Shown here piece after piece: positions 1-64,000 of a stretch of 64,000 bases of DNA. Origin of the DNA: Falsirhodobacter xinxiangensis (GTDB lineage Bacteria; Pseudomonadota; Alphaproteobacteria; Rhodobacterales; Rhodobacteraceae); NCBI RefSeq assembly GCF_004959935.1, contig NZ_SMYN01000001.1, positions 1-64,000 of the forward strand, written 5' to 3'. The position numbers and the translations under genes were made by a program. Each line of letters begins with the position of its first letter. The stretch's first letter is position 1. The notes beneath the pieces were generated by a model. It worked only from the letters and a program-made list of their open reading frames with translations, did not search any database and was not told where the DNA came from.

Positions 1-141
1 GGCCTTCACGGCGATCTTGACGGGCTGGACCTCAACCGGGGCGATCTGGCGCTTGGCAATCGCGGCGCGGTCGCGGCGGGCCATGGCGATCATGCGCTCA
101 CGGATGACGTCCTCGGGGAGGATGGGGGTCATGGCGTTCAT
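1..141 (-). CDS. Partial element gene, cut by left window edge
   Basis: A leftward ORF starts with ATG at 141 and is open to the window edge (47 codons seen; MNAMTPILPEDVIRERM then a basic stretch rich in Arg, Ala and Lys). Its ATG overlaps the stop of the methyltransferase as ATGA, which indicates the same leftward operon and translational coupling. The visible part has no motif that I recognise. It is probably a small early gene of the integrated element, but the product cannot be assigned. Confidence 0.55.
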   Translation of the reverse strand, partial: MNAMTPILPEDVIRERMIAMARRDRAAIAKRQIAPVEVQPVKIAVKA

Positions 142-737
142 GCTGCGGCCTCCTGAGCGCGCGGCGCCCATTCGCGATAGATGCTTGTGTTCACATTGGT
201 GCCGCTCTCGGCGAAGCTGCCCACCGGCAGATCGCTCCAGCGGTCGCGGCCCTCGGGCAGTGCCCCATAGTCGTAGCGGGCAGTGCTGGGCAACACGGCG
301 ATCAGGCGGCCACCGGGCTTAAGGAACCGGCGGGCATGCTCGACGTGCTTGAGATAATGGCGGCCAACGAAGGGAGGGTTCATCACCACGACGTCGTAGA
401 CGGGGCGCGGCTGCACCCGAAGAAAGTTGGCGACCAGCACATCGTGCCCTTTGGCGCGGCACTCGACAGCACGGGCTCGATCGACCTCGACACCAAATAC
501 CTCAGCACCTGACTTGTGGATGGCATCCATGAACCGACCACAACCGCAGGATGGCTCCAGCACCTTCATGCCGGGACGCAGTTCTGCGCGCTCCAGCGCC
601 GTTGCCACGACGGCCTCGGGTGTGGGGTAGTAGGCCAGATCCTTGCTGACCTCGGTGGAGGCCTTACGTTTGGGGTTCTCGTCCGGCGTATCGGGCAAGA
701 CGTCGCCGTAGAACTCGGCCAGCCCTCGGTCGGGCAT
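138..737 (-). CDS. N6-adenine-type DNA methyltransferase of the element
   Basis: This is a class I SAM-dependent methyltransferase of about 199 residues. It carries a motif-I-like segment (LEPSCGCGRF) that should bind SAM and the catalytic NPPF motif of amino-methyltransferases (VVVMNPPF), followed by a phage-typical tail (SFAESGTNVNT). It probably methylates adenine in DNA and may protect the element. I chose ATG 737. The reading frame is also open upstream to 785 but without good coding character. The gene overlaps the 3' end of the small HTH ORF in another frame, and an A6 run lies exactly at the frame change, so the two may once have formed one HTH-methyltransferase gene. Its stop overlaps the next leftward gene as ATGA. 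Confidence 0.7.
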   Translation of the reverse strand: MPDRGLAEFYGDVLPDTPDENPKRKASTEVSKDLAYYPTPEAVVATALERAELRPGMKVLEPSCGCGRFMDAIHKSGAEVFGVEVDRARAVECRAKGHDVLVANFLRVQPRPVYDVVVMNPPFVGRHYLKHVEHARRFLKPGGRLIAVLPSTARYDYGALPEGRDRWSDLPVGSFAESGTNVNTSIYREWAPRAQEAAA

Positions 738-897
738 GTCCTTTTTTGAAGGTGATCTTATGGATCGCCGCCAGCTGCCGAACACGCTCGCGGCTTATTC
801 CGACCTCCCTTGCCACATCAGCTTGACTGAAGCCTTTGGCGGCGAAGTCTCGCATGATGGGCAAGTGAGGGTTATTCGAGGCGGTAGCTACCTTCAT
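664..897 (-). CDS. Small helix-turn-helix protein, possibly 5' part of the methyltransferase gene
   Basis: The first 50 or so residues form a convincing HTH (AAKGFSQADVAREVGISRER). The remaining 25 residues are Arg-rich and look like a shadow frame. The switch from plausible to implausible protein falls at the A6 run (plus-strand T6 at 742-747), where losing one A would continue straight into the methyltransferase frame. The start codon overlaps the stop of the upstream Cro-like gene (ATGA), so it belongs to the leftward early operon. It could be an independent 77-residue regulator or the N-terminus of a frameshifted HTH-methyltransferase fusion. Confidence 0.5.
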   Translation of the reverse strand: MKVATASNNPHLPIMRDFAAKGFSQADVAREVGISRERVRQLAAIHKITFKKGHARPRAGRVLRRRLARYAGREPQT

Positions 898-1159
898 GCC
901 ACCCTCGTCGTATTTTTGCGGCCAGCACCTTGTGCGGACACGGCTTTATCCACAGTTGGTGAAGTGCGAACCCGCATTTTGAACAGTTCGGGAGGGCATT
1001 CGATGCCCTTCTCGGAAGCGAGTTCTTGACACACAAGGAGCCAAGATGACGGGAACCAACCCCGCTTCTCGAAATTGCTTACAGCGGTCGCGCCCACATC
1101 AAACGCGTCCGCTAGTTTCTTCCGGCCAATGGCTGCTGCAAAGTCGGGTGCTTAATCAT
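894..1159 (-). pseudogene. Cro/YdaS-like regulator with one-base frameshift near its 5' end
   Basis: From ATG 1159 the frame reads MIKHP and then runs into a stop after 15 codons. Restoring one base in the G3 run at 1146-1148 (C3 on the coding strand) gives a coherent protein of about 88 residues: DFAAAIGRKKLADAFDVG, then an HTH recognition part (GATAVSNFEKRGWFPSSW) and a typical tail (ECPPELF). This pattern resembles small phage Cro/YdaS-like regulators that sit opposite the repressor. Without the correction, only a GTG-started 67-residue fragment (1097-894) could be made, lacking the first helices. The promoter predicted upstream would start transcription at or next to the ATG, so the mRNA would be leaderless. 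The lesion could be genuine or an assembly error. Confidence 0.6.
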
Positions 1160-1165
1160 GGCTGC

Positions 1166-1194
1166 AGCATATCCACATATGGTGGAGTATTCAA
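1166..1194 (-). promoter_or_regulatory. Leftward early promoter with operator in the spacer
   Basis: On the minus strand a -35 TTGAAT (1194-1189) and a -10 TATGCT (1171-1166) are separated by exactly 17 bp. Fifteen of those 17 bases are the palindromic operator TCCAC-N5-GTGGA (1172-1186). A start about 7 nt after the -10 falls on or next to the A of the Cro-like ATG (1159), which predicts a leaderless transcript. A repressor bound in the spacer would block RNA polymerase directly. Confidence 0.6.
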
Positions 1195-1237
1195 GCGCCA
1201 CAATCGGTGGTTTGCGGACTTCTCCACGATTTGTGAA
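1172..1237. promoter_or_regulatory. Triple operator between Cro-like gene and repressor
   Basis: Three inverted repeats of one design lie side by side: TCCAC-ATATG-GTGGA (1172-1186, perfect), CCAC-AATCG-GTGG (1198-1210, perfect 4-bp arms) and TCCAC-GATTT-GTGAA (1223-1237, one mismatch). Centres are 25-26 bp apart, about 2.4 helical turns. They sit between divergent regulator genes, like the three-site operators of lambdoid phages. The XRE repressor encoded at 1248 is the obvious candidate ligand; that is inference. Confidence 0.7.
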
Positions 1238-1243
1238 TTATAG
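1215..1243 (+). promoter_or_regulatory. Probable promoter of the XRE repressor gene
   Basis: The third operator copy (1223-1237) is followed directly by TTATAG (1238-1243), an acceptable -10. With the same 17-bp spacer geometry as the leftward promoter, the -35 would be CGGACT (1215-1220), which is poor. A weak -35 is typical of repressor-maintenance promoters. The start would fall at about 1250, at the repressor ATG (1248), again suggesting a leaderless or almost leaderless mRNA. There is no Shine-Dalgarno sequence in front of the ATG, which fits. Confidence 0.4.
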
Positions 1244-1247
1244 CCGC

Positions 1248-1508
1248 ATGGCTATGCAAGAACCCGAATTCACCGAGATCGGCCAGCGCCTCGCGCGCAT
1301 CAGGACCGGGCTATCCGACCTGAGCCAGAAGGCATGGGCAGAGAAGCATGGCTTCAACCCGACCCAGTATAACAACTGGGAAAAGGGCGTCCGCCGCATC
1401 CCGGTCGAAGCGGTTGACCGCCTATGCGACACCTACGGCCTGACGATGGATTTCGTGTATCGCGGAAGGCGTGACGGGCTGGCCGACAGCATCAAGAACT
1501 CCGTCTGA
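1248..1508 (+). CDS. XRE-family repressor (CI-like, DNA-binding domain only)
   Basis: The protein of 86 residues is almost all helix-turn-helix. The start region is followed by EIGQRLARIRTGLS, then a turn and recognition helix (FNPTQYNNWEKGVRRIP) and a short closing segment (DRLCDTYGLTMDFVYRG). There is no cleavage or dimerisation domain of the LexA/CI type, so induction by RecA-driven self-cleavage is unlikely. I chose ATG 1248 (ATG 1254 is possible) because the HTH begins there; the upstream open frame to 1158 runs through the operators and is not coding-like. It is divergent from the Cro-like gene and flanked by three copies of a palindrome that it probably binds. Confidence 0.75.
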   Translation: MAMQEPEFTEIGQRLARIRTGLSDLSQKAWAEKHGFNPTQYNNWEKGVRRIPVEAVDRLCDTYGLTMDFVYRGRRDGLADSIKNSV

Positions 1509-1630
1509 GAGCACCAGCCCATATGGCGAACCACATGATCGAGAGGGACGTCCAGAAGGTCAGCCACCTCGATCATCCGGTCGAGCCGTTGGTTGACCTC
1601 ACTTCCCTCGTCGATGTCGGCGGTCGTCAC
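1433..1630 (-). CDS. Doubtful small ORF antisense to the repressor end
   Basis: A GTG-started ORF of 65 codons has a fair Shine-Dalgarno (GGAG, 7 nt upstream) and a plausible helical first half (VNQRLDRMIEVADLLDVPL). Its last third is antisense to the 3' end of the repressor gene and reads poorly. An 11-bp triple tandem repeat lies just upstream of its start. It may be a real short element gene or a chance ORF. I recognise no family. Confidence 0.3.
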   Translation of the reverse strand: MTTADIDEGSEVNQRLDRMIEVADLLDVPLDHVVRHMGWCSQTEFLMLSASPSRLPRYTKSIVRP

Positions 1631-1646
1631 AATGCACTCCGTTCAA

Positions 1647-1679
1647 ATGTTCCCGTTATGTTCACGTTATGTTCACGTT
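1647..1679. repeat. 11-bp tandem repeat, three copies
   Basis: ATGTTCCCGTT is followed directly by two identical copies of ATGTTCACGTT; only one base differs in the first copy. The period is close to one helical turn, so a protein could bind all copies on one face of the DNA. The repeat lies in an 80-bp gap between the small leftward ORF (start 1630) and the coiled-coil ORF at 1713. Function is unknown: iteron-like binding sites or simple slippage are both possible. Confidence 0.75.
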
Positions 1680-1712
1680 ATCCGGGAAGGCCGGATTCGG
1701 TCAACCGTGGGT

Positions 1713-1919
1713 ATGTCGCAGTTTAAATTTAGCTGGGGAGAGGTCTGGGGAGGGCCGGCCCAAGATGCCCGCAAGGCGTCTCAGGCGGCCGACGAATTCA
1801 TTGAGGCTGAGACGGCCAAACGAGACGCCAAGACAGCGCGCCTAGAAGCGGCACGCCAGCGCGCGAGGAAGCAGGAGATCGCTCGCCGCTACGAGGAAAT
1901 CAAAAGCCGGGGGTGGTAA
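1713..1919 (+). CDS. Small charged coiled-coil protein, element gene
   Basis: The ORF encodes 68 residues. After a short N-terminus with aromatic residues (MSQFKFSWGEVWGG) the rest is a long charged helix rich in Ala, Glu, Lys and Arg with coiled-coil character (AADEFIEAETAKRDAKTARL). I chose ATG 1713 because the frame upstream crosses the tandem repeats and loses coding character. No clear Shine-Dalgarno is visible. Similar short helical proteins are common in tailed phages, but I cannot assign a role. Confidence 0.5.
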   Translation: MSQFKFSWGEVWGGPAQDARKASQAADEFIEAETAKRDAKTARLEAARQRARKQEIARRYEEIKSRGW

Positions 1920-2075
1920 GATGGCCAACGCGGAGCGCTGTAACGAGGTAGTCACTTGGAAATATAGCGCGCGCCTCCAATCCTCAAATGCAGCCTCATC
2001 TGCCCGGCGCTGATATCGGTTGACTGCCGGGCATCACCGGCGCTAGCCTCCATTGGAAGGCTTTGAGGGATAATT

Positions 2076-3512
2076 ATGCTATCACAGGACATGAGGCGCC
2101 TGAAAAATTAGTGGGGAACCGGTGCGGGATGGCCGAAGCGGCTAGAATGGATCGAGATCGAGGGCGTCAGGGGATGGAGCGGACAACGGGTAGATTTCAA
2201 TTTTCCAATCGTCGCGATCGTTGGAGAAAACGGGTCAGGAAAGAGCACGCTGCTTCAGGCGGCTGCGGCAGCCTATAAATCACCGCAAAAGGATAGATTC
2301 GCTTCCGACTTCTTTCCCGACACCCCCTTCGAGAAAATAACCTCGGCTACTATTCGCTATTCCGTTCGGCAGGGGCCGAACTCTCAGACTAAAACAGTTC
2401 GCAAGCCAACTAACCGTTGGCGCGGCAATCCCGAGCGTCCGGAACGCAACGTTCAGTATGTCGACCTGAGACGTATCCCGCCGGTAAGTGCAAGAACAGG
2501 ATACGCGAAACTTCTAAAGGCTGGGGTTGCGGAAGGTATTTCAACTGATTTCGACGAGGGGAAGCTAGCGCGCCTTACACAGATCGTCGGCAAGAAGTAT
2601 ACTGCCGCTGGCATTTCCGTGACTAATGCTGGCGATGACAAGCCTATCCCGGTACTTCAAACAGACGGCGTTAGGTACTCGGGTTTTCACCAAGGCGCGG
2701 GTGAGATTGCCGCTGCAGAACTATTAGCTGTCGATTATCCAAAGTACGGCATAATACTGATAGATGAAGTCGAGACGTCCCTACACCCGAGGGCGCAAAG
2801 ACGGCTGATCAGAGATCTCGCTAAAATTGCTGCATTGAACGAACTTCAGATCGTACTGACCACGCATTCCCCCTATGTTCTAGACGAACTCCCACCGGAA
2901 GCGCGTATATATTTGATGGACGGAGTTGAAGGGAAAACCGTAGTTACTGGCGTTAGCCCCGAGTTTGCGATGACTCGGATGGATGATGAAATCTATCCGG
3001 AATGCGACCTCTATGTAGAGGATCCAAGAGCTTCCTCTTTGCTGGGAGAAATCCTAGCCAGTCAAGATCGGTCTCTGCTCACCCGATCAAGGATTATCGC
3101 GTTTGGCGCAGCATCGGTCGGTGTGGCTCTGGGGCAAATGGCTCACCAAAACAGATTTCCGAGACCATCTGTTGTATTCTTGGACGGGGACCAGTTACCG
3201 GCTCTTGGGTGTAGCATTTTGCCAGGAGGTGACGCCCCCGAACGTGTTGTTTTCGAGGCCCTTTCGGCGCACGGTTGGCCTGACGTGGCAACTCGTTTAG
3301 AGCGTGGCCACGCAGAAACCGTCGATACGTTAAATCAAGCAATGCATCTGGCTAATCATCATGATTGGGTTAGATATGCTGCCGATCGCTTGACCGTAAG
3401 CGGTGATTTGCTTTGGCAGACTCTCGCATCATCTTGGACCAAAAATTGCGCCGGTGACGACGATAAGACTGCGGTTGCTGAATTAGTCCGCGATGCCTTA
3501 AACGGAATTTAG
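2076..3512 (+). CDS. OLD-like AAA ATPase/TOPRIM protein, TAG at codon 12
   Basis: From ATG 2076 (GAGG 7 nt upstream) there are 479 codons including the stop, but codon 12 is TAG (2109-2111). After it the frame is open to 3512 with no ATG, GTG or TTG until GTG 2619, so no normal start can rescue the ATPase domain. Visible domains: Walker A GENGSGKST (residues 50-58), Walker B IILIDE (D230/E231), switch His in LTTHSP (H264), then a probable TOPRIM domain with E315 and VVFLDGD (D370, D372). This order (ABC-like ATPase, then TOPRIM nuclease) is that of OLD-family nucleases, several of which act in phage defence. Codon use is AT-richer than the neighbours (ATA, TTA, AGA frequent), suggesting separate acquisition. 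Gene is intact in body but probably poorly expressed or dead unless the TAG is suppressed. Confidence 0.65.
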
Positions 3513-3518
3513 ATTACC

Positions 3519-3545
3519 AGCCCGCCCTTATCGGCGGGCTTTTTC
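3519..3545 (+). terminator. Rho-independent terminator after the ATPase gene
   Basis: A perfect 8-bp stem AGCCCGCC / GGCGGGCT with a 6-nt loop (CTTATC) is followed by six T residues in all (3540-3545). It starts 7 nt after the ATPase stop and separates it from the convergent leftward gene that ends at 3544. Confidence 0.85.
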
Positions 3546-3771
3546 ACGCATCGCGCATACCGCTCGCGATCAGCGCGGCCCGGACTGCATCTCGCGCCGC
3601 GCCCTGCCTCCCGCCGTTCGCCTCGACCACCATCGCCCGGTATGCAGCGGCACGTTCAGCCTTCGGCATGGACCTCCAGCATCGCTGGATCTCGCGGCCA
3701 GCGCCTTGCAGGTCATCGATCCTCACGATCCTGCCCGCGTCGTCGATCATGTCGAGTGGCACCTTCCACAT
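3544..3771 (-). CDS. Small hypothetical element protein
   Basis: The ORF encodes 75 residues from ATG 3771, chosen because AGGA lies 6 nt upstream and the longer frame to 3963 gives Arg-rich non-protein sequence. It begins MWKVPLDMIDDAGRIVRIDD and continues as a charged helical protein. It lies just downstream of a small membrane ORF on the same strand, so the two may form a leftward pair. I recognise no family. Confidence 0.55.
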   Translation of the reverse strand: MWKVPLDMIDDAGRIVRIDDLQGAGREIQRCWRSMPKAERAAAYRAMVVEANGGRQGAARDAVRAALIASGMRDA

Positions 3772-3797
3772 GGCAATCCTACTGCCCCGCATTCCAA

Positions 3798-3989
3798 CTA
3801 ACGCGCGGGCAAGAGGTTCATTCCCATAATCTCCATTAGGGGCTGGGCCGCGAGCATCGCGAAGATCGCCCCGGCGGCGAGGCCGAACAGCTTTGCCGCC
3901 AGAACGCGCCGCCACGCGGCACCGCACAGGAGCTGCGAAAGCCCCGCGATGAACGATGTCCACAGGGCGATGACGATTATGAAGATCAG
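3798..3989 (-). CDS. Candidate small two-helix membrane protein with non-ATG start
   Basis: A leftward frame open from 4025 to the TAG at 3800-3798 encodes two clear hydrophobic segments: about LIFIIVIALWTSFIAGL, then VLAAKLFGLAAGAIFAMLAA, joined by a short basic turn (AAWRR). No ATG, GTG or TTG precedes the first helix. The best start is CTG 3989 with GAGGGG 9 nt upstream. Size, two helices and position next to a small phage gene suggest a holin-like or superinfection-type membrane protein, but this is inference, and the start is unproven. Confidence 0.35.
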   Translation of the reverse strand: MIFIIVIALWTSFIAGLSQLLCGAAWRRVLAAKLFGLAAGAIFAMLAAQPLMEIMGMNLLPAR

Positions 3990-4105
3990 GATGTCGCGCC
4001 CCTCAGCGTGAAAACTTGATCCCGGTCAGCATAGCACAGGCGGGACTTTTTCGCACCGGTGGCGCGGCGATGGCATGGGCAAGATATGGTATCACGATAA
4101 AAATA

Positions 4106-4156
4106 TCCACCTTGTGTGGATTAGTGCTTGGATAGTCCACTATTGGTGGATACCTT
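4106..4156 (+). promoter_or_regulatory. Second repressor-controlled promoter with two operators
   Basis: Two perfect copies of the element operator occur here: TCCAC-CTTGT-GTGGA (4106-4120) and TCCAC-TATTG-GTGGA (4136-4150), centres 30 bp apart. The second sits between -35 TTGGAT (4128-4133) and -10 TACCTT (4151-4156) with a 17-bp spacer made of 2 nt plus the 15-bp operator, exactly the geometry of the leftward promoter at 1166-1194. It should drive the rightward operon that begins at 4210 and ends with the integrase. Confidence 0.65.
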
Positions 4157-4209
4157 CATCACATCAGCAGCGACACATGAGCCTGCACTGACCGAGATGG
4201 AGCCACCGA

Positions 4210-4410
4210 ATGACCATTCCCGCTTTCCTTGCCACCCCTGACGGCGCGCCGATCCCCGGCGTGATCCTCGCGAACCACGCGCTGATCCAGTATCGCTTCC
4301 CGTCGCTGGCTCGCGTGACGCTGGCAGAGATGCCCGCCATGCCGATCGAGTGCGTCCGCGATGCTGATGGCGTCTGGTCGCCGGTCCTGTCCACCGAAGC
4401 GCGGAGCTGA
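4210..4410 (+). CDS. Small hypothetical protein, first gene of the rightward operon
   Basis: The ORF encodes 66 residues from ATG 4210, with GGAG 7 nt upstream. The product (MTIPAFLATPDGAPIPGVIL at the start) is a compact, mixed-composition protein without recognisable motif. It is the first gene after the operator-bearing promoter at 4128-4156, with a 5' leader of about 45 nt. It is followed after 4 nt by the truncated methyltransferase gene. Confidence 0.55.
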   Translation: MTIPAFLATPDGAPIPGVILANHALIQYRFPSLARVTLAEMPAMPIECVRDADGVWSPVLSTEARS

Positions 4411-4414
4411 GGCG

Positions 4415-5495
4415 ATGGCACAGCACACGCCGGGACCGTGGTTCATCGACCCCGAGGATGAATTCGAGAAGGGTGCCGACGACGAGCGGCACTTGTGGCC
4501 CGACGTTGCCCGGATCATCCGAGAGCTTGCCCCCGGCCTTCGGTGGGTCTTCCTCGAAAACGTATCCGGTCATGTCAGCCTCGGCCTTGAAACCGTGCTG
4601 CGAGAGCTTCACGGCATGGGCTTCGCGGTTGCGGCTGGCCTCTTCACGGCGGCTGAAACAGGCGCGCCGCACGAGCGGGAGCGGGTCTTCATCGTGGCCC
4701 ACCGCGCTTGCGCACGATGTGAGCCCACGCGGACCTGGGCAAGTGGCGAGCGCGAAAGCGGGCAACCGTTGCTTGGGTCGAGAGTCGGAGGCCTGGCAGA
4801 CGCCAGTTGCGGACGACATGGTGGATCGGGAGCGCGGAAAGTGGAACAGCCGCGGAGAGCCGAAGCTATCGGGTCAGGCGATACTCTGGCCGACACCAAC
4901 CCCGATGCAAACGCGGGATGGATGGTCAGAGGCGGATCTGACGGCGGCGAGGGAGAAAGCCAAGGAGAGCGCGAACAACGGCAACGGGTTCGGTCTTGGT
5001 CTGGGGGCGGCAGCATCCGTAGCAATGGAGAAATGGCCGACGCCAGCGGCTCGGGATTACAAGGGCGAGAACAGCCCGGATCACCTGGAGAACGGGACGG
5101 GGCGGCTGCACATGGATCAGCTGCCGAATGCGGTCGCCCATGGGTTCACCCGCCCGGACCTGCCGACATGGCAGGGTGGATGGATACCCTCGCCGTCGCG
5201 CCATATCTCGCGCCAGCTGCTTCGCTTGGTGACCTCGCGCGTTTCACCAGTCAAGTTGCGGCAATGGCTCAAGCGGGGCTGGTGGCGCAAGAGGCGCTTG
5301 AACCCGCTCTTCGTAGAATGGCTACAGGCTTGGCCGAGCGGTCACGCGCTTTGCGCTTGCTCGGGAACGGGGTTCATCCTTTGGCAGCAGGATATGCGTT
5401 TCGCACTCTCGCAGCTGCCCACGGCCTCGGCCCCTTGGATTTGGCAACCTCCGGCACTCGTGATCGAGGCTGAGCAGATGGATCTTTTCGCATGA
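4415..5495 (+). pseudogene. Truncated, frame-ambiguous phage C5 cytosine methyltransferase
   Basis: Starting at ATG 4415, an N-terminus of foreign type (MAQHTPGPW) leads into a C5-methyltransferase body with motif IV (VFLENVSG, ENV at residues 48-50) and TGAPHERERVFIVAH. Motif I (FxGxGG) and the PCQ catalytic loop are absent, so the enzyme should be inactive. Beyond about 4700, two frames stay open on the same strand. The starting frame runs to 5473 and ends with a motif-X-like LRLLGNGVHP; the +1 frame runs to 5495 and reads WPTPAARDYKGENS and RRLNPLFVEWLQAWP, also typical of phage methyltransferase tails. The +1 frame has better codon bias and its stop overlaps the next gene (ATGA), so a frameshift near 4700 is my preferred reading. 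Confidence 0.55.
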
Positions 5496-5758
5496 CCGAC
5501 CTCACCGCCACCCCGCTTGCCCTCGCCGCAGCAGAAGCACGCCGCCGCACCGATGCGAAGGCCGTGGAAGCCGCTATCGCCGATGGCCGGGTCATCCCCG
5601 CCGACGACGGCATGATTCTGGACGACCGCATCACCGATCGCACTGTCCCGCGCCCCGAGTATGCGTTGGGCAACCCCGCCCTGTTCCGCAGCAGCTTCGC
5701 GCCCCGCCGGGATTGGTTCGACCGCCTCTGGGATTTCTTCATGGGAGAACGCGCATGA
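5492..5758 (+). CDS. Hypothetical element protein
   Basis: The ORF encodes 88 residues. Its ATG overlaps the stop of the preceding methyltransferase frame and its stop overlaps the next ATG (ATGA in both cases), so it is embedded in a translationally coupled phage operon. The first half is Ala-rich and helical, and the end is aromatic and basic (RRDWFDRLWDFFMGERA), possibly a peripheral membrane helix. I recognise no family. Confidence 0.6.
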   Translation: MTDLTATPLALAAAEARRRTDAKAVEAAIADGRVIPADDGMILDDRITDRTVPRPEYALGNPALFRSSFAPRRDWFDRLWDFFMGERA

Positions 5759-6357
5759 CTGACGACACCCGCACCAAGCGCGACCAGCAGCGCGTTCGTG
5801 ATCTGCTAGACGGAAACGCTGACAAGCCCGACGACACCATAGCCCTTTGCACGTTGGGAGAATTGCGCGCCATCCTCGACGCCCCGCCCGCGCAGCCTGT
5901 GGGCGAAGGTGATTTGTGCCAGTTCTGCCACGATGCTGGCGCATCATCGTGCGCTTGCCTTAGTGGCCACCCCTCTGCCGCGCCCACGGACTATCAAACG
6001 CGGATGCTTGACGGCGGGCTAGCGGTTCTGAAATCTGCCGCGCCCACGGACAACACGGCGCTGGCCGCCGCTTGGTATGCAGGACACCAGTATCGAGCGG
6101 CGGGCGGCGCAGCGCAGGACAACCCTTATAGCGCCGCCTTTTCCCAACCTGCCGCCCCGCAGCCCACCCCCGAGGTGGAGGCGTTGAAGAGCAAGCTGCG
6201 CATGATCGTTAGCCACGCAACCGCAGGACGGACGGATGGCGAAGGCCAGAGCGTCAACGATATCTGCGTCCAGATCACCGCGCTTCGGAATGAATTGTGG
6301 GAAGACGCACAAGCCGCCCTCGCCCGTGGGTCGGTGGCCGAGAAGGGGGAGCGGTGA
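5755..6357 (+). CDS. Hypothetical phage protein with Cys/His cluster
   Basis: The ORF encodes 200 residues from ATG 5755, which overlaps the upstream stop (ATGA). A short charged N-terminus is followed by a possible metal-binding cluster (CQFCHDAGASSCAC, with four Cys and one His) and an Ala/Pro-rich middle in which AAPTD occurs twice. The C-terminal part (VEALKSKLRMIVSHATAG) is helical. Composite, repeat-containing proteins of this kind are common in phage small-gene operons. The role is unknown. Confidence 0.55.
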   Translation: MTDDTRTKRDQQRVRDLLDGNADKPDDTIALCTLGELRAILDAPPAQPVGEGDLCQFCHDAGASSCACLSGHPSAAPTDYQTRMLDGGLAVLKSAAPTDNTALAAAWYAGHQYRAAGGAAQDNPYSAAFSQPAAPQPTPEVEALKSKLRMIVSHATAGRTDGEGQSVNDICVQITALRNELWEDAQAALARGSVAEKGER

Positions 6358-6626
6358 TGCGGAGTAGTGATTGGCAGTCTATGGATACAGCACCCCTGAA
6401 CCCATACGGCAAGCCATGGGGCCCTCCGGTCTTGATATGGGATCGTGCCACTCGAACGCCAGTTAGCGCATATTTTGAACCCTGGCACGGATGGAAGGAT
6501 CGCGACTGCGGCCCGGCATGGGTTGTCAATGACGGGGTTGGTGACAGCGCCATCGCGCCCGAGGATGCAGGTGCTTGGATGCCAATTGCTATGCCTTGGA
6601 ACGAGAAACAAGAGGATGAAAAATGA
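6357..6626 (+). CDS. DUF551-like phage protein
   Basis: The product has 89 residues and starts at ATG 6357 within a TGATG overlap. It shows the pattern of DUF551-type phage proteins: an N-terminal DWQSMDTAPLNPYG, then PVLIWD, and a C-terminal GAWMPIAMPW. The biochemical role of the family is not known. It is part of the same overlapping chain and ends in an ATGA overlap with the next gene. Confidence 0.6.
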   Translation: MRSSDWQSMDTAPLNPYGKPWGPPVLIWDRATRTPVSAYFEPWHGWKDRDCGPAWVVNDGVGDSAIAPEDAGAWMPIAMPWNEKQEDEK

Positions 6627-6997
6627 CCCCGCCCAAAGACCAAGCGCCGGGGCTGGTGGACACGCCCGGGGCAAAGCACACGGATACGCTGGTGGCGCGG
6701 ATCAAGGACGAAGTAATGACCATGACCGACGCTGACGGCTTCACATGGGTTGGCATCGAGGACTACGCCGACCTCCGCGCCAAGCTGGAGAGATTGAATA
6801 GCGAAGAAGGAGGGTTTGGAGACAATCTCGGATCAGTTGCCGTTTCCCATCTCCGTGAGATGTATGGTGCAGCATATGATGCCTTGGGTAGCAGCGGAAG
6901 GCGCTCATTGCGGAATTTCATCAATGCCCGCGCCGCCCTCACCGAGCAGGCGAACATCCGCAGCCCCGTGCAGAGCGAGGGCCGCAGCCATGACTGA
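6623..6997 (+). CDS. Hypothetical element protein
   Basis: The ORF encodes 124 residues, starting within the ATGA overlap at 6623. It contains a central acidic, helical region (VGIEDYADLRAKLERLNSEE) and a helical C-terminus. No motif is recognised. The gene stop lies inside the next gene's first codons, consistent with an operon that runs to the integrase. Confidence 0.55.
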   Translation: MTPPKDQAPGLVDTPGAKHTDTLVARIKDEVMTMTDADGFTWVGIEDYADLRAKLERLNSEEGGFGDNLGSVAVSHLREMYGAAYDALGSSGRRSLRNFINARAALTEQANIRSPVQSEGRSHD

Positions 6998-7379
6998 CCG
7001 CCACCTGCCCTTCGCGCTTATCGGCGCAACCGCTGTCGGCTTCGGGATCGGCCTCTGGGCATGTGATGCCCGCGCGGATGGCACGCCTACACCCTTCGAG
7101 CAGGTGCAGGGCCTCATGTGCCCGCCGCCGGTGATGACCCTGGCGGAACGCGCGCCCGGGTGGTGGTTCGGCGAGCGGCCCACCTATGGCGCGTATACGC
7201 CGGACCCGCGCCGGGGGCTGGTGAGCGTGCCAGAGCGGCCTATCGGTGGTGGTGGTGGATCTGAACTGCCGCCGGAACACCCCACGCCCGTGCCCCTGCC
7301 CGCTGCGGGGTGGCTGCTGGGCGGGGCGCTTATCGGCGGAGCCGCGATGGGCCTGTATCGAACGAGGAAGAAGCGATGA
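6990..7379 (+). CDS. Exported protein with VPLPA-type C-terminal sorting signal
   Basis: The ORF encodes 129 residues from ATG 6990. The N-terminus has a hydrophobic export segment (FALIGATAVGFGIGLWAC) and the middle is Pro/Gly-rich with a Gly run. The C-terminus is a textbook sorting tail: the short motif VPLPA, a hydrophobic helix (GWLLGGALIGGAAMGLY) and a basic end (RTRKKR). In Rhodobacterales such tails resemble VPLPA-CTERM signals of host surface proteins. Its place between phage small genes and the excisionase, overlapping the latter by ATGA, is odd and suggests a lysogeny-related surface or envelope role. That is inference. Confidence 0.55.
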   Translation: MTDRHLPFALIGATAVGFGIGLWACDARADGTPTPFEQVQGLMCPPPVMTLAERAPGWWFGERPTYGAYTPDPRRGLVSVPERPIGGGGGSELPPEHPTPVPLPAAGWLLGGALIGGAAMGLYRTRKKR

Positions 7380-7717
7380 GCCTGCTGAAGATCGAGGTAG
7401 CGGCCCAGCAGATCGGGGTGCCGAAAGCATCCCTTCGCTCCGCCGCCGAAAAGCATGGATTCCTTGTCCGCATGGGGCGGGCTATCAGGATCGAACAGTC
7501 AAGATTGCCGGAGTTGATAGAAGCATGCCAGTGCGCGCCAAAGGCCCCCGTCTCTACTGGCACGAAGCCCGCGGCAAGTGGGTCATCCGAGACAGTGGCC
7601 GACCAGAAACTGCAACAGGCACAGCAGACCGTGCAGCGGCTGAAAGACGGCTTGCGGAATACATCGCGCGGCGGGATGGGCCAGCCGTCGGCCCGCGTGA
7701 CGCATCTGCGGTCCTGA
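7376..7717 (+). CDS. Excisionase-like (Xis) winged-helix protein
   Basis: The ORF encodes 113 residues. The first 50 form a small MerR/Xis-type winged helix: MSLLKIEVAAQQIGVPKASL (helix-turn-helix), then AEKHGFLVRMGRAIRI and a helix (LPELIEAC). The tail is Gln/Ser-rich and basic. Position directly upstream of and overlapping the integrase gene (which starts at 7525) is the classic xis-int arrangement. It probably bends att DNA and sets the direction of recombination. Confidence 0.65.
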   Translation: MSLLKIEVAAQQIGVPKASLRSAAEKHGFLVRMGRAIRIEQSRLPELIEACQCAPKAPVSTGTKPAASGSSETVADQKLQQAQQTVQRLKDGLRNTSRGGMGQPSARVTHLRS

Positions 7718-8592
7718 TCAGCGAAGTCCTGACACTCTACGCTGCCGAGCACGCGGTGACGACGAAAGACCCGGTCCGCATCCTGTCTGCCATCGACGCC
7801 CTGCTGCCCTTCTGGGGAAAGCTGACGGTATCAACGGTGCGCGCGGAGACGTGCCGCCGGTATGGAAAGAGCCGCGTCACGAGCAAGGGAATGCCAAAGG
7901 GCAAGACGCGACCGATTGGCGACGCGACGATTCGTCGGGAATTGGGCACGCTGCGCGCCGCGATCGGCTACTGCCATGCCGAGGGATACATCCTCAGCGC
8001 TCCGCCTGTGACCTTGCCCGAGAAGCCTGCGGCCAAGGATCGCTGGCTGACCCGTGACGAGGCGGCCAAGCTGCTCTGGACCGCCTATCGGTCGCGGCGG
8101 GCCAAGCATCTGGCGCGGTTCATCTTGATCGGCCTCTACACCGGCACCCGCAAGGACGCGATCCTGAGGCTTCACTTCAGCGCGAACACCGTGGGCGGCT
8201 GGATCGACACGTCCAGCGGCCTGCTCTATCGGCGCAGCAACAGCGAACGAGCATCGAAGAAGCGGCAGCCACCTGCCCGCCTGCCCAATCGCCTGATGGC
8301 GCATGTCTCGCGGTGGGAGCGGATGGGGGCACGGTTCCCGGTCGAGTATCAGGGCGCCCGGTGCGGCGACATCAAGACTGGATGGGCCGCGCTGGCGGAA
8401 GAATCAGGGCTGACGGACGTGACGCCGCACACCCTGCGCCACACGGCGATCACATGGGCTATGCAGCGCGGTGCGGCGATCTGGGACGCGGCGGGCTTCT
8501 TCGGCGCATCGGTGGAAACCATCGAAAGCACCTATGGGCACCACCATCCCGCGTTCCAAGAGTCGGCAAGAAAGGCCATGGATCGAAGGTAA
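7525..8592 (+). CDS. int: Tyrosine recombinase (integrase) of the element
   Basis: The protein has 355 residues: an N-terminal arm-binding/core-binding part (about 1-165) and a catalytic domain with R209 (YTGTRKDA), H302-x-x-R305-H306 (HTLRH) and the nucleophile Y337 (ESTYGHH). I chose ATG 7525, with GGAG upstream; the open frame before it is shadow of the upstream genes. It overlaps the excisionase gene by about 190 bp in another frame. It ends 67 bp from the 3' end of tRNA-Arg, the presumed attachment site. Confidence 0.9.
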   Translation: MPVRAKGPRLYWHEARGKWVIRDSGRPETATGTADRAAAERRLAEYIARRDGPAVGPRDASAVLISEVLTLYAAEHAVTTKDPVRILSAIDALLPFWGKLTVSTVRAETCRRYGKSRVTSKGMPKGKTRPIGDATIRRELGTLRAAIGYCHAEGYILSAPPVTLPEKPAAKDRWLTRDEAAKLLWTAYRSRRAKHLARFILIGLYTGTRKDAILRLHFSANTVGGWIDTSSGLLYRRSNSERASKKRQPPARLPNRLMAHVSRWERMGARFPVEYQGARCGDIKTGWAALAEESGLTDVTPHTLRHTAITWAMQRGAAIWDAAGFFGASVETIESTYGHHHPAFQESARKAMDRR

Positions 8593-8595
8593 CTT

Positions 8596-8625
8596 GTGCG
8601 GCTTCCTGTGCGCTACAGGCCGCAC
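8596..8625 (+). terminator. Bulged hairpin after the integrase gene
   Basis: GTGCGG (8596-8601) pairs with CCGCAC (8620-8625) and CCTGT (8605-8609) with ACAGG (8615-8619), with a CTT bulge on the left and a GCGCT loop. The T-run after it is short, so termination is uncertain. It lies just after the integrase stop and inside the zone where integrase arm sites would be expected. Confidence 0.35.
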
Positions 8626-8659
8626 TTAACCATCTTGCCAGCCTAAGTGATTGATAAGA

Positions 8660-8690
8660 TGGCGCACCCAGCACGATTCGAACGTGCGAC
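8660..8690. other. Probable attachment site (att) at the tRNA-Arg 3' end
   Basis: The integrase ends 67 bp away from the 3' half of tRNA-Arg, facing it, which is the usual layout for elements that use a tRNA 3' end as attB. The core is expected within the T-arm to CCA segment. No second copy of this segment is visible at 1-8600, so the other att lies beyond the left edge of the window. The exact core cannot be defined from one end. Confidence 0.5.
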
Positions 8691-8736
8691 CTTTGCCTTC
8701 GGAGGGCAACGCTCTATCCAGCTGAGCTATGGGTGC
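8660..8736 (-). tRNA. tRNA-Arg (anticodon CCG)
   Basis: On the minus strand the sequence folds as a tRNA: acceptor GCACCCA / TGGGTGC, D-arm GCTCAGCTGGATAGAGC, anticodon loop CTCCGAA with anticodon CCG (reads CGG, Arg), T-arm GTTCGAATC, discriminator G and an encoded CCA. It lies 41 bp after the sufS stop, in the same orientation, and next to the integrated element. Confidence 0.95.
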
Positions 8737-8777
8737 CTAAGCGCGTCTATAGCCGGGGGAATCCGGCAGCGCAAGCC

Positions 8778-9998
8778 TCAGCCGAAAAGTTCGTGGCAAA
8801 GCTCCAGCGCAGAGACGAGCGCGTCGATTTCGGCCTCGGTATTGTAAAGCCCGAAGCTGGCGCGGCAGGTGGCCGAAACGCCCATGTGCTGCAAAAGCGG
8901 CATGGCACAATGGGTTCCTGCCCGCACCGCGATCCCCCGCTGATCCAGAACCGTGGAGATGTCGTGCGGATGCGCCGCACCCTGAAGGGTAAACGAGAAG
9001 ATCGCCCCCTTCCCCGCCGAATTTCCCTGCACATTCAGCCAGTTCAGGCCCGCCAGCCGGTCCCGCGCCACATCGCGCAGCTGCCGTTCATGCGCCGCGA
9101 TATTCGCCATCCCAAGGCCCGACAGATAGTCCAGCGCGACACCCAGCCCAATCTGCTGCACGATTCCCGGCGTTCCCGCCTCGAACCGCATCGGGGGCTT
9201 GGCATAGGTGACAGTGTCGCGGAACACCTCGTGGATCATGTCACCGCCGCCAAGGAAGGGGCGCATCTCCTCCATCCGCTCGCGCCGGATGAAGATGCCG
9301 CCCGACCCCGAGGGACCGTAAAGTTTGTGCCCGGTGATGGCATAGAAATCGCAGCCCATCGCCTGCACGTCCACCGGCATATGCACGGCCGCCTGCGATC
9401 CGTCGACCAGCGTGGCCACCCCCCGCTCGCGCGCTGCGGCGCAGATCGGCGCCACGTCCAGCACCGTGCCGGTCACGTTCGACATCTGGGTGATCGCGAC
9501 CAGCTTCGTCTTCGGCCCGATCGCGTCGATCACCGCCTGCGGGTCGATGTCGCCATTCGCGTCGCATTCGACCCATTTGATCACCACCCCCTGCCGTTCG
9601 CGCAGGAAATGCCACGGCACGATATTGGCGTGATGCTCCATGATGGTCAGCACGATCTCGTCCCCCGCCTGCAAACGCGGCGCGGCCCAGCCATAGGAGA
9701 TCAGGTTGATCCCCTCGGTGGTGCCGGTAGTGAAGACGATCTCATCCTCGGACCGGGCATTGATGAAGCGGGCGATCTTGCCGCGCACTGCCTCGTATTT
9801 GTCGGTCGCAAGGTTGGACAGGAAATGCAGCCCGCGATGCACGTTGGCGTATTCGTTGGCATAAGCCTCGGTCATCGCGTCGATGACGACGCGCGGCTTC
9901 TGCGCAGACGCGCCATTGTCCAGATAAACCAGCGGCTTGCCGTTCACCTGCCGCGACAGGATCGGAAAATCGCCACGGATCTTTTCGACGTCATACAT
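8778..9998 (-). CDS. sufS: Cysteine desulfurase SufS
   Basis: This PLP enzyme (406 residues from ATG 9998) removes sulfur from cysteine for iron-sulfur cluster assembly. Family marks seen: PLP lysine K225 in ITGHKLYGP, the ATHR-like N-terminal region ([10 protein letters not shown]) and the catalytic cysteine C364 in RAGTHCAMP, the SufS (group II) type. It is the last gene of the leftward suf operon in the window, overlapped at its start by the YIP1 gene. No sulfur-transfer partner (sufE/sufU) or A-type scaffold lies downstream here; tRNA-Arg and the element follow instead. Confidence 0.95.
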
Positions 9999-10569
9999 TC
10001 TGGACCCCCAGGAAGGGCGCAAGGATCAGCGCGAACAGGAAGGCGGCCACGAACATCGCCCCCATGATGCCAAGGAAGGTCATCGGCAAGGATGTGAAGC
10101 CGTGAACCTCGACCACGAAATTCGTCAGCAGCCAGAACATCAGCAGCGTCGCGACGATGCTCAGGATCGCGGCCAGTGGCGGCAAGGCCAGCTCGACCAG
10201 CAACAGTGCCGCCTGCATCGCAACCATCACGATCTGGAGCCACGAGACCGTCAGCAGGCAGTCGGCAAAGCTGCCCCGCCCCCCGCGCCAACGCCCGACG
10301 AGATAGGTCAACACCACCATCACGCCCATCGCGACGCCCTGCAGAATCGCCAGCGTGACCGGCGGGAACGGGAACAGCGCCCCGTCCGGCATCGGGATCA
10401 GAATGGTGCCAGCCGCGATCAGCAGGGTTGGCAGGATGATCGACAGTGCAAAGACGAGCCAACGCTCGGACAGGCCAAGCGGCTGCGACAACACCGCCCG
10501 CAGCCCCTCGCGCGGATCGCGCAACGTCAGACCAACAAGCGACAGGACATTGGACAGGGTCAGTTTCAC
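9991..10569 (-). CDS. YIP1-family membrane protein (second copy)
   Basis: The protein has 192 residues with a GTG start overlapping the upstream stop (GTGA). About five hydrophobic segments are visible (e.g. WLVFALSIILPTLLIAAG, TLAILQGVAMGVMVVLTYLV), matching the Yip1-like membrane domain often found in Rhodobacteraceae suf operons. A weakly similar gene lies directly upstream. The function in Fe-S assembly is unknown. Its stop lies 5 nt inside the frame of the sufS start region, so translation is probably coupled. Confidence 0.7.
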   Translation of the reverse strand: MKLTLSNVLSLVGLTLRDPREGLRAVLSQPLGLSERWLVFALSIILPTLLIAAGTILIPMPDGALFPFPPVTLAILQGVAMGVMVVLTYLVGRWRGGRGSFADCLLTVSWLQIVMVAMQAALLLVELALPPLAAILSIVATLLMFWLLTNFVVEVHGFTSLPMTFLGIMGAMFVAAFLFALILAPFLGVQNV

Positions 10570-11039
10570 GTCTCAACCTCGATCAGCATGTTCAGCCATA
10601 TCCAGAGGAATGCGCCCCCCGTCAACAGGCTCGCGGCGGTAAGTTGCGGGCCGGGGCCGATAAATCCCGCGACCAGCCCCTGAAGCAGCATCAGTGGGGC
10701 AATCGCAAGCAGCGCCTGAAACAGCGCCATCCGGGCGCCGAAGAAACTGCCCTTGCCGCCCAGAACCTTCGCCACCAGATGCGACAGTGCCGCCAGAACA
10801 TAGCAAAACAGCGGCAGCAGGAACAGGACCGCCATGAGCGAACCGCCAAGCCGCGCATCGAGCGGCACGGACGGATCAAGATGCGCCATCCGCGCCGCCT
10901 GCGGCCATCCGGAGACGAAGATCAGCCCCGCCGCGCCCATGAGCGTGGCGAGCGCCCGATCCTCGCGCGGCTCCAGCTTGCGCCGGATCACCGCGCGAGG
11001 GCGCAGATAGCTGGACAGGATGTCCGACGCGACCGGCAT
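10566..11039 (-). CDS. YIP1-like membrane protein (first copy)
   Basis: The protein has 157 residues, starting at ATG 11039 within a TGATG overlap with sufD. It has a basic N-terminus and about four hydrophobic segments (e.g. LMAVLFLLPLFCYVLAAL, ALLAIAPLMLLQGLVAGFIG). The segment HLVAKVLGGKGSF matches the GRW(R)GG(R)GSF position in the neighbouring YIP1 copy, which supports a duplicated pair. Both sit between sufD and sufS in one operon. Confidence 0.65.
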   Translation of the reverse strand: MPVASDILSSYLRPRAVIRRKLEPREDRALATLMGAAGLIFVSGWPQAARMAHLDPSVPLDARLGGSLMAVLFLLPLFCYVLAALSHLVAKVLGGKGSFFGARMALFQALLAIAPLMLLQGLVAGFIGPGPQLTAASLLTGGAFLWIWLNMLIEVET

Positions 11040-12313
11040 CAGCCGTCGTGCCGGTCCAGCCAGCCTTCAAGGCGCGCGCGCAGGTCCTCGGCAATCGCCT
11101 CGTCCTCGATCTCGGCCAGCGCCTCGGCAAGGAAGGCCAGAACCAGCAGCGACTGCGCCGCCTTCTCGGGCACACCGCGCGAGCGGAGGTAGAACAGCGC
11201 CGTATCGTCGATCGCGCCCGAGGTGGAACCGTGCGAGCATTTCACGTCGTCGGCATAGATCTCCAGCTCGGGCTTGGCCAGGAACTGGCTGTCGCCGTCC
11301 AGCAGAAGCGACTGGCTGATCTGGTAACCATCGGTCTTCTGCGCGCCCGGCTTCACCAAGATCTTGCCTTGGAAAACACCGGTCGCGCCGTTCTTCAGCA
11401 CCTTCTTGAACACCTGACGGCTTTCGCACCGCTCGGCCCCGTGGGTGATGAAGACGGTATCGTCATGAAGGAAGTCCCGCCCGTCACCGACCGCGACTCC
11501 AGCCACATGGGCAACGGAATCATCGCCGACGATATCCAGAACCGCTTCGTTCCGTGTCAGCACGCCATTTGCCGCAACGGTGAACGATTTGAACAGCGCC
11601 CCTTCGGCGATCCGCGCAAAAATATGCGTGGCGACGAGCCGATCCGGCGTGCGCCCCTGCGAACGGACATGGTGGAACCGCGCGCCCTTGGCGACATCGA
11701 CCTCCATCACCGTCAGAAGCCGCGCCGCCGCATCGCCGCTTTCCAGCAGCGTGATTTCAGCGCCCTCATCCAACCTCACGACATGATGCAAGATCACGTC
11801 GGAAGCATCGGTTTCCGAACGATAAACCAAGGCGACCGGGCGCTCTGCCGCACCCGTCACACGGATCAGCACGCCATCGGTGGCAAAAGCCGAACCGATC
11901 GCGGCCAGCGGACGCTGAACCGGCTTCTGCCCGGCCGCCTCAAGCTGACCATACAGATCGCCCGCCCAATGGATGTCGGTCACGGCTTCGGCCAGACGGA
12001 TGATCTCCACCCCTGCCAGCGACGGATCGTCCGAGGCTTCCGCATCGAACAGACCATCGACGAAAACCAGCTTCACCGCATCGATGCTGTCGAACGCGAC
12101 CTCGCCCCGCCCCTCGACGGCTTTCGCCTCGGGCGCGGTCAGCGCGGTGGGGTCCGTATAGCGCCAGTACTCATCGCGCTTGCCCGGCAGCCCCATGGCG
12201 GTCAGGCGCTCCAACGCCTCGCCGCGCACCTTGCCCTGCCAGCCGGTCGACGGGAAATGCAGCCCCGCGATCCGGGCCGACAACTGGTCCAGTTTCGCCT
12301 GCGGCAATGCCAT
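11039..12313 (-). CDS. sufD: Fe-S assembly protein SufD
   Basis: SufD (424 residues) forms the SufBC2D scaffold with SufB and SufC. The C-terminal beta-helix core shows family features such as KNGATGVFQGKILV, AQKTDGYQ and KCSHGSTSG, the last two near-invariant in SufB/SufD. It starts at ATG 12313 in a TGATG overlap with sufC (a GTG one codon earlier is also possible). Confidence 0.95.
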   Translation of the reverse strand: MALPQAKLDQLSARIAGLHFPSTGWQGKVRGEALERLTAMGLPGKRDEYWRYTDPTALTAPEAKAVEGRGEVAFDSIDAVKLVFVDGLFDAEASDDPSLAGVEIIRLAEAVTDIHWAGDLYGQLEAAGQKPVQRPLAAIGSAFATDGVLIRVTGAAERPVALVYRSETDASDVILHHVVRLDEGAEITLLESGDAAARLLTVMEVDVAKGARFHHVRSQGRTPDRLVATHIFARIAEGALFKSFTVAANGVLTRNEAVLDIVGDDSVAHVAGVAVGDGRDFLHDDTVFITHGAERCESRQVFKKVLKNGATGVFQGKILVKPGAQKTDGYQISQSLLLDGDSQFLAKPELEIYADDVKCSHGSTSGAIDDTALFYLRSRGVPEKAAQSLLVLAFLAEALAEIEDEAIAEDLRARLEGWLDRHDG

Positions 12314-13068
12314 CACTGCACCCCGGCCAGAATGTCGGCATAGCCGTTCTTCTCGACCTCAAGCGCCAGTTCCGGCCCGCCGGTCTGCACGATGCGGCCG
12401 TTCGCCATGATATGCACGACGTCCGGTTTGATATGGTCCAGCAGCCGTTGATAGTGGGTGATGACTAGAAACGCCCGCCCCTCGTCGCGCAGCGCGTTCA
12501 CGCCTTCCGACACCAGCTTCATCGCGTCGACGTCCAGTCCCGAATCCGTCTCGTCCAGAATGCACATGCGCGGCTGCAGCACGGCCATCTGGAGGATCTC
12601 GTTCCGTTTCTTCTCACCACCCGAGAAGCCGACGTTCACCGGGCGCTTCATCATGTCGGCGTCGATCTTCAGGCTTGCGGCCTTCTCGCGCACCAGCTTC
12701 AGGAAGTCGCCGGCCGACACCTCATCCTCGCCACGCGCCTTGCGCTGGGCGTTCAGCGCGGTGCGCAGGAAGGTCATGTTGCCGACGCCCGGAATCTCCA
12801 CCGGGTATTGGAATGCAAGGAACAGACCGGCGGCAGCACGCTCCTCGGCCTCCATCTCCAGCAGTTCCTCGCCATCCAGCGTGGCGGAACCATCGGTGAC
12901 CTCATACCCGTCGCGGCCCGACAGGACATAGGACAGGGTCGACTTCCCCGACCCGTTCGGTCCCATGATCGCATGGACCTTGCCGGCTTCGACCTTCAGG
13001 TCCACGCCGCGGAGGATGACCTTGTCCTCTTCCTCAAGTTTGACGTGCAGGTTCTTGATTTCGAGCAT
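12313..13068 (-). CDS. sufC: Fe-S assembly ATPase SufC
   Basis: This ABC-type ATPase (251 residues) powers the SufBC2D complex. Walker A is GPNGSGKST (about residues 36-44), the signature is FSGGEKKRNE, which is specific for SufC, and Walker B is MCILDETDSGLD. It lies between ybjQ and sufD in the suf operon. Confidence 0.97.
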   Translation of the reverse strand: MLEIKNLHVKLEEEDKVILRGVDLKVEAGKVHAIMGPNGSGKSTLSYVLSGRDGYEVTDGSATLDGEELLEMEAEERAAAGLFLAFQYPVEIPGVGNMTFLRTALNAQRKARGEDEVSAGDFLKLVREKAASLKIDADMMKRPVNVGFSGGEKKRNEILQMAVLQPRMCILDETDSGLDVDAMKLVSEGVNALRDEGRAFLVITHYQRLLDHIKPDVVHIMANGRIVQTGGPELALEVEKNGYADILAGVQ

Positions 13069-13076
13069 GATCTTCC

Positions 13077-13387
13077 TCAGGCAACTGTAACGGCGGTGCC
13101 GGAGATCGACACCATGAGCATGGATTCCCCGACCACTTCATAGTCGAGATCGACGCCGACAACGGCGTTCGCGCCGAGTTTTCCGGCGCGTGTTTCAAGG
13201 TCGCGCATCGCAGCATCGCGCGCGTCCTGCAATTTGGCCTCATAGGCCCCCGAGCGACCACCGATCTTGTCGGTGATCGAGGCGAAGAAATCGCGGACGA
13301 AATTCGCGCCCATGATCGCCTCGCCCACCACCAACCCGTGATAGGCGGTGATGCGGCTCCCCTCGATGTTCGAGGTGGTGGTGACGA

Positions 13388-13391
<4 letters not shown>
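13077..13391 (-). CDS. YbjQ-family (UPF0145) protein
   Basis: The protein has 104 residues with the YbjQ/DUF74 pattern: start [28 protein letters not shown], a middle helix with MRDLE and the strand [14 protein letters not shown]. The family is a homo-oligomeric beta-barrel of unknown role. The ATGA overlap with sufB and position before sufC show it is part of the suf operon, as in other Rhodobacteraceae. Confidence 0.9.
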
Positions 13392-14899
<1,508 letters not shown>

Positions 14900-14907
14900 T
14901 CTCTCCT

Positions 14908-15948
14908 TCACGCGGCGCGGGACCGATGGCGGTCCCTTGCCTTCGTCCAGGCTTCCGCAAACCGCAGCGCCTGATCCTCAGTCACATCGGGGCCAAGCGA
15001 GACGCGAAGCGCCGATGCCGCCAGACCTTCGTCATATCCCATCGCGCGCAAGACCTTGCTGGCGCGCACCTTGCCGCTGGAACAGGCCGACCCTGCCGAA
15101 ACGGCGAAACCCGCAAGATCCATCTGCATCACCTGCGTCTCGCCCTTCCAGCCGGGCGCGATCATGCAAAGCGTGTTCGGCAGTCGGGCCATACCCTTGC
15201 CCACCGAGATAATGCCTTCGCCGCCATCCGACAATGCCGATTCTAGAACGTCTCTAACTTTCGCGACGCCGTCCCAGACCCCGCCCGCCAGATCGCGCGC
15301 CGCCGCTTCCGCCGCTGCGCCGAAACCTGCGATGCCGATGATGTTCTCGGTCCCCGCGCGGCGACCCATCTCCTGCCCGCCGCCCTTGAGCTGCGCAGCA
15401 ACATCCAGCCCGCGCCGAATCACAAGCGCGCCGATGCCCTTGGGCCCGCCCAGCTTGTGCGCCGAAACCAGCGCCATGTCGCAGCCCAGCCAGTTGAACG
15501 CGAAGGGTATCTTGCCAAAAGCCTGCGTCACGTCCGACACGGCCAGCCCCTCGGGCAAATCCTGCACGATTCCGGTTTCGGAATTGGCCAGTTGCAGCGT
15601 CGTCATCGCGGGATCGGCCACCGCCACGCGGCCATCCGGCGCAGGCAACGCCACATCACACCACGCCGAAACCGCCTCATGCTCCACATCCGAACAGACC
15701 AGCCCGCGCCCCGCACAAGCCAGCGCCGCAGCCTCGGTCGCCCCGGAAACGAACACGATGTCCGCACCCTCCGCCCCCAGGGCCGCCGCCACCTGCGCCC
15801 GCGCGCGCTCCACCAGCGCCTTCGCGGCCCTGCCTTCGGCATGGACCGACGAGGGGTTCCCGACCAGATCCATCGCGCCGATCATCGCCGCCCGCGCCTC
15901 GGGGCGCAGCGGGGTCGTCGCGTTCCAGTCGAGATAGATGCGCTCCAT
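14908..15948 (-). CDS. iscS: Cysteine desulfurase, IscS/NifS type
   Basis: The protein has 346 residues, with PLP lysine K165 in [11 protein letters not shown] and catalytic cysteine C289 in [11 protein letters not shown], the IscS/NifS (group I) type. It is shorter than E. coli IscS (404). It starts at ATG 15948 in a TGATG overlap with iscR. A second, SufS-type desulfurase ends the same operon, so the pathway has two sulfur donors. Confidence 0.92.
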
Positions 15949-16409
15949 CACTCCTCGTCCACCACCCGGAACAGCGCCGGAACCGCCGGGCACGGGGCCA
16001 TTGCGTTCTTCACCACATCCGACAGCCGCGTCTGGTGCAGGAAGACATAGACATGCGCCGACAACCCCTCCCACAGACGGTTGGTCATCGACTGCGCGCG
16101 GCTGCCGGAAATCCCGCCCGATGCGCCCGCGCCGGTATGCATGGCGTTCACATGTTCCTCGACCGCTTCCATGATCTCGGACACGCGGATCGCGTCGGGG
16201 CTTTTCGCCAGCCGGTATCCGCCGCCCGGCCCCCGGACCGCCTCGACGAGCCCCGCGCGGCGCAGCTTGACGAAAAGCTGCTCCAGATAAGGCAATGAGA
16301 TGTCCTGACGTTTGGACACTTCGGCCAAGGACGTCAGCCCCTCGCCCTTCACCAGCGCGAGGTCGGCCAGCGCCACCATCGCGTATCTACCCTTGGTCGA
16401 GAGTTTCAT
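15948..16409 (-). CDS. iscR: Rrf2-family regulator IscR
   Basis: The protein has 153 residues with a winged HTH (MKLSTKGRYAMVALADLAL, then ISLPYLEQLFVKLR and the wing VRGPGGGYRL). The three-cysteine cluster-binding loop of E. coli IscR is missing: only one Cys is present, near the C-terminus (APCPAVP). Work on Rhodobacter sphaeroides IscR has described a one-Cys protein that still binds an Fe-S cluster. It heads the suf operon and probably represses it through a palindrome at 16492-16506. Confidence 0.9.
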   Translation of the reverse strand: MKLSTKGRYAMVALADLALVKGEGLTSLAEVSKRQDISLPYLEQLFVKLRRAGLVEAVRGPGGGYRLAKSPDAIRVSEIMEAVEEHVNAMHTGAGASGGISGSRAQSMTNRLWEGLSAHVYVFLHQTRLSDVVKNAMAPCPAVPALFRVVDEE

Positions 16410-16491
16410 GCCTTTGCCCCAATAACATTGACGTCAGCCGCAGGGCCGCTTAACTCACTTCCAGCCCATCGGGGAGACCCTGTCAACCCTT

Positions 16492-16528
16492 TTGGAATGG
16501 TTCTAAGTTATCCGAGGGAAACAGTCAA
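16492..16528 (-). promoter_or_regulatory. iscR-suf promoter with an Iron-Rhodo-box-like palindrome
   Basis: On the minus strand -35 TTGACT (16528-16523) and -10 TAGAAC (16505-16500) are 17 bp apart, and the start would fall about 85 nt before iscR. An imperfect palindrome TTGGAA-TGG-TTCTAA (16492-16506, plus strand) overlaps the -10. It resembles the Iron-Rhodo box proposed as the IscR target in Rhodobacterales. Binding here would give autorepression. The promoter hexamers are visible; the regulator assignment is inference. Confidence 0.55.
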
Positions 16529-16556
16529 GTTTCCCCGGACAGAAAAAGGCGCATCT

Positions 16557-17216
16557 ATGCCCGAAGTCATTTTCGCCGGTCCCGAGGGTCGGCTGGAAGG
16601 CCGCTACCACCCGCAAAAAGAGCGTGACGCGCCGATCGCCATCGTGCTGCATCCGCATCCGCAGTTCGGCGGGTCGATGAACAACAAGGTCGTCTACAAC
16701 CTGCATTACGCCTTCTACAAGCTGGGCTTCACGGTGCTGCGGTTCAACTTCCGCGGTGTGGGCCGGTCGCAGGGTGAATACGATCAGGGCATCGGCGAGC
16801 TGTCCGACGCGGCATCGGCGCTGGATTACCTGCAATCCATGAACCAGAACGCGAAACATTGCTGGGTCGCGGGCTTCAGCTTCGGCGCATGGATCGGCAT
16901 GCAGCTTCTGATGCGCCGCCCCGAGATCACGGGCTTCGTGTCGGTCTCGCCGCCTGCGAATATGTATGACTTCTCGTTCCTCGCGCCCTGCCCGTCCTCG
17001 GGTCTGATCATCAACGGATCGGCCGACCGCGTGGCCCAGCCCAAGGACACGGTCAGCCTTGTGAACAAGCTGCACGAGCAGAAGGGCATCACCATCACCC
17101 ACGAAATCGTGGAGGGCGCGGATCACTTCTTCAAGGACGAGGAAGCCCACATGACCCCGATGATCGACACCGTCAGCGGATATGTGAAACGCCGTCTGGG
17201 CGAAGCCACCCGCTGA
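16557..17216 (+). CDS. Alpha/beta hydrolase (COG2945-like)
   Basis: The protein has 219 residues with an alpha/beta-hydrolase fold: VLHPHPQFGGSMNNKVV (oxyanion region), FRGVGRSQG, the nucleophile elbow GFSFGAW (Ser), and a late Asp and His (GSADRV and EGADHFF). Substrate is unknown. I chose ATG 16557 (AAGG upstream); the frame before it is non-coding. It diverges from the iscR operon and overlaps the next gene (TGATG). Confidence 0.85.
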   Translation: MPEVIFAGPEGRLEGRYHPQKERDAPIAIVLHPHPQFGGSMNNKVVYNLHYAFYKLGFTVLRFNFRGVGRSQGEYDQGIGELSDAASALDYLQSMNQNAKHCWVAGFSFGAWIGMQLLMRRPEITGFVSVSPPANMYDFSFLAPCPSSGLIINGSADRVAQPKDTVSLVNKLHEQKGITITHEIVEGADHFFKDEEAHMTPMIDTVSGYVKRRLGEATR

Positions 17217-17803
17217 TGGACCGGCTCGCGCAGCAATTCGCCTTTCTGAACGAGGCGGACCGGCTGAAGTCGGTGCTGCGGGCAACGACCCTCTGCGACG
17301 GCTCGCGGCAGGAAAACTCGGGCGAGCATAGCTGGCACCTGGCGCTGTATGCGATGGTGCTGGCCGATCAGGCCGCGCCGGGCGTGGACATCGCCCGCGT
17401 CGTGCGAATGCTGATCCTGCACGATCTGGTCGAGATCGACACCGGCGACGTGCCGATCCATTCGGCAAACGGCACCGCCCATGCGTCCGAGGCGCAGATG
17501 GCCGCCGAAGCCGCCGCCGCCGATCGCATTTTCGGCCTGCTTCCGCCCGATCAGGCGCAGGACTTCCGCGCCCTGTGGGAAGAATTCGAGGCCGCCGAGA
17601 CCCCCGACGCCATCTTCGCCAAATCCCTGGACCGCGTGCAGCCGGTGATGCAGAACATCGCCTGCGGTGGCGGCACATGGGCCACCTACAACGTGACCGC
17701 CGAACAGCTTCAATCCCGCGTGGGACACAAGGTCGCACGCGGCGCACCCGCCCTGTGGGACTGGGTGCGGACCCGCGCGGCCTCTTTCTTCGAGACGATC
17801 TGA
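17216..17803 (+). CDS. HD-domain 5'-deoxynucleotidase-like protein
   Basis: The protein has 195 residues of the HD_3/YfbR group: metal-binding residues in GEHSWHLAL (His), LILHDLVEIDTGD (HD) and a later Asp (SLDRVQPV). Relatives dephosphorylate deoxyribonucleoside monophosphates. It is coupled to the hydrolase upstream and to a small acidic protein downstream by TGATG overlaps. Confidence 0.85.
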   Translation: MDRLAQQFAFLNEADRLKSVLRATTLCDGSRQENSGEHSWHLALYAMVLADQAAPGVDIARVVRMLILHDLVEIDTGDVPIHSANGTAHASEAQMAAEAAAADRIFGLLPPDQAQDFRALWEEFEAAETPDAIFAKSLDRVQPVMQNIACGGGTWATYNVTAEQLQSRVGHKVARGAPALWDWVRTRAASFFETI

Positions 17804-18138
17804 TGCCCGATTATACCCCTTCGATTTCCGATGACGCGCTCTCCGCGCTGCTTGAGGACGCGCCCGTCCGCGTCGCCTCGCTGGACGATCTGCAACATCT
17901 TGCCGCCCGGTTGGCGCCCTTGGACGAATGGGTTCATACGATGGAAGTCGTCGCCGACGGCAAGGGCACGCTGGACTTCGCCATCATGGGGCTCGACGGC
18001 GAGGAGGATTGGGATATCCCGATGGAGCCAGTCCGGATGCGCGCGCTGCTGGACGACAAGATCGCGGCGATGCGGGCCTCCGGCAAGTCCTTCACATTCG
18101 AATTGTATTTCGGCGAAACAGAGGAAGATCCCGCCTAA
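17803..18138 (+). CDS. Small acidic hypothetical protein
   Basis: The ORF encodes 111 residues starting in a TGATG overlap at 17803. It is acidic, with no membrane segment; the middle reads [20 protein letters not shown] and the end is a short basic helix followed by [14 protein letters not shown] recognise no family. It is the third gene of a small operon upstream of icd. Confidence 0.7.
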
Positions 18139-18223
18139 TTTCGGTATACGACAGCATACGACCTTTCGCGCCCTCCGGAATTCCGCTATCACCGCGCCAA
18201 GCGAAACCAACACAGAGGCCCCC

Positions 18224-19438
18224 ATGTCGAAGATCAAGGTAGCCAACCCCGTCGTCGAGCTTGACGGCGATGAGATGACCCGGATCATCTGGGATTTCAT
18301 CAAGAAAAAGCTGATCCTGCCCTACCTCGACGTCGACCTGAAATACTACGATCTGGGCATCGAGGAACGTGACCGGACGGACGACCAGATCACCGTCGAC
18401 GCTGCCAACGCCATCAAGCAATACGGCGTAGGCGTGAAATGCGCGACCATCACCCCCGACGAACAGCGCGTCGAGGAGTTTGGCCTGAAACAGATGTGGC
18501 GGTCCCCGAACGGGACGATCCGCAACATCCTTGGCGGCGTGATCTTCCGCGAGCCGATCATCTGCAAGAACGTGCCGCGTCTGGTTCCGGGCTGGACCCA
18601 GCCGATCGTCGTGGGCCGCCACGCATTCGGCGACCAGTACCGCGCGACCGACTTCCGTTTCCCCGGCGCGGGCAAGCTGTCGATCAAGTTCGTCGGCGAC
18701 GACGGCGAAGTGATCGAGAAAGAGGTCTTCCAGGCTCCGGGTTCCGGCGTCACGATGGCGATGTACAACCTCGACCAGTCGATCATCGACTTCGCCCGCG
18801 CATCGATGAACTATGGTCTGGTCAAGGGCTGGCCGGTCTATCTTTCGACCAAGAACACCATCCTCAAGGCCTATGACGGCCGCTTCAAGGACCTGTTCCA
18901 GAAGGTCTTCGACGAGGAGTTCGCCGACAAGTTCAAGGCTGCCGGCATCACCTATGAACACCGCCTGATCGACGACATGGTCGCATCGGCGCTGAAATGG
19001 TCGGGCGGCTATGTCTGGGCCTGCAAGAACTATGACGGCGACGTGCAATCGGACACCGTGGCACAGGGCTTCGGCTCGCTGGGTCTGATGACCTCGGTGC
19101 TGATGACGCCCGATGGGCAGGTCGTGGAAGCGGAGGCCGCGCACGGCACCGTCACGCGCCACTATCGCCAGCACCAGAAGGGCAAGGAAACCTCGACCAA
19201 CTCCATCGCGTCGATCTATGCTTGGACGGGCGGCCTGCGTCACCGCGCCAAGCTGGACGGCAACGAGGCGCTGGCCAACTTTGCCGCCACTCTGGAGCGG
19301 GTCACGGTGCAGACGGTCGAAGACGGCCACATGACCAAAGACCTCGCCCTGCTGGTGGGTCCGGACCAGAAATGGCTGACCACGATGGGCTATCTGGAAA
19401 AGGTGGACGAATACCTGAACAAGGCCCTTGCTGGCTAA
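18224..19438 (+). CDS. icd: NADP-dependent isocitrate dehydrogenase
   Basis: The protein has 404 residues and is of the homodimeric type-II (eukaryote-like) NADP-IDH class: [13 protein letters not shown] at the N-terminus, the substrate site [12 protein letters not shown], and [12 protein letters not shown] near the C-terminus. It converts isocitrate to 2-oxoglutarate in the TCA cycle. A strong terminator follows directly. Confidence 0.97.
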
Positions 19439-19445
19439 GACATGA

Positions 19446-19470
19446 AAGCCCCGGCACTGCCGGGGCTTCT
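19446..19470 (+). terminator. Terminator after icd
   Basis: AAGCCCCGGC / GCCGGGGCTT form a perfect 10-bp stem with a 3-nt loop (ACT), 8 nt after the icd stop. The following T-run is short (TTCTT), but the stem is very stable. Confidence 0.75.
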
Positions 19471-19520
19471 TCATGGAAACGATACGCACACGCCATACCT
19501 TCAACCTTCAGGAGGGACCG

Positions 19521-20057
19521 ATGGCGACAGCGCTATGGAAAAGACTGGACGTGCCCGGCCATGACGCCGCGTTGCTGTCTGACGAGGACGGCGGGCTTCG
19601 GCTGGAGGGCATTCTGCAAACTGGCGGCTCGGCCCTGACGGTCAGCTATCAGATCATGGCCGACGGCGAGGGCACGACTCGCGCCGCCCGGATCGAAGGA
19701 TGCCGCGACGGCCGCCGTTTCGCCCATGACATCCGGCGCTGCGACAACGGCTGGCGGCTGGACGGGCGGCCGATGGGGCTCGGACATCTGAAACACCTCG
19801 ACCTCGGCTTCACCCCTGCGACCAATACGCTGCAATTGCGGACCGAGGCGCCGCGCGTGAATCGCACCGCTCGTTTTTCGGTCGCATGGTTCGACATAGG
19901 CGCGCCGGCGCTGGTCGAGCTTCCTCAGATCTATCGCCGCACGGGACTGCTGCATTACGAATACCGTTCCCCCGCGCATGATTTCATGGGTTTGCTGGAA
20001 TTCGGCGCCGACGGTTTCGTGCGCAACTATCCCGGCCTCTGGCGGCGCGAAGCATGA
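19521..20057 (+). CDS. Putative glycolipid-binding protein (DUF1089-like)
   Basis: The protein has 178 residues. I chose ATG 19521 because AGGAGG lies 5 nt upstream; an ATG at 19473 overlaps the icd terminator. The sequence fits the putative glycolipid-binding family (PF06475): VSYQIMADGEGTTRAARIEG, LGFTPATNTLQLR and a C-terminal FVRNYPGLWRR. No signal peptide is visible, and the true ligand is unknown. Confidence 0.75.
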   Translation: MATALWKRLDVPGHDAALLSDEDGGLRLEGILQTGGSALTVSYQIMADGEGTTRAARIEGCRDGRRFAHDIRRCDNGWRLDGRPMGLGHLKHLDLGFTPATNTLQLRTEAPRVNRTARFSVAWFDIGAPALVELPQIYRRTGLLHYEYRSPAHDFMGLLEFGADGFVRNYPGLWRREA

Positions 20058-20131
20058 CGGAACCGAAGCGCCCTGACGCCCGTTAACCCTCCGAAAGGTC
20101 GCGACAAACGCGACCCGTCAAGGAGAGAGAC

Positions 20132-20206
20132 ATGAACAGCATCATCTACCTCGTCGGCCTTGTGGTCATCGTCGTCGCCATCCTGTCGTTCATCGGCATC
20201 GGCTGA
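20132..20206 (+). CDS. 24-residue single-helix membrane peptide
   Basis: ATG 20132 is preceded by AAGGAGAG at ideal spacing. The 24 codons encode MNSIIYLVGLVVIVVAILSF plus IGIG, one hydrophobic helix with almost no polar residue, then TGA. It is too short for most gene callers. The strong Shine-Dalgarno and the strictly hydrophobic codon pattern argue that it is real. Similar tiny peptides (MN-IIYLVGL type) are familiar from Rhodobacteraceae annotations. Role unknown. Confidence 0.7.
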   Translation: MNSIIYLVGLVVIVVAILSFIGIG

Positions 20207-20302
20207 CTTCCCCAAGGCGCGCGTTCCCGCTACAACGCGCGGATCGAGCGGGGATGATCGGATGCGCGGGCAAGACGAAACGGCTATCGGACGGCCCGCG
20301 GG

Positions 20303-20905
20303 ATGACCGGAACTCCGAAATACACGCGGATCGAGGATGCGCAGGGGCTGGTGATCAGCACGATCCTTTGCGCCTTGGGCATCCACCTGCTGCGGGCCGC
20401 CGGTCTTGTGACGGGCGGCACCGCGGGATTGGCCCTGCTGATTGCCTATTCCACGGGATGGGCATTCGGCTGGGTCTTCTTTTGCGTAAACCTGCCCTTC
20501 TATGTCTTTGCATGGAAAAGACGCGGTGCGGTTTTCACCATCAAGGGCTTCCTCAGCGTCTCTGCCGTCTCGGCGCTGGCCGAGGCTTTGCCCGCCCAAG
20601 TGCCGCTGGACGGCACCACCCCTGCCGCCGCCGCAATCCTGTTCGGCATCGCCTCGGGCGTCGGGCTTCTGGGACTGTTCCGCCATGGTGCGAGCCTCGG
20701 GGGCATTTCCATCGTCGCCGTCATCCTTCAGGACCTTTTGGGCATCCGCGCGGGCTGGGTGCAGCTTGGCTGGGATCTGTGCCTGTTCGCCGTCGCGCTG
20801 GCGGTGCTGCCTTGGGGGCTGGTCTTCTGGTCGCTGGTCGGCGCGGTGGTTCTGAACCTCGTGATCGCCATCAACCACAGGCGCGACTGGTATCTGCCGC
20901 AATAG
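20303..20905 (+). CDS. YitT-family membrane protein
   Basis: The protein has 200 residues with about five hydrophobic helices; [31 protein letters not shown] and [15 protein letters not shown] match the YitT family (integral membrane proteins of unknown transport or regulatory role). The C-terminus [16 protein letters not shown] is also typical. It stands alone before typA. Confidence 0.8.
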
Positions 20906-20965
20906 AGGCTGGCGTTTTGTCCCCATGCGTTGTATCGCGGCAGCGCAGCAGACAAAGGGCCCCGG

Positions 20966-22783
20966 ATGGAACTCCGCAACATCGCGATCATCGCGCACGT
21001 CGACCATGGCAAGACCACGCTGGTGGACGAGCTTCTGAAACAGTCGGGTGCGTTCCGCGACAACCAGGCGGTCGCCGAGCGGGCGATGGACAGCAACGAC
21101 ATCGAACGTGAACGCGGGATCACCATTCTTGCCAAGTGCACGTCGCTTGAATGGGACGGCGCACGCATCAACATCGTCGATACCCCCGGCCACGCCGACT
21201 TCGGCGGCGAGGTGGAGCGGATCCTGAACATGGTGGACGGCGTGGTGCTGCTGGTGGACGCCGCCGAAGGCCCGATGCCGCAGACGAAATTCGTGACCTC
21301 CAAGGCGCTGGCGCTGGGCCTGCGCCCGATCGTCGTGCTGAACAAGGTGGACAAGCCGGACGCCGAACCCGACCGCGCGCTGGACGAAGTGTTCGACCTG
21401 TTCGCCTCGCTGGGCGCAACGGACGAACAGCTCGACTTCCCCGCGATGTATGCCTCGGGCCGTTCGGGCTGGGCAGACAACGAGCTGGACGGCCCGCGCA
21501 AGGACCTCTCGGCCCTGTATGAACTGGTGCTGAAGCACGTCCCCGCCCCGAAACAGCTGGAGCGTAAGGCAGAGCCGTTCCAGATGCTGGCAACGACCCT
21601 TTCCGCCGACCCGTTCATCGGTCGCATCCTGACGGGCCGCGTCGAATCCGGCACGGTCAAGGCGGGCGACACGCTCAAGGCGCTGTCGCGCGACGGCGAC
21701 CGGATCGAACAGTTCCGTGTGTCGAAAGTGCTGGCCTTCCGCGGCCTGTCGCAGAACCCCATCGACGTGGGCGAGGCAGGCGACATCGTCACGCTGGCCG
21801 GCATGACCAAGGCGACGGTCGCCGACACGCTGTGCGATCTGTCCATCGAAACCGCGCTGCCCGCGCAGCCGATCGATCCGCCGACCATCTCGGTCACCTT
21901 CGGGATCAACGATTCGCCGCTGGCCGGCAAGGACGGCAACAAGGTCCAGTCGCGCGTCATCCGTGACCGCCTGATGAAAGAGGCCGAGGTCAACGTCGCG
22001 ATCAAGATCACCGACACCCCCGGCGGCGAAGCCTTCGACGTCGCGGGCCGCGGCGAATTGCAGATGGGCGTTCTGATCGAGAACATGCGCCGCGAAGGGT
22101 TCGAGCTGTCGATCTCGCGCCCCCGCGTGATCTTCCGCGAGGAGAACGGCCAGCGCATGGAGCCAATCGAGGAAGTCACCATCGACGTGGATGACGAATA
22201 TACCGGCGTCGTGATCGAAAAGCTGACCGGCCCGCGCAAGGGCGATCTGGTCGAGATGAAGCCCGCAGGGGCCGGCAAGACGCGGATCATCGCGCATGTC
22301 CCCTCGCGCGGTCTGATCGGCTATCAGGGCCAGTTCATGACCGACACGCGCGGCACCGGCGTTCTGAACCGCGTTTTCCACGACTGGACCCCGCACAAGG
22401 GCGCCATCGAAGGCCGCCGTCAGGGCGTGCTGATCTCGATGGAGAACGGCACCTCGGTCGCCTATGCGCTGTGGAACCTTGAAGAGCGTGGCCACCTGTT
22501 CATCGGCGCGCAGGAAGCGGTTTACGAAGGCATGATCATCGGCGAGCACTCGCGCGAGAACGATCTGGAAGTGAACCCACTGAAGGGCAAGAAGCTGACC
22601 AACGTCCGCGCCTCGGGCACGGACGAAGCGGTGCGGCTGACGACGCCGGTCCGCATGACGCTGGAACAGGCCATCGCCTATATCGACGAGGACGAACTGG
22701 TCGAAGTGACGCCGAAGGTCGTGCGCATCCGCAAGACCCATCTGGACCCGCACGAGCGCAAGCGTCAGTCGCGTTCGGCATGA
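20966..22783 (+). CDS. typA: Ribosome-associated GTPase TypA/BipA
   Basis: The protein has 605 residues. Start ATG 20966 gives [20 protein letters not shown], with the P-loop AHVDHGKTT, then [11 protein letters not shown] (G3) and NKVDKPDA (G4), followed by EF-G-like domains and the BipA C-terminal domain. It assists ribosome assembly and translation under stress. A clear terminator follows. Confidence 0.97.
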
Positions 22784-22790
22784 CAACGGA

Positions 22791-22816
22791 AGCCCGGGTT
22801 CGCACCCGGGCTTTTT
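22791..22816 (+). terminator. Terminator after typA
   Basis: AGCCCGGGT / ACCCGGGCT (9-bp perfect stem, loop TCGC) is followed by TTTTT, 7 nt after the typA stop and just before the YkvA gene. Confidence 0.9.
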
Positions 22817-22819
22817 CAT

Positions 22820-23188
22820 ATGTGGAATGACTTGAAATCTTTGGCGAAACGCAAGAAATGCGACGTGGTCGCGTTGTGGATCGCCGCCCGCGACCGCCGC
22901 ACACCTGTCGGCGCAAAGCTTCTGGCGGGCTTCATCGCCGCCTACGCGCTCAGCCCCATCGACCTAATTCCCGATTTCATCCCGGTCTTGGGCTATATCG
23001 ACGATCTGATTCTTGTGCCGCTTGGCATCGCGCTGGTGCTGCGAATGATTCCGCCCCCGCTAATGGCCGAGTTCCGCAACTCGGCCGCAGCAATAGCAAA
23101 GCCGAAGTCGCTCATGGCGGCCTTCGGCTTTGTCACTGTCTGGATGATCGTCATCTTCGTTGCATTGAAGCTGACGATCCTGCGCTGA
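22820..23188 (+). CDS. YkvA/DUF1232 membrane protein
   Basis: The protein has 122 residues with the YkvA signature AAYALSPIDLIPDFIPVLGY followed by IDDLILVPLGIALVLRMIP, and one more C-terminal membrane helix (FVTVWMIVIFVALKL). Function unknown. It ends one base before the convergent DUF1330 gene. Confidence 0.9.
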   Translation: MWNDLKSLAKRKKCDVVALWIAARDRRTPVGAKLLAGFIAAYALSPIDLIPDFIPVLGYIDDLILVPLGIALVLRMIPPPLMAEFRNSAAAIAKPKSLMAAFGFVTVWMIVIFVALKLTILR

Positions 23189-23479
23189 TCAGGCTTCAAT
23201 TTCCTCGACCACGACCAGATCGCGCACCGATGCGCCCTTGGCGTGGGCCAAGGCGGCCTGATACTCGGCGGAATTATAGCAAGCCACCGCATCATCCACC
23301 GAAGGGAAGCGCACGACGACGTTCCGCGCGCGCTCGTTCCCCTCAAGCTGCACATAGCGGCCCGAGCGGTGCAGAAACACACCGCCATGGGCCGCAATAG
23401 CGCCCGTCGCGCCTTGGGCGTAACGGGCATAGCTTTCCGCGTCGGTCACTTCGACATGCGCGATCCAGAGTGCAGACAT
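23189..23479 (-). CDS. DUF1330 (EthD/dimeric barrel-like) protein
   Basis: The protein has 96 residues from ATG 23479, overlapping the alaS stop (TGATG). It shows the DUF1330 pattern: WIAHVEVTDAESYARYAQGA, FLHRSGRYVQLEG, RNVVVRFPSVDDAV and YNSAEYQ. These are small dimeric ferredoxin-like barrels of unknown activity. Cotranscription with alaS is likely. Confidence 0.85.
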   Translation of the reverse strand: MSALWIAHVEVTDAESYARYAQGATGAIAAHGGVFLHRSGRYVQLEGNERARNVVVRFPSVDDAVACYNSAEYQAALAHAKGASVRDLVVVEEIEA

Positions 23480-26127
23480 CAACCCTCCAATGCGGCTTCC
23501 ACCGCTTTCACTGCGGCTTCGGCATTGGAGGCATCCGCCGCCCCTGCCTGTGCCATGTCAGGACGGCCACCGCCGCCTTTGCCGCCAAGTGCCTCCGCCG
23601 CCGCCTTCACAAGGCTGACCGCCGAGAACCGCTCGACCAGATCCGCCGTGACGCCAGCCGCAAGCGCCGCTTTGCCGTCGTTATTCGAGATCAGCAGGAC
23701 CGCGCCCGAACCGACCGAGGATTTCATCTCGTCGATCAGCCCCGGCAGATCCTTGCCCGCGACGCCGGAAACGATACGCGACAGGAATTTCACACCGCCG
23801 ATGTCTTTCACCTCTGCATCGCCCGACCCCATCGCAGCCTCACGGCGCAGTTGCGCGAGCTCGTTCGCAAGGCTCCGGCGTTCCTCGACCAGCGCCTTCG
23901 CGCGCTCGACCACCTCGGCGGGCGAAGCTTTCAGCAGCGACGCAACTTCGGCAAGCCGCTTCATCTGCTCGTTCAAATGCGCCAGCGCGCCTTCGCCCGT
24001 CAGCGCCTCGATCCGCCGCACGCCGGCCGAGGATGCGGAATCGCCCAGCAAAACGAACAGCCCCACCTCGCCCAGACGCGCGACATGGGTGCCGCCGCAA
24101 AGCTCGACGGAATAGGTCTGCCCATCGGTGCCCTTGGCCGATCCCGGCAGCGTGCCCATCGACACGACGCGAACCTCGTCGCCATATTTTTCGCCGAACA
24201 GCGCCTGTGCACCAAGGGCCCGCGCGTCGTCGGGCGCCATGATGCGGGTCGTCACCTCGCCATTCTGACGGATGAAGCCGTTCACCTCGGCCTCGACCCG
24301 TGCGATCTCCTCGGCGCTCAGTGCTTTGGAGTGGCTGAAATCGAAGCGCAGCCGATCCGGCGCATTCAGCGAGCCGCGCTGCGCCACGTGATCGCCCAGC
24401 ACCCGCCGCAGCGCCTCATTCAGCAGGTGCGTCGCCGAATGGTTCGCCTGAATCGAGGCGCGTCGGGCGTGATCAACCTCCAACTCGGCGCCCTGTCCGG
24501 CGGCGATCTCGCCCTCCGTCACCTCGGCCACATGCAGGAACAGACCTTGGGCCTTGCGCGTGTCAGTGATGCGCGCCCTGCCGGTGCTGGTCCGCAGGAT
24601 GCCTGCATCCCCGACCTGCCCGCCCGATTCGGCATAGAACGGCGTCTGGTTCAGCACGATCTGCACCTTGTCGCCCGCCACCGCCTTCAGGACCGCCGCA
24701 CCCGCACTCACCAGCGACAGGATCGACCCTTCGGCCTTTTCGGTGTCATAGCCAAGGAACTCGGTCGCGCCATGCTCGTCCGACAGATCGAACCAGATCG
24801 CCGCGTCCTTGGTCTCGCCCGAACCCGCCCAGCTTGCGCGCGCCTTGGCCTTCTGTTCGGCCATCGCCGCGTCGAAGCCTTCGGTATCGACAGTCCGGCC
24901 CTGCTCGCGCAGCGCGTCCTGCGTCAGGTCCAGAGGGAAGCCGTAGGTGTCGTAGAGCTTGAACGCCGCCGCGCCCGGAAGCGCCGACCCTTCAGGCAGT
25001 GCCGAAAGCTCGTCATCCAGCAGGCGCAAGCCGCGATCCAGCGTCTGGCGGAACTTCGTCTCCTCCAGCCGCAGCGTTTCCTCGATCAACGCCTGCGCGC
25101 GGGTCAACTCGGGATAGGCCGCGCCCATCTGCCGCACCAGCGCCGGAACCAGACGGTGCATTACCGGGTCCTGGGCGCCAAGCTGATGCGCATGACGCAT
25201 CGCGCGGCGCATGATCCGGCGCAGGACGTAACCGCGCCCTTCGTTCGACGGCATCACGCCATCCGCGATCAGGAACGAAGTCGAACGCAGGTGGTCCGCG
25301 ATGACGCGATGGTGCGTCTTGCCTGGCCCGTAGGGATCGCTCGACGTCGCATGTGCCGACGCCTCGATCAAGGCGCGCATCAGGTCGGTGTCATAGTTGT
25401 CGTGCTTGCCCTGCAGCAGCGCGCCGATCCGCTCCAACCCCATGCCCGTGTCGATCGACTGCATGTCGAGCGCGCGCATCGAGCCGTCCGCGAACTGTTC
25501 GTTCTGCATGAAGACGAGGTTCCAGATCTCGATGAAACGGTCGCCATCCTCGTCGGCGCTGCCGGGGGGACCGCCCCAGATCTTGTCGCCGTGATCGAAG
25601 AAAATCTCGGTGCAGGGACCGCAGGGGCCTGTGGGCCCCATCTGCCAGAAGTTGTCGCTGGTCGGAATGCGGATGATCCGGTCGTCCGAAAGCCCCGCAA
25701 CCTTCTTCCAGATCGCCGCCGCCTCGTCATCTGTATGATAGACGGTGACCAGCAGCCGGTCCTTCGGAATGTCGAAATCCTTGGTCAGCAATTCCCATGC
25801 ATAGGGAATCGCGCCCTCCTTGAAGTAATCGCCGAAGCTGAAATTGCCCAGCATCTCGAAGAAGGTGTGGTGCCGCGCGGTATAGCCGACATTGTCCAGA
25901 TCGTTGTGCTTGCCCCCCGCCCGCACGCATTTCTGCGCACTGGTCGCCCGAACGTAATCGCGCGTCTCGGCCCCGGTGAAGCAGTCCTTGAATTGCACCA
26001 TGCCGGAATTGGCGAACATCAGCGTCGGATCGTTGCGCGGGACCAGCGGGCTGGACGGCACGACCTTGTGGCCGTTGCGCGCATAGAAATCGAGGAAAGT
26101 GGATCGGATATCGTTCAGCGACGGCAT
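23479..26127 (-). CDS. alaS: Alanyl-tRNA synthetase
   Basis: The protein has 882 residues, full length. N-terminal catalytic domain begins [20 protein letters not shown]; the editing domain has the zinc motif [13 protein letters not shown] with [10 protein letters not shown] further on; the C-Ala tail ends in the [15 protein letters not shown] stretch. It charges tRNA-Ala and clears mischarged Ser/Gly. Confidence 0.98.
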
Positions 26128-26169
26128 GATGGCCCCTGTCTTCTAGCTTCCGACCCGTTTAAAGGGATC

Positions 26170-26197
26170 GGCCCCTTGCGGGCAAGCGCAAAGGGCC
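26170..26197 (-). terminator. Stem-loop between recA and alaS
   Basis: An 11-bp stem with one mismatch (GGCCCCTTGCG / CGCAAAGGGCC, loop GGCAAG) lies 7 nt after the recA stop, in the short gap before alaS. The minus-strand T content after it is low, so it may be a weak terminator or attenuate readthrough into alaS. Confidence 0.45.
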
Positions 26198-26203
26198 GTT
26201 CGG

Positions 26204-27268
<1,065 letters not shown>

Positions 27269-27317
27269 CGGATATCCCTTGTCGCACAGCCGCGGGCGCC
27301 CGGCAATCTTGCCCGAT

Positions 27318-27332
27318 GTTCGTCTGTTGTTC
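27318..27332 (-). promoter_or_regulatory. LexA (SOS) box upstream of recA
   Basis: GTTC-GTCTGTT-GTTC is a perfect match to the alphaproteobacterial LexA operator GTTC-N7-GTTC. It is centred about 57 bp before the recA start. On the minus strand a -10-like TATAGC (27339-27334) lies immediately upstream, so the box covers the expected transcription start. Confidence 0.85.
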
Positions 27333-27437
27333 TGCTATATGAGATCAAAACAAGAACAATTCAACCCATTTTCCGCAACCACACAGCACAGGAAAAGGGT
27401 TAACGCTCCGTTTACAACCTGAGGGATTCGCCGAAAG

Positions 27438-28022
27438 ATGTTGATACTGTGGGAACCGCGCCTGGCCTTTCTTGCCACCCCCAAGACCGGATCGACGGCG
27501 ATCGAAGCGGCGCTGGAGCCGTTCGCCGCACTTATCGCCATGCGGCCCCCGCTGCTGAAACACACGACCCTGTATCGTTACCAACGGTTCATCGCCCCCT
27601 ATCTGCGGGCGGCCACCGGCGAGGATTTCGCCACCGTCGCCTTGATCCGCGAGCCGCGCGACTGGTTGGGAAGCTGGTTCCGCTATCGCAGGCGTGACGG
27701 CGTGGACCCCGAGAAATCCACTGCCAACATCACCTTCGACGCATTCGTGCGCGCCTATGCCACCACACCGCGCCCGGTCTTCGCCGACATCGGCTCGCAG
27801 GCGCATTTCCTGAGGGCGAAAGACCGCACCACCGATCACCTGTTTCGCCATGACAGGATCGACGCGTTGACGGCATTTCTGGAGGATCGCCTCGCCCGCC
27901 GCATCGAATTGCCGCGTCTGAATGTCTCGCCGCCCGGCGATCTGACCCTCTCGCCGGAGGCGGAAGGGCTGCTGCGCACAACCTTCGCTGCGGATTACGA
28001 AATCTACGAAAGCTGCGCCTGA
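27438..28022 (+). CDS. Putative sulfotransferase-like protein
   Basis: The protein has 194 residues. The N-terminus FLATPKTGSTAIEAAL looks like the 5'-phosphosulfate-binding loop of PAPS-dependent sulfotransferases, and IREPRDWLGSWFRYRRR matches the 3'-phosphate region. Acceptor unknown. It is divergent from recA and its last 19 bases overlap the 3' end of cckA on the other strand. Confidence 0.75.
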   Translation: MLILWEPRLAFLATPKTGSTAIEAALEPFAALIAMRPPLLKHTTLYRYQRFIAPYLRAATGEDFATVALIREPRDWLGSWFRYRRRDGVDPEKSTANITFDAFVRAYATTPRPVFADIGSQAHFLRAKDRTTDHLFRHDRIDALTAFLEDRLARRIELPRLNVSPPGDLTLSPEAEGLLRTTFAADYEIYESCA

Positions 28023-30277
28023 ACCGTCGTCGTCAGATCGTTGAGCGAGAAGGGCTTGGGCAGGAAGACCGAATTCGCAATCCGCGTCTGCGATTCGGGG
28101 AAGCTTTCTTCGGCATAGCCCGAAACGAAGATCACCCGCGCACCCGGACGCTTTTCCAGCGCGATCCGCACCCATGTCGGCCCGTCCATCCCCGGCATGA
28201 CCACGTCGGTCACGAAGACATCGACCTCCAGCGCCTCGTCCTCCAGGATTGCCAGCGCCGCTTCGGCATTCTCGGCCTCCAGCACGGTATACCCGCGCAG
28301 CCGCAGCGCACGCGAGGCGAAGGCGCGGACCGGTGCCTCGTCCTCGACCAGCAGCACGACGCCGCCCCCCTGCCGCAGGACCGCCGGCTTCGGCGCGACC
28401 GGCACCGCCTCGGGTGGATCGTCGTGGATGGGCAGATAGATGTGGAACACACTGCCCTCGCCCACCACGCTGTCGACGAAGATGAACCCGCCCGACTGCT
28501 TGACGATGCCATATGCGGTGGAAAGGCCCAGCCCCGTCCCCTCGCCCACGCGTTTGGTGGTGAAGAACGGCTCGAAAATCTTGTCCAGCCGTTCGGCCGG
28601 AATGCCGACGCCGGCGTCGATCACGCGGATCGCGGCGTAATCGCCCGGCGGCACGGCGGCGCGGTCGCGGCACATGTCATGCTCCAGCCGCAGCCGTTCC
28701 GTCTCGATCCGGATCACCCCGCCCGAGGGCATCGCATCGCGCGCATTGACCACGAGGTTCATCACCACCTGTTCAAGCTGGCGCTTGTCCGCCCGCACCG
28801 CGCCAAGGTCCATCCCGTGCACGAGGGACAGGCTGACCCGTTCACCGACCAACCGGTTCAGAAGATGCGTCAGATCCGACAGAACCTCCTGCAATTCAAG
28901 CCGTTCCGGCTTCAGCGTCTGCTTGCGCGAAAACGCCAGAAGCTGACCGACGAGGCTTGCCGCACGGTTCGCGTTCTGGTGAATCTGCACCAGATCGGCA
29001 AATTCGGGATCGCCGGGATCGTGCCGCAGCAAAAGCAGGTCGCAATGCCCCGAAATCGCGGTCAGCAGGTTGTTGAAATCATGCGCGATCCCGCCCGCAA
29101 GCTGCCCCACCGCCTGCATCTTCTGGCTTTGGTTGAACTGCGTCTCCAGCGTCTTCATCGCGGTGGCGTCGATCACCACGGCCATCACATCCGGGCGCCC
29201 GCGATCCACGACGCGGCGCAGCGTGACCTGCAGATAGACATCCTCCTCGGCCCGGCGCAGGCGCAGAACCTCGGCCCCGGCGGGGATGCGTTCGCTGGCG
29301 ATATCGGCCAGCCAGTCGGTCACCGGACGGCCCGGCCCCTCGAACAGGTCCGACAGCATCACCCGCTCTCCGGCTTCGAGCATCACCTGTTCGCGCGCGG
29401 CGCGGTTGGCTGCGACAAGCCGCCCGTCGGTCGAAAACCGGATCAGCGCCACCGGCAGCGTTTCGAAATCGGTCGTCACGCGCGGCGCGGCATCCGTCAC
29501 CGGCGTCAGATAGATTTCGCGCCGCTCCCCCGCGCCTGCAACCTCGATCAGCATGGCCCGCACCGGCCCGTCGGCGCCCGCGATCGTCACCTCCTCGCCG
29601 TTGCGGGGGTGCTGCGACAGGAACAGCTTGTCCAGCGTCCGCGGCCGCACGCCGACGATCTGCCGCGCCGCCTCGTTCGCAAACAGCACGACCCCTGCAC
29701 GGTTCGCGACCAGCATCGGCAGGCTCAACCCCTCGCCGCTGCGGCTGTTGCCGGGTGGGGCCACGAATTCCTCCAGCCGCCACAGGAACGAGTCGGCATC
29801 GACCTTGTGCACCGACAGCCGCGTATGGCCATGGCGCGTCACCACATCCTCGCGCGCGGCACCCTGCATCGCGGCCTTGCCTTGAAGGCGATAGAGCACC
29901 GAGCCGGGATTGGCGAAATGATCCGACAACGCCGCGACCAGCGTCGAGCCGCTGCGACGCCCGAACCGCCGTTCGGCGGCGGGGTTCTGGTATCCGATCT
30001 GGCCCAGCCGGTCGGTCGCGAAACAGGGCGTGTCGTCATCCGCCGTGACCTTCGCCATCCGCACATCCACGCGGCCGCGCCGCCAGACGGTCAGGACGTC
30101 ATGCGCGCGCAGCAAGAGCGTCAGCGCGGCAAAGGTCGTCCCGGCGGCAATCGCCATCAGACGCAGGCGCATGTCCGGCACCAGCAGCGCCGCGCCGAAG
30201 CAAAGCACCGCCAGCCCCGGCAGGACCAAGGCGCGCGCATTCAGCTTTTGTGCCCAGCTTACCGATGCAACTGCCAT
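28004..30277 (-). CDS. cckA: Hybrid histidine kinase CckA
   Basis: The protein has 757 residues. ATG 30277 is preceded by AGGAGGGGG. Domains: two membrane helices (about 12-57), PAS-like regions (about 80-380), dimerisation domain with phospho-His H399 in GGIAHDFNNLL, HATPase with NLVVNARDAM and GVGIP/GTGLGLST, and a receiver domain with D691 in FVTDVVMPGMDG. CckA feeds phosphate through ChpT to CtrA, which in Rhodobacterales controls motility and gene transfer agents. Confidence 0.93.
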   Translation of the reverse strand: MAVASVSWAQKLNARALVLPGLAVLCFGAALLVPDMRLRLMAIAAGTTFAALTLLLRAHDVLTVWRRGRVDVRMAKVTADDDTPCFATDRLGQIGYQNPAAERRFGRRSGSTLVAALSDHFANPGSVLYRLQGKAAMQGAAREDVVTRHGHTRLSVHKVDADSFLWRLEEFVAPPGNSRSGEGLSLPMLVANRAGVVLFANEAARQIVGVRPRTLDKLFLSQHPRNGEEVTIAGADGPVRAMLIEVAGAGERREIYLTPVTDAAPRVTTDFETLPVALIRFSTDGRLVAANRAAREQVMLEAGERVMLSDLFEGPGRPVTDWLADIASERIPAGAEVLRLRRAEEDVYLQVTLRRVVDRGRPDVMAVVIDATAMKTLETQFNQSQKMQAVGQLAGGIAHDFNNLLTAISGHCDLLLLRHDPGDPEFADLVQIHQNANRAASLVGQLLAFSRKQTLKPERLELQEVLSDLTHLLNRLVGERVSLSLVHGMDLGAVRADKRQLEQVVMNLVVNARDAMPSGGVIRIETERLRLEHDMCRDRAAVPPGDYAAIRVIDAGVGIPAERLDKIFEPFFTTKRVGEGTGLGLSTAYGIVKQSGGFIFVDSVVGEGSVFHIYLPIHDDPPEAVPVAPKPAVLRQGGGVVLLVEDEAPVRAFASRALRLRGYTVLEAENAEAALAILEDEALEVDVFVTDVVMPGMDGPTWVRIALEKRPGARVIFVSGYAEESFPESQTRIANSVFLPKPFSLNDLTTTVQAQLS

Positions 30278-30324
30278 ATTGCCCCCTCCTGCGGTGACGA
30301 GCATTACGGCCCCGGAAAAGTTAA

Positions 30325-31473
30325 TCAGCGATTAACCGGGATGCGCCGCAGAAGCGAAAGATGGAACCCATCGCCCCCATCCAGCGGCGTGAGCCGAATT
30401 TCGCGCATCCGCTCCCACCCTTCGTGCCGAGACAGGAAGGCGTCGATCTGCGCGCCGTTTTCCTCGTGCAGCAACGAGCAGGTGACATAGGCGAGCCAGT
30501 CGCGCGACAGCGGCGCGACGACGTCCAAAATCTCGGCCTGGATCGCCAGAAGCTCCTCAAGCCGCGCTTCGGTCAGCGACCATTTGCCTTCGGGGCTGCG
30601 GCGCCAACTGCCCGATCCCGTGCAGGGCACATCCGCCAGAACCAGATCATAGCGGTCATCCAGCGCGTCGGCGGTGGACACCCGGGCGATCCGCACCCCT
30701 GCCCGCGCCGCCCGCACCGGCAGATCGCGCATGCGGTTCGGGTCCGCGTCATGGGCCGAAATCCGCAGCCGCGCGCGCGCCGCCATGGCCAGCGATTTGC
30801 CCCCGCCGCCCGCGCAAAAATCCAGCACCGTCTGGCCATCCTCCAGCGGCAGCGCCTCGACCACGGCCTGCGAGGCGGCGTCCTGAAGTTCCACCACCCC
30901 ATCCTGCCAAGCGCGCGAGGTCTGCACCTTCCGCGCGCCACCCGTGACCTTCAACGCGCGTTCGGCCAGCGGATGCGGCTCGGTCGTCACGCCGTCTTCG
31001 GCCAGCATCACCCGCACCTCGGGGACCGAGCCGCGCGCCACGCGCAGAAACACGGGCGCGCGGTGGCGCAGCGCCTCCATCACCCCGGCGAAATCCGGCC
31101 CCAACGCATCGCGAAGCCGGGGGGCCAGCCATTCGGGGCAATCCAGCGCCTCCAGATCGGTTGGCTCGCGCGCTTCTTCGGTCGCCGGGGCGGGTGCATG
31201 GCCGATGCCGGTGAACAAGGGCGCGGGATCGGTGCCTGCCGCACGAAGGCCGCCAAGGATCAGCCCCCGCCCGGTATCCGCCCCGCCCAGCGCGGCAAAG
31301 CTGCGGCGACAACGGATCGCATCGAAGACCAGATCCCGCACCGCCGCCCGATCACCCGACCCGGCATAGCGGCTGCCCCGCGCCCAGTTGATCAGCGCCT
31401 GCTCGGCGGGAACCCCGGCCAGCCAGCGTTCAAGCACGGAAATGGCGGCGGAAAGGCGGGCGGCGGGGGTCAC
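30325..31473 (-). CDS. RsmB/NOP-family RNA (cytosine-5) methyltransferase
   Basis: The protein has 382 residues with a GTG start. A NusB-like N-terminal segment is followed by a Rossmann methyltransferase: SAM motif LDFCAGGGGKSLAMA, catalytic cysteines in DVPCTGSGSWRR and YVTCSLLHEENG. It should methylate a cytosine of rRNA (RsmB type, C967), although the exact site is not certain. It stands 47 bp from the cckA start. Confidence 0.88.
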   Translation of the reverse strand: MTPAARLSAAISVLERWLAGVPAEQALINWARGSRYAGSGDRAAVRDLVFDAIRCRRSFAALGGADTGRGLILGGLRAAGTDPAPLFTGIGHAPAPATEEAREPTDLEALDCPEWLAPRLRDALGPDFAGVMEALRHRAPVFLRVARGSVPEVRVMLAEDGVTTEPHPLAERALKVTGGARKVQTSRAWQDGVVELQDAASQAVVEALPLEDGQTVLDFCAGGGGKSLAMAARARLRISAHDADPNRMRDLPVRAARAGVRIARVSTADALDDRYDLVLADVPCTGSGSWRRSPEGKWSLTEARLEELLAIQAEILDVVAPLSRDWLAYVTCSLLHEENGAQIDAFLSRHEGWERMREIRLTPLDGGDGFHLSLLRRIPVNR

Positions 31474-31538
31474 TGGGCGTCATCCTTGTGGTTGGTCCAC
31501 CTTCGTATCCCCAGCCGGCGCCGGGGCCAAGGGGCGCC

Positions 31539-32900
31539 TCACCGACAGGTGGCGGCGACCTGCCGAACGGTGGCCTCGAACCGGCGGAGCAGTTCGTGCA
31601 CCTCCTCCTCGGTGATGATCAGCGGCGGGCAGAAGGCGATGGTGTCGCCTATCGCGCGGATGATCAGGCCATGCTCGTGCCCCACGCGGAACACCTCCTG
31701 CCCGAATTTGCCGATCGGATCGAACTTCGCCCGCGTCTGCTTGTCGGCCACGAACTCCACCGCCGCGATCAGGCCGACGCCGCGCACCTCGCCCACCATC
31801 GGATGGTCCTGCCATTTCGCCAGCCCGGCCCGCAGCACTTCGCCCATCGCGGCGGCATGGTCCACCAGTCCGCGTTCTTCGATGATGGCAAGGTTCTCCA
31901 GCCCCACCGCCGTCGCGACCGGATGCCCCGATGCGGTATAGCCATGGCCGAACGTGCCCAGGGCCGCGCTGCCATCGGCGATGTCCTGATAGATCGCGTC
32001 CCTGAACACCACCGCCGCCAACGGCTGATAGGAGGAGGTGATCTGCTTCGACAGCACCATGATGTCCGGCTCGATCCCGAAGGTCTGGCTGCCGAACATC
32101 CGCCCGGTGCGTCCGAAGCCGCAGATCACCTCGTCCGCGACCACCAGCACGTCGTATTTGCGGCATACGGCCTGCACCTTCTCCCAATAGCCTTTCGGCG
32201 GCACGAGAACCCCGCCCGCACCGATCACCGGCTCGCCGATGAAGGCGGCGACCGTCTCCGGGCCTTCGGCGACGATCTTCGCTTCCAGTTCCTCGGCCAG
32301 ACGGGTTGCGAAGGCCTCCTCGCTCTCGCCCTCGTCGGCGAAACGGTAATGGTGGGGGGTCGTCACGTGATGCACGAAGGGCAGCGGCAGATCGAAGCCG
32401 CGATGGTTCCCCGGCAGCCCCGTCAGGCTGGCCGAAGCCACGGTCACGCCATGATAGCCGTTCAGGCGGGCGATGAACTTCTTCTTCTCGGGTTTGCCGA
32501 TGGCGTTGTTGCGGAACCAGACCATCTTGATGACGGTATCGTTCGCCTCGGACCCGGAATTAGTGAAGAACACCCGGTCGAGCCCCGTCATCGCGCACAG
32601 CTTTTCGGCCAGCAGGATCGACGGCTCGTGCGACTTGCCCGAGAAGGTGTGCATGAAGGGCAGCGTCTGCAACTGGCGCGTCGCCGCCTCGACCAGACGC
32701 GGCTCCGAAAAGCCCAAGGCCACACTCCACAGGCCCGACATCGCCTCGATATATTCGCGGTCCGCATCGTCGAAGACATGCACGCCCTGCCCCCGCGCCA
32801 GCACCACCGGCCCGTTGCGTTCATGCGCGCGGGCGTTGGTATAGGGGTGCAGCACATGCGCCAGATCGCGCCCGGCAAGGGAATTCGGAATGTCGTTCAT
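31539..32900 (-). CDS. Class III aminotransferase (omega-transaminase)
   Basis: The protein has 453 residues from ATG 32900 (the frame upstream is shadow). PLP-binding lysine lies in VLSKQITSSYQP, the cofactor region is NSGSEANDTVIKM and VVADEVICGFGRTG. The type is pyruvate-linked omega-transaminase acting on amines or beta-alanine-like donors. Substrate unknown. It diverges from the sod gene. Confidence 0.9.
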   Translation of the reverse strand: MNDIPNSLAGRDLAHVLHPYTNARAHERNGPVVLARGQGVHVFDDADREYIEAMSGLWSVALGFSEPRLVEAATRQLQTLPFMHTFSGKSHEPSILLAEKLCAMTGLDRVFFTNSGSEANDTVIKMVWFRNNAIGKPEKKKFIARLNGYHGVTVASASLTGLPGNHRGFDLPLPFVHHVTTPHHYRFADEGESEEAFATRLAEELEAKIVAEGPETVAAFIGEPVIGAGGVLVPPKGYWEKVQAVCRKYDVLVVADEVICGFGRTGRMFGSQTFGIEPDIMVLSKQITSSYQPLAAVVFRDAIYQDIADGSAALGTFGHGYTASGHPVATAVGLENLAIIEERGLVDHAAAMGEVLRAGLAKWQDHPMVGEVRGVGLIAAVEFVADKQTRAKFDPIGKFGQEVFRVGHEHGLIIRAIGDTIAFCPPLIITEEEVHELLRRFEATVRQVAATCR

Positions 32901-33017
32901 GATCGCCTCCGTTCGATTGCCCCGACGATGGCACGGCCCCGCATCGCCTGTCCATGATGTCGCGGGAACCGATCCCGCGATCCCCGGTTGAGCCCCAGAC
33001 CCGAAAAAGGAGCCGTC

Positions 33018-33689
33018 ATGTTTCGTACCGCCCTCGCCGCCTCGCTTTTCGCCTTGCCCGCCTTCGCGCAGGATTTCACGCTCCCCGAACTTCCCTATGC
33101 CGCCGATGCGCTGGACCCCGTCATCAACGCGCAGACGATGGAACTGCATCACGGCAAACATCACCAGACCTATGTCGACAATCTGAACAAGGCTATCGCG
33201 GCGGGTGACGCGCCCGAGGGCACGACGCTGGAGGATCTGGTCGCCGGTGCCGGGACCTTCACGCCCGCGATCCGCAACAATGCGGGCGGACACTGGAACC
33301 ACACGTTCTTCTGGGAATCCATGGCCCCCGCCGCCGAGACGGGCGAGATGTCGCCCGAATTGTCGGAGGCGATCACCACCGTCTTCGGATCGGAAGATGA
33401 CTTCCGCGCAGAGTTCGAGAAGGCCGGCGCCGCCCGTTTCGGATCGGGCTGGGTCTGGCTGATCGTGAATGAACAGGACGAGCTAGAAATCACCTCGACC
33501 CCCAATCAGGACAACCCGTTGATGGACGTGGCGGACACGAAAGGCACGCCGCTTCTGGGCAACGACGTCTGGGAACACGCCTATTACCTGACCTACAACA
33601 ACCGCCGCACCGAATACCTTGGCAAATGGTGGGATATCGTGGACTGGGCTGAAATCTCGGATCGATACGAGCAAGCCCTTGGGCAATAA
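33018..33689 (+). CDS. sodB: Exported Fe/Mn superoxide dismutase
   Basis: The protein has 223 residues. ATG 33018 has AAGGAG upstream. A clear signal peptide (MFRTALAASLFALPAFAQ, cleavage after AFA) precedes a normal Fe/Mn-SOD: metal ligands H44 in MELHHGKHHQTYV, H95 in HWNHTFFW and Asp/His in DVWEHAYY. Most bacterial SODs of this fold are cytoplasmic, so this one is probably periplasmic. Metal cannot be decided with certainty. Confidence 0.9.
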   Translation: MFRTALAASLFALPAFAQDFTLPELPYAADALDPVINAQTMELHHGKHHQTYVDNLNKAIAAGDAPEGTTLEDLVAGAGTFTPAIRNNAGGHWNHTFFWESMAPAAETGEMSPELSEAITTVFGSEDDFRAEFEKAGAARFGSGWVWLIVNEQDELEITSTPNQDNPLMDVADTKGTPLLGNDVWEHAYYLTYNNRRTEYLGKWWDIVDWAEISDRYEQALGQ

Positions 33690-33703
33690 GGTATGTTGAA
33701 TCC

Positions 33704-33734
33704 CTTCGCGGCGGCTTTTAAGGTCGCCGCGAAG
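33704..33734. other. Perfect 10-bp inverted repeat between sod and the HWE kinase
   Basis: CTTCGCGGCG pairs with CGCCGCGAAG around an 11-nt loop (33714-33724), 15 nt after the sod stop and 22 nt before the kinase start. There is no T-run, so it may be a factor-dependent terminator, an mRNA stabiliser of sod or a regulator of kinase translation. Confidence 0.6.
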
Positions 33735-33755
33735 ACTTAGAACGGGTCAGCCACC

Positions 33756-35228
33756 TTGAGCCAGCAGGACGACATCTTCGCCTTTCTTGCCGGCGGTGGC
33801 GGGGTCGAAACCCTGATGCGCCGTATGGATTGGTCGCAAACCCCGCTTGGCCCGGTGATCGGCTGGGGCCAAAGCCTTCGGACCTCCATCTCCATCGTCC
33901 TTCGCTCACCCACCCCCATCGTCATGATGTGGGGGCCGGATGCGATCCTGATCTACAACGATGCCTATGCCCGTTTCGCGGGCGGCCGGCATCCCGACAT
34001 CCTTGGTCTGCCCGCCCGTGACGCATGGCCCGAAATCGCCGATCACAACCAGAACATGATCGACATCTGCCTTGCGGGCCGCGCGCTCAGCCTTCGGGAC
34101 CAGCTGATGATGCTGAACCGCAACGGGGTGGCCGAGGAGGTCTATCTCGACCTGTTTTACTCCCCCGTTCCCGACGATCACGGGGTTCCGGCGGGGGCGC
34201 TGGTCATCGTCGTGGAAACGACCGACCGCGTGCTGGCCGAACGACGCCGCATCGACGAGATGCAGCGGATGCACCGGATGTTCGATCAGGCCCCCGGCTT
34301 CGTCGCGATCCTTGGCGGGCCGGATCACATCTTCGAGTTCACCAACCCCGCCTACCGCGAGCTGATCGGGGGGCGCGACGTGATCGGACAGCGCCTTGCC
34401 GACGCGATCCCAGAGGTCGTCGCGCAGGGGTTCGTGGCCCGGATGAACGCCGCCTTCCAAAGCGGAGAGCCGCATGTGGGCATCGGCACCGCCGTCTCGC
34501 TACGCCGCGACGGCAGCGGTGGGGAGGAGACGCGCAGCCTCGACTTCATCTATCAGCCGATCCGAGACGAGGGCGATCAGATCACGCATATCCTCGTGAT
34601 GGGCATGGATGTGACGGAACGCGTTCGCGCGCAGGAACATCAGCGATTCCTGCTGAACGAATTGAACCACCGCGTGAAGAACTCGCTTGCCACCGTGCAA
34701 AGCGTGGTGCGCCATACGCTGCGCCAATCCTCGTCGTTGAAGGAAGCGAGCGAGTCCATCTCCGCGCGCATCCTCGCGCTGTCGCGGGCGCAGGATGTGC
34801 TGACCGGGCAAAGCTGGGCCGAAACAACGGTCGAGACGGTGCTGAGATCGGCCGTGGAGCCGATGGGCGCCCAGCGGTTCCATCTGAACGGGCCGGAGGT
34901 CGCGCTGGGCCGCAGACAGGCACTGGCCTTGTCGCTTGCGGTTCATGAACTGGCGACGAATGCAGTGAAATACGGTGCACTGGCCAATGATGACGGGACG
35001 GTGCGGATTTCTTGGGGTGTCGAGGGGAACAACGCGCCGCGGTTCCGGTTGACGTGGTTGGAACGTGGCGGCCCTCCGGTCTGCCCCCCGACAAGAAGGG
35101 GGTTCGGGATGGACGTGATTGAACGGGGACTTGGTGCCGAGTTGGACGCGGATGTGGCCATGAGCTATGCGCCCGAAGGTTTCGCGCTTGAACTCGATGC
35201 CCGGCTCGATGCGGTGAAGATTGGTTAG
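33756..35228 (+). CDS. HWE-family histidine kinase with two PAS domains
   Basis: The protein has 490 residues with a TTG start (no closer ATG keeps the N-terminal PAS). Two PAS domains cover about 45-160 and 175-290; then phospho-His H305 in LLNELNHRVKNSLATVQSVV, the HWE marker HELATNAVKYGAL and the W-x-E element (LTWLERGGPPV). No membrane helix, so it senses a cytoplasmic or diffusible signal. The single-domain response regulator downstream is its obvious partner. Confidence 0.88.
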   Translation: MSQQDDIFAFLAGGGGVETLMRRMDWSQTPLGPVIGWGQSLRTSISIVLRSPTPIVMMWGPDAILIYNDAYARFAGGRHPDILGLPARDAWPEIADHNQNMIDICLAGRALSLRDQLMMLNRNGVAEEVYLDLFYSPVPDDHGVPAGALVIVVETTDRVLAERRRIDEMQRMHRMFDQAPGFVAILGGPDHIFEFTNPAYRELIGGRDVIGQRLADAIPEVVAQGFVARMNAAFQSGEPHVGIGTAVSLRRDGSGGEETRSLDFIYQPIRDEGDQITHILVMGMDVTERVRAQEHQRFLLNELNHRVKNSLATVQSVVRHTLRQSSSLKEASESISARILALSRAQDVLTGQSWAETTVETVLRSAVEPMGAQRFHLNGPEVALGRRQALALSLAVHELATNAVKYGALANDDGTVRISWGVEGNNAPRFRLTWLERGGPPVCPPTRRGFGMDVIERGLGAELDADVAMSYAPEGFALELDARLDAVKIG

Positions 35229-35231
35229 GTG

Positions 35232-35603
35232 ATGAATATCATGACTGAAAGGGCCCCGAGAGTCCTGGTGGTCGAGGATGAGCTTTTCGTCGCAATGATG
35301 ATCGAGGATTATCTGCGCGACCTGGGGTTCGAAGTCGTCGGCCCTGCACTTCGGCTCGAACGCGGACTGGCGCTTGCCCGCGACGAAATGCTCGATTTTG
35401 CCGTCCTTGATGTGAACCTGGCCGACAAGCCGTCCTTCCCCATCGCGGACGCGCTTCGCGACCGGGGCGTGCCTTTCATATTCGCGACCGGATATGGATC
35501 GCTTGGCCTGAACGATGCGTATCAGGGCACGCGAACGTTGCAAAAGCCCTTCGATCTTCAGGATCTGGCCGAGGCCATCGGCGACCGCGCCCGTTCCGCC
35601 TGA
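35232..35603 (+). CDS. Single-domain response regulator
   Basis: The product has 123 residues, one receiver domain only: VLVVEDELFV with the acidic pocket, phospho-acceptor D60 in FAVLDVNLAD, and a late Lys in LQKPFD. No output domain. It starts 3 nt after the HWE kinase stop. Such pairs work in light, stress or motility pathways; the target is not shown by sequence. Confidence 0.9.
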   Translation: MNIMTERAPRVLVVEDELFVAMMIEDYLRDLGFEVVGPALRLERGLALARDEMLDFAVLDVNLADKPSFPIADALRDRGVPFIFATGYGSLGLNDAYQGTRTLQKPFDLQDLAEAIGDRARSA

Positions 35604-35672
35604 ATTCTGCGGCCCGCGAAGCTTTACGCCCGGACGCCCCTCGTCTAATCAGGGGGAAACGAAGGGCTTTCC

Positions 35673-36458
35673 ATGCGCATCCTCATCACGAACGACGACG
35701 GCATCAATGCCCCGGGGCTGGAAGTCCTGACCCAGATCGCGACCGAAATCGCAGGGGATGGCGGCGAAGTCTGGACCGTGGCCCCCGCGTTCGAGCAGTC
35801 GGGCGTCGGTCACGCCATCAGCTATACCCACCCCATGCTGATCGCGAAACTGGACGAACGCCGTTTCGCCGCCGAGGGCAGCCCCGCCGATTGCGTGCTG
35901 GCCGCGATCCATGACGTGCTGGAAGGCGCAAAGCCGGACCTGATCCTGTCCGGCGTCAATCGGGGCAACAATTCGGGCGAGAACGTGCTTTATTCCGGCA
36001 CCATCGGCGGTGCCATCGAAGGCGCGCTGCAAGGCATCCCGGCCATCGCCCTGTCGCAGTATATGGGGCCCGAGACGCAGAAACTGGCCGACCCGTTCGA
36101 CTGCGCCCGCACGCATGGCGCATCCGTCATCCGCAAACTGCTGGATCACGGGTTGTGGGACGATGCCGATTACCGCCTGTTCTACAACGTGAACTTCCCG
36201 CCCATGTCCGCAGCCGGCACCAAGGGCATCCGCGTGGCCCCGCAAGGATTCCGCCACGGCACCTGCTTTTCGACCGAGCCGCATATCTCGCCCTCGGGCA
36301 AGCGGTTCTTGTGGATCAGGGGCGGCGCGCAGCAGGCGGCGGCCTCTCCGGGCACGGATGCGGCGGTCAATCTGGACGGTCATATCTCGATCACGCCGAT
36401 GCGCTGCGATCTGACCGCACATGACCGCATGGCGGAGTTGGAGCGCGCGCTGGCATGA
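35673..36458 (+). CDS. surE: 5'/3'-nucleotidase SurE
   Basis: The protein has 261 residues starting [19 protein letters not shown], with the metal-binding DD pair, [15 protein letters not shown] and [18 protein letters not shown]. It dephosphorylates nucleoside monophosphates. Overlaps pcm by ATGA; surE-pcm-nlpD is a widely conserved order. Confidence 0.96.
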
Positions 36459-37108
36459 CCGACGAGGACGAGGGCATCGCGGAACGCAAGATGCGCTTCC
36501 TTTATGCGCTGCGCTCGCGTGGGATCACCGATGGTCGCGTGCTGACGGCGATGGAGCGGATCGACCGCGGCGCATTCGTCAAGGGCCTGTTCGCCGAACG
36601 CGCCTACGAGGATACCCCCCTGCCCATCGCTTGCGGCCAGACGATCAGCCAGCCTTCGGTCGTGGCCCTGATGACGCAGGCCTTGCAACTGTCGCCCCGC
36701 GACAAGGTGTTGGAGATCGGGACCGGTTCCGGCTATCAGGCCGCGATCCTGTCGCTGCTGGCCCGGCGCGTCTATACCGTCGACCGCCACCGCAGGCTGG
36801 TGCGCGAGGCGACCGAGGTGTTCCGCCAGCTGGACCTGACCAACATCACCGCCTTTGCCGCCGATGGCAGCCACGGCCTGCCCGATCAGGCCCCGTTCGA
36901 CCGCATTCTGGTGACGGCGGCGGCCGAGGACCCGCCGGGGCCGCTGTTGGCACAGCTCAAGATCGGTGGCATCATGGTCGTGCCCGTGGGGCAGACCGAT
37001 GCCGTGCAGAACCTGATAAAGGTCACCCGGCACGAGACGGGTTTCGAATACGAGGAAATGCGCCCGGTGCGCTTCGTCCCGCTGGTCGAAGGGCTGGGGT
37101 CCGAATGA
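36455..37108 (+). CDS. pcm: Protein-L-isoaspartate O-methyltransferase
   Basis: The protein has 217 residues with [15 protein letters not shown] and the SAM motif [15 protein letters not shown], both typical. It repairs isoaspartyl residues in damaged proteins. It overlaps surE (ATGA) and is followed directly by the nlpD-like gene. Confidence 0.95.
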
Positions 37109-37143
37109 ACGATGGCAAAAGCCACAAGCAAGAGGTTAGGGCA

Positions 37144-38277
37144 ATGATCTCCAACAAGCGCCTGCGTGCGATTTCCATGCTGTCGGTCGCCATCCTGGTG
37201 GCCGCCTGTTCCGACCAGCCGATGGACTGGGATTTCCGCAACGGCCTGAACACGCGCGATGCGGCGTTGAATGCGACGCAGGCGCGTCCGCAGGCGGATG
37301 CGCAGGGCATCATCTCCTATCCCGGATATCAGGTCGTGATCGCGCGTCAGGGCGAAACGGTCGCCGCGATCGCATCGCGCGTGGGCACGACGCCCGCGGA
37401 ACTGGCGCGTTACAATGCCATCGACGCGAACACCCCCCTGCGCGGGGGTGAGGTGATCGCCCTGCCGAACCGGGTTGCCAGTGCCGCACCCGCCGCCGCC
37501 CCGGTCTCGGGCGGGATCACGACGGGCGCGATCTCGGTCACGGAACTGGCCTCGGGCGCGATCGACCGGTCGCAAGCCGCGGCCCCCGCGCCCGCCGCCC
37601 CCGTCGCCGCCGCGCCGCAGCCCGCACAGCACCGCGTCGCGCGCGGAGAGACGGCCTATTCCATCGCCCGCAGCTACAACGTCTCGCCCAAGGCGCTGGC
37701 CGAATGGAACGGGCTGGACGCGAACCTGTCGCTGCGCGAGGGGCAGATGCTGATGATCCCGGTCGCGACCGCCGCAGCCCCCGCACAGCCCAGCGCGCCG
37801 GGCGCGGGATCTTCCGCACCCGTCCCGCCCTCGGCCGCCGATCCGCTGCCACAGGAGGCGACCATTCCGGCATCGGCGGCCCAGCCTGGCCCCGCCTCGC
37901 CCGCCATGGGCGAACAGCGCACCAGCAGCGCGCGTTTCGCAATGCCCGCCAGCGGCAGCATCATCCGCGGATACCAGAAGGGCAAGAATGAGGGGATCGA
38001 CATTGGCGCCACCGCCGGATCGTCCGTCGTGGCCGCGGCGGACGGAACGGTCGCCGCGATCACGCGCGATACGGATCAGGTGCCAATCCTCGTGCTGCGC
38101 CATGCCGACAACACGCTGACCGTCTATGCCGGGATCGACGGGCTGACGGTGGCCAAGGGCGCCTCCGTCTCGCGCGGGCAGAAGGTTGCGGTGGTCCGGC
38201 AGGCCGCCTCGCCCTTCCTGCATTTCGAGGTTCGCAAGGGCTTCGAAAGCGTCGATCCGATGCCCTATCTGCAATGA
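37144..38277 (+). CDS. nlpD: NlpD-like lipoprotein with two LysM and a degenerate LytM domain
   Basis: The protein has 377 residues. Start ATG 37144 gives a lipoprotein signal with lipobox LVAAC (an ATG at 37105 overlaps pcm but would bury the signal). Two LysM repeats follow (about 60-105 and 160-205) separated by Ala/Pro linkers, then a C-terminal M23/LytM domain (GIDIGATAGSSVVAAADGTV, HFEVRKG). Zinc-ligand positions look altered: Asn replaces the His of HxGxD (KNEGID) and Phe the first His of HLHFE (FLHFE). As in E. coli NlpD, it is probably an amidase activator rather than an active peptidase. Confidence 0.85.
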   Translation: MISNKRLRAISMLSVAILVAACSDQPMDWDFRNGLNTRDAALNATQARPQADAQGIISYPGYQVVIARQGETVAAIASRVGTTPAELARYNAIDANTPLRGGEVIALPNRVASAAPAAAPVSGGITTGAISVTELASGAIDRSQAAAPAPAAPVAAAPQPAQHRVARGETAYSIARSYNVSPKALAEWNGLDANLSLREGQMLMIPVATAAAPAQPSAPGAGSSAPVPPSAADPLPQEATIPASAAQPGPASPAMGEQRTSSARFAMPASGSIIRGYQKGKNEGIDIGATAGSSVVAAADGTVAAITRDTDQVPILVLRHADNTLTVYAGIDGLTVAKGASVSRGQKVAVVRQAASPFLHFEVRKGFESVDPMPYLQ

Positions 38278-38284
38278 TGCCGGC

Positions 38285-38308
38285 GCTGCCCGCGTCATTG
38301 CGGGCAGC
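38285..38308 (+). terminator. Hairpin after nlpD
   Basis: GCTGCCCGC / GCGGGCAGC is a perfect 9-bp stem with a 6-nt loop (GTCATT), 7 nt after the nlpD stop, between convergent genes. The T-run is only two bases, so efficiency is uncertain. Confidence 0.55.
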
Positions 38309-38313
38309 TTGCC

Positions 38314-39060
38314 TCAGGGCGTGATCCTGGTTGGAATCACCATCGTCTCCTCGGGCAAGGCAAGGGGTGCGAAATCCGGGAACCCGTCGTCGCAATAGTC
38401 CTGCGCATCCACGAAACTCATCCGGTCATAGAAGTTGCCAAGACCGTATTCCTCGATCGAAAGATCACGGTAGCGTTCGACGATGGCGTCGTAATTCTGC
38501 TTCAGCGCAAGATTTTCCGGGTCCAGCCCGCTGACCAGCACCAGCCCAGTCGGGGCGCAGTCCAGAACCTTGATCGTCAGATCCGGCCTGAATTCCTGCA
38601 AGATCGGGATCAATTTCCACACATCCCCAGTCCATTCGCCCTTCGGGATGTTGTCCAGATTGCGCGTCGTCATCCCCAGAGAGGATGGGCAGCAATCATG
38701 CAACGCGATGACCCCCTCTCGTCTGCTTGCAGCCTCGGCATTCATGAAATCGCGCAGCAGATATTCGAAAAGGTGCATACCGTCCAGAAAGCTGAAGGAC
38801 AGGCGCGCCTGAATGGCACCCAGAAACCCCGTGCCGAAGAACGCGTCGCTGGTATCCTGAATGACATGCAGCGCCGGTTTCTGCCCGATGACGTTGGTCT
38901 CTATCTTGAAGAACGGATCGACCGCGATGGTCTTGCTGCGCGACGGGGCGATGGTCGTTCCGGTCCTGCACCCAACCTCCAGATACCAGTCGAAGATATG
39001 GCGGCGATGAAGCCGGCGGAGGAAGCGAGTATATTTCAGGCCCTTCGGACGGATATACAT
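38314..39060 (-). CDS. Class I SAM methyltransferase-like protein
   Basis: The protein has 248 residues from ATG 39060 (AAAGGTG upstream; ATG 39084 is an alternative). A methyltransferase-24-like fold: YLEVGCRTGTT, then IAVDPFF, FSFLDGMHLFEYLLRDF and VIALHDCCP. Such proteins often modify sugars or small molecules. No operon partner; it lies alone between nlpD and tRNA-Pro, on the minus strand. Confidence 0.7.
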   Translation of the reverse strand: MYIRPKGLKYTRFLRRLHRRHIFDWYLEVGCRTGTTIAPSRSKTIAVDPFFKIETNVIGQKPALHVIQDTSDAFFGTGFLGAIQARLSFSFLDGMHLFEYLLRDFMNAEAASRREGVIALHDCCPSSLGMTTRNLDNIPKGEWTGDVWKLIPILQEFRPDLTIKVLDCAPTGLVLVSGLDPENLALKQNYDAIVERYRDLSIEEYGLGNFYDRMSFVDAQDYCDDGFPDFAPLALPEETMVIPTRITP

Positions 39061-39140
39061 GCAGTATTCACCTTTGACGTGCATTGAACCCGAGCCTGTC
39101 AACTCGGCCCAATCCCGTCAATCGGTTCTGCATCTGAAGA

Positions 39141-39217
39141 TGGTCGGGGCGAGAAGATTCGAACTTCCGACCTACGGTACCCAAAACCGTCGCGCTACCA
39201 GGCTGCGCTACGCCCCG
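39141..39217 (-). tRNA. tRNA-Pro (anticodon TGG)
   Basis: On the minus strand: acceptor CGGGGCG / CGCCCCG, D-arm with GCGCAGCCTGGTAGCGC, anticodon stem GACGG/CCGTA-type with loop TTTTGGGTA and anticodon TGG, T-loop GTTCGAATC, discriminator A and an encoded CCA. The RGCGCAGYCTGGTAGCGC D-arm is characteristic of bacterial tRNA-Pro. Confidence 0.95.
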
Positions 39218-39258
39218 AACGCCGTCTTCCTATCGCGGTTGTCACGCCTTGAAAAGCC

Positions 39259-39720
39259 TCATTCGGCGCAGGGCCAGACGGCTGCTTCGCCAAAGGCCGG
39301 ATGGCGCATCTGCGTGCCCGGGGCGATGCCCATGCGTCGTGCAAGACCGCCGTTGATCTCCAGCACCGCAAGGATTTCGTCGCCACCCGGGATGGCGGTG
39401 CGATCAAGCGGCTTGGCATTTTCATGCACGCGCCGAACGGTTCCGGTGCGGTCCAGAAACACCATGTCCAACGGGATCAGCGTGTTCTCCATCCAGAAAC
39501 TGACGGATTGCGGCTGTTCATAGATGAAGAGCATCCCGGCGGACCGGGGCATCGATTCGCGGTGCATCAGCCCGCGTGCCCGTTCCGCGGCATCATCCGC
39601 AATCTCGACCGAAAACCGCGCGCTGCCGCCGTCGCCCCGCAACTCGACCGTGTCGGCGCGGCATCCCGCATGCGCAGAGGCGGGCATCAGCAGCGCGGCA
39701 AGGGCCAGCGCCGCCTTCAT
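39259..39720 (-). CDS. Exported DUF192 protein
   Basis: The protein has 153 residues: signal peptide [19 protein letters not shown], then the DUF192 core ([54 protein letters not shown]). Function unknown; periplasmic. Start ATG 39720 overlaps the stop of the cold-shock gene as ATGA, a conserved pairing in Rhodobacteraceae. Confidence 0.88.
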
Positions 39721-40250
39721 GCGCCGGACCGGGCCGCAGCCTCCCACGAGACGACCTGAACGGCCATGCGCCCGCGCTTGCCCTCGATGATCCGCAGGGC
39801 GACGGCCTCGCCCGCGCCCAGATCGGAAAAGCCCGAAACACGCAGCACTTCGATGTGGATAAAGACATCCTCGGGGCGGCCGAAGACGTTGGCAAAGCCG
39901 AAGCCCTTGCCCTTGTCGAACCATTTGACCCGCGCCGGCTCCATAGGGCAGGCAGCGATTTCTTCGGGCGTCGCAAGCGTCGCACCATCGCCAAGCGGCA
40001 AGGCCATGCCCGGAGGCGGCTCGATCGAAAGCACTTCGACCGCCTGTGCGCCGCGCTGCGTCGCCTGAACCCTGACCTCTATCTCGGCGCCGTCGGCAAC
40101 CGAACTTTGACCGTAATTGCGTAGGACATTGGCGTGAAGAAGGATGTCGGAAGCATTATCTTCGCTTACGATGAACCCGAAACCTTTTGCCGGGTCGAAC
40201 CATTTTACACGACCTTGCACCACACGCAGGGTCTTATCCACATCTTCCAT
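39717..40250 (-). CDS. Double cold-shock-domain protein
   Basis: The protein has 177 residues with two CSDs: the first has VKWFDPAKGFGFI (RNP1-like KGFGFI) and DILLHANVL, the second VKWFDKGKGFGFANV and DVFIHIEVL, joined by a Pro/Gly-rich linker. It binds single-stranded nucleic acid, probably as an RNA chaperone. Two-domain cold-shock proteins are typical of alphaproteobacteria. Confidence 0.92.
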   Translation of the reverse strand: MEDVDKTLRVVQGRVKWFDPAKGFGFIVSEDNASDILLHANVLRNYGQSSVADGAEIEVRVQATQRGAQAVEVLSIEPPPGMALPLGDGATLATPEEIAACPMEPARVKWFDKGKGFGFANVFGRPEDVFIHIEVLRVSGFSDLGAGEAVALRIIEGKRGRMAVQVVSWEAAARSGA

Positions 40251-40377
40251 CAGTAGAGCCGTCTTCCTCGGTAAGACCCCAGGAGCGAAAGCTTGCGATC
40301 ATCACGATCCGTTGGCAAGCCGTAAAACACCCCTAAGGCGAACATTGTAACTTCTACCCGCCCGACCGGCGAATAAT

Positions 40378-40977
40378 TCAGGGGTTGAGCCTATCGATTA
40401 CCCAATCCTCCCCATCCCTGCGCCAGCGAAAGCGGTCGTGCAGGCGGAACGCCCCATCCGCCCAGAATTCGATCTCCTGCGGAACGATGCGAAGACCGCC
40501 CCAGAACGGCGGGCGGGCGGGCGCGGCACCGTGCCGTGCGGTCTGGCGCGCAACCTCGGCCACCAGCGCAGTGCGCGAGCTCAGCGGTCTGCTCTGCTTC
40601 GACGCCCAGGCGCCAAGCCGGCTTTGCAGCGAACGGGAGGCATAATACGCATCCGCCTGCGGACCCTCCTCGCGCGTGACCTCGCCCCTGACGCGAATCT
40701 GGCGGCGCAACGATTTCCAGTGCATGACGAAGGCCGCCTTGCCGGAGGCCGCGATCTCCTCGCCCTTGGCGCTTTCGTAATTGGTATAGAAAACAAAGCC
40801 CCCGTCCTCGATTTCCTTCAGCAGGACCATGCGGACATTGGGCATTCCCAGAGAATCAACGGTGGCAAGGGCGATGGCATTGGGATCGTTCGGCTCGGAC
40901 GCATCGGCTTCGGCAAGCCAGGCACGTGCAATGGCGAACGGCGATTCGCCTGCGAATATTCCGCTCCTATCAACCAT
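40378..40977 (-). CDS. pdxH: Pyridoxamine 5'-phosphate oxidase
   Basis: The protein has 199 residues with the PNPOx FMN-binding region ([20 protein letters not shown]), [20 protein letters not shown] and the C-terminal [10 protein letters not shown] ... WVIDRLNP hallmark. It makes pyridoxal phosphate, cofactor of the several PLP enzymes in this window. Divergent from fabI. Confidence 0.94.
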
Positions 40978-41110
40978 TTGCCACTCCTCGTTCTTCGTTT
41001 CGCGCGGACCCTAGGCAAATGTCCCGGAAACGCAAGTTGCCGCGGCTTGATGCGGCCAAAAGTATAGCCTAAACCCGCAAGATAACGATAACGTGGCGGA
41101 GTGAAGCCGG

Positions 41111-41923
41111 ATGACGAACGGATTGCTGGCTGGAAAGCGCGGACTCATCATGGGTCTGGCAAATGACAAGTCGATCGCGTGGGGCATCGCAAAGGCCTGT
41201 GCCGAACAAGGGGCCGAGCTTGCTTTCTCCTATCAGGGCGATCAGCTGAAGAAACGGGTGGAGCCTCTGCTCGCCTCGATCGGCAGCGAGATCATGGTCG
41301 AATGCGATGTCGCCGACGATGCGTCGATGGATGCGCTGTTCGACACGCTGAAGGAAAAATGGGGCAAGCTGGATTTCGTGGTCCACGCCATCGGCTTCTC
41401 CGACAAGAACGAATTGCGCGGACGTTACGTCGATACGACCTCGGCCAACTTCCGCATGACGATGGACATTTCCGTCTACAGCTTCACCGCTGTCTGCCAA
41501 CGCGCGTCGGCGATGATGCCGGATGGCGGCAGCCTTCTGACGCTGACCTATTACGGCGCGGAAAAGGTGATGCCGCATTACAACGTCATGGGCATCGCGA
41601 AATCCGCGCTGGAGACGTCGGTGAAATACATCGCCGAGGATCTGGGCAAGGACGGCATCCGCTGCAACGCGATCTCGGCCGGCCCGATCAAGACGCTGGC
41701 GGCATCGGGCATCGGCGATTTCCGCTACATCATGAAATGGAACGAGCTGAACTCGCCGCTGCGCCGCAACGTCACGCAGGACGAGGTCGGGAAATCCGCG
41801 CTGTATCTGCTGTCGGACCTTGCATCCGGCGTGACGGGCGAATGCCTGCATGTGGATGCGGGCTATCACGTCGTCGGCATGAAGGCCGTGGACGCGCCCG
41901 ACATCGACGCCGGCCACAAATGA
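41111..41923 (+). CDS. fabI: Enoyl-ACP reductase FabI
   Basis: The protein has 270 residues, an SDR of FabI type: GLANDKSIAWGIAKACAEQG, NADH site; catalytic Tyr and Lys in YNVMGIAKSALE; ISAGPIKTLAASGI. It carries out the last step of fatty-acid elongation. It overlaps the LysE gene by ATGA. Confidence 0.95.
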   Translation: MTNGLLAGKRGLIMGLANDKSIAWGIAKACAEQGAELAFSYQGDQLKKRVEPLLASIGSEIMVECDVADDASMDALFDTLKEKWGKLDFVVHAIGFSDKNELRGRYVDTTSANFRMTMDISVYSFTAVCQRASAMMPDGGSLLTLTYYGAEKVMPHYNVMGIAKSALETSVKYIAEDLGKDGIRCNAISAGPIKTLAASGIGDFRYIMKWNELNSPLRRNVTQDEVGKSALYLLSDLASGVTGECLHVDAGYHVVGMKAVDAPDIDAGHK

Positions 41924-42531
41924 CGCTGGCCGCATTCCTTGCGGTGTCGACGCTGCTGACGCTGGGGGCAATCAGCCCCGGCCCAGCCGTGCTGATGTCG
42001 GCCCGCACGGGCGTGACCGAAGGAATGCGGACCGGGTTCTTCCTTGCGCTGGGCATCGGGCTTGGCGCGGTGATCTGGGGCGGGCTGGCGCTGTCGGGCC
42101 TGTCCGCCCTGTTCGTCTGGGCGCCTTCGCTGCTTTGGGCGTTCAAGATCGCGGGCGGGCTTTATCTGGTCTGGATGGCGGTGCAGATGTGGCGCCATGC
42201 GTCCGAGCCGCTGGTCCAGACCGCCGCGCCAGTCCCGCGCTCGGCCCTGTCCGCCTTCCGCCTCGGCCTGTGGACGCAGCTTTCCAATCCCAAACCTGCC
42301 GTCACCCTGTCTGCGATCTTCATCGGAATGGTCCCGGCGGGAACGGCCGTCTGGGTTCTGATTGCCCTTCTGGCCGTAAGCTTCACGGCCGAAACGGTGT
42401 GGAACACCGCCGTTGCACGGATATTTTCGTTGCAGCGGATGCGGGGCATCTATATCGGCGCGAAATCCTTGATCGACCGCTGCTTCGGCGGGCTTCTGGC
42501 CGCGCTGGGCATCAAGATCGCCACGACCTGA
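41920..42531 (+). CDS. LysE-family exporter
   Basis: The protein has 203 residues with about six membrane helices. Family marks: GAISPGPAVLMSARTG near the N-terminus, GGLYLVWMAVQMWR, and FRLGLWTQLSNPKPAVTL. It likely exports amino acids or related compounds. Substrate unknown. Start overlaps fabI stop (ATGA). Confidence 0.88.
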   Translation: MTLAAFLAVSTLLTLGAISPGPAVLMSARTGVTEGMRTGFFLALGIGLGAVIWGGLALSGLSALFVWAPSLLWAFKIAGGLYLVWMAVQMWRHASEPLVQTAAPVPRSALSAFRLGLWTQLSNPKPAVTLSAIFIGMVPAGTAVWVLIALLAVSFTAETVWNTAVARIFSLQRMRGIYIGAKSLIDRCFGGLLAALGIKIATT

Positions 42532-42543
42532 GAGGTTCCAGCC

Positions 42544-43053
42544 ATGGCTCCAGCCGACCGTCTTCCGCATGAAAAAGGGTTCCACATCAGCTGGGACCAG
42601 ATCCACCGTGACAGCCGCGCGCTGGCCTGGCGTCTGGACGGCCAAGGCCCCGACGATGGCGCATGGCGCGCGGTGGTCGGCATCACGCGCGGCGGGCTGG
42701 TTCCCGCGATGATCGTCAGCCGCGAGCTTGACGTGCGCGTGGTCGATACGATCAGCGTCAAAAGCTACAACCACCAGTCCCGCGCCGAAGCGGTCGTGAC
42801 CAAATCGCCGCAGGCCGATCTGATGGGCGACGGCACCGGCATCCTGATCGTGGACGATCTGGTGGACAGCGGCAAGACGCTGGAACTGGTGCGCAAGCTG
42901 TATCCCAAGGCTCATTTCGCGACCGTCTATGCCAAGCCGCAGGGCCGCCCGCAGGTCGATACCTTCATCACCGAGGTGAGTCAGGACACGTGGATCTTCT
43001 TCCCGTGGGATATGGCGCTGCAATACGTCCAGCCCTATCGCGGCAAGGATTGA
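42544..43053 (+). CDS. gpt: Xanthine(-guanine) phosphoribosyltransferase
   Basis: The protein has 169 residues of the Gpt type: [20 protein letters not shown] near the N-terminus, the PRPP loop [19 protein letters not shown], and [17 protein letters not shown] at the end. It salvages xanthine/guanine to nucleotides. Overlaps the next gene (TGATG). Confidence 0.93.
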
Positions 43054-44219
43054 TGCACCTGAACCCCGCCATGGCCGCAACCTTCGCGCCCCCGGTGATG
43101 GAGGCGCGGCGCTGGCTGGACGGGGTCGTCTTTCCGCAGGACCGCCCGCTGATCAATGTCAGCCAGGCCGCCCCGGTCGATCCCCCGCCCCTCGCGCTGC
43201 GAGAGGCGCTGGCCGAGGCGGCGCTGAACGATCCGTCGGCGCATCTCTATGGCCCCGTTCTGGGCAAGCCGGAACTTCGGGCCGAAGTCGCATCGCGATG
43301 GTCGCGCGCCTATGGCGGCAGCATCGCACCGGAACAGGTCGCGATCACCCAAGGCTGCAATCAGGGCTTCACAGCCGTCATGGCCACGCTCGCCGCGCCA
43401 GGGGACGAGGTGATCCTGCCGACGCCATGGTATTTCAACCACAAGATGTGGCTGAGCATGTCCGGCGTCCGCGCGGTTCCGCTGACCACCGGCCCCGACC
43501 TGCTGCCCGACCCCGACCGGGCCGAGGCGCTGATCGGCCCGCGCACCCGCGCCATCGTGCTTGTCACGCCCAACAATCCGGGCGGCGTCGAATATCCCGC
43601 CGATCTGGTCGCCGCCTTCGCCGACATCGCACGGCGGCACGGCATCGCGCTGGTGCTGGACGAAACCTATCGCGATTTCGACAGCCGCATGGGCGCGCCG
43701 CACGATCTGTTCCGTGACCCCGACTGGGCGCGGGTGCTGATCCATCTCTATTCTTTCTCCAAGGCCTACCGCCTGACGGGCCACCGCGTGGGTGCCGTCG
43801 TCGCCAGCACCCAGCGGCTGGCCGAGGTCGAGAAATTCCTCGATACGGTCGCCATCTGCCCGTCCCAGCTTGGGCAGATCGGCGCGCTGTGGGGCATGCG
43901 CCATCTTGGCCATTGGCTGGGGGGCGAACGGCAGAACATCCTGACGCGCCGCGCCGCGATGACCTCGGGCTTTCGCAACCTGCCCGATTGGCGGCTGATG
44001 GGCTGTGGCGCCTATTTCGCCTATGTCGAACACCCCTATCCCATGCCGTCCGATCAGCTTGCCCGCAGGCTGGTGCATGACGCCTCGATCCTGATGCTGC
44101 CGGGCACGATGTTCCAACCCGAGGGCGCCGGACGCGGCGAGCTTCGCATCGCCTTCGCCAATATCGACGCGGTCGGGATTGCCGAGCTGTTCAAACGTCT
44201 GACAGCTTTGTCCCTATAA
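43053..44219 (+). CDS. Class I/II aminotransferase
   Basis: The protein has 388 residues. PLP Lys is in HLYSFSKAYRLTGHRVG; other marks are QGCNQGFTAVMATLAAPGD, TPNNPGGVEYP and VLDETYRDFD. Fold type I aspartate-aminotransferase family. Substrate cannot be assigned from sequence. Confidence 0.88.
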   Translation: MHLNPAMAATFAPPVMEARRWLDGVVFPQDRPLINVSQAAPVDPPPLALREALAEAALNDPSAHLYGPVLGKPELRAEVASRWSRAYGGSIAPEQVAITQGCNQGFTAVMATLAAPGDEVILPTPWYFNHKMWLSMSGVRAVPLTTGPDLLPDPDRAEALIGPRTRAIVLVTPNNPGGVEYPADLVAAFADIARRHGIALVLDETYRDFDSRMGAPHDLFRDPDWARVLIHLYSFSKAYRLTGHRVGAVVASTQRLAEVEKFLDTVAICPSQLGQIGALWGMRHLGHWLGGERQNILTRRAAMTSGFRNLPDWRLMGCGAYFAYVEHPYPMPSDQLARRLVHDASILMLPGTMFQPEGAGRGELRIAFANIDAVGIAELFKRLTALSL

Positions 44220-44280
44220 TCTTGCCCCCCCGTCCGCGAATGACTAGGAATGCGCGAAACATTCCGGCTGGGGGCGCGAC

Positions 44281-46101
44281 ATGGCGACGAAGAAAAGCAA
44301 GACGATGTCCGTCGTGGTCTGGGGCATCGTGGGCGTCATGGTCGTCGGCGGCTTCGGGATGACGGGCCTTGGCGGCACGGTCACCTCCATCGGGTCGGTC
44401 GGTAGCCAGAAGATCGAGACGAACACTTACGCCCGCGCCTTGCAGCAAGAACTTCAGAACATCAGCCAACAGACCGGCCAGCCGATGACGCTGGCGCAAG
44501 CGCAGCAGTTCGGCCTGGACCAGCAGGTGCGCCAGCGACTGATCTCTGCCGCCGCGCTCGCGGACGAGGCGGACCGGATCGGCCTATCGGTGGGCGATGC
44601 GACGCTGGCGCAGGAAATCCGCAGCAACCGCGCGTTTTCCGGCACGGCGGGGCAATTCGACCGCGACACCTATGCGATGGTGCTGCGCCAGAACGGGCTG
44701 ACCGAAGCCACGTTCGAGGACAGCCTGCGCACCGACATCGCACGCGGCCTTCTGGTCGGCGCGACGGCGGGCGGCTTCACCGCCCCGGCCGCATTGACCG
44801 ACACGCTCTACAACTTCATCGGCGAGCGTCGCGGCTTCTCGCTTCTGCGGTTGACCGAGGCGGATCTGGCCGAACCCATCGCGCAACCGACCGATGCCGA
44901 CCTGCAAGCCTTCTACGACGCCCATATCGCCGATTTCACCGCCCCCGAGGCACGCCGCGTCACCTATGCCGCGCTGATCCCCGAGGAACTGGCCCCGACG
45001 CTGCCCGTCGATGACGCCGCCCTGCGCGCGCTCTATGACCAGCGGATCGACGAATTCGTGCAACCCGAACGCCGTCTGGTCGAACGGCTGGTCTTCCCGG
45101 ACCAAGCCGCCGCCGACGCCGCCAAAGCGCGCATCGACGCAGGGGAATCCTTCGAGACGATCGTTGCCGAACGCGGGCTGGAGTTGATGGATGTGGACAT
45201 GGGCGACGTCGCACCAGCCGATCTTGGCGAGGCCGGAGACGCGGTCTTCGCGCTGGCGGAACCGGGCGTCGTCGGCCCCTTCAACTCCAACTTCGGCCCG
45301 GCGCTGTTCCGCATGAACGGCGTTCTTGCCGCGCATGAGGTGACCTTCGACGAGGCGCGAGAGGATCTGGCGACCGAATACCAGCTCGATACCGCCCGGC
45401 GCGAGATCGGCGCGCGGGTGCAGGAATTCGAGGATGCTCTGGCCGATGGCGCGACGATCGAAGACCTTGGCGACATGGGGATGCGTATCGCCACCGTTGA
45501 CGTCTCCGACGCGACCGAGGATCAGATCGCGGGCTATCCCGCATTCCGCAACGCCGCGAACGACGCGCAGCAGGGCGACTTCCCGGAAATCTTCCAGCTT
45601 GACGATGGCGGTCTTGCCGCGCTGCGACTGGACGAAATCGTGCCTCCTGCCCCGATCCCGCTGGATCAGGTGCGTGACCGCGTGGCCGAAGGCTGGCGCA
45701 GCGAAAAGCTGCACGAGGCGCTGGCCGCCCGCGCCGCCGAAGCGCAAGCCGACGGCAACCTGAACGCCTATGGCCTTGTGGACGTGACGCAGCAGATCGC
45801 GCGCGACGGCACCGTCGCCGGTGCGCCCGATACGATGATCCCGACATTGTTCACCATGGATCAGGGCGAGGTCCGCACCATCGAAGGCCCAGAATTCGTC
45901 GGCGTCTTGCGTCTGGACAGCATCCAGCCCGCCGCTACCGAAGGCGAAGCCGCCGCGGCACTGAAGGGCGCGATCTCGGCCCAGGCCGAGGATTCGCTGG
46001 CCAATGACGCGCAGACGCTGTTCACGCAGGCCGTCGCGGATCAGGCGGGCATCCGTCTGGATCAAGCCGCCATCGACGCCGTCCACGCGCAGATCCCCTG
46101 A
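44281..46101 (+). CDS. ppiD: PpiD-like periplasmic peptidyl-prolyl isomerase
   Basis: The protein has 606 residues with an N-terminal membrane anchor (VVVWGIVGVMVVGGFGMTGL), a SurA-N-like helical region (about 45-200) and a parvulin-like PPIase part (about 240-360), followed by a long tail. It assists folding of outer-membrane and secreted proteins from the inner membrane. It precedes trpE by 7 nt, a conserved neighbour pair in Rhodobacteraceae. Confidence 0.88.
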   Translation: MATKKSKTMSVVVWGIVGVMVVGGFGMTGLGGTVTSIGSVGSQKIETNTYARALQQELQNISQQTGQPMTLAQAQQFGLDQQVRQRLISAAALADEADRIGLSVGDATLAQEIRSNRAFSGTAGQFDRDTYAMVLRQNGLTEATFEDSLRTDIARGLLVGATAGGFTAPAALTDTLYNFIGERRGFSLLRLTEADLAEPIAQPTDADLQAFYDAHIADFTAPEARRVTYAALIPEELAPTLPVDDAALRALYDQRIDEFVQPERRLVERLVFPDQAAADAAKARIDAGESFETIVAERGLELMDVDMGDVAPADLGEAGDAVFALAEPGVVGPFNSNFGPALFRMNGVLAAHEVTFDEAREDLATEYQLDTARREIGARVQEFEDALADGATIEDLGDMGMRIATVDVSDATEDQIAGYPAFRNAANDAQQGDFPEIFQLDDGGLAALRLDEIVPPAPIPLDQVRDRVAEGWRSEKLHEALAARAAEAQADGNLNAYGLVDVTQQIARDGTVAGAPDTMIPTLFTMDQGEVRTIEGPEFVGVLRLDSIQPAATEGEAAAALKGAISAQAEDSLANDAQTLFTQAVADQAGIRLDQAAIDAVHAQIP

Positions 46102-46108
46102 GGACAAG

Positions 46109-47617
46109 ATGAAGATCACCCCTTCCTTCGAGGAGTTCGAGCGCGGCTGGAACGCGGGCGAAAATCAGGTCATCCACGCCCGCATCGCCGCCGACCTCGA
46201 CACGCCCGTATCGCTGATGATGAAGCTGACCGAGGCGCGGTCGGACACGTTCATGCTGGAATCCGTGACGGGGGGCGAGGTCCGGGGCCGCTATTCCGTC
46301 GTGGGCATGAAGCCCGATCTGATCTGGCGCTGTCACGGAACCACCTCGCAGATCAACCGCGAGGCGCGTTTCGACCGCGACACCTTCGCCGATCTGGACG
46401 GTCATCCGCTGGACACGCTGCGCGCGCTGATCGCGGAATGCCGCATTCCGATGCCGGCTGACCTGCCCCCCATCGCGGCGGGGCTGTTCGGCTATCTCGG
46501 CTATGACATGATCCGGCTGGTGGAACATCTGCCCGATGTGAACCCCGATCCGCTGGGCCTGCCCGACGCGGTGCTGATGCGCCCCTCGGTCGTGGCGGTG
46601 CTGGACGGGGTGAAGGGCGAGGTGACGGTCGTCGCCCCCGCATGGATCGGATCGGGGCTGACGGCCCGCGCCGCCTATGCCCAGGCTGCCGAGCGTGTGG
46701 CAGATGCGCTCCGCGATCTGGACCGCGCCCCCCCCGCCCGCCACGACTTCGGCGAGGCGCTGCCTTTGGGCGCACTGCAATCGAACTTCACCCATGACGG
46801 CTACAAACAGGCGGTCGAGCGTGCCAAGGATTACATCCGCGCGGGCGACATCTTTCAGGTCGTCCCCTCGCAGCGCTGGTCGCAGCATTTCCCGCTGCCG
46901 CCCTTCGCGCTCTATCGCAGCCTGCGGCGGACGAACCCGTCGCCCTTCATGTTCTTCTTCAATCACGGCGGTTTCCAGATCGTCGGGGCCAGCCCAGAAA
47001 TCCTCGTGCGGCTGCGCGATGGCGAGGTGACGATCCGTCCCATCGCCGGCACCCGCAAACGCGGCGCGACCCCCGCCGAAGACAAGGCGCTGGAAGAGGA
47101 CCTGCTGTCGGACAAGAAGGAACTGGCCGAACACCTGATGCTGCTGGACCTTGGCCGCAACGATGTGGGCCGGGTCGCCAAGGTCGGCACCGTGAAGCCG
47201 ACCGAGAAGTTCATCATCGAACGCTACAGCCACGTCATGCACATCGTGTCGAACGTGGTGGGAGAGATCGCCGACGGTCAGGATGCGCTGTCGGCTCTGC
47301 TGGCGGGGCTGCCCGCAGGCACGGTGTCTGGCGCCCCGAAGGTCCGCGCGATGGAGATCATCGATGAGCTGGAGCCGGAAAAGCGCGGCGTCTATGGCGG
47401 CGGCGTCGGCTATTTCGCCGCCAATGGCGAGATGGACTTCTGCATCGCCCTGCGCACCGCCGTGGTGAAGGACGAAACCCTGTATATCCAAGCGGGGGGC
47501 GGCGTCGTCTTCGACAGCGACCCCGAGTCGGAATATCAGGAAACCGTGAACAAAGCCGGTGCGCTGCGCCGTGCGGCGGAAGATGCGGGTCTGTTCGCCC
47601 GGCGCGGCAACGCCTAG
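46109..47617 (+). CDS. trpE: Anthranilate synthase component I
   Basis: The protein has 502 residues. ATG 46109 was chosen 7 nt after ppiD. Chorismate-binding domain marks: FQVVPSQRWSQHF, RPIAGTRKRGATPAEDK, LDLGRNDVGRV, LPAGTVSGAPKVRAMEII and GGVGYFAANGEMDF. The feedback site (LLESxxx type) is LESVTGGEVRGRYSVVG. It works with TrpG encoded beyond the intervening convergent gene. Confidence 0.96.
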   Translation: MKITPSFEEFERGWNAGENQVIHARIAADLDTPVSLMMKLTEARSDTFMLESVTGGEVRGRYSVVGMKPDLIWRCHGTTSQINREARFDRDTFADLDGHPLDTLRALIAECRIPMPADLPPIAAGLFGYLGYDMIRLVEHLPDVNPDPLGLPDAVLMRPSVVAVLDGVKGEVTVVAPAWIGSGLTARAAYAQAAERVADALRDLDRAPPARHDFGEALPLGALQSNFTHDGYKQAVERAKDYIRAGDIFQVVPSQRWSQHFPLPPFALYRSLRRTNPSPFMFFFNHGGFQIVGASPEILVRLRDGEVTIRPIAGTRKRGATPAEDKALEEDLLSDKKELAEHLMLLDLGRNDVGRVAKVGTVKPTEKFIIERYSHVMHIVSNVVGEIADGQDALSALLAGLPAGTVSGAPKVRAMEIIDELEPEKRGVYGGGVGYFAANGEMDFCIALRTAVVKDETLYIQAGGGVVFDSDPESEYQETVNKAGALRRAAEDAGLFARRGNA

Positions 47618-48462
47618 CGCGGCAGCATCATCACGGCGCTGGCGGGGGCAAGAGAAACCGACCCCGCCTCGCCCGAGGTCGCCCAGAGCGTCAGGCCCTG
47701 CACCGTCTCGGTCCGCGCCTCGCCCACCACGACGACCTGCCCGTCCTGCGCGGCCCGAAACGCCGCCCGGTCGAGGTATCCGCGAATGACGTCGGCATCC
47801 TCGCCCCCCGCGTCCAGCTTGCGGAAGATCCGCGCCGCGGGCAGCCCGTCGCGCCGCGCGACCTGATCCGCCGTGTTCGGCCCGTTGTTCCACGTCAGCA
47901 GCCCGCGCCCCTGTTCCTCCAGCACGCGGACGGTGCGAGTGGCAAATCCCTGATCGGCGCGAAAGCCGCCCTGTTCGACATCCATCACGGCCACCGCTTC
48001 GGGCAGCACCTTGGCATGGGCGGTCAGCCCTGCCTCCGGCCCCGGCGCTTCGCCCAGACCCGTGGCAAGGATCACCACCTCCTGCCCCGATGCGCGATAG
48101 GTCCGGGCCGCATCCGCCGCCCCCGCCGCCGAGGGATCGATGGCGAAAGTCACCGGAAACGGCAGCCCCGCCAGCGCACCACGATCCAGCGCCCCGCCCC
48201 GATCAATCAGCACGACCGCGAATAACGGCCTGCCCGAGTCCTGAAACGCGCGGGCGAACCGTTTCAACGGCGGATCGACCGGAACAGGCGCGGGTGCGGG
48301 CGCCTCGACCACCGGCATGGGCGCTGGCGTGGGGACTCTGATCTCCGGCATCAGCTGGGCGGCGATGCGGCCCGGCGGTTCGGCCAGCTGCGACGCCGCC
48401 GCCAGCCCGAACACTCCTACCGCGCAACCCCAGATCACGCCTGTCAGAATACCACGGCCCAC
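47614..48462 (-). CDS. Divergent polysaccharide deacetylase family (YibQ-like) protein
   Basis: The protein has 282 residues: one N-terminal membrane helix (GVIWGCAVGVFGLAAAS), a Pro/Ala-rich linker, then a DUF610-like domain with LFAVVLIDRGG, LPFPVTFAIDPSAAGAA, GQEVVILATGL and VMDVEQGGF. Metal-binding residues of true deacetylases are largely absent. Sits between trpE and trpG on the other strand and overlaps trpE by 4 bases. Confidence 0.75.
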   Translation of the reverse strand: MGRGILTGVIWGCAVGVFGLAAASQLAEPPGRIAAQLMPEIRVPTPAPMPVVEAPAPAPVPVDPPLKRFARAFQDSGRPLFAVVLIDRGGALDRGALAGLPFPVTFAIDPSAAGAADAARTYRASGQEVVILATGLGEAPGPEAGLTAHAKVLPEAVAVMDVEQGGFRADQGFATRTVRVLEEQGRGLLTWNNGPNTADQVARRDGLPAARIFRKLDAGGEDADVIRGYLDRAAFRAAQDGQVVVVGEARTETVQGLTLWATSGEAGSVSLAPASAVMMLPR

Positions 48463-48573
48463 TCGTCACCCCATCATTCCATGACAGTGCGCCCCTTGAC
48501 GCCCTGCCGCCCCTTGGCCCATCTATAGCGCGACCCGTGACGCGGTTCACCCCCTTAAGCGACGGACCGCGAC

Positions 48574-49155
48574 ATGCTGCTCCTTATCGATAACTACGAC
48601 AGTTTCACCTACAACCTCGTGCACTATCTGGGCGAGCTTGGCGCGGACGTGACCGTCCGCCGCAACGACGCGCTGGATGTGCAGGAGGCGATGGCGATGA
48701 ACCCGTCCGCCATCGTGCTGTCGCCCGGCCCCTGCGATCCGGCGCAGGCGGGCATCTGCCTTGCGCTGACCGAAGCCGCCGCGGAAACCCGCACCCCACT
48801 GCTGGGCGTCTGCCTCGGTCATCAGACCATCGGACAGGCCTTCGGCGGCAAGGTCGTCCGCTGCCACGAGATCGTGCACGGCAAGATGGGCGCGATGCTG
48901 CATGAAGGAAAAGGCATGTTTGCGGGCCTGCCCTCGCCGTTCCAGGCGACGCGCTATCATTCGCTGATGGTGGAACGCGAAAGCCTGCCCGATTGCCTGG
49001 AGGTGACGGCGTGGCTGGAGGATGGCACCATCATGGGCCTGCGTCACCGGGCCCTGCCCATCGAGGGCGTGCAGTTCCACCCCGAAAGCATCGCGTCGGA
49101 GCACGGGCATCAGATGATGCGCACCTTCCTGCAATCGGCGAAGGCGCTGGCATGA
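48574..49155 (+). CDS. trpG: Anthranilate synthase component II (glutamine amidotransferase)
   Basis: The protein has 193 residues: [20 protein letters not shown], oxyanion [14 protein letters not shown], nucleophile Cys in [17 protein letters not shown], and His/Glu in [15 protein letters not shown]. It supplies ammonia to TrpE. First gene of the trpGDC-moaC-moeA operon, with ATGA overlaps downstream. Confidence 0.96.
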
Positions 49156-50171
49156 CTGATGCGTTCAAACCCCTGATCGGCGTCGCCGCCGAACGTGCCC
49201 TGACCGCGGGCGAAGCGTCGACCGCCTTCACCGCCCTGTTCGACGGTCAGGCGACCCCCGCGCAGATGGGCGGTCTGCTGATGGCCCTGCGCACACGCGG
49301 CGAAAGCGTCGAGGAATATGCCGCCGCCGCCGCCGCGATGCGCGCCAAGTGCGTGCCGGTCCGCGCGCCCGAAGGGGCCATCGACATCGTCGGCACCGGC
49401 GGCGACGGCAAGGGCACGCTGAACATTTCGACCGCGACCGCCTTTGTCGTGGCGGGCGCGGGCGTGCCAGTGGCGAAACACGGCAACCGCAACCTGTCGT
49501 CGAAATCCGGTGCGTCCGATGCGCTGACCGCGCTGGGCCTGAACGTGATGGTCGGCCCGGACGTGGTGGAGCAATGTCTGGCCGAGGCCGGGATCGGTTT
49601 CATGATGGCCCCGATGCACCACCCCGCCACGCGTCACGTCATGCCGGTGCGGATCGAGCTTGGGACGCGCACGCTGTTCAACATCCTTGGCCCGCTGACC
49701 AATCCGGCAGGGGTGAAACGGCAGCTTACGGGCGCCTATTCCGCCGACCTGATCCGCCCGATGGCCGAGGTCCTGCGCCTTCTGGGCAGCGAAAAGGCAT
49801 GGCTGGTCCATGGCGGCGACGGCACGGACGAGCTTGCGCTGTCGGCCCCCTCCAAGGTCGCCGCGCTGGAGAATGGCGAGATCCGAGAATTCGAGATCGC
49901 CGCCGAGGATGCTGGCCTTCCCGCCCATCCGTTCGAAGCGATCGTCGGCGGCACCCCCGAGGATAACGCCAAAGCCCTGCGCGCGCTGATGGACGGCGCA
50001 CGGGGCGCTTACCGCGATGCGGTGCTGCTGAACTCGGCCGCTGCGCTGATCGTCGCGGGGCGGGTAAATACCCTGCCCGAAGGCGTTGAAATCGCGCGCG
50101 AAAGCATCGACAGCGGCGCGGCGCGCGACCGGATCGCGCTTCTGGCCCGCATCACCAACGGGGGCGCATGA
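49152..50171 (+). CDS. trpD: Anthranilate phosphoribosyltransferase
   Basis: The protein has 339 residues with [20 protein letters not shown], the PRPP site [15 protein letters not shown] and [15 protein letters not shown] 49152 overlaps trpG (ATGA), and the end overlaps trpC. Second step of tryptophan synthesis. Confidence 0.96.
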
Positions 50172-50950
50172 TGGCGACCATCCTCGACAAGATCAAAGCC
50201 TACAAGCTGGACCACATCGCAGCCTGCAAAGCCAAGGCACCGCTGGACGAGGTGGAAGCCGCCGCCAGCGCCGCGCCTGCCCCGCGCGGTTTCGCCCGCG
50301 CGCTGGCCGAAGCCCCGCGCCACGCGCTGATTGCCGAGATCAAGAAGGCCAGCCCCTCGAAGGGCCTGATCCGCGAAGACTTCAACCCGCCCGCGCTCGC
50401 GAAAGCTTACGAGGCGGGCGGCGCGACCTGTCTTTCGGTGCTGACCGACGGGCCTTCGTTCCAAGGCCACGACAGCTTCCTGACCGCCGCGCATGACGCA
50501 ACCAACCTGCCCTGCCTGCGCAAGGATTTCCTTTACGACACCTATCAGGTGGCCGAGGCGCGGGCGCTGAAGGCCGATTGCATCCTGATCATCATGGCCT
50601 CGGTATCCGACGCACAGGCCGCCGAACTGGAAGACGCCGCGATCCGCTGGGGCATGGACGCGCTGATCGAGGTGCATGACGAGGCGGAACTGGACCGCGC
50701 GCTGCGCCTGAAATCGCCGCTGATCGGCATCAACAACCGCAACCTGCACACGTTCGATCTGTCGCTGGACACCTTCCGCCGCCTGTCGAAACTGGTGCCC
50801 GAGGATCGGCTGCTGGTCTGCGAAAGCGGCATCTTCACGCCGGACCATTTGGCCGACATGGCCACTCACCGCGCCAAGGCGTTCCTGATCGGGGAAAGCC
50901 TGATGCGCCAGCCGGACGTGACGGCCGCGACGAAGGCGCTGCTGGCATGA
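50168..50950 (+). CDS. trpC: Indole-3-glycerol phosphate synthase
   Basis: The protein has 260 residues, TIM barrel: [15 protein letters not shown] (catalytic Lys), [40 protein letters not shown] and [14 protein letters not shown]. It overlaps trpD and moaC by ATGA. Confidence 0.96.
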
Positions 50951-51411
50951 CGCTGACGCATTTCGACGGGTCGGGACGCGCGCATATGGTCGATGTCTCG
51001 GACAAGCCCGCGACCGCCCGCATCGCCACCGCCGCCGCCGAGGTGCGGATGAGCGCAGAGACGCTGGCCCTGATCGGACGGGCGGAAAAGGGTGACGTGC
51101 TGGGCGTTGCGCGGCTGGCCGGGATCATGGGCGCGAAGAAGACGTCCGAACTGATCCCGCTGTGCCATCCGCTGCCGATCACCAAGGTTTCGGTCGATCT
51201 GACCCCCGACCCCGCGCTGCCCGGTGTGCGCATCGAAGCGACCGTCAAGACCACCGGCCAGACCGGGGTGGAGATGGAGGCGCTGACCGCCGCGACCACT
51301 GCCGCGCTCACGGTCTATGACATGCTGAAGGCGGCGGAAAAGGGGATGGAGATCCAGAACGTCCGCCTGCTGCTGAAGGATGGCGGCAAGTCCGGGCGGT
51401 ATCAGCGATGA
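50947..51411 (+). CDS. moaC: Cyclic pyranopterin monophosphate synthase MoaC
   Basis: The protein has 154 residues: [56 protein letters not shown] and the end [12 protein letters not shown]. Early step of molybdopterin synthesis. It overlaps trpC and moeA, a trp-moa-moe linkage found in many alphaproteobacteria. Confidence 0.96.
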
Positions 51412-52556
51412 TCCCGGTCGAGGAGGCGCTGGCCCGCGTTCTGGCGCTGGCGAATACCCCCGGCGCCGAGACCGTCGCACTCGACCGCGCTGCGGGCCGC
51501 GTCATGGCCACCCCCGCCACCGCGCGGCGCGACCAGCCGCCCTTCGACGCCGCCGCGATGGATGGATACGCCGCCGCCGAAGGAACCGCCTTCACTGTCA
51601 TCGGAGAATCCCGCGCGGGCGGCGCCTTTGCGGGCCGCATCGGCACGGGCGAGGCTGTCCGCATCTCGACCGGCGCGCCCGTTCCCGCCGGCGCGACCCG
51701 CGTGATCATGCAAGAGGATGTGCAGCGGATCGGCGACCGCATCACCGTGACCGGCACCTCGCCCGGCGCGCATATCCGCCGCCGGGGTCAGGACTTCGCC
51801 GCCGGACACAGCCTTGCGCCCCGCCGTCTGCGGCCCGCCGATCTTGCCCTGCTGGCCGCGATGGATGTGCCGCAGGTCGAGGTGCTGCGCCGTCCGACCG
51901 TCGCGCTGATCTCCACCGGCGACGAATTGGTGATGCCCGGCGATCCGGCGCGCGACGATCAGATCATCTCTTCCAACGGTTTCGCGCTGAAGGCCATGGT
52001 CGAGGCGGAGGGCGGCACGGCGCGGATGCTGCCCATCGCCCCGGATGACGAGGCGAGCCTGCGGCTCATGCTGGACATGGCGCGGGATGCCGACGTGATC
52101 GTGACCATCGGCGGCGCGTCGGTGGGCGATCACGATCTGGTCGGCCGCGTGCTGGCGGATGTCGGCATGGACCTTGCGTTCCACAAGGTTGCCATGCGTC
52201 CGGGCAAGCCGCTGATGGCGGGGCGCATCGGCAATTCCACGCTGCTGGGCCTGCCGGGGAACCCGATCTCGGCCATCGTCTGCGGGCATCTTTTCCTGCT
52301 GCCGCTGCTGCGCAGGATGCAGGGGCTGGAGCCCATGGCGGCGATCCGACAAGCAAGGCTGGCCGCGCCGCTGGCGGCGAACGGCCCCCGCGCGCATTAC
52401 ATGCGGGCGAGCCTTGATGGCGACACGATCACCGCCTTCGACAAACAGGACAGCGCCCTGCTGGTCGCGCTGGCCGAAGCCGATGCGCTGCTGATCCGCC
52501 CCATCGGCGATCCCGCGCGCGAGGCGGGCGAGACGGTGGATTACCTGCCGATCTGA
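51408..52556 (+). CDS. moeA: Molybdopterin molybdenumtransferase MoeA
   Basis: The protein has 382 residues: [58 protein letters not shown] and [13 protein letters not shown]. It inserts molybdate in the final cofactor step. Last gene of the trpGDC-moaC-moeA operon. Confidence 0.95.
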
Positions 52557-52600
52557 AACCCTTTCGCGACTTCGGCGTTGCCCATCAAGGAGGACCCGCG

Positions 52601-53362
52601 ATGGCACGCAGCGCATACTGGAAAGGTTATCTGAAACTGTCGCTCGTGACCTGCCCGGTCGCGATGGTTCCCGCCACGACCGAGGCGGAAAAGGTGCGGT
52701 TCCACATCCTGAACCGCGCGACGGGAAACCGGGTGATCGCGCGATACCTCGACAGCGGGACCGGCAAGCCCGTGGCCGAGGATGACGAGGTCAAAGGCTT
52801 CCCGCGCGGCGAGGATGATCATGTCATCCTTGAGGACGAGGAGCTTGAGGCGGTTGCGCTGGAAAGCACTCGCACCATCGACATCGACATGTTCGTGCCC
52901 GCCGAAAGCATTGGCTGGATCTGGCTGGACACGCCCTATTACCTGTCGCCCAATGGCAAGGTCGGCGAGGAAGCCTTCGCCGTCATCCGCGAGGCGATGG
53001 CAGCCACGAAGACGGTCGGCATATCCCGCCTTGTCATTGCCCGCCGCGAACGCGCCGTGATGCTGGAGCCGCGCGAGAATGGCATCATCCTGTGGACCCT
53101 GCACTATGGCGACGAGGTCCGCGAGCCGCAGGGGGCCGACGAGGAAAAAGCCCCGACACGCCAACTTACCATGGTCAAGAAGCTGATCGACGCCCGCAAA
53201 CGCGACTGGGACCCGGCGATGGTCAAGGACCCGGTGCAGGAGACGCTGCTGAAGATGGTCGCCGCCCGCAAACGCAAGAAGAAGCCGGCGGCGAAGAAGA
53301 AAGAGGAAAGCAACGTCGTCGATATCATGGACGCCCTGAAGCGGAGCCTTGCAAAGAAATAG
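52601..53362 (+). CDS. ku: NHEJ protein Ku (copy 1)
   Basis: The protein has 253 residues with the bacterial Ku core: YWKGYLKLSLVTCPVAMVPA, RFHILNRATGNRV, YYLSPNGKVGEEAFAVIREAM and a Lys-rich C-terminal tail (KRKKKPAAKKKEE). It binds broken DNA ends and recruits LigD. It converges on ligD with a 38-bp 3' overlap. A second Ku gene lies beyond ligD. Confidence 0.94.
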   Translation: MARSAYWKGYLKLSLVTCPVAMVPATTEAEKVRFHILNRATGNRVIARYLDSGTGKPVAEDDEVKGFPRGEDDHVILEDEELEAVALESTRTIDIDMFVPAESIGWIWLDTPYYLSPNGKVGEEAFAVIREAMAATKTVGISRLVIARRERAVMLEPRENGIILWTLHYGDEVREPQGADEEKAPTRQLTMVKKLIDARKRDWDPAMVKDPVQETLLKMVAARKRKKKPAAKKKEESNVVDIMDALKRSLAKK

Positions 53363-55625
53363 CCGCCGCGCGCCAGTCGTCCCACGGATCGTCCGTGCGT
53401 TCGGCCATATTCAGCACGGTAAATTGCGCGGGCCCTATATCGGGCAGCTCCTCCCACCCGACAGGCGCTGACACCGGGGCGCCGGGCCGCGCACGGGTGG
53501 AATAGGCGCAAACCGCCGTGGCGTTGCGCTGGTTGCGAAGATAGTCGATCAGCACCTTGCCCTTGCGTTTCGACTTGGTGATCGTCGCGACGAAACGCTC
53601 CGGGCTGTCAGCGGCCATCTCCTGCGCCATTCGGCGGGTGAACGCCTTCACGGCTGCCCAGCCCGCTTTCGGCACAAGCGGCGCCACCACATGCAGCCCC
53701 TTCCCGCCCGAGGTTTTCACGAACCCCGTCAGCCCCGCCGCAGCCATCCGCTCGCGCACCTCGGTCGCCGCCTCCAGTATCAGCGGCCAATCCGCACCAT
53801 CGCCGGGATCGAGGTCCATGACGATCATATCGGGCCGCTCCATCGCCTTCGCGGTCGCACCCCAAGGGTGGATTTCCAGCACGCCGGACTGGACCAGCGC
53901 CAGCAGACCGTCCAGATCGTCGATGCCGATCAAAGGCTCCTCGCCGGGGGTCTTGGCGTCGCGGATACGGCGAACCTTGTCGCTCATCCCCTTCCACGCG
54001 TGCTTCTGGAAAAAGCTCTTGCCGCCCACGCCATTGGGCGATCGCAGCAGCGCCAAGGGCCGCCCGGTCACGAAAGGTGCGATCCGGGGCCAGATATCGG
54101 CATAGTAATCGGCCAGCCCCGCCTTGGTCACACCCACATCGGGCCAATAGATGCGGTCCGGGTTCGACAGGGCAAAACTGCGCGCCGCGGGCTTTTCCCG
54201 CGCGATCTCTGGCGCTGGCTTGTCCTCGCGCAGCCCCCGGAACGCCGCGTGGCGCAGGTTGCCGTCATGGGTCCAGGCGCGGAACTCCACCTCGGCCACC
54301 AATTCGGGCCGCACGAAGACAGCGCCCCGCCGCTCGGTCGCGGTCAGCTTTTCGGCATAGGGGCTCTCGCCCTGCATCCCCTCCAGCCGTTTGAACAGGT
54401 CGCTGGCCACCTTGGCCGTGAACCCCGTCCCGACGCGGCCCACATGCCGCAAGCCCCCATCCTCGAACACGCCCAGAAGCAGCGAGCCGACCGCCCGAGC
54501 ATTGGCCGATGACGGCACATAGCCCGCGATCACGAATTCCTGCCGCGCGGCGCATTTCGACTTGATCCACGTCCGCCCCCGCCCCGACCGATAAGGCGCG
54601 TCCGACTGTTTGGAGATCACCCCTTCGAGCCCCAGACGGCAGGCATGGTCCAGCACCAGCGCGCCGCTGTCGGCGAAATCCTCGGAAAACCGCAGGATGC
54701 CCTTCTTGGGCAGGATACCCCTAAGCGCCGCCTTGCGATCCTTCAGCGGATCTTTCCGCAGATCGCGCCCGTCCAGATGCAGCAGATCGAAGGCATAGAA
54801 GACGAAACGGTCGCTGCGACCTTCGGACAGATCCGATTGGAGCGCGCCGAAATCCGAAGCGCCATGCGCGCGTTCCACCACCACCTCGCCGTCGATCAGC
54901 GCGGTATGGCCCAGCGCGGCCAGCGCCTCGGCCACGGGAGCGAAACGGTCGGTCCAGTCCAGCCCGGCGCGCGTCATCAGCCGCACGCCGTCCTCCACCC
55001 GCGCCTGAAGCCGGTATCCGTCGAACTTGATCTCGTGCAGCCATTCGTCCCCGGTGGGCGGGGCCTTGGCCAGCGTGGCAAGCTGCGGCGGCACGAAATC
55101 CGGCATCGGCACCCGTGATTTTATCGAATCCGGATGCGTCTTCAGGATGTCCTCGCCCCCCGCGAATTCATCGTCGCCCTTGACCAGAAGCCAGTTCTTG
55201 CCGTCCTTCATGCGGATCAGGTGCCATCGCCCATGCAGCTTGACCCCCGACAGGGTGAATTCCAGATGCCCCTTCTCCAGCCCCTTATGAGCATCATGGA
55301 CCGGCTCCCACGTGCCATGGTCCCACAGGATCACCTTGCCTGCGCCGTAATGTCCTTTCGGGATTTCGCCCTCGAAGGTGCCGTAGTCCAGCGGGTGATC
55401 CTCCACCTGCACCGACAACCGCTTCTGCGCCGGATCAACGCTTGGCCCCTTCGTCACCGCCCAGCTTTTCAGCACGCCATCCAGTTCCAGCCGCAGGTCG
55501 TAATGCAGCCGCGTCGCGTGGTGTTTCTGGATGGTGAAGCTGGCCCCCTTCTTGCGGGCGCGCTTCCCCTTCGGCTCTGGCGTGGCGGTGAAGTCGCGCT
55601 TGGCATTGTAGGTTTCAAGCGACAT
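53325..55625 (-). CDS. ligD: Multifunctional DNA ligase LigD
   Basis: The protein has 766 residues with three domains: 3'-phosphoesterase (about 10-150, FTIQKHHATRLHYDLRLE), ATP-dependent ligase (about 180-460, adenylation motif EIKFDGYRLQAR), and primase-polymerase (about 490-750, VMDLDPGDGADWP, SGGKGLHVVAPL). The order phosphoesterase-ligase-polymerase is common in alphaproteobacteria. It starts in a TGATG overlap with ku copy 2. Confidence 0.95.
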   Translation of the reverse strand: MSLETYNAKRDFTATPEPKGKRARKKGASFTIQKHHATRLHYDLRLELDGVLKSWAVTKGPSVDPAQKRLSVQVEDHPLDYGTFEGEIPKGHYGAGKVILWDHGTWEPVHDAHKGLEKGHLEFTLSGVKLHGRWHLIRMKDGKNWLLVKGDDEFAGGEDILKTHPDSIKSRVPMPDFVPPQLATLAKAPPTGDEWLHEIKFDGYRLQARVEDGVRLMTRAGLDWTDRFAPVAEALAALGHTALIDGEVVVERAHGASDFGALQSDLSEGRSDRFVFYAFDLLHLDGRDLRKDPLKDRKAALRGILPKKGILRFSEDFADSGALVLDHACRLGLEGVISKQSDAPYRSGRGRTWIKSKCAARQEFVIAGYVPSSANARAVGSLLLGVFEDGGLRHVGRVGTGFTAKVASDLFKRLEGMQGESPYAEKLTATERRGAVFVRPELVAEVEFRAWTHDGNLRHAAFRGLREDKPAPEIAREKPAARSFALSNPDRIYWPDVGVTKAGLADYYADIWPRIAPFVTGRPLALLRSPNGVGGKSFFQKHAWKGMSDKVRRIRDAKTPGEEPLIGIDDLDGLLALVQSGVLEIHPWGATAKAMERPDMIVMDLDPGDGADWPLILEAATEVRERMAAAGLTGFVKTSGGKGLHVVAPLVPKAGWAAVKAFTRRMAQEMAADSPERFVATITKSKRKGKVLIDYLRNQRNATAVCAYSTRARPGAPVSAPVGWEELPDIGPAQFTVLNMAERTDDPWDDWRAAAISLQGSASGRP

Positions 55626-56404
55626 CAGCTGGCTTTCTTCATCGCGGCGGCGCTTTCACGCAGCGCCTGCATCAGATCGACCTGCTTGGCGGGCTTGACC
55701 TTCTTGGCGCGGATCTTCTTGCCTTCCAGCTTGGCCTTCACCAGATCGGCCAGCGCGTTCTCATATCGATCCTCGAACTTCGCCGGGTCGAACTCGCCCA
55801 TCTTGGTGTCGATGATATGTCGCGCCAGGTCCAGCATCTCGCCCTTGATCTTCAGCTTGGGGATGCCCTCGAATGCCTCGGACGAGGCGCGCACCTCGTA
55901 ATCGAAATTCAGCGTGGTCGCGACCAGCCCGTCCTCGTGCGGGCGGATGAGCACGGTGCGAAGGCGGCGGAACAGCACCGTCCTGGCCAGCGCGGCCACC
56001 TTTTTGGCCCGCATCCCGTCCCGGATCAGTCGGAACGTCTCGTCATCCCCGGTCGGCGCAAGGTAGTAGGATTTGTCGAAATACGCGCCATCAACCTTGG
56101 CGCAGGGAATGAACGTGTCCACGTCCAGCACCTTGTCGGCCTCGGGGACGGCCTTGGCCAGTTCCTCCTGCTCGAAGGTGACATACTGGCCGTCCACCAC
56201 CTCGTATCCCTTGATCTGGGCGTCGCGATCAACCGGCTTTCCGGTTTCAGAATCCACGAACTCGCGGCGTAGGCGATTGCCGGTCTTGCGGTTGACCATG
56301 TGGAACGCGATCCGGTCCGAGGCCGACACCGCAGTGTAAAGCGCCACCGGGCAGTCCAGTTCGGCAACCTTCAGATGACCCTTCCAATTCGCGCGCGGTG
56401 CCAT
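55625..56404 (-). CDS. ku: NHEJ protein Ku (copy 2)
   Basis: The protein has 259 residues. ATG 56404 follows AGGAGG; the longer frame to 56452 is not coding-like. Core: NWKGHLKVAELDCPVALYTA, FHMVNRKTGNRLRREFVD, YYLAPTGDDETFRLIRDGM, with a Lys-rich tail (GKKIRAKKVKPAKQ). It differs clearly from copy 1. The two could form heterodimers or serve different conditions. Coupled to ligD. Confidence 0.94.
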   Translation of the reverse strand: MAPRANWKGHLKVAELDCPVALYTAVSASDRIAFHMVNRKTGNRLRREFVDSETGKPVDRDAQIKGYEVVDGQYVTFEQEELAKAVPEADKVLDVDTFIPCAKVDGAYFDKSYYLAPTGDDETFRLIRDGMRAKKVAALARTVLFRRLRTVLIRPHEDGLVATTLNFDYEVRASSEAFEGIPKLKIKGEMLDLARHIIDTKMGEFDPAKFEDRYENALADLVKAKLEGKKIRAKKVKPAKQVDLMQALRESAAAMKKAS

Positions 56405-56518
56405 GGCGATCCTCCTGCCAGATGGAACCCCGATGCCCTCCGGCGGTTCCACCGAAGATTTTCCGCGCCTTTGGCCTGCTGCACCCTATTTCCACCGCGA
56501 AACGAAAGGGACATCCGC

Positions 56519-57400
56519 ATGAAAGCCGCCATCCTGACTGCCTTGCTTGCCGCGACGCCCGCCATGGCAGACATCACCGTATCGTCCAAGATCGACACCG
56601 AGGGCGGGTTCCTTGGCAACGTGATCCTGCTGGCGCTTCAGGATGCGGGGCTGCCGGTGGCGGATCGTCTGCAACTGGGCGCGACCCCGATCGTGCGCGA
56701 GGCGATCCTGTCGGGGCAGATCGACATCTATCCCGAATATACCGGCAACGCGGCTTTCTTCCACAACGAGGCCGACAGCGAGGTCTGGAAGGAAGCCGCC
56801 GCTGGATATGCCCGCGCGGCGGAGTTGGACAAGGAGGCGGGTCTGGTCTGGCTGGACCCCTCGCCCGCCAACAACACATGGGCCATCGCCATCCGGCAGG
56901 ATCTGACCGACGCCACGACGATGAGCGCGCTTGGCGAGTGGATCGCGGGCGGTGGCGGCATCAAGCTGGCCGCGTCGAGCGAGTTCGTCACATCCCCCGC
57001 CGCCCTGCCCGCGTTTCAGGCGGCTTACGGTTTCACGCTGACGCCGGACCAGTTGATCACCCTGTCGGGCGGCGATACGGCAGCGACCATCGCAGCGGCG
57101 GCGCAGGGCACATCGGGCGCGAATGCGGCGATGGTCTATGGCACGGATGGCGCCATCGCCCCCGCCGGGCTGGTGGTGATGGAAGACGACAAGGGTGTGC
57201 AGCCCGTCTATGCCCCCACCCCCGTCATCCGCGCCGAGGTGCTGGAGGAATACCCGCAGGTGGCCGAGATCCTGAACCCGATCTTCGTCGGCCTGACGCT
57301 GGAGGTGCTTCAGGAAAATAACGGTCGCATCCAGATCGGGGGCGAACCTGCCGCCGCCGTCGCCCGCGATTACCTGACGCAGGCGGGCGTTCTGGACTGA
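56519..57400 (+). CDS. osmF: Osmoprotectant/choline-type substrate-binding protein (OsmF/YehZ-like)
   Basis: The protein has 293 residues: signal peptide MKAAILTALLAATPAMA, then an OpuAC-type binding fold (ITVSSKIDTEGGFLGNVIL, SGQIDIYPEYTGNAAFF, YGTDGAIAPAGLVVMEDD). First gene of a four-gene importer whose sizes and order (SBP, large permease, ATPase, small permease) match yehZYXW. It overlaps the permease at 57400. Confidence 0.88.
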   Translation: MKAAILTALLAATPAMADITVSSKIDTEGGFLGNVILLALQDAGLPVADRLQLGATPIVREAILSGQIDIYPEYTGNAAFFHNEADSEVWKEAAAGYARAAELDKEAGLVWLDPSPANNTWAIAIRQDLTDATTMSALGEWIAGGGGIKLAASSEFVTSPAALPAFQAAYGFTLTPDQLITLSGGDTAATIAAAAQGTSGANAAMVYGTDGAIAPAGLVVMEDDKGVQPVYAPTPVIRAEVLEEYPQVAEILNPIFVGLTLEVLQENNGRIQIGGEPAAAVARDYLTQAGVLD

Positions 57401-58503
57401 TGCGGATCGACCGGCCCGGTCTGGTTCTGGCCGCCTTGGGGGCTGCGGCAATGCCGTTGCCCTTCATGCAGTTCCGCGCCAACCGGATCGTGGCGGGCGA
57501 GGCGATGGCGATGCCCGTCTGGGCCATCGCCGCCGCTTGCGTGCTGCTGGCCATCGGCGCGTTTCGTCTGCCGCAGGTCTGGCGGCTTGGCGCGGCGGCG
57601 GTGGGCATCGGTCTGTTGATCTGGCTTGTGGGCGATATGGCGACGGGGCTGGATGCACCCCCGGCCGCGCGGGCATCGCCGGGATCGGGGCTGTGGCTGC
57701 TGCTGGGCGTGTTCGCGTTGCTGCTCGCTGATGCGATCACCAAGATGCGTCCCGGCCTGCGGATGCAGACCGCAATCCTGATCCTGGCCTGCGCGGCGAT
57801 GGCGATCGTGCTGGTATCGGGCCATCTGGCGGATGTTTCGGTGATGCGAGAATACGCCGCCCGCAGCGACATCTTTGCGTCGCACGCGCGGCGGCATCTG
57901 CTGCTGGCGTTCGGATCGCTGACCGCGGCGCTGGCGGTCGGTGTTCCCTTGGGCATTTGGCTGCACCGGGAACGCACGGCGCGGCCTTCGGTGATGGGCA
58001 CGCTGAATCTCGTGCAGACCCTGCCCTCGCTGGCGCTGTTCGGCATGATGATCCCGTTGCTGTCATGGGTGGCGGCCAGCGTTCCGGGCGCCGCGGCGCT
58101 TGGCATCGCCGGGATCGGCTTTGCCCCGGCATTGATCGCGCTGTTCCTTTATTCGCTGTTGCCGGTGGTGGGGAACACCGTCGTCGGGCTGGACGGTGCC
58201 TCGCCCGAGGCGCGAGAGGCCGGGCGCGGCATGGGCATGACCCCGTGGCAGGTGCTGTCGCGCGTGTCGATCCCGCTGGCGCTGCCGGTGATCGTGGCCG
58301 CCGTGCGGATCGTGCTGGTGCAGAACATCGGCCTTGCGGTGATCGCCGGGTTGATCGGCGGCGGCGGCTTCGGCACCTTCGTCTTTCAGGGGCTGGCGCA
58401 GAATGCGGCCGACCTGATCCTTCTGGGCGCGATTCCGACGGTGGTGATGGCCCTCGTCGCCGGGATCGCGCTGGACCTTGTCGTAAAGGCGTTGCAGCGA
58501 TGA
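57400..58503 (+). CDS. yehY: ABC importer permease (YehY-like)
   Basis: The protein has 367 residues: an extra N-terminal part with four or five helices (about 5-140), then a BPD-transporter domain with MREYAARSDIFASHARRHLL and the EAA-loop region EAREAGRGMGMTPWQVLSRV. The long N-terminal extension matches YehY rather than ProW. Overlaps both neighbours by 1-4 bases. Confidence 0.86.
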   Translation: MRIDRPGLVLAALGAAAMPLPFMQFRANRIVAGEAMAMPVWAIAAACVLLAIGAFRLPQVWRLGAAAVGIGLLIWLVGDMATGLDAPPAARASPGSGLWLLLGVFALLLADAITKMRPGLRMQTAILILACAAMAIVLVSGHLADVSVMREYAARSDIFASHARRHLLLAFGSLTAALAVGVPLGIWLHRERTARPSVMGTLNLVQTLPSLALFGMMIPLLSWVAASVPGAAALGIAGIGFAPALIALFLYSLLPVVGNTVVGLDGASPEAREAGRGMGMTPWQVLSRVSIPLALPVIVAAVRIVLVQNIGLAVIAGLIGGGGFGTFVFQGLAQNAADLILLGAIPTVVMALVAGIALDLVVKALQR

Positions 58504-59419
58504 TCGAGATACGGAACCTGTCCCGCCGCTTCGGCCCCGTCACCGCCGTCGATGACGTGTCGCTGACGATCGCGAAAGGCGAGATGGTGGCGCTGGTCGG
58601 CACCTCTGGCTCCGGCAAGACGACGCTGCTGCGGATGATCAACCGGCTGGTGGAGCCGACATCGGGGGCCGTGCTGCTGAACGGGCAGGACACGGCGGGG
58701 CTGCCCGCGCATCTGCTGCGCCGCCGGATCGGCTATGCCATCCAAGGCCACGGGCTGTTCCCGCATTACTCCGTCGCGCGCAACATCGCCGCCGTGCCCG
58801 AGCTTCTGGGCTGGCCCGCCGCGCAGATCCGCGAACGGGTGGACGAACTTCTGACGCTGTTCGGCATGCCGCCCGCGGACTTCCGGGATCGCCGACCCGC
58901 AGCTTTGTCCGGCGGGCAGCAACAGCGCGTCGGCGTCGCCCGCGCCCTTGCCGCCCGCCCCGAGGTCCTGCTGATGGACGAACCCTTCGGCGCGCTGGAC
59001 CCGGTCACGCGGGCGCAGGCGCAGGCCGATCTGCGCCGCATTCAGCGGCAGCTTGGCACCACGACCATTCTGGTGACTCACGACATGGAGGAGGCGCTGG
59101 CCCTTGGCGACCGCATCGCCGTCATGGACCGCGGCAGGCTGGTGCAGTGCGCGGACCCGGCGACCATTTTGACGCGCCCCGCCACGGATTTCGTCGCCCG
59201 GCTGACAGGCCGGTCTGATCGCCCGTTCCGCCTGCTTGGCCTTCTTCCCGTCGCGGATCTGGTCGAGCCGGGCGAGGCGGAGGGCGCGCCCGTCGATCCC
59301 GAGCTTTCTGCGCGCGAGGCTTTGGCGGAATGCCTCTGGTCCGGGCGCTCTGCCCTGCCATTGGCGGGCGGGGGCCGCGTGACGCTGGATCGGTTGACCG
59401 AACGCGCAAGGGGTGCGGA

Positions 59420-59423
<4 letters not shown>
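58500..59423 (+). CDS. yehX: ABC importer ATPase (YehX-like)
   Basis: The protein has 307 residues: Walker A GTSGSGKTT, Q-loop AIQGHGLFPHYSV, signature LSGGQQQRVGVARAL, Walker B VLLMDEPFGALD, H-loop LVTHDM. No C-terminal CBS pair is evident, unlike ProV. ATG 58500 overlaps the permease stop. Confidence 0.9.
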
Positions 59424-61625
<2,202 letters not shown>

Positions 61626-62573
61626 TCAAGCCCCCAGTTTCGCCATCCGTGCATCGCGAAGCCGCGCAAAGTCGTCCCCTGCGTGATACGACGACCGCGT
61701 CAGCGGCGTGGCCGACACCATCAGGAAGCCCTTGCCATAGGCGGCCTTCTCATAGCTGGCGAATTCATCGGGGGTCACGAAACGGTCCACGCGATGGTGC
61801 TTGGGCGTCGGTTGCAGATATTGCCCGATGGTCAGGAAATCCACATCCGCCGCGCGCATGTCGTCCATGACCTGACGGACCTGCGGCGCATCTTCGCCCA
61901 GACCCACCATGATGCCGGACTTGGTGAAGATTGTCGGGTCCAGTTCCTTCACCCGTTGCAGCAGCCGCAGCGAGTGGAAATACCGCGCACCGGGACGCAC
62001 CTCCAGATACAGCCCAGGCACGGTTTCGAGGTTGTGGTTGAACACGTCGGGCCGCGCAGCGACGACGGTTTCCAGCGCCGAGGGCGCGCATTTCAGGAAG
62101 TCCGGCGTCAGAATCTCGATGGTGGTGCTGGGCGAACGGTGGCGGATCGCGCGGATGGTCTGGGCGAAATGCTCTGCCCCGCCATCGTCCAGATCGTCAC
62201 GGTCCACCGAAGTCACGACCACATGGTTCAGGCCCAGCTTGGACACGGCATGCGCAACGCGCCCCGGCTCGAACGCATCGAGGTTTTGCGGCTTGCCCGT
62301 CGCCACGTTGCAGAAGGTGCAGCCGCGGGTGCAGATCTCGCCCATGATCATCATGGTGGCGTGGCCCTGGCTCCAGCATTCGCCAACGTTGGGGCAGCCC
62401 GCCTCCTCGCACACGGTCACAAGGCGGTTTTCCTTGATGATGTCGCGGGTCTGCTTATACCCCTCGGACGTCGGAGCCTTGACGCGAATCCAGTCTGGCT
62501 TCTTCGGCTGCGCATTGTCGGCGCGGTGCGCCTTTTCGGGATGACGCTGGTCCGGTAGCTTGAGATCGCGCAC
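61626..62573 (-). CDS. lipA: Lipoyl synthase
   Basis: The protein has 315 residues from GTG 62573 (GAGGGGG upstream). The auxiliary cluster cysteines [12 protein letters not shown] and the radical-SAM CTRGCTFC are both present, as is the C-terminal SSYHAGD. It inserts sulfur into octanoyl groups of the dehydrogenase E2 subunits, and depends on the Fe-S system encoded earlier. Confidence 0.95.
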
Positions 62574-62726
62574 GAAATTTCCCCCTCGCGGCCGATTTCC
62601 TTCGAGATAGGCTCTTTGGACGCCCAAGGCAACCGATCCACTTGAGCCGGTTGCCCGCTTTGTCTAAAACGCATGTCGGGGAGGAACAGGCGATCCGTTA
62701 GGATCATAGTTCCGAAGGGATATATC

Positions 62727-63275
62727 ATGCAGACGGGCGTCAAACTGCCTTCCATCAACTTTCAGACGCGCGTGCGCGACGAATCCATCGGCGGGCCGAA
62801 CCCGTTCCGCTGGGAGGTCAAGACCACCGCCGATTACTTCGCTGGCAAACGGGTCGTGCTGTTCTCGCTTCCGGGTGCGTTCACGCCCACCTGCTCGACC
62901 TATCAGCTGCCGGGGTTCGAGAACGGCTTTGCCGACTTCCAGGCCCAGGGCATCGACGAAATCTACTGCATGTCGGTCAATGACGCCTTCGTGATGAACC
63001 AATGGGCCAAGGCGCAGGGGCTTCAGAACGTCAAGGTCATCCCGGACGGCTCGGGCGAATTCACCCGCCGCGTCGGCATGCTGGTGCGCAAGGACAACCT
63101 CGGCTTCGGTCTGCGCTCGTGGCGCTATGCCGCCATCGTGGACAACGGTGTGGTCGAAGCGTGGTTCGAAGAGCCGGGCATGTGCGACAACCACGGCGAA
63201 GACCCCTATGGCGTGTCGTCGCCGGAATCGGTGCTGGAATATCTGCGCGCCGCATCGGCCGAAAAGGCCGCGTGA
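62727..63275 (+). CDS. Prx5-type peroxiredoxin
   Basis: The protein has 182 residues, with peroxidatic Cys in LPGAFTPTCSTYQLPGF and further cysteines in EIYCMSVND and PGMCDNHGED. No glutaredoxin domain is fused. It reduces hydrogen peroxide and alkyl peroxides. A palindrome GATCC-GTTA-GGATC (62692-62705) lies 22 bp before ATG 62727. A LysR gene starts close by to the right. Confidence 0.92.
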   Translation: MQTGVKLPSINFQTRVRDESIGGPNPFRWEVKTTADYFAGKRVVLFSLPGAFTPTCSTYQLPGFENGFADFQAQGIDEIYCMSVNDAFVMNQWAKAQGLQNVKVIPDGSGEFTRRVGMLVRKDNLGFGLRSWRYAAIVDNGVVEAWFEEPGMCDNHGEDPYGVSSPESVLEYLRAASAEKAA

Positions 63276-63280
63276 CCTTT

Positions 63281-63300
63281 GGGGGCCTTCGGGCCCCCTT
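63281..63300 (+). terminator. Terminator after the peroxiredoxin gene
   Basis: GGGGGCC / GGCCCCC with a TTCG loop forms a very stable 7-bp stem, followed by TTATCTTT. It lies 5 nt after the stop, at the junction with the convergent acetyltransferase gene. Confidence 0.8.
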
Positions 63301-63730
63301 ATCTTTGATACCGGATGAAGGGCGTCACCCGCCCGATCCGGTCGTAAAGCTGGCGCGCGCCGGTGTTGAAATCCTGCGTCAGCCAGTAAACCGAAGGCGT
63401 GCCATTCGCATCCGCCGCGGCATAGACCGCCTCGATCAGCGCCCGCCCCGCGCCGCCGCCCCGAACCGCAGGGTCCACATATAAATCCTGAAGGTAGCAG
63501 ACATCCTCGATCCGCCAGTTATGCGGGTGAAAGATGTAATGCACCAGGCCGATCAGCCGCCCGTCCTGCTCTACCACCAGCGCCCATTGTGGACGGGCCG
63601 GGTCCAGAAACCGGGCGAAAGTGGTGGCCATCACATCCTCGGATACGCGGGTATCATAGAACTCGAGGTAGCCGGTCCAGAGCTTGCGCCATTGCGGCTG
63701 GTCTTCGGCGGTCAGAGGCCGGATGGTCAT
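63299..63730 (-). CDS. GNAT-family N-acetyltransferase
   Basis: The protein has 143 residues from ATG 63730. The acetyl-CoA site is DLYVDPAVRGGGAGRALIEA; the end reads ARQLYDRIGRVTPFIRYQR. Substrate unknown. The start overlaps the LysR gene stop by ATGA. Confidence 0.88.
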   Translation of the reverse strand: MTIRPLTAEDQPQWRKLWTGYLEFYDTRVSEDVMATTFARFLDPARPQWALVVEQDGRLIGLVHYIFHPHNWRIEDVCYLQDLYVDPAVRGGGAGRALIEAVYAAADANGTPSVYWLTQDFNTGARQLYDRIGRVTPFIRYQR

Positions 63731-64000
63731 GCGCTTTCCTTTATCTGGGCGGCCAGGGTCGCGAACCATGGCTCGGCTGCGGTCGTTTCCCGCCCTACAA
63801 GCGCGACCGCGCGCGACGGTTGCGGTTCAGCAAAGCGGGCAAGGCGCATCGCGGGCTGCGCCGCGCTTTCCACCGCCATCGCGATTTCCGGGATGAAGGT
63901 CAGCCCATATCCCTGCCCGACCAGCCCCGCCAATGTCGACAGCGACGAAGCGCCCAGATCGACCCGCGTGGCGCGGCGGTCCAGCCCGCACACCTCCAGC
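63727..64000 (-). CDS. LysR-family regulator, C-terminal end (cut by right edge)
   Basis: About 90 codons of the effector-binding domain are visible and the frame runs off the right edge. The segment SSLSTLAGLVGQGYGLTFIP is the typical second subdomain of OxyR/LysR-type effector domains. With a peroxiredoxin two genes away, an OxyR role is possible, but the regulatory cysteines would lie outside the window and cannot be judged. Confidence 0.75.
   Translation of the reverse strand, partial: LEVCGLDRRATRVDLGASSLSTLAGLVGQGYGLTFIPEIAMAVESAAQPAMRLARFAEPQPSRAVALVGRETTAAEPWFATLAAQIKESA

Follow-up and report, generated by a model that had tools for sequence, protein, structure and literature searches.

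A probable lambda-like phage switch in Falsirhodobacter xinxiangensis with a candidate antirepressor gene antisense to the repressor

The window analysed here comprises positions 1–64,000 of contig NZ_SMYN01000001.1 of Falsirhodobacter xinxiangensis, and all coordinates given below refer to this stretch of DNA. Its bases 1 to approximately 8,660 were found to represent the end of an integrated phage-like element, whose tyrosine integrase ORF adjoins tRNA-Arg (8660–8736); the ORFs past this tRNA gene resemble host suf genes when inspected by eye. The start of the window is also the end of the contig and the element is thus interrupted by it. The locus as a whole is best explained as the immunity region of a temperate phage, with the prophage cut by the contig end, an assignment that we regard as fairly probable.

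As listed in Table 1, an XRE-type repressor gene and a Cro-like reading frame diverge from an array of three putative operators, while a small ORF preceded by two overlapping LexA boxes runs antisense into the 3' end of the repressor gene and a second operator pair is located further downstream. DNA methyltransferase-like genes flank the switch on both sides (138–785, minus strand, and 4361–5473, plus strand). An AAA_21/AAA_15 ATPase gene (2130–3512, plus strand) separates the repressor/antisense pair from the second operator pair; its best PADLOC match is HEC-04 (E 6e-49), and it may be an anti-phage cargo gene.

Table 1. Features of the putative immunity region and the associated integrase gene (window coordinates).
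Feature	Position	Strand	Remarks
Extra operator-like site TCCACAGTTGGTGAA	949–963		in 3' part of the cro frame
Cro-like HTH reading frame	894–1151	−	reading frame differs from that of the ATG at 1159
Leftward promoter (putative)	1157–1194	−	TTGAAT (1194–1189), 17 nt, TATGCT (1171–1166), 6 nt, ATG (1159–1157); probably leaderless
Operator O1 TCCACATATGGTGGA	1172–1186		perfect TCCAC-N5-GTGGA; inside spacer of leftward (cro) promoter
Operator O2 GCCACAATCGGTGGT	1197–1211		4-bp arms; between the two −35 elements
Rightward promoter (putative)	1212–1250	+	TTGCGG (1212–1217), 18 nt, AATTAT (1236–1241), 6 nt, ATG (1248); probably leaderless
Operator O3 TCCACGATTTGTGAA	1223–1237		one mismatch; in repressor promoter
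XRE repressor, 86 aa	1248–1508	+	HTH only (HTH_31/HTH_3)
Antisense ORF, 65 aa, candidate antirepressor	1433–1630	−	GTG start, GGAG ribosome site; overlaps repressor 3' end by 76 nt
LexA box GTTCCCGTTATGTTC	1649–1663		in front of antisense gene
LexA box GTTCACGTTATGTTC	1660–1674		overlaps first box
Operator O4, second cluster	4106–4120		perfect site
Operator O5, second cluster	4136–4150		perfect; in spacer of rightward TTGGAT (4128–4133), 17 nt, TACCTT (4151–4156)
Tyrosine integrase ORF	7246–8592	+	Pfam integrase match; adjoins tRNA-Arg

Homologues of the repressor were collected from genome contigs (5 loci), viral contigs (6 loci, and at least 19 loci in an alignment search), whole genomes (10 of 394 and 6 of 390) as well as phage (3 of 50,697) and plasmid (1 of 72,556) records. 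The repressor cassette recurs in 10 of the 394 genomes of the window's family; bacterial records carrying the repressor comprise a Rhodobacteraceae MAG, Pseudoroseicyclus, Leisingera (two), Roseivivax and Sulfitobacter, and the three phage records are EBPR podovirus 2, a Bradyrhizobium phage and a Pseudanabaena phage. A query with the antisense protein returned 26 viral loci, some of them on contigs already found via the repressor. The 85 repressor-bearing entries were reduced to 43 non-redundant ones, 35 of which, including the window, match the repressor HMM with E <1e-33 and form the set referred to in all counts unless another denominator is given. Of these, 26 were obtained by repressor queries, window included, and nine (L056, L059, L061, L065, L068, L069, L070, L077 and L080) were fetched via the antisense protein and are therefore biased for its presence. 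Eight distant loci (L025, L026, L029, L045–L048 and L052; E >1e-33) were left out.

A previous reading of this DNA, made from the sequence only, had proposed a divergent switch built on three copies of TCCAC-N5-GTGGA, one perfect, one with 4-bp arms and one with a mismatch. All three copies are present as O1–O3, and conservation across the 35 loci supports the divergent three-operator arrangement. Sites with at most one mismatch occur five times in the 64 kb against 1.6 expected, a number reached by 5 of 100 shuffles, while the exact triple with 25/26 bp steps (inner score at least 7/8 per site) occurs once in the window and in none of 60 Markov-1 resamplings. Across the genome, perfect palindromes show no enrichment (6 places versus 10 for the reversed control); three of these six places fall in this element. 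As such in-window motif statistics are not decisive, the comparison of loci was used instead, and conservation is the stronger proof of the array. Searching related elements for the palindrome, as that reading had suggested, revealed O1 and O2 spaced by 25 bp in 33 of the 35 loci, L023 and L024 being the two without this array. Within the 33, the O2–O3 step measures 26 bp in 24 loci and 26 ± 1 bp in 26. O3 is missing in the other seven, four of which (L028, L039, L050 and L080) still have the repressor ATG 36 nt past O2. GTGAA replaces GTGGA as the right half of O3 in 16 of the 26 loci having this operator, and its overlap with the proposed −10 element may explain the mismatch noted earlier. 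This operator grammar lets the repressor's putative targets be read from sequence.

The leftward promoter with O1 in its 17-bp spacer and an ATG 6 nt further on was found as described before. Its two hexamers agree with the consensus in just 4 + 4 of 12 positions, a sigma-70 promoter scan requiring 9/12 returned nothing at the switch, and −10 hexamers are often poor across the loci. The spacing of the start codons is largely fixed on either side. A TTG directly abuts O2 in 31 of 33 loci, and 28 of 33 have one on the opposite strand no more than 8 bases away from it, which places O2 between both proposed −35 elements and O1 and O3 in the spacers. A CAT, complementary to a leftward ATG, is found 9–12 nt left of O1 in all 33 loci (exactly 12 in 22), with bases in between that vary from locus to locus. 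An ATG in any frame follows exactly 36 nt past O2 in 26 of 33 loci, the next commonest distance accounting for 5 of 33, and on the left side the distance from TTG to ATG is 36 in 17 of 33 and 34–37 in 28 of 33.

A −35 element, a 17–18-nt spacer, a −10 element and about 6 nt to the ATG leave no room for a leader. Furthermore, a Shine-Dalgarno core precedes none of the 31 repressor starts and one of the 33 cro starts, yet was detected at 22 of 35 starts of the antisense gene in the same loci, so that the repressor and cro mRNAs are likely to be leaderless. The idea of probably leaderless promoters on both sides, already put forward by the sequence-only reading, is thereby well supported by the mostly fixed distances, the varying sequence and the missing Shine-Dalgarno motif. 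A leaderless divergent pair has precedent in phage PY54, for which both cI and cro mRNAs are described as leaderless by RACE (PMC4488713), whereas the leaderless starts in the present locus are predicted. PY54 differs in being a lambda-related telomere phage whose Cro is described there to bind one site only (PMC4488713).

The second operator pair, O4 and O5, is spaced by 30 bp. Of the 35 loci, 25 contain a pair 29–31 bp apart (combined score at least 17/20) downstream of the repressor, while a single base shuffle of each locus left no such pair; it starts 160–440 bp past the repressor stop in 20 of the 25, whereas in the window it lies at a distance of 2.6 kb with the ATPase gene in between. 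Operator-like sites scoring at least 9/10 are located near the repressor in five of six cases in EBPR podovirus 2 and in three of four in the Sulfitobacter phage-plasmid, and the gene order of these two elements was also taken into account in assigning a second cluster. An extra operator-like site (score at least 9/10) is found 216–257 nt left of O1, within the cro gene, in 8 of 33 loci including the window, compared to 0.6% in shuffles. The classical counterpart is the OR/OL system of phage lambda, with divergent cI and cro genes, three operators, a second cluster on the other side and a leaderless cI. Here, too, divergent repressor and Cro-like genes share a three-operator array, with cro frameshifted in the window, and a second cluster is indicated by sites and promoter-like geometry in the 25 loci, its control of a promoter being putative.

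The window copy deviates from its relatives in the cro gene. The ATG at 1159 opens just 15 codons and the Cro-like HTH lies in another frame, corresponding to a frameshift, while 31 of 33 loci, all but the window and L021, have a Cro-like frame that is open from the left start. The proposed position of the operators between a Cro-like gene and an XRE repressor is correct as an arrangement, but the ATG assigned to the Cro-like gene is not in frame with its HTH. Due to this frameshift, the switch may not be fully functional in the window. One explanation confined to this copy, and compatible with the immunity region reading, would be that it is a decaying remnant in which a frameshift removed Cro, or that the assembly contains an error. 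Such decay or error would fit the early loss of a frame that stays open elsewhere as well as the end of the contig inside the element; as the repressor, the antisense ORF, the LexA boxes and all five operators in both clusters are intact, we consider it a possibility, albeit a rather doubtful one.

Lambda CI is self-cleaving, and lambda is not known to have an antisense gene under LexA control. The repressor investigated here differs in that it consists of an HTH only and comes with an antisense gene preceded by LexA boxes. No peptidase domain was reported for it, and a self-cleaving C-terminal domain of the lambda type was not found, in line with the earlier statement that it has no such domain. 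It does not belong to the RstR family (NF041951) either, scoring 25.2 bits against a curated cut-off of 80.

From the missing cleavage domain, the sequence-only reading had concluded that the switch must be induced otherwise than by RecA-driven cleavage. This is correct only as far as the repressor itself is concerned, as two LexA boxes lie in front of the antisense gene. GTTCN7GTTC and GAACN7GAAC have been described as alphaproteobacterial LexA sites (PMC3091678). A box of the same type is located at 27318 at the host recA gene (26204–27268, minus strand), and the host lexA gene has two overlapping boxes arranged as at 1649–1674. Scanning 200 bases upstream of the antisense core, we found a perfect GTTC-N7-GTTC or its complement at 20 of the 35 loci, 14 of which have it within 60 bp, whereas control spacers of 2–6 and 8–12 gave 0–2 of 35 and scrambled words 0–1. 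An earlier count had yielded a box in 13 of 26 loci versus 8 of 1,325 background windows. The seven inner bases of the box differ from locus to locus. In the stretch scanned, no perfect box occurs in 15 of 35 loci and none with at most one mismatch in 10 of 35; in 6 of the 20 loci the perfect box is 85–152 bp distant. A sigma-70-like promoter over the box scores 6.9 against 6.1 in shuffles (14 loci), a weak excess. In L008, L009, L020, L056, L068 and L070, a perfect GAAC-N7-GAAC lies 111–152 bp away from the antisense core, towards the rightward promoter, and LexA might also touch this promoter through such boxes.

With LexA boxes preceding a conserved antisense gene at this locus, RecA most likely still drives induction, namely via cleavage of LexA. 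A RecA-independent route, such as accumulation of Cro or a metabolic signal, would agree with a repressor lacking a cleavage domain, but in view of the host-type boxes it appears very unlikely. Besides the LexA boxes, the antisense gene, the O4/O5 pair, the site at 949 and the cro frameshift had been missing from the switch as originally outlined.

The antisense gene favoured here as the point of SOS control starts past the repressor gene, converges on it and ends inside it, with its stop at +186 or +189 from the repressor start in 23 loci. It encodes a conserved protein of 57–65 residues with the core RLDRMIEIAdel-v-LDhVV--mGRcdQ-tF----s-nPs-LPRY-kS-v-P. Among the 26 loci that the repressor queries had yielded, 24 contain a full-length ORF, L021 and L024 being the exceptions; an HMM count of 35/35 for the protein was not relied on, since similarity confined to the overlap is enough to pass. 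In the part of the ORF not shared with the repressor gene, pairs of sequences differ by 0.35/0.22/0.64 at codon positions 1/2/3 (22 loci), in contrast to 0.74/0.75/0.74 in the stretch further upstream, and this unevenness against a flat background constitutes a coding signature. Five antisense genes without Shine-Dalgarno motif (L010, L020, L041, L056 and L068) feature TAATTC or TAATTT followed by five to seven bases and an ATG; they may be leaderless, a LexA-like half-site lying between the −10 element and the ATG.

Overlapping genes of this kind raise the question whether the SOS-driven convergent transcript rather than a protein brings about induction, through antisense RNA or colliding polymerases, with the ORF as an overprinted passenger. 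The gene does converge on the repressor with an overlap of about 76 nt, and as the wobble positions face each other in the overlap, an open antisense frame would come cheap by sequence argument. The coding signature outside the overlap, the Shine-Dalgarno motif in 22 of 35 antisense genes and the extension of the ORF past the repressor in 24 of the 26 repressor-query loci argue for a translated product instead, making an effect of the transcript alone quite improbable.

Repressor and antisense protein were also found to travel together. Among the 394 genomes, the same ten match the repressor (E up to 1e-12) and the antisense protein (E up to 1e-5), two of the antisense matches being partial and one of these two containing an internal stop, and a repressor lies opposite in each of the 26 viral loci that the antisense protein query had returned. 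This co-occurrence is partly forced by the shared DNA. Both genes are annotated in EBPR podovirus 2 (gp64/gp65), and the gene table of the Sulfitobacter plasmid, which is incomplete, lists the antisense gene and not the repressor. Searches with the antisense protein gave no significant match in Pfam, in PHROGs (window and two relatives) or in NCBIfam (window and one relative), and its fold was predicted poorly with pLDDT values of 62.6 and 59.3. The one PDB hit with E <0.01, 8vd6, was rejected since it consists of five repeats of just 4–7 bits each. Homology to a known antirepressor family was likewise not found in Pfam, PHROGs, NCBIfam and PDB searches, comparison with such families having been made through family libraries only. 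The protein thus points to a family absent from the libraries searched, and a function as antirepressor, the least certain step of our proposal, is suggested by its position and predicted LexA control. With neither a family match nor a reliable fold, the protein might also be an SOS-induced accessory such as a modulator of host SOS response or division, a toxin or a second DNA-binding regulator, while another gene induces the phage. Its position in the immunity region and its constant pairing with this repressor family, even if partly imposed by the overlap, render such a role unlikely.

We therefore favour, as a fairly probable model, a lambda-like switch with a non-cleavable repressor that RecA triggers indirectly via a LexA-repressed antirepressor. 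In this model, the repressor dimer would bind palindromes of the O1–O5 type, block both early promoters and tune its own expression, with both divergent mRNAs starting at or within 1–2 nt of the AUG. As the repressor presumably cannot cleave itself, induction would proceed through the small convergent, overlapping antisense gene, which host LexA would repress via the GTTC-N7-GTTC boxes. DNA damage would then activate RecA and lead to LexA cleavage, production of the antisense protein and inactivation of the repressor, and antisense transcription may additionally help to lower repressor levels.

LexA-controlled antirepressors of small or medium size, belonging to phages whose repressors are not cleaved, are known. 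One report describes GfoA, GftA and FsoA of the Gifsy-1/2/3 and Fels-1 prophages, uncleaved Gifsy repressors and a loss of Gifsy-2 induction in a lexA3 background, and it also names Tum of coliphage 186 and AntC of N15 as LexA-controlled antirepressors (PMC3121763). The present locus resembles Gifsy and Fels-1 in having a small gene under predicted LexA control, here a candidate antirepressor known from sequence. In Gifsy, however, the antirepressor operon is described as located outside the immunity region, at a relatively large distance from it, rather than antisense to and overlapping the repressor (PMC3121763). Family libraries, the sole means of comparison, gave no link between GftA/GfoA and the antisense protein, and Tum, reported with 146 residues and a DinI-like half (PMC3121763), contrasts with the 57–65 residues found here. 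Small proteins without homologues that inactivate a phage repressor are also described for TF-smORF modules (PMC10432266). Those modules are driven by a phage transcription factor independently of SOS, with the small gene divergent from the activator gene and not antisense to the repressor (PMC10432266).

Compared to known LexA-controlled antirepressors, what sets our candidate apart is its antisense, overlapping position inside the immunity region. Titles and abstract openings among the open-licence papers listed contained no description of an antisense overlapping LexA-controlled antirepressor, which is no proof that none has been published. We tentatively suggest that the locus could represent an undescribed class of immunity cassette, in which repressor and antirepressor form an obligate sense-antisense pair, the LexA-controlled transcript acts twice, as template for the protein and by silencing in cis, and repressor and cro are leaderless. 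If the antisense overlap matters, induction and repressor shut-off would be wired into one transcript. Such a cassette might be of interest for the temperate Sulfitobacter phages phi-A and phi-D, which are described as mitomycin-inducible with XRE regulators lacking cleavage domains, their switch proteins being stated as unknown (PMC7305329, PMC9044938). In the related elements in which it recurs, it offers a concrete and testable candidate route from DNA damage to lysis.

Several of the distant loci have other palindromes, of the CTCAC or TTCAC type. Arrays of CTCAC/TACAC-N5-GTGAG and TTCAC-N5-GTGAA palindromes were observed at the distant repressors of L025, L052, L047 and L048, and such differences might be used to relate operator specificity to residues of the recognition helix. 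A similar antisense ORF is present in the distant loci L026 and L052.
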